Shown piece after piece: positions 1 to 14,949 of a stretch of 14,949 nt of DNA. The stretch spans positions 1 through 14,949 of the forward strand of contig JAESSU010000089.1 in NCBI GenBank assembly GCA_016763955.1, given 5' to 3'. Source of the DNA: Phycisphaeraceae bacterium (GTDB lineage: Bacteria; Planctomycetota; Phycisphaerae; Phycisphaerales; Phycisphaeraceae). Each line of letters opens with the position of its first letter. Position 1 is the stretch's first letter. The notes beneath the pieces are model-generated. The model saw only the letters and a list, made by a program, of their open reading frames with translations. It did not search any database and was not told where the DNA came from. The position numbers and the translations under genes are program-made.

Positions 1-98
1 ATGGAAAACGGCCTGCTGTTATCGTCACGAAAATCAACAACATGTGTATCGTTGGAATATGCAAAGCTGCCCAGATTCGCGAATTCAGGTTTTGTCAT
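1..98 (-). CDS. Start of a tail-region gene, cut by the left window edge
   Basis: Only the first 32 codons are in the window; the protein begins MTKPEFANLGSFAYSNDT and the frame is still open at base 1. The start is well supported: a strong Shine-Dalgarno sequence (GGAGG, 6 nt upstream on the minus strand) precedes the ATG, and that ATG overlaps the stop of the preceding 63-aa gene as ATGA, implying translational coupling. I do not recognise the family from so short a piece. Its place two genes after the tail tube gene is where siphoviruses usually carry tail-assembly chaperones before the tape measure, so a tail-assembly role is a positional inference only. Confidence 0.7.
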   Translation of the reverse strand, partial: MTKPEFANLGSFAYSNDTHVVDFRDDNSRPFS

Positions 99-286
99 TT
101 AACTCCTCCATTGCTTTGTTTTGTGTTTGTTTTCTCGATTAATCCCTTGGCCTCTAGTCCGGTTTCTTTCACCCAGGATACTGGCACAGCCTTAGATTCC
201 ACACCTTTGATGAACTTGACCAACTCGCCATTTGGATAAGCGTCAAAGTCACGAACGGGAATGATCGTTGTGTTTTTTTCGGTCAT
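95..286 (-). CDS. Small hypothetical protein after the tail tube gene (63 aa)
   Basis: The protein runs from MTEKNTTIIPVRDFDAYPNG to a C-terminus rich in Lys, Asn and Gly. The frame is open further upstream, but this ATG is preferred because it overlaps the tail tube stop as ATGA and has a GAGG ribosome-binding site 8 nt upstream. The product is small, soluble and has no signal or membrane segment. It is followed by another ATGA-coupled gene, so tube, this gene and the next are probably translated in series. I recognise no domain. Position directly after the tail tube gene makes a tail-assembly function plausible, for example a small chaperone, but nothing in the sequence proves it. Confidence 0.7.
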   Translation of the reverse strand: MTEKNTTIIPVRDFDAYPNGELVKFIKGVESKAVPVSWVKETGLEAKGLIEKTNTKQSNGGVK

Positions 287-1221
287 GCCACTGCCCTCGT
301 GATTTTCAGAGTGCAGGCTTCTGTGTTGTCGTACAGGCCCATAAAGTCGAATTCGGCCATGACGTCCTGACCATTGCCGCCCGCCACAACGCGAGGGTTT
401 GTCAGCTTTAGCTTGGGTATGAGAAACGTGCACTTCTCATTCGCCGCGGCTCCAATTGTGAAGCTAAGCGCCAGTGCTGTCTCAGCAGCCACAGTATCAA
501 TGGCTTCGTTGTTCTCGAAATAAATTGTCGTTGAACCAGACAATTCGAAGCGGCCCGAACCAATACCGGCTAACGTGCGCGATCCAACTTCGGCCTGTTC
601 TCGCAGATTGTTTGTGATGCTCATATTCAGGGACTTTAGATGCAACCCTTCAGTTACACCTGTTCCCGTCAAACTAAGCCCTGAAACGTGACTGGACGTG
701 TTCAGGACAGGTTTAGTGTTCGCCGCTGTATAAGTTGACCCTGTAATAATGGCGTCGTCCTGCGCCCCGCCAAGGCCCATCAATTCGAACGACAAATCAC
801 TAATCTCTTTCGAAGTCAGGCCAAACGACATTGAACCGATCTGGCAACCAACAAAGCGATGATACGCCTCCGAACCAGACCCAACACCAAACGTTTTTTC
901 AATCGTAAATGACTTTTGCATCACCCCATTTTTAAGAACATTGGACGCAAACGGACTCTGCATCAGGCCTTCATAGAAATCGTCAAATGTCCCGTATGAA
1001 GGTTCTGCGCTGATAGATCCCGAAGCCATTTCACCAACTAACGCCTGATCGGTAACATTGCCGTCCGGGCGAATTTCATCGGACGTCTTATGCTCAAACG
1101 TACGATTGAGTGATTCCGACTTAAACCGCAGATTTTGAAATGCGGGCGTGGCGGGCGTCGTGCCTGCGACCGTTTCGGCTATAATTGCCAAACGGGTATT
1201 GGAAGCATCGGAGAAAGCCAT
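283..1221 (-). CDS. Major tail tube protein (312 aa)
   Basis: This is the subunit that stacks into the hollow tube of a non-contractile tail, through which DNA passes. The sequence fits the phage tail tube family often labelled Phage_tube_2: an N-terminus of the type MAFSDASNTRLAIIAET, then an Arg/Pro-rich early segment (residues about 45-55), many short beta-prone stretches rich in Gly, Ser and Thr, and a C-terminal strand region with a GLYDN motif near residue 295. It has no signal peptide or membrane segment. The start has an AAAGGA ribosome-binding site about 8 nt upstream. It follows the tail terminator gene by 30 nt and overlaps the next gene by ATGA, the normal order in siphovirus tail modules. 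The length suits a tube protein. I am confident of the role and less so of the exact family name. Confidence 0.88.
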   Translation of the reverse strand: MAFSDASNTRLAIIAETVAGTTPATPAFQNLRFKSESLNRTFEHKTSDEIRPDGNVTDQALVGEMASGSISAEPSYGTFDDFYEGLMQSPFASNVLKNGVMQKSFTIEKTFGVGSGSEAYHRFVGCQIGSMSFGLTSKEISDLSFELMGLGGAQDDAIITGSTYTAANTKPVLNTSSHVSGLSLTGTGVTEGLHLKSLNMSITNNLREQAEVGSRTLAGIGSGRFELSGSTTIYFENNEAIDTVAAETALALSFTIGAAANEKCTFLIPKLKLTNPRVVAGGNGQDVMAEFDFMGLYDNTEACTLKITRAVA

Positions 1222-1251
1222 GCTGTATTCCTTTTCAGATTGTAAGGTTAA

Positions 1252-1665
1252 TCAGGCCGTGAACGTGTCACGAGTAAACGGAACTGCCATCGACCAGCCC
1301 AGAAACGGAGCATCGGCAATTTGAGTTTGCACATAAGGGATGCGGCATTTCACCGATCCGATTTCAGCATTGATGAAAATGCCTTTGAACCTGTCGGCTA
1401 TTTCGCGAATGCGGTTTGAACCCTGCCCTCCAGGTACACGAATGCGTGCGATAATCAGGCCTACGTTCCGCTCGCCGTTATTGCCGGGGTCTCCAAAGCT
1501 GATTTGCTCTGCACCACCACTTGCGATTTCCAGTTCAATACTCTCGCCACCAACGGGCGGTGTGAATTTGTGGGCGTCGAACCCAATGACCATATCTGGA
1601 AATTCAGCTTCACACCGTGCTTTGAAAAACGCCTCAATATCAGCGCGTTCGGTGTCATAGCTCAT
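1252..1665 (-). CDS. Tail terminator protein, DUF4128-like (137 aa)
   Basis: This is a small protein expected to cap the finished tail tube and provide the surface that docks onto the head. The start MSYDTERADIEAFFKARCEA, the central stretch around IIARIRVPGGQGSNRIREIA (residues about 70-90) and the C-terminal segment with aromatic residues and FTRDTFTA match the DUF4128 'tail terminator-like' pattern as I know it. The start is backed by a GGGAG ribosome-binding site 6 nt upstream. That site lies just after an intrinsic terminator (1682-1706), so expression depends on read-through or on a promoter near the terminator. It opens the tail module and is separated from the head-neck genes by the antirepressor/nuclease insertion. 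Confidence 0.82.
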   Translation of the reverse strand: MSYDTERADIEAFFKARCEAEFPDMVIGFDAHKFTPPVGGESIELEIASGGAEQISFGDPGNNGERNVGLIIARIRVPGGQGSNRIREIADRFKGIFINAEIGSVKCRIPYVQTQIADAPFLGWSMAVPFTRDTFTA

Positions 1666-1681
1666 GGCAGACTCCCAAACG

Positions 1682-1706
1682 AAAAAAGCCCCGCGAATGG
1701 CGAGGC
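1682..1706 (-). terminator. Intrinsic terminator just before the tail terminator gene
   Basis: On the minus strand a 7-bp GC-rich stem (GCCTCGC pairing with GCGGGGC, one G-T pair) closes a 5-nt loop and is followed directly by six T residues. It lies 20 nt downstream of the 46-bp repeated element and only about 16 nt upstream of the tail terminator start codon. A terminator in a 5' leader rather than behind a gene suggests attenuation or antitermination control. Confidence 0.75.
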
Positions 1707-1726
1707 TGCAAATTGACGAATTTCAG

Positions 1727-1772
1727 TGATTGTATCCCGTAAGGGTACGCGGTTTGCGCGAAGTGCGCAAGT
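1727..1772 (-). repeat. 46-bp two-dyad element, tail-module copy
   Basis: This is the first copy of an element repeated in the same orientation at 13363-13408; 44 of 46 positions match. On the minus strand it carries one perfect 6-bp inverted repeat (TTGCGC, 5-nt loop, GCGCAA; plus coordinates 1754-1770) and a second hairpin GTACCC / GGG-A-TAC with a single bulged A (1732-1748). Both differences between copies fall in the 4-nt loop of the second hairpin, so structure is kept. A terminator follows after 20 nt. It may be an RNA antitermination site, an operator, or both. Confidence 0.85.
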
Positions 1773-1797
1773 ATCAAATAGAAAAACTGAATTACAA
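1770..1797 (-). promoter_or_regulatory. Weak promoter candidate at the 46-bp element, tail copy
   Basis: On the minus strand TTGTAA and GATACT are spaced by 16 nt in an AT-rich stretch immediately before the repeated element. If used, transcription would begin inside the first dyad of the element, placing that dyad at the start point as an operator would be. The match to consensus is only partial (four of six at the -10), so this is tentative. Confidence 0.25.
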
Positions 1798-2105
1798 TTG
1801 TTAAACTTCAGAATCATTGAAGAGGACGTTGGTTCGCCCCCTTCAATTTCCATACTCAATAATTTTTGGGTTCATACGGTGGATCGTCGACGCGTTTTTA
1901 ATCTCCTCAATGATCGAAGAACAACGTGAGGAATTGAGGAAAAAACTGACTAAACAGCAGCAAGGGCTTTCCGAGTAAGGATTGCGCGATATTATTCATC
2001 CCTGAGAATGGCGGCGGTGCTGGGGTGCGGTTGAAGTCATCCAAGTGAAGAACTCAAAGGGCAATGCCAAGGAATCATATCCGAAAAATTTGACGTGTAG
2101 CGACA
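1773..2105. other. 333-bp stretch with no convincing gene
   Basis: I find no credible complete gene between the DUF4041/T5orf172 gene and the 46-bp element. On the plus strand there are short, broken protein-like pieces: a 22-codon frame from the ATG at 1910 (MIEEQREELRKKLTKQQQ), then pieces in other frames including PENGGGAGVRLKSSK around 2005-2050 and a Lys/Ser-rich piece that ends inside the nuclease gene. This could be the remains of a plus-strand gene broken by stops and frame changes, or chance. I do not recognise the family. The end next to 1772 holds the weak promoter candidate. Confidence 0.35.
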
Positions 2106-3488
2106 TCAAATCTCTGAAGAAAACTGTCCAGCAATTGAATTAGTTTCACCAACTTTATTCGCTTCACTAATTATAGAACCTTCATACTCCATTGAAGGAG
2201 CATTAAATTGAAACGGCGTACCTGGTATCCGAGTTTCCAATTCTTTTTGAACATCAGATAACGGAACATTGAAAAACTCTTTTCGACGGTTGAGGCGGTT
2301 CACTCTGAAATCGTCAAATCGTGCGTGAAGTTCTTTTTCCAAACGTGGGACATCCTCTGAAAACACCATTGCATGGATATCAAATGGAAACGGCACACTT
2401 GCATCCCCAAGTTCTTTGACGCGATCCAGCGGTTCTAATCTGCGTGTCATGCCAATTTTTATCATACGCTCGCCAAATGCGCCGCGATTGCTGATTACAT
2501 AGAGGTGGCCAATTTTTGTGTGCTCAGCCATAGAAAGCAATCTACCTTTGGACATCGAAGCCGCCGCAAGCTCACTTTCAAGCTCATTGACTTCGGCCTC
2601 CAGTGCGGCGCGATGTTCTTGGCTGGCTATTTTTAATCTTGCTTTCACCTCATCGAGTGCAGCTTGTTTAGCGGCTTCAAGTTTTTCACTTCGTTTAATT
2701 TCTGCCAGTATTTCTCGTTGAGCTTTCGCTTCTTCTCGTTCGGCTTCACGTACCGCGCGCAACTGATCTTTTTCCTGTTCCTTTTTGATTTTTTCCTCGT
2801 TCACCAAATCCGCTTCTTTAAATTTTAGCTGTAGATACTCATCTGTAATTTCAACATGCAAACTCTCATTCAGCTTATCTAGCGAGTCCCTAGAGGCCTC
2901 GATGCGGTCTTTTACTTGATTAATATTCCGCCAGTTAATTTTACCAATTCGTGAATCACATTCGTTGTTAAACGCCCGAAGTGTCAGCCGAACCGCTCTA
3001 CCCACCATTTTTCGGCCCTCAGACTTACTATCGCCCACAGTCCAATCTGTATGACCAACAACCGCGTTCTTTGAGCGAACAGCTTCTTTTTGTTCTTCTT
3101 TGACCGACTTAATCGCAAAAACATATTCTGCATGATCTTCGAGTTGAAACTTTGGTTCTTGAAAGCCTTTTTCCGTCAAACTGTATGCATCTTCTAATGG
3201 TCGCAATGCGTCTTCTAGTTCCTGTAATTTCTCATGCTTTGCCTTGTAGTCAGATTTGACATCATCCACATCGTCACGAAGACCCAAAAGATTGGCCTTC
3301 AGAAGATCGAATGCTTTTCGCATTTTTTTCCGCATAGATTTTTCTTCAGCTTCAATATCTACAATTCCTGAATACCGGACCAAGAGTCTTTTCAATTTTG
3401 ACCTATTCACAAAGTACAAAACCGAGAAAACCAAACTCGCAATCAGGTAAAAAACGATAACCAATGCGTATATGGACTCAGGTGACAT
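2106..3488 (-). CDS. Membrane-anchored DUF4041 + T5orf172 nuclease, SNIPE-like
   Basis: The protein is 460 aa from the ATG at 3488. The frame also has a GTG at 3527 adding 13 residues; neither start has a strong ribosome-binding site, and the ATG places the membrane segment right at the N-terminus. Order of parts: one transmembrane helix (residues about 6-28), a basic stretch, charged coiled coil (about 45-110), a DUF4041 region (about 145-245, with WTVGDSKSEG and LTLRAFNNECD), a long Glu/Lys/Ala coiled coil (to about 310), then a T5orf172 GIY-YIG-like nuclease domain (about 326-420). In the nuclease I see GHLYV and IKIGMTRR (the GIY/YIG-like pair), RVKELG, LEKELHARF and RRKEFF. This is the plan of SNIPE, an inner-membrane nuclease reported to cut phage DNA as it enters. 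A role in superinfection exclusion is inferred. The gene is visibly more A+T-rich than the structural genes. Confidence 0.85.
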   Translation of the reverse strand: MSPESIYALVIVFYLIASLVFSVLYFVNRSKLKRLLVRYSGIVDIEAEEKSMRKKMRKAFDLLKANLLGLRDDVDDVKSDYKAKHEKLQELEDALRPLEDAYSLTEKGFQEPKFQLEDHAEYVFAIKSVKEEQKEAVRSKNAVVGHTDWTVGDSKSEGRKMVGRAVRLTLRAFNNECDSRIGKINWRNINQVKDRIEASRDSLDKLNESLHVEITDEYLQLKFKEADLVNEEKIKKEQEKDQLRAVREAEREEAKAQREILAEIKRSEKLEAAKQAALDEVKARLKIASQEHRAALEAEVNELESELAAASMSKGRLLSMAEHTKIGHLYVISNRGAFGERMIKIGMTRRLEPLDRVKELGDASVPFPFDIHAMVFSEDVPRLEKELHARFDDFRVNRLNRRKEFFNVPLSDVQKELETRIPGTPFQFNAPSMEYEGSIISEANKVGETNSIAGQFSSEI

Positions 3489-3540
3489 GGTATACTTACT
3501 CGCAATTGGAATATGGAGTGGGTACACTGAAGTTAAAATT

Positions 3541-3567
3541 ACTGAATATCAATTGACATTATTCAGT
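3541..3567. promoter_or_regulatory. 27-bp dyad upstream of the SNIPE-like gene, operator candidate
   Basis: Perfect 8-bp arms ACTGAATA and TATTCAGT are separated by 11 bp, within which TCAATTGA is itself a palindrome. It lies about 53 nt upstream of the nuclease ATG in the AT-rich 148-nt gap after the antirepressor gene, where a cassette promoter would be expected. There is no T run, so it does not look like a terminator. Binding by a regulator, possibly the adjacent KilA-N protein, is a guess. Confidence 0.45.
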
Positions 3568-3636
3568 TTTCATAAACATTAATTACATTGACAACAGATT
3601 TCCGTTGCCGTTGGCTCGGCTTTTCCAGAGTGCAAC

Positions 3637-4467
3637 TCAAACCATCAATTGAGCGGTTTCCTGTAATTCCTTCACAATACCAGAACCCCATTTAAGCTGA
3701 CGAATTGCGGTTCCATCGCTGTGCTTCTTGCTGGTATCAAGATATACGCCGCCAGCCTTTTCCCCCTTGGCTGTCATTTCCCAGTGCTTATTACCCTTCA
3801 GGTCCCGAACCTGCTTTTGAAATCCATGACTTTCCAACAACTTATTGGCCGCTTGGGATGAATAATCACCTAGTCGACCACCAATTTCTGTTGGCGTAAT
3901 CAAACTTTCCTGCCGTGGCGCTACGAGGTGACTGGCTCCGATGATTTCCAATGGATCAACACCAGTAAGCCGGATAGCCAGCTTTTGACCTGACAGCACA
4001 GCCTGATTGCCTTTGAATCCGGCAATTGTCGCCATGCGTTTGCCTTCGTGGAAGATTTGGCGGATCTCGCGCATTTCAGCGCTTGGAGCCAGTGCATTAA
4101 GATTGCTTTCCTTCGTTCTGTTTGATCGGTAATCGAGGAAAGTCTGGTTTACGGACAACTGAAAAGACGGACTGATCCAGCCAGCGTAAGAAACGGCCAG
4201 CAATTCATGTACAAATGTACCACCATAACGACCAGGGGAACTGACAATAGGTTGCATAGGGGAATATTCCGTAATTAGAATTTCCGCCATGTCCTCAGTA
4301 GTTTGAAGGGCAAGCCATTCATTTGGCCGTACATCTTTTGTTACGCCTTTCGCAATTGCAGCGTTTGCAAGCGCATTTAAATTAAACCGCCCTTCACTGT
4401 CCGTGGTAATTTCCACGCCAGCGATTGTTGGCAAGGCAATTGAATTGGTGTTAGAAAATTTTGTCAT
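3637..4467 (-). CDS. KilA-N domain phage antirepressor (276 aa)
   Basis: The N-terminal part (residues about 20-115) is a KilA-N DNA-binding domain: GRFNLNALANAA, RPNEWLAL, and the hallmark GRYGGTFVHELLAVSYAGW followed by ISPSFQLSVNQTF. A short helical segment (about 130-175) leads to a C-terminal winged-helix-like domain (about 188-265: TPTEIGGRLGDYSSQAANKL, then HWEMTAKGEKAGG) of the kind found at the end of phage antirepressors. Such proteins bind DNA or the phage repressor and favour lytic growth. The ATG at 4467 is chosen over the upstream 4560 start because it has an AAAGGA site 8 nt upstream and overlaps a 20-codon leader frame as ATGA. It sits oddly between neck and tail genes. Whether it controls the prophage or only its own cassette is unknown. 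Confidence 0.85.
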   Translation of the reverse strand: MTKFSNTNSIALPTIAGVEITTDSEGRFNLNALANAAIAKGVTKDVRPNEWLALQTTEDMAEILITEYSPMQPIVSSPGRYGGTFVHELLAVSYAGWISPSFQLSVNQTFLDYRSNRTKESNLNALAPSAEMREIRQIFHEGKRMATIAGFKGNQAVLSGQKLAIRLTGVDPLEIIGASHLVAPRQESLITPTEIGGRLGDYSSQAANKLLESHGFQKQVRDLKGNKHWEMTAKGEKAGGVYLDTSKKHSDGTAIRQLKWGSGIVKELQETAQLMV

Positions 4468-4526
4468 TTGGAGTTTCCTTTGAGCTCTAGATGGGAGACC
4501 AGCGCGCGCAAACGCGACTGATCCAT
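4464..4526 (-). CDS. Possible 20-aa leader peptide coupled to the antirepressor
   Basis: The short frame reads MDQSRLRALVSHLELKGNSK and its stop overlaps the antirepressor start as ATGA. A GAGG ribosome-binding site lies 5 nt before its ATG, and that site is inside the 3' arm of the perfect 12-bp inverted repeat at 4531-4571. If translated, it could pass ribosomes to the antirepressor gene, with the hairpin gating access. It is short enough to be chance; the ribosome-binding site plus the ATGA overlap are the arguments for it. Confidence 0.4.
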   Translation of the reverse strand: MDQSRLRALVSHLELKGNSK

Positions 4527-4530
4527 TAGA

Positions 4531-4571
4531 ACCTCGGTGAAGCGGCGTCTCAAAACACACTTCACCGAGGT
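4531..4571 (-). promoter_or_regulatory. Perfect 12-bp inverted repeat in the antirepressor leader
   Basis: Arms ACCTCGGTGAAG (4531-4542) and CTTCACCGAGGT (4560-4571) are exact reverse complements with a 17-nt spacer. On the minus-strand RNA the downstream arm contains the GAGG site of the 20-codon leader frame, so folding would hide it. No T run follows, so it is not an ordinary terminator. It may also be a DNA-binding site. Confidence 0.65.
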
Positions 4572-4574
4572 GGT

Positions 4575-4594
4575 TTCACTGGCGAACCAGCAAA
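4575..4594 (-). promoter_or_regulatory. UUCG-tetraloop hairpin before the antirepressor leader
   Basis: On the minus strand an 8-bp stem (TTTGCTGG with CCAGTGAA, two G-T pairs) closes a TTCG loop, a very stable RNA tetraloop. It lies 3 nt upstream of the 12-bp inverted repeat, so two hairpins stand in tandem between the neck gene and the antirepressor. It could protect or process the message at the head/cassette junction. Confidence 0.4.
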
Positions 4595-4647
4595 CTTTTC
4601 AATTGTTCAGGATATTGCTTCGCCAAAAGAAGCCTACTTCGGTCCAA
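4576..4647 (-). CDS. Doubtful 23-codon frame between neck gene and antirepressor
   Basis: From a TTG at 4647 the frame reads (M)DRSRLLLAKQYPEQLKSLL and ends at 4576; it stays open about 20 nt further upstream without an ATG. The composition looks protein-like, and its start loosely resembles the next small frame (MDQSRL), but the ribosome-binding site is poor. It may be the remains of a gene broken when the antirepressor cassette inserted, or chance. No function is suggested. Confidence 0.2.
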   Translation of the reverse strand: MDRSRLLLAKQYPEQLKSLLVRQ

Positions 4648-4669
4648 TTTCCCGAGCGCTTCTTGATGA

Positions 4670-5050
4670 TCAAAACATCAACTCCAACTCAGCAAACGTC
4701 AGCCCCACCATTCCCGCTGTTGCCTGCTTAGACCACCCACCTTCAAGCCTTGGTCCATAGGGTAAATTGTTCTGTAAATAGATCGGCCTCAACTCAGATA
4801 CTGATTGAATAATTGCCGAACCGCGATTGATGGCGTCTTGTCCGGACTTATCCAACACGCCACTTGTTGCCAGTGTTGGTTGTCCAACCGTCACTGTCCA
4901 ATTACCCCGAAACCGCCCTGTATCGACAGGCGAGCGCAGTACCACACGGCTTAGTCCCTCCATCGCCAGCTTTTGCATAATCAGCAAAATCACCTCGTCA
5001 ATTTCATCTGCATACTGATCGAGTTCAATTCGAAACTGAGTTGCCAGCAT
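4670..5050 (-). CDS. Neck/tail-completion protein, HK97 gp10-like (126 aa)
   Basis: The pattern SPVDTGRFRGNWTVTVG (residues about 40-56), then LDKSGQDAINRGSAII, and IYLQNNLPYGPRLEGGWSKQ followed by AGMVG (about 90-116) is characteristic of the HK97 gp10-like family. These proteins act at the head-tail joint or in tail completion in siphoviruses. The ATG directly follows the stop of the head-closure gene with no gap, and that gene in turn directly follows the connector. It is the last recognisable head/neck gene before the antirepressor cassette. In most related phages the tail terminator would come next, so the cassette splits a normally continuous block. Full length for the family, no anomaly seen. 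Confidence 0.85.
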   Translation of the reverse strand: MLATQFRIELDQYADEIDEVILLIMQKLAMEGLSRVVLRSPVDTGRFRGNWTVTVGQPTLATSGVLDKSGQDAINRGSAIIQSVSELRPIYLQNNLPYGPRLEGGWSKQATAGMVGLTFAELELMF

Positions 5051-5422
5051 TTATCGAGCCACCATTGCAAAGAATGTTCCGGCTTCAACAATATCGCCCG
5101 TGTAAACAATCAAACGGGTTTTGGATTTAATCGTCACCCTGTCGTTTTCGAGAGGTGCTATGCTCAAGCCCTCCAGATAGATCAAAACATCCGTTGGGCC
5201 TGCTACGTAATCCGGAAACGTATCTCTAATAGCCGTTCCTGTACTCACAAGCGCCCTTCCCGTCCAAATCTCAGGCTCTGATGTGGAATACTCCCCTGAT
5301 ACAGCATCGTACTCCCCCGCCTCCCCTTCACGCTCCAACATACATTCGTGGATTGAATCGGGAATAGCCTTAGCAACAGCGTCAAACGCTTTCTTGGCGA
5401 TCTGCGCGACAGTCTTGACCAT
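5051..5422 (-). CDS. Probable head-closure (head-tail joining) protein (123 aa)
   Basis: The protein has a short N-terminal helix, then beta-prone sequence ending in ENDRVTIKSKTRLIVYTGDI (residues about 93-112) and a short C-terminal strand. This is the usual build of small head-closure proteins that seal the portal/adaptor channel, where a D-x-V ... G ... strand pattern near the C-terminus recurs. Sequence identity in this family is low, so the call leans on order: connector, this gene, then an HK97 gp10-like gene, the standard siphovirus arrangement. It abuts its neighbours on both sides with no intergenic bases. No membrane or signal segment. Confidence 0.65.
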   Translation of the reverse strand: MVKTVAQIAKKAFDAVAKAIPDSIHECMLEREGEAGEYDAVSGEYSTSEPEIWTGRALVSTGTAIRDTFPDYVAGPTDVLIYLEGLSIAPLENDRVTIKSKTRLIVYTGDIVEAGTFFAMVAR

Positions 5423-5950
5423 TTATCCACGCGCCAATGGCATAGAACCGAAGCCACCTGAATTACCGGCCACCAAACCGCGCAACAACCGCTCGATTAT
5501 CGGAAATTTGGGCGCCTCACCCGTTCCCGGGCCATGATCGGCAAATGTGGTGCTGGATTGTGCTGGTCCCGCCCCTGCGCTCTCTGAGACGATTTTCCCG
5601 CCGGATACAGCAGGCATTAAATCAACGCCAAGGACGTGCTGTAAAGCAGCTTGGAATTGGGCATGGGCAACTTGTGGTGGAATAACGGTGTCAGCCCATG
5701 AGCGACCGTCGGCGTCCACTACGTCCTTCGCTGGGAATGGAAGTGGCTGGTCGCGATCGCTTCGTTTAAAACACCATTGGCCGCGATAGGCATTAAGCAG
5801 ATAGTCCGCGCCAACCAATAGTGCCGCTTCCTTGGCCGAATTTTCACCCGACCAAGAATCAATTCCACGGGCAGCAAAATATGCATCTGCATCAGCCACA
5901 GAGCCAAAGCTATTGGCTGATTGCCCACCAACCGTGAAATCGAATGCCAT
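5423..5950 (-). CDS. Head-tail connector, 'DnaT-like' phage protein (175 aa)
   Basis: The N-terminus carries SFGSVADADAYFAARG (residues 14-29), followed by helices with ALLVGADYLLNAYRGQW and FKRSDRDQPLPFPAKD, then IPPQVAHAQFQAALQ. This is the pattern of proteins annotated as 'putative DnaT-like ssDNA-binding protein' or head-tail adaptor in many prophages. Their place after the capsid gene indicates an adaptor docking under the portal, not replication. The C-terminal third is Gly/Ser/Ala-rich and probably flexible. The gene starts one base after the stop of the small gene before it and its stop touches the next start, so it belongs to the same translation unit. Confidence 0.78.
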   Translation of the reverse strand: MAFDFTVGGQSANSFGSVADADAYFAARGIDSWSGENSAKEAALLVGADYLLNAYRGQWCFKRSDRDQPLPFPAKDVVDADGRSWADTVIPPQVAHAQFQAALQHVLGVDLMPAVSGGKIVSESAGAGPAQSSTTFADHGPGTGEAPKFPIIERLLRGLVAGNSGGFGSMPLARG

Positions 5951-5951
5951 G

Positions 5952-6239
5952 TTACGCGCCTGCCAAACGGTTTAACTCGGCCTTGGCTTCGTCTTCGGTA
6001 TCAAACGGCCCTGCAACATCTTCTGCTGCGTTACGCCCTTCTTTTGACGTCACGATGAACATGCCATCATCTTCTTTGATGCCGAACTTCGGGCCTTTTG
6101 CCTTTTTACCTTCGGCTTCAGGAGCGGCACTCTTAGAACCCGGAGGCGGCACATCTGTCATTGGCATTTTCTCGGCATGTTTCTTCCGTGCAGCACGGAC
6201 TTTGCGCACATCATCAGGCGCAAGACTTTGAATAGTCAT
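5952..6239 (-). CDS. Small hypothetical protein after the capsid gene (95 aa)
   Basis: The protein begins MTIQSLAPDDVRKVRAARKK, continues with a Lys/Pro/Ala/Gly-rich low-complexity middle (about residues 20-50), and ends with a compact segment GMFIVTSKEGRNAAEDVAGP followed by FDTEDEAKAELNRLAG. That end looks like a small alpha/beta fold with a final helix. The ATG at 6239 is preferred to a TTG four codons upstream because TTGGA lies 7 nt before it. A small gene here, between capsid and connector, is common in siphoviruses and is often a decoration, head-completion or adaptor-associated protein. I recognise no family and assign no function. Confidence 0.7.
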   Translation of the reverse strand: MTIQSLAPDDVRKVRAARKKHAEKMPMTDVPPPGSKSAAPEAEGKKAKGPKFGIKEDDGMFIVTSKEGRNAAEDVAGPFDTEDEAKAELNRLAGA

Positions 6240-6266
6240 TTTGAATTCCAATCAATAATTGAGTGA

Positions 6267-6292
6267 ATTGGGCGAGTTCACACCCGCCCAAT
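6267..6292 (-). promoter_or_regulatory. Strong hairpin between capsid and the next gene
   Basis: On the minus strand ATTGGGCG pairs exactly with CGCCCAAT across a 10-nt loop, 10 nt after the capsid stop codon. No T run follows, so it is not a canonical intrinsic terminator. It may stabilise the 3' end of capsid mRNA, mark a processing site, or act as a partial terminator to raise capsid output over the genes that follow. Confidence 0.5.
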
Positions 6293-6301
6293 CAATGAGA
6301 G

Positions 6302-7285
6302 TTAAGCAGCCAACTTGTGGCGGAACCGGACAACACGAACGTTGCGGCTATTGTAAACCCGCTCGTAGTTGGCGACGTTAGACAACTCTGTGTCCGTAGG
6401 CGTTTGTTTCACCATCGATGCTCCAAGCCATTTCACACCACGCATATGAATGATCATGTGCCGGCGTGAAATCAGAACGTCCTGACCACCGTTGGTTAGG
6501 GATTGCCGGTCGGTCTCATCAGGAACCTTTGGAGATCCGTCACCAAACCCAATTGCGCCCGGGCCGAATAGATAACTATCAAAAATACCAGCGGCATTGC
6601 CGTTGGCAGGATTCGGCAAATCATCATCAACCACCACAGTCCGACCCAGATAAGTCGGAATAGATGACCGTCCTTCGGAGTCTTTTTCGTAGGAGATTAA
6701 ATCCTGTTTGACCATCGATCGCTCTGTCGCCGAATGCATCGCAACGCCAGTCAAACGACCAGCAACATCACCAAGAACACCGGTCGCATCCACAAAGGAT
6801 TCCGCATCAAGATTCTCGGCACCGCCTGTGAGCGCTGAAATATCAAGTGTATTGACCGGAGTGCCTTCAGCAGCCAGCGCGCCCATTGCGCCCTTAATAA
6901 CCGCCAATGTGGTCTTGTTGATGTCTGACGCCCACGCGTCACCCATTTCATTTGCCAAATCTGCGACAGGATCATCACCAGCAAACGAAGTGGCCAAATC
7001 TGTAATACCTGGCGCAAGCGCACGACCAATGGTAACCGCGATATCCTGACCAGAATCAATGTTTTGAATTGAAATGTCAGTCGTATCGTCGAGTATCTGT
7101 GATCGCTTACGGAACTCTTTCCAAAATGGAATTCCAACCAGCCCCATTTCAGAACCAACATTCAGCTCACTGATAGGAGCCATGATTCCAGATGAGAAAA
7201 AACGGTTCGTCTCAGCAGACCGTTCGAGCATGTGAGAGCGATAGAGAGGGTTATTAATAACCTCTGCGACTTTTGTAATAGACAT
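6302..7285 (-). CDS. Major capsid protein (327 aa)
   Basis: This forms the phage head shell. The gene follows the scaffold gene, and the protein has the composition of a coat protein: mixed alpha/beta, rich in Ala, Gly and Asp, with no signal or membrane segment. It begins MSITKVAEVINNPLYRSHML, has RSQILDDTTDISIQNID and the segment DPVADLANEMGDAWASDINK, and ends with strands around NYERVYNSRNVRVVRF. This fits the Gp13-like major capsid group seen with MuF and DUF4055 portal genes in siphoviral prophages. The ribosome-binding site lies in the loop of a 6-bp hairpin just before the ATG. The length fits an HK97-fold coat without a fused scaffold, consistent with a separate upstream scaffold gene. 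Confidence 0.85.
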   Translation of the reverse strand: MSITKVAEVINNPLYRSHMLERSAETNRFFSSGIMAPISELNVGSEMGLVGIPFWKEFRKRSQILDDTTDISIQNIDSGQDIAVTIGRALAPGITDLATSFAGDDPVADLANEMGDAWASDINKTTLAVIKGAMGALAAEGTPVNTLDISALTGGAENLDAESFVDATGVLGDVAGRLTGVAMHSATERSMVKQDLISYEKDSEGRSSIPTYLGRTVVVDDDLPNPANGNAAGIFDSYLFGPGAIGFGDGSPKVPDETDRQSLTNGGQDVLISRRHMIIHMRGVKWLGASMVKQTPTDTELSNVANYERVYNSRNVRVVRFRHKLAA

Positions 7286-7286
7286 G

Positions 7287-7310
7287 AGCCAATTTTCCTT
7301 TTTGTTGGCT
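7287..7310 (-). promoter_or_regulatory. Hairpin presenting the capsid ribosome-binding site
   Basis: On the minus strand AGCCAA and TTGGCT pair exactly around a 12-nt A-rich loop that contains AAAGGA, the capsid Shine-Dalgarno site; the ATG begins one base after the stem. A site held open in a loop would be readily bound, suiting a very highly expressed protein. The pairing is only six base pairs, so it could be chance. Confidence 0.4.
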
Positions 7311-7389
7311 ATTTCTTTCGAAACAACCGACCATTGGCCCGGCTGAATTCACTTTAGGTTTATTGGCACCATTGGCGCCCGAAAGCTGG

Positions 7390-8223
7390 TTAAGCGGTTA
7401 TGCTTCCCAACAATGTGCTAATGCGTGAGTCCGGCAATCCTGCCTCCTGCATCATTCGCTTGGCCTTTTCAGGCTCTTTAGAAATGAGGTCGCCTTGGCG
7501 CGTGATATTCCTGGTGTCCTTGCCCCACGGGTTTGTTGTGCCCGTTCCGCCCTTGCCGCCATTGCCGCTTGAGTTTCCTCCGCTGGCATCAGGGATAAAT
7601 GGTTTCGCATGGGGACCTTCTGCCCATTCCTTGATGAACTCTTTGATTGAAGTCGGTCCATATTGGCCTTCAACCATGGCAACGTCCTTGCCATCAGATT
7701 CTTCCACGGTGAATTTATTCATGCCACGTAACGCTGCCTTGGCCACAGTGAGGTTATCCGGATCAACGCCAGCTTCGATCAACAATGAAGTGAGGTCGCC
7801 ATCAATTATCCGGCTATTCAGTTTTCCTGTGGCTGTTTCGTGGCTGGCTTTTGCGTCATCCCGCTCATCGTTTGCTTTATCGATTTTACGTTGCGCTTTG
7901 GCCTCTGCCTGCTCGTTTGCTACCCGACGAATTTCGTCAAGATCAGGTTTGTCGCCACTACCCGATTTTAAAGCCTCATATTCCACCGGGTCGAAATCAG
8001 ATGGGAATTCTTCGATCTTTGTTTCGGCTTCAGTGAGTTTGTTTTTGAGATCGGTGTTCACTGTTTTTTGACGTTCAAACGCTGAATTCAACGCTGAAAT
8101 CTTCGGATGAGTCTTAATGCTGTCATCCAAGTCCAAAACGTATTTTCCGTCGACTTGTTGGTATACAGATTTTAACGCTTCGTCGACGTCATCGAGATTG
8201 TCTAATATTACTTTCAAAGCCAT
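7390..8223 (-). CDS. Capsid scaffold protein (277 aa)
   Basis: Scaffold proteins guide capsid assembly inside the forming head and then leave. The protein is highly charged and mostly helical: MALKVILDNLDDVDEALKS at the start, a long Lys/Glu/Asp/Ala-rich coiled coil (about residues 45-135), a compact region around IIDGDLTSLLIEAGVDPDNL, a Gly/Ser/Asn-rich linker (about 215-235) and a short helical tail near the C-terminus of the sort that contacts coat protein. It sits directly before the capsid gene, as expected. I place the start at 8223, where an AAGGA site lies upstream; an ATG at 8250 has no ribosome-binding site. A terminator lies between it and the preceding gene, so it may head its own transcription segment. 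Confidence 0.85.
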   Translation of the reverse strand: MALKVILDNLDDVDEALKSVYQQVDGKYVLDLDDSIKTHPKISALNSAFERQKTVNTDLKNKLTEAETKIEEFPSDFDPVEYEALKSGSGDKPDLDEIRRVANEQAEAKAQRKIDKANDERDDAKASHETATGKLNSRIIDGDLTSLLIEAGVDPDNLTVAKAALRGMNKFTVEESDGKDVAMVEGQYGPTSIKEFIKEWAEGPHAKPFIPDASGGNSSGNGGKGGTGTTNPWGKDTRNITRQGDLISKEPEKAKRMMQEAGLPDSRISTLLGSITA

Positions 8224-8262
8224 TGACTTTGGGTCCTTCTGTTTCTGCATTGCAGAGTTGCA

Positions 8263-8275
8263 GGCGGGTTCCGCC
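8263..8275 (-). promoter_or_regulatory. Short GC hairpin in the scaffold leader
   Basis: GGCGG and CCGCC pair across a 3-nt loop 4 nt after the T run of the preceding terminator. It is compact and GC-only, without a T run of its own. It may stabilise the 5' end of a scaffold message that starts or is processed here. Confidence 0.3.
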
Positions 8276-8279
8276 CATT

Positions 8280-8313
8280 AAAAAACCCGCTATGACATCA
8301 AGCCAAGCGGGTT
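8280..8313 (-). terminator. Intrinsic terminator before the scaffold gene
   Basis: On the minus strand a perfect 8-bp stem AACCCGCT / AGCGGGTT closes a 14-nt loop and runs into six T residues. It lies 31 nt after the zinc-ribbon gene and about 57 nt before the scaffold ATG. Ending transcription between the packaging block and the capsid block implies partial read-through, antitermination, or a separate promoter for the capsid genes. Confidence 0.85.
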
Positions 8314-8344
8314 ACGTTTCTAACGATTGTTTCTGAAGTATCAC

Positions 8345-8560
8345 TCAGATAAGCACTGTTCCACAATCGGCACAGCGAATTTGTTTGGTGCCACCTTCCG
8401 GCTTACCATCCCGGATCATCCGGCCAAGCCTGACTTCAACGCTGGCGGCAGAACCGCATTTACAAATCAAAGGCTCCGACTGACCACGAACACGCTTTCG
8501 ATAAGGCTTGGGCTTACCGCCACCTTCGATCACTTTGAACTGATTTAGTTCTTCGCTCAT
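8345..8560 (-). CDS. Small zinc-ribbon protein (71 aa)
   Basis: The protein carries a likely zinc-binding pair, CKCG (C33, C35) and CADCG (C63, C66), separated by about 27 residues with basic and glycine-rich sequence between them, after a short N-terminal arm of Lys/Arg/Gly. Such ribbons bind nucleic acid or stabilise a small fold. The first Cys pair is C-x-C rather than C-x-x-C, which is unusual but tolerated. The start at 8560 is chosen because it overlaps the MuF stop as ATGA; an upstream TTG-type start is less likely. It sits between the MuF-like gene and a terminator. Function is unknown; a minor role in packaging or gene control is possible. Confidence 0.72.
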   Translation of the reverse strand: MSEELNQFKVIEGGGKPKPYRKRVRGQSEPLICKCGSAASVEVRLGRMIRDGKPEGGTKQIRCADCGTVLI

Positions 8561-9654
8561 AATCCGGCACGTTCCCAAGCTTTGGCTTCACGTTGTCTCA
8601 ATTGATCAAGAGTATAGGCTTTGCCGCTGCGATCCGTAAAGCGCTCAGGCGGAAGCTTACCGCCTCTGAATAATTTGCCTCGACCCTTTCCCAATACGCC
8701 ATTTTGAAATGACGCCGGTTTAGCGGCCAACCATTCGTAGTAGGTTGTCTTGGCCGGAACCTGCCCATCCAGTGAAGCCCGCGTCCCAGCGGGCGCTTCC
8801 TTCAGATTAATTCCCATTTCTTTCCAGCTTTTCAGCACAGGAAACGAACTTGAACGACATTGCCAATGAGCGCGCCCCGGCCCACTCAAATACGGCAATG
8901 AATGACCGATTGGCTTGCCAGCCAGGGTGTATTGCTTACCATCACGGTCCCGGCAAATTTGCGTCGTCCGACCGTCCAAAGTGGAAACCCAACTCAGCGC
9001 TTTTATTACCGCTGAATTCTCCTTGTAGGTTTCATCACGCGCTACGTTGGCAGTATGCGAGAGCGCAGTTCGCACAACCTTAATTGCGGATTTTCGATTG
9101 ATTTCGGTAATCCCGTCCCGGTAACCAGCCGATCTGGTTCCAACAATTCGCCTGACTATCCGATCTGTGGTTTCGCCCTCAACATATCCCATTCGAATAG
9201 CATTTCTAACCCGGCCGAACGCCGCCTGCTCCATTCCGGCAAACACTTCTTTTAGTAATGCACCTTGAAATGGCCTCGCCATCGCAGCGGCGTATAATGT
9301 GGCTGAGCTGGGAACAACCATGTTCGTTACGACTGGCGCCACGGTTGTAATCGCCCTGACCTGAAATTCAGCGGCATACAATCCTAACGCGCGAACCTCG
9401 CCGTTCAGTTCGCTTTTGATTGCTCGGTACGCATTTGCATTTATGGTTCGAATTGTGTCCAGCATAGCCTTCAGACGATCTGCGCTGTAGCCAGTTTTTA
9501 ACGCTGCATCATTCTTACGAATTTGATCAACCAAGTCAGCATCAACGCGATTAAGAAGCGCTATGATTTTGCGCTGAACATGCAGGCTGTATCGCTCAAG
9601 ACCTATTGCATGTGCAATATTTGCATCTAACAGCGCCTCATTGGCAGTCGGCAC
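8557..9654 (-). CDS. MuF-like minor head protein (365 aa)
   Basis: MuF-type proteins join the portal/capsid during head assembly and in some phages are carried into the host. The N-terminal two thirds are helical. The family signature is at the C-terminal side: RTALSHTANVARDETYKENS (residues about 195-214), then LSWVSTLDGRTTQICRDRDG (220-239), and HWQCRSSSFP (263-272). The order portal, small gene, MuF, scaffold, capsid is standard. Translation starts at a GTG whose first G is the last base of the upstream TAG stop (TAGTG), giving one-base coupling. After the MuF domain there are about 90 residues ending in a basic Arg/Lys-rich tail; I see no toxin domain there. Confidence 0.88.
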   Translation of the reverse strand: MPTANEALLDANIAHAIGLERYSLHVQRKIIALLNRVDADLVDQIRKNDAALKTGYSADRLKAMLDTIRTINANAYRAIKSELNGEVRALGLYAAEFQVRAITTVAPVVTNMVVPSSATLYAAAMARPFQGALLKEVFAGMEQAAFGRVRNAIRMGYVEGETTDRIVRRIVGTRSAGYRDGITEINRKSAIKVVRTALSHTANVARDETYKENSAVIKALSWVSTLDGRTTQICRDRDGKQYTLAGKPIGHSLPYLSGPGRAHWQCRSSSFPVLKSWKEMGINLKEAPAGTRASLDGQVPAKTTYYEWLAAKPASFQNGVLGKGRGKLFRGGKLPPERFTDRSGKAYTLDQLRQREAKAWERAGL

Positions 9655-9941
9655 TAAACCTCCTCGTACTTCCGTTTGAACTTCGTGGCGGACATCGCGC
9701 TCAACCTACCGGATGCGGCTCGAACCAATAGCTGGGACGGCCGAGCATTTATCACAGCCCCACCCGCCGTAATTTGATAAACACCGTTGTTGTCATTTTG
9801 CGTCCATGTGAGGCCACCAACAGCATGGCCCATTGCAAACAATTGGGCGCGGAACTCTGAATGAGACGTTTCAATCACCCCAAAGTCTGGATGACAGAGT
9901 TCTGGAATTGCCAACGGAACCTGCATAGCGAGTACACTCAT
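9654..9941 (-). CDS. Small hypothetical protein between portal and MuF (95 aa)
   Basis: The protein starts MSVLAMQVPLAIPELCHPDF, has a beta-prone middle (GGLTWTQNDNNGVYQITAGG, about residues 42-61) and a basic, helical C-terminus ending KFKRKYEEV. It has no signal or membrane segment. The start overlaps the portal stop as ATGA and the stop overlaps the MuF GTG start by one base, so translation of all three is coupled. I do not recognise the family. Small genes in this slot often encode virion-associated or portal-related proteins, but nothing here shows which. Confidence 0.7.
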   Translation of the reverse strand: MSVLAMQVPLAIPELCHPDFGVIETSHSEFRAQLFAMGHAVGGLTWTQNDNNGVYQITAGGAVINARPSQLLVRAASGRLSAMSATKFKRKYEEV

Positions 9942-11275
9942 TGCGCTTCTCCGATTAGAGGCGGCTCTTGATCAAGCGCACCCTCGTACTCTTCAAACGT
10001 TAATTCTGGTCGGATAATTCCACCCTGCTGCAGCTTTAAGAACATGTCTTCTTTGGGCAGGGCTGCCGATTGCCAAGAGTTAACCAGCGAATTTATACCA
10101 TTGGGGTCGAGCGAATGATCGGCCCAATCCGTATGGGGCCTAACGACAACTTCGTCAGGATTGGCGCCAAGCCAAACCGCCAGATTTTTCAAAGCTTTTT
10201 CCAGCCCTGATGCAGCCGTTTTTGCGATGATTTTTAGCGTCGCCGTTTCGGAAACAAACCGCGTTTTTAAAGCCTCGCCCGATTCTGCCGAGTTATTGGT
10301 AGATTCAAATAATTTCGCCCCAAGTTGAACGGCTTCCAATCGTTTGTCTGTCATAGCCTGACGTTGCGCCCCGGCTCCGGCTCCGGCGAATTCAAGATAA
10401 CCAGCCTGCGCATTTTGAGGCAGCACCCAAACGCCAGCACCAACAACTTTTGGTGCGTCATCAGGAGAAATCCCGCTTATCCATGCCTGCGGCTGTGAAG
10501 TTTGAAACAGTGTTTTTCGGTAATCGGCACTCAATTGATACAGAGCAATTGCACATCGCGCCAAACCATACAGTGGTACTTCGTCAGGTTCCGGTGTCAG
10601 GTCGTTCGTATCGATAAATACAAATGGCAGAAAATCCAGTGGTCGGTTGCCTTTCTTCGAAAGTGGAACCAGTTCAGATTCATCACCATCTGAACGCCCC
10701 GCGATACTGCCGATAAGTGAATACATCGCAACACCGTCAACAATGGATAATTCGCGACAAGCACCGTGTTCGCCCCATACATTGTCATCACTTCGACGTT
10801 GTTCTGTTTCATTGAGTGACACCAACGACAGATTTTCATCCGCATCGACATCCCAATTCATTACGGCTTCTGCAACGTATCCGGAAAGGATCGGGTTACC
10901 TTCACTATCCAAGTCCGAGAGCAATCCAAAGCGGCCGGCAATCAACACCTCGCGGATAATGCGCCGGTACAATCCGTTTAGTGTGACACCGGATTTAGTC
11001 GCTTTTTCGCGCAACCCTTCCAAGGCTTTTGGCAATTCAATCGCCAGGTCTTGTTCAGTCATTAATCCAACCATTCCGCGAATAGTTGATGCGACTATAT
11101 CTGGAAACTCTGCACGCTTTTTGTAAGCTGTAAACGCAGGGTCGCTCATGCCGTCCGGCTTTGGAAGGTATTCATCCCCTCGCTCTTTAACCTGATCTTC
11201 CCCCTCGACCACATCACGCATAACCCGCCAACGATCAGTAAAATCCGAATAGAGCGGATGTTTAGCAATATCCAT
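9938..11275 (-). CDS. Portal protein, DUF4055-like (445 aa)
   Basis: The portal is the ring at one capsid vertex through which DNA enters during packaging and leaves at infection. The N-terminal region has RWRVMRDVVEGEDQVKERGD, EYLPKPDGMSDPAFTAYKKR and FPDIVASTIRGMVGLM (to about residue 73), the DUF4055 portal pattern. The middle has FGLLSDLDSEGNPILSGYVA and mixed strands, and the C-terminal helical region includes ALKTRFVSETATLKIIAKTA (about 340-360). The length fits portals. It follows the large terminase with a TAATG one-base overlap, as expected for the packaging motor and its docking ring. Confidence 0.88.
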   Translation of the reverse strand: MDIAKHPLYSDFTDRWRVMRDVVEGEDQVKERGDEYLPKPDGMSDPAFTAYKKRAEFPDIVASTIRGMVGLMTEQDLAIELPKALEGLREKATKSGVTLNGLYRRIIREVLIAGRFGLLSDLDSEGNPILSGYVAEAVMNWDVDADENLSLVSLNETEQRRSDDNVWGEHGACRELSIVDGVAMYSLIGSIAGRSDGDESELVPLSKKGNRPLDFLPFVFIDTNDLTPEPDEVPLYGLARCAIALYQLSADYRKTLFQTSQPQAWISGISPDDAPKVVGAGVWVLPQNAQAGYLEFAGAGAGAQRQAMTDKRLEAVQLGAKLFESTNNSAESGEALKTRFVSETATLKIIAKTAASGLEKALKNLAVWLGANPDEVVVRPHTDWADHSLDPNGINSLVNSWQSAALPKEDMFLKLQQGGIIRPELTFEEYEGALDQEPPLIGEAQ

Positions 11276-12666
11276 TAATACAATCCGCCTATCTGTGTTA
11301 TTTGTGCGCGCGGTACGGTTGCACGCGGTGCATTTGCCATGATGAAAGCATCTGCATTATTGGGCGATGGAATATCCCGTTTCGCCAAATCTTTTTTGCT
11401 TTCGACCTTTGCCTTCCCATGAGTATCAAAATCACGAAGCGGCGTGGCCAATTCATCAATCAAGGTTTCCAAATGCGCGCAATCGCTCGATAAGCTGATT
11501 AATTCAGCTTCATCAAACTTCATGTCCTTTGTCACAGCATTGAATGTGTTTTTAAATCGAATACCCACCTCCCACCAAGCCTGCGCTTTCACATTAGAAT
11601 AGAAATCGACATTCAAGGGTGAGTGGATGTCATCTGGATCAATGTGCCTGTCCTTATTCAAAACCTCACCACCGGCGTTGAATTTGAAGTATGGAATGCT
11701 GCAGTTCTTTTCTTCATTCAACGCTTTAAAGTGTGACCCGGCATAAGCCCCAATGCCTATGCTGTCGTAATCGATTTCTGCCCGGGCAATACGTGCAACC
11801 GCATGAACCCGACTTGCAGATTTCAACAATTCGTCTTCACGACCTTTCCACTCATCAACTCGTATCGCCGCTATTCCATGGACCATCACCAGTGAGTTTT
11901 TATCTTTCCCGCTGTCAGCAACATCAAATCCAACCCGTTTACGACCGGACAATCCAATGCCCAGCACTTTATGTGCATCGATGGCTGCATTGATCCATGA
12001 CCGTTTGATAATTGCCTGATCATCATCCTGAAGCGGCTCACCAAGATAGATGTGCCGGTACTCGTCTTCGTCTTCCGACTTTTTTGCCGCAATAACCTTC
12101 AGAATTGTCGATGATAGAAACGGATTTTCAGTATAATTTATCTTGCGCTTGATCGTGTCTGTCGGCGTATTCGTCACAAATTTACGGTAGACAAAATCAG
12201 TCACCAAACGCGGATTAAAAATTATCCAAAATTGCGAACCCTCTCCACGCAGTGTCGGTTCCAACACATCCCATTGGTGTTGGGTTAATCCCTGGGCTTC
12301 TTCAATCCAGCAAACATCTATTCCTTCGAGTGATTTGATCTCGTCAATATGCCGCCAAAGGCCATAGAACAGAAACTCCGACCCGGTTCGGCGATGAGTG
12401 ATCGAATTGTCGAGAATCTTAAACTCATCTTCCAACCCAAATCGTTTGATCTGAATTTTCAGCAACGTGTATACGCTTTCAGCAATCTTGTTTTGAAATT
12501 GCCGAGCACACAAAAAACGCACTTTGTAATTCGACGCCAGAAATACTGCGAAGCCTGCTGCATCCCATGATTTGGATGATGACCTACCACCATACAAAAT
12601 CCTATTGCGCGCCGGTTTCCTCCAAAAACCCCGAAGAGCAGGATTGAGCGTCGGCGTTGAGGTCAT
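11275..12666 (-). CDS. terL: Terminase large subunit, PBSX/Sf6-type (463 aa)
   Basis: This is the packaging motor: it uses ATP to drive DNA into the head and cuts concatemers with a nuclease domain. The ATPase has a Walker A-like GGRSSSKSW (residues 26-34) and a Walker B with catalytic acid in VCWIEEA (118-124); a coupling-type segment is FWIIFNP (146-152). The RNase-H-fold nuclease shows the expected acids: D248 in GFDVAD, D301 in IDYDSIG, and D439 in NNADAFI. The ends look intact and the length fits Terminase_3/PBSX proteins (about 420-480). It is ATGA-coupled to the small subunit. Sequence type alone does not tell whether packaging is headful or site-specific. Confidence 0.95.
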
Positions 12667-13157
12667 TTAACAGATGAATAAAAATCATTCAGTGTTCGCG
12701 TTTCAATCGGTCCACCATCTTTGCCGGTCAACTCATTCTTATCCGAAAGCCCTAAATCACGAGCAATAATATTGGCGTTTAACATTTCGGCGGCGGCACC
12801 TGTGAATTTCTGCTGATAGATAATTGCCTCAACTCGCGCTAGGACGTCAGATAAATCGGATCGTGATTTGCGCCACTCGCTCCATGTTTCCATGCTGATA
12901 TCAAGAAATATGCATAAGCCAGCCAATGTCATAGCTCGCATTTTTCTTACATTAACGTGAGTAGCCACCCCTTGAAATGAGATTATTCTATCCTCGTAAA
13001 GTGGGTTTTTTTCGACCCACTCGAAATATTCGTGGCAAGCCATCAAGAGGTCGTCGGGGTTCTCAAACTTTGGCTTTGCGCCATGCGAGCTACGAGTTTC
13101 CCAAAACCGGTTACCCTTTACGAATTTTCCGGTTTGCTCGTCTTTGCCTTCCATCAT
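12663..13157 (-). CDS. terS: Terminase small subunit, Gp3-like DNA-packaging protein (164 aa)
   Basis: The small subunit recognises the phage packaging site and feeds DNA to the large subunit. The pattern [16 protein letters not shown] (residues 38-52), [17 protein letters not shown] (72-88), [27 protein letters not shown] (112-131) and [12 protein letters not shown] fits the Gp3-type terminase small subunit family. Residues about 75-100 form the likely helix-turn-helix, and 110-140 the oligomerisation helix. Two ATGs stand in tandem; the first has AAAGG 5 nt upstream and overlaps the stop of the 49-aa gene. The stop overlaps terL as ATGA. Packaging sites often lie in or near this gene, but I cannot point to one. 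Confidence 0.88.
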
Positions 13158-13303
13158 CCATACCTTTCAAACTGATCTGCCATATCTCTCAAGGCCCTGG
13201 CTGCTGCCTTTGATCCAAAATCAGTAGCGATTTGCGATGCTGCATTTTCGAGAAACAGCATATCGCGGTTATGTTTGTATTTTTGTATGCTGGCCTCTGA
13301 CAA
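13154..13303 (-). CDS. Small TTG-start protein just before terS (49 aa)
   Basis: The protein reads (M)[19 protein letters not shown] and then a helical, Ala/Arg-rich half ending FERYG. Support for the TTG start: a GAGG site 7 nt upstream, an in-frame stop a few codons before it, and no earlier start. The stop overlaps the terS ATG as ATGA, so its translation would be coupled to terminase. An internal ATG at residue 15 is a less likely alternative. It is the first gene after the 46-bp element and its terminator. The amphipathic, helical sequence could suit a small DNA- or protein-binding factor, but I recognise no family. Confidence 0.65.
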
Positions 13304-13317
13304 CGAAAAACCTCAAT

Positions 13318-13345
13318 AAAAAACCCCACCGTTTCTGGCAGGGTT
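13318..13345 (-). terminator. Intrinsic terminator ahead of the packaging genes
   Basis: On the minus strand a 9-bp stem (AACCCTGCC with GGTGGGGTT, two G-T pairs) closes a 6-nt loop and runs into six T residues. It lies 17 nt after the 46-bp element and 14 nt before the TTG-start gene. It may end transcripts coming from the upstream early genes and also act as an attenuator that must be read through for late expression. Confidence 0.78.
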
Positions 13346-13362
13346 AAAAACACACATCTTTA

Positions 13363-13408
13363 TGATTGTATCCCGCTAGGGTACGCGGTTTGCGCGAAGT
13401 GCGCAAGT
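13363..13408 (-). repeat. 46-bp two-dyad element, packaging-module copy
   Basis: This is the second copy of the element at 1727-1772, in the same orientation and 11.6 kb away, differing at two bases. First dyad: TTGCGC / GCGCAA at 13390-13406. Second: the bulged hairpin at 13368-13384, whose loop (13375-13378) holds both differences. One difference would put a stop codon into the only frame that is open across the first copy, so conservation is not for coding. It starts 17 bp after the stop of the HTH gene and precedes a terminator by 17 nt. Confidence 0.85.
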
Positions 13409-13411
13409 CCA

Positions 13412-13441
13412 TATAAATCTAAATTTAAGCTGCCACTTCAA
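13412..13441 (-). promoter_or_regulatory. Weak promoter candidate at the 46-bp element, packaging copy
   Basis: On the minus strand TTGAAG and TTTATA are 18 nt apart, in the AT-rich end of the HTH gene just before the repeated element. As in the other copy, the predicted start would fall at the edge of the first dyad. Matches are partial; alternatives such as TATATG for the -10 exist. Confidence 0.25.
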
Positions 13442-13985
13442 ACAATTCCCGATACTCTTCACGCAATCCCACCGCAATGTGTTCCAATTGGCGTGAACGA
13501 ATATCATAAACCGTTCGCTTGTCGCATCGGGCCTCACGTGCAATAGCCGCCACCCTTTGCCCCTGACACAGGCGGCAAATCACTTTCCAGTCACGTGGTT
13601 TATTCCGCCCCTTTAAATATCGATGCCAGCCCGTATGAAGGTCAAATATCAGTTCCATCCGTGCAATGGCTTTTGGGCTTGGCGGTGGCGTTCGGATTGT
13701 AATTCGCGATGGGTCTTCTCCCATTTTCAACCGGTCTAATTCGGCAATGTAAGCATCAAGCTTGTCTACATGGTCATGCGCGATTTCCGGCCAACAGGAC
13801 CGCTGTGAGTACAGCCATCCAGCCTCACGGTCCGGCAAACGGGGCAACGTCTCCATGGCGCCCTGAATAGCAAACCAAACCGCGTCTCCGGGCTTGGGCT
13901 CACCACCCATTTCCAAAATCCTGGCCTTTTCATATCCAATTTCAATACACTCACGCACACGGTCGGCTGTTATAAAGTCGCTCAT
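13425..13985 (-). CDS. DUF6362-like helix-turn-helix protein (186 aa)
   Basis: The N-terminal part contains AVWFAIQGAMETLPRLPDRE (residues 35-54) and SCWPEIAHD; the middle has TPPPSPKAIARMELIFD (99-115), and the C-terminal third is a helix-turn-helix-like segment, RVAAIAREARCDKRTVYDIR (144-163). This arrangement resembles DUF6362 proteins found next to terminase genes in prophages. The HTH suggests DNA binding. By position it parallels late-gene activators of other phages that sit directly upstream of the terminase, and the next thing downstream is the 46-bp element with a dyad suited to an HTH dimer. A late-regulator role is therefore attractive but inferred. AAAGG lies 8 nt before the ATG. 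Alternative: a terminase-associated DNA-binding protein. Confidence 0.7.
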   Translation of the reverse strand: MSDFITADRVRECIEIGYEKARILEMGGEPKPGDAVWFAIQGAMETLPRLPDREAGWLYSQRSCWPEIAHDHVDKLDAYIAELDRLKMGEDPSRITIRTPPPSPKAIARMELIFDLHTGWHRYLKGRNKPRDWKVICRLCQGQRVAAIAREARCDKRTVYDIRSRQLEHIAVGLREEYRELFEVAA

Positions 13986-14014
13986 TGCGAAGCCTTTATT
14001 TTCTGATGGTGATA

Positions 14015-14557
14015 TTATTGATTGGTTGCTCGCTTTTCATGCTCACCTTCCGATGGTGTGTCCAGCGCATCCTCAGCATGAGTGGCGGGCGGGATAATAG
14101 GGCTTGCCTTCATGACTGCCAGTCGAGCTTTCATCCCATCGATATTTTGATATGGATTGCCAAGTGATCCTCTTTTTTTTACTTTCAATTCATGATCAAA
14201 CTTCCTGAGGCTCGCAGTCATGAGCGCATTTACTTGTCCGGCTCGCTTGACTCGGCCAGCACGTTCTTCATCTGAAATTTGCACGACTGGAGGCTCAATC
14301 TGGAGTCGCTCTGTTCTCAGCCTGATATCAGTCAGCAATTCATTATTCACTCTTCGCAAATGCCGTGAAAACGCCGACGAGAATGAATCGCCGAATTTAC
14401 GCTCAATTTTGCCGTGCCGAATATCTGCGCAGCAGGCAGCAACTGCCTCTGCTGTCGCGAACCCACAGGCCTCCAGCATTGTCGCGTTCATGGCCGACGT
14501 TATGTTTTCGTGTGGAAAATTATCCAACAGAATGGCCATGGCCTCGATTTTTGTCAT
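14015..14557 (-). CDS. Hypothetical protein of the replication-side block (180 aa)
   Basis: The N-terminal half is a helical region beginning MTKIEAMAILLDNFPHENIT, with a small Cys-bearing segment ACCADIRHGK; it is followed by an Arg-rich helix (RHLRRVNNELLTDIRLRTER, about residues 66-85) and a basic segment around KVKKRGSLGNPYQNIDGMKA (about 125-144). The C-terminus is Pro/Glu-rich and probably disordered. It has no signal or membrane segment. The start overlaps the stop of the 103-aa replication-like gene as ATGA, so the two are probably made together. I do not recognise a family; nucleic-acid binding or a role in replication is plausible from charge and location only. Confidence 0.75.
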   Translation of the reverse strand: MTKIEAMAILLDNFPHENITSAMNATMLEACGFATAEAVAACCADIRHGKIERKFGDSFSSAFSRHLRRVNNELLTDIRLRTERLQIEPPVVQISDEERAGRVKRAGQVNALMTASLRKFDHELKVKKRGSLGNPYQNIDGMKARLAVMKASPIIPPATHAEDALDTPSEGEHEKRATNQ

Positions 14558-14865
14558 TGTAAGCCCACCTTCCCGGCCATTTCCAAAAATTGCGCGGTTT
14601 GACCAAGCATTTTGGGCGGTTCGTCATATTCATCGTCCCAGCGCTCAGCCCTAAGCCATGTGGCCGGATGAGCATATTCCAGCCAATTCTTGCTTTGAAC
14701 GAAGGCAATATACCGCGGCAGTGAATCCATGATTTGATCAAAATGACGATCACAGCCCTTTTGCGCCCAAGCCTTACGCGCCTCGCCTTTTGCTACCCGC
14801 CTAGGGTAATTGGCCCAGAACAAATTAAATGGCGTGTTTTCCGGTTCTGTGATTTTACAGATCAT
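14554..14865 (-). CDS. Short protein resembling the C-terminus of phage replication proteins (103 aa)
   Basis: Two motifs stand out: FNLFWANYPRRVAKGEARKAW (residues about 13-33) and EYAHPATWLRAERWDDEYDE (about 63-82). The pair F-W-x-x-Y-P ... K ... A-x-x-x-W and H-P-A-T-W-L ... R-W-D-D-E is the usual C-terminal module of phage replication initiators and replisome organisers, where it lies behind a winged-helix domain. Here it is the whole protein, so either the module acts alone or the DNA-binding part is encoded separately upstream. The start is secure: AGGAGG lies 5 nt before the ATG. The preceding frame ends immediately upstream, and the next gene is ATGA-coupled. Confidence 0.72.
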   Translation of the reverse strand: MICKITEPENTPFNLFWANYPRRVAKGEARKAWAQKGCDRHFDQIMDSLPRYIAFVQSKNWLEYAHPATWLRAERWDDEYDEPPKMLGQTAQFLEMAGKVGLQ

Positions 14866-14949
14866 TCAAACCTCCTGAATAAGTAATTCGATTGATCCGA
14901 GCGGGCGGGGAACGCCACGCATTGAATAGCTAGGCATCCATTTTGCATC
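14866..14949 (-). CDS. End of an off-window gene (last 27 codons)
   Basis: A frame entering from the right edge reads DAKWMPSYSMRGVPRPLG and ends ELLIQEV, with its TGA directly touching the start codon of the 103-aa gene. The end of the frame contains the AGGAGG site of that gene, a common arrangement in packed operons. A second frame across the same bases is also open and would end in an ATGA overlap, so the choice rests on protein-like composition and the flush junction. Too little is visible to name a family. Confidence 0.45.
   Translation of the reverse strand, partial: DAKWMPSYSMRGVPRPLGSIELLIQEV

Follow-up and report, generated by a model that had tools for sequence, protein, structure and literature searches.

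A duplicated promoter-like block at the heads of the packaging and tail modules of a phage contig, a probable loading site for a DUF6362-related, Q-like antiterminator

In the antitermination systems of Q, AlpA and GafZ the binding element lies between the -35 and -10 hexamers and a terminator stands downstream (extracts of PMC6606751, PMC9371919 and PMC11150451), and at the Q and AlpA promoters a -10-like pause element additionally occupies the first transcribed bases (extracts of PMC6606751 and PMC9371919). For the Q proteins of lambda and phage 21, which act at pR', the late genes lie beyond the leader terminator (extracts of PMC6606751). AlpA of Pseudomonas aeruginosa is a single antiterminator that acts at two promoters, both with intrinsic terminators downstream, and its -10-like element extends from -1 to +5; as set out in the extracts of PMC9371919 and PMC7969949, its binding element is GGGACG, with no dyad, and its targets are genes of the host, for lysis among others, and not the packaging or tail genes of a phage. 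GafZ of the Caulobacter gene transfer agent is a sigma-like helix-turn-helix antiterminator whose site, a GC-rich near-palindrome between -35 and -10, belongs to a promoter for phage-like packaging genes, and it works with GafY and IHF at a single site, with the terminator past the first gene (extracts of PMC11150451).

The window analysed here is an entire contig of 14,949 bases from a MAG that is 78.5% complete, and its phage part, on the minus strand, comprises regulator-side genes, terS and terL, head and neck genes, a two-gene cassette, the tail terminator and the tail tube. A 46-bp block, located by sequence comparison and a scan of the MAG, occurs on the minus strand as copy A at the head of the packaging module (13363-13408) and as copy B at the head of the tail module (1727-1772), in the same orientation and with 44 of 46 positions identical (96%; self-BLAST E of 1.8e-12), exactly as the original prediction had it. 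At up to 3 mismatches the 3.58-Mb MAG, of which the contig holds a phage fragment, contains these two copies and no others, which speaks against a dispersed host repeat, one of the outcomes that would have told against the original prediction. A looser core at up to 3 mismatches returned the two copies plus four places at 3 mismatches, with three for a reversed-pattern control. The contig GC of 0.48 is close to that of four other MAG pieces (0.48-0.51), an agreement that neither shows nor excludes mis-binning. The MAG contains no 16S gene.

On the minus strand the block reads TTGCGC, 17 nt and TACCCT, with TACAAT beginning 13 nt after the start of TACCCT, and a GCGC-n5-GCGC dyad overlaps the proposed -35 and the spacer ahead of the proposed -10. 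This first dyad (TTGCGC-ACTTC-GCGCAA; 13390-13406 in copy A and 1754-1770 in copy B) would provide the -35 with its left arm and the antiterminator-binding element with its inner GCGC repeats, while the candidate -10, TACCCT, is placed at 13378-13383 and 1742-1747 and the putative sigma-dependent pause element, TACAAT, at 13365-13370 and 1729-1734. The full promoter-like pattern is present in both copies and nowhere else in the window, and is found in 6 of 100,000 random 46-mers, a frequency that serves as a guide only, its thresholds having been chosen post hoc. The end of the conserved block 2 nt past TACAAT would fit a promoter core.

We consider it probable that each 46-bp block is a DNA loading promoter for a DUF6362-related, Q-like antiterminator, with one protein serving two promoters. 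RNA polymerase would start at the block and then pause at TACAAT, within the first transcribed bases, while the phage's own antiterminator, the product of 13425-13985, would load at the GCGC dyad. Without the antiterminator, polymerase would halt at an intrinsic terminator some 50 nt on; with it, polymerase would become termination-resistant and proceed from copy A into the packaging module and from copy B into the tail module. The proposed layout matches that of Q in its binding element between -35 and -10, its -10-like pause, its leader terminator and the late genes beyond, and, as in lambda, the regulator gene lies directly upstream of the late promoter. In lambda pR', as read from its record, the hexamers that we assign are arranged as TTGACT-17-TAAATT-12-AACGAT, the last of which we take to be the pause element. 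The window differs from lambda and phage 21 in having two loading promoters and a weak, GC-rich -10, and its terminator follows the proposed start after ~50 nt, as against roughly 190 nt in our reading of the lambda record. The likeness of the proposed system to AlpA lies in one protein, two promoters with intrinsic terminators after each, and the positions of the binding and -10-like elements, and that to GafZ in a helix-turn-helix protein, a GC-rich dyad and the packaging genes, the GafZ likeness being drawn from its published description.

On the minus strand an intrinsic terminator and then a gene start come after each copy, as had been predicted and as a terminator scan and the sequence itself now bear out. 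The terminator in the packaging-module leader (13318-13345) has its stem at 13345-13322 and its T run at 13323-13318, and that in the tail-module leader (1682-1707) has its stem at 1707-1687 and its T run at 1687-1682; in both leaders the predicted terminator, a consensus hairpin with a T run, lies between the proposed promoter and the late genes. The T runs end just 14 nt short of the TTG at 13303 and 16 nt short of the ATG at 1665, which leaves little space in which a promoter could lie past the terminators, and a transcript begun in or ahead of the block must cross one. Given a start inferred at 7 nt after TACCCT (near 13371 and 1735), the leader to the end of the T run would measure ~54 nt in both copies. 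Beyond terminator A the minus strand encodes a 49-aa ORF with a TTG start (13154-13303, from the ORF reading), whose stop overlaps the start codon of the terminase small subunit gene terS (12663-13157, PF16677), and the terminase large subunit (11275-12666, PF04466), while the first gene past copy B encodes the tail terminator protein (1252-1665, PHROG 179) and is followed by that for the tail tube protein (283-1221, PF18906).

The stop codon of the proposed antiterminator gene (13425-13985, minus strand; 186 aa) lies 16 nt ahead of copy A. Its product, assigned by Pfam, PHROG and hhalign, falls in PHROG 6836, whose function is unannotated, and has a C-terminal helix-turn-helix seen by weak, under-cutoff Pfam matches. 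Since it scores 29.0 bits against PF19889 (DUF6362), under the Pfam cutoff of 31, and profile-profile comparison of the window family with the DUF6362 set gives 97.7% (hhalign, E of 2.2e-12), we name it a relative, not a member, of DUF6362; one of its own relatives, P0002, scores above the cutoff (33.1 bits). Close relatives are few, with three proteins in a large database (P0001 at 91%, P0002 at 48% and one partial). P0001 and P0004 (90%) are encoded on sibling contigs. The 113-aa protein P0003, from an ENA contig, carries an exact copy of approximately the last 23% of the window regulator (13425-13556) behind a different N-terminus, reflecting either a domain swap or an assembly join. A single-sequence search with the regulator confirmed no relative in IMG/VR, found none in phage records and, of 397 genomes from the class of the host, matched 4, the MAG itself included. 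PF19889 is matched in 29 of the 397, once above the cutoff, and several of the translations look by eye like ECF sigma factors. The predicted fold of the DUF6362 family bears some resemblance, short of decisive, to Q21 and sigma region 4; the regulator profiles matched no Q chains, and the matches listed include neither AlpA nor lambda Q chains, which is no evidence against them. An AF2 model of the window protein built from three sequences was of too low a quality for use. A word search of a literature collection, made for the name DUF6362, found no paper containing it.

Proteins of DUF6362 and PHROG 6836 occupy the same place as the window protein, upstream of terminase genes. An IMG/VR scan with distant relatives gave 44 loci (L140-L183), which form 27 clusters by the 130 bases past the gene stop, and in 19 of the 27 cluster representatives the PF19889 match has an E of at most 0.01. 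Past the stop, 26 of these 27 carry a 57-nt promoter-like core, aligned without internal gaps, with the stop codon truncating its first 6-8 columns in five representatives; we read the alignment as containing two TA-rich hexamer-like motifs ~10 nt apart. The 27th representative, L151 (8480-8912), has the core at +377 (E of 5.8e-7) and is alone in having extra sequence between gene and core. The profile of the 57-nt core does not match the window element, so that the candidate promoter hexamers of the window are assigned from their spacing and their presence in both copies.

A strong terminator, defined as a hairpin with a stem score of at least 19 and TTT within 300 nt, is present at 32 of the 44 DUF6362 loci; the other ORFs at these loci have one in 12 of 436 cases and shuffled sequences in 17 of 880. 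With one locus per cluster the figures are 18 of 27 versus 7 of 271 control ORFs. We chose this threshold once a first, shorter-stem one had separated less well (24 of 44 versus 52 of 452 and 69 of 440), and the terminators of the window, shorter than the ones counted, would fail it. Further downstream, the first ORF of at least 380 aa within 5.5 kb belongs to a terminase large subunit ATPase family in 24 of the 25 representatives having one (two of the 27 have none in the DNA examined and were left out of the count). These are 13 TerL_ATPase and 11 GpA_ATPase proteins, taken as different proteins, and the window terminase is of a further type, Terminase_3; with unrelated terminase types downstream, the loci therefore share their position at the head of packaging and not their neighbours. 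As read from the sequences, the order of the DUF6362 loci is the regulator, putative promoter, predicted terminator and late genes of Q systems. In L124, from Alsobacter, no terminase was recognised by eye in 8500-14000, and in L044, which shares terS, a simple scan found no strong terminator hairpin ahead of that gene. Unlike the window, the DUF6362 phages have one promoter core only in the DNA examined, up to 8 kb on each side (best other match, E of 0.16), and within that DNA the duplication looks special to the window phage. The arrangement offers a testable function for a family that Pfam and PHROG list without one and that stands at the head of the packaging genes in many phages.

The original prediction had likened the block to the put sites of HK022, in which two hairpins of the nascent transcript modify RNA polymerase. 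Stable predicted minus-strand folds in both copies (z of -3.0 and -3.2) and the terminators downstream agree with such an RNA, as do promoter-like sites upstream of copy A (13645-13616, ~210 nt) and copy B (2849-2822, ~1 kb), although such 9-of-12 sites are no more frequent in the window than expected by chance (13 versus 17.6 in shuffles). The 6-bp dyad as such is not rare, perfect arms of at least 6 around a loop of 3-8 being present in 4.2% of random 46-mers. In copy B the two-hairpin form is the favoured one (-14.3 versus -12.1 kcal/mol), whereas copy A prefers an alternative CCGC/GCGG stem (-16.0 versus -14.3 kcal/mol, 1.7 apart) and loses the bulged-A hairpin. The two differing bases do sit in the loop of the second hairpin, as had been claimed, but they are not neutral and switch the preferred RNA fold, which disfavours, for these two sequences, a conserved two-hairpin RNA and with it the put analogy. 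The put elements share with the window element the two hairpins near a terminator and the two copies per phage, but they are ~70 nt long with two long stem-loops, where the window has 6-bp stems, and they lie downstream of early promoters (extracts of PMC9378689). The flanks of the element are not conserved, and since the block by our reading spans from 2 nt before the TTG hexamer to 2 nt after TACAAT, most of it would lie upstream of the transcript. An RNA of this kind is thus highly improbable, and a DNA loading promoter of the Q/GafZ type is the more likely mechanism. The anatomy and the DUF6362 comparison both support the part of the prediction that posits late control of lambda (Q) type by a signal common to the packaging and tail modules, and the operator that the prediction offered in place of an RNA comes nearer the truth.

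That operator, if bound by a repressor keeping the two late modules off in the lysogen, would explain a duplicated 17-bp dyad at the module heads, and the adjacent helix-turn-helix protein could be the repressor. However, it leaves the terminators unaccounted for, no typical repressor family was matched among the proteins scanned, and the MAG holds no further copy of the element (the rest of the phage genome lies outside the window), and we rate a repressor operator as very improbable. Late activators such as Mu C and RinA act at a site replacing the -35. In an activator-dependent late promoter TACAAT would be the -10 itself, the first dyad, centred near -40, would be a class II activator site, bound perhaps by the same helix-turn-helix protein, and the terminators would be weak or attenuators. 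The regulator gene adjoins, the 17-bp dyad lies 19 nt upstream of TACAAT, and this hexamer, 5/6 to consensus, stands at the very end of the conserved block, where 373 of 20,000 random 46-mers have a comparable one within the last 12 nt. Such a promoter nevertheless leaves unexplained both the terminators of the two leaders and the order of regulator, promoter-like core and terminator in DUF6362 phages, and appears unlikely. The repeat could also lack a regulatory role and be a recent, neutral micro-duplication or the tail end of a mobile cassette, given that copy B stands at the end of a 3-kb cassette and that an identity of 44/46 could mean recency, but in both copies the distances to the terminator and the gene start are similar while the terminators and gene starts themselves look different, which is unexpected for blind insertion and makes this origin most doubtful.

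If the block is a loading promoter, the position of the second copy can be related to that cassette. The single phage compared, Acinetobacter phage Bhz20, has its genes in the order Ad1, Hc1, Neck1, tail terminator and tube, with the Neck1 and tail terminator genes overlapping. In the window the 3-kb cassette (1666-4669) parts Ad1, a gene in the Hc1 place and Neck1, which ends at 4670, from the tail terminator, which starts at 1665. The last head-side gene on the minus strand encodes the Neck1/tail completion protein (4670-5050; PHROG and Pfam), the cassette encodes a KilA-N protein (3637-4560; PHROG and Pfam) and a DUF4041/T5orf172 protein (2106-3527; Pfam), and copy B and its terminator lie at the downstream end. 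The simplest account is that transcription of the tail module past the cassette begins anew at, or is gated independently by, a second loading promoter, and AlpA, which acts at two promoters, shows that one protein can serve two sites (extracts of PMC7969949). This suggests a way in which a phage could keep its tail genes on after a cassette breaks the late operon, by copying the loading promoter. We propose tentatively, with somewhat less than even confidence, that DUF6362-type proteins are an undescribed Q21-like family of phage antiterminators and that the window phage has split its late region into two terminator-gated operons, for packaging and for the tail, each with its own start, through a second loading promoter for the one antiterminator at the end of the inserted cassette. 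The family might then form a further lineage of loading antiterminators beside the Q types, AlpA and GafZ.

Searches of other collections returned no copy of the element. Exact core patterns had zero matches in IMG/VR and in the genome_contigs collection, the copy A region had none in a plasmid search, the whole window had no near match among phages, and no known RNA family scored above its gathering score. A phage BLASTN search with the copy B region aligned only over the stretch that holds the terminator, the element itself remaining unmatched. Near related terminases, the element was absent at up to 14 substitutions from 84 sources except the window and its own pieces, and terS was found in one of 101 genomes searched, the MAG itself. 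A scan of IMG/VR with the tail tube returned no relatives. A 4,160-base IMG/VR contig (L035) encodes terminase residues 133-463 at 100% identity (35-1027) and, judged from this match, would represent this phage or a very close one from a different metagenome; the element was not found there, the terminase match starting at the contig edge. An intergenic self-repeat scan of 82 sources, the window included, found short repeats other than the 46-bp element in three loci, and a stricter form run without the window returned nothing. Among repeats upstream of related terminases, those at L031:2759-3041 resemble, by eye, two tRNA genes, and L018 carries a perfect 34-nt intergenic direct repeat (1148-1181 and 1861-1894).
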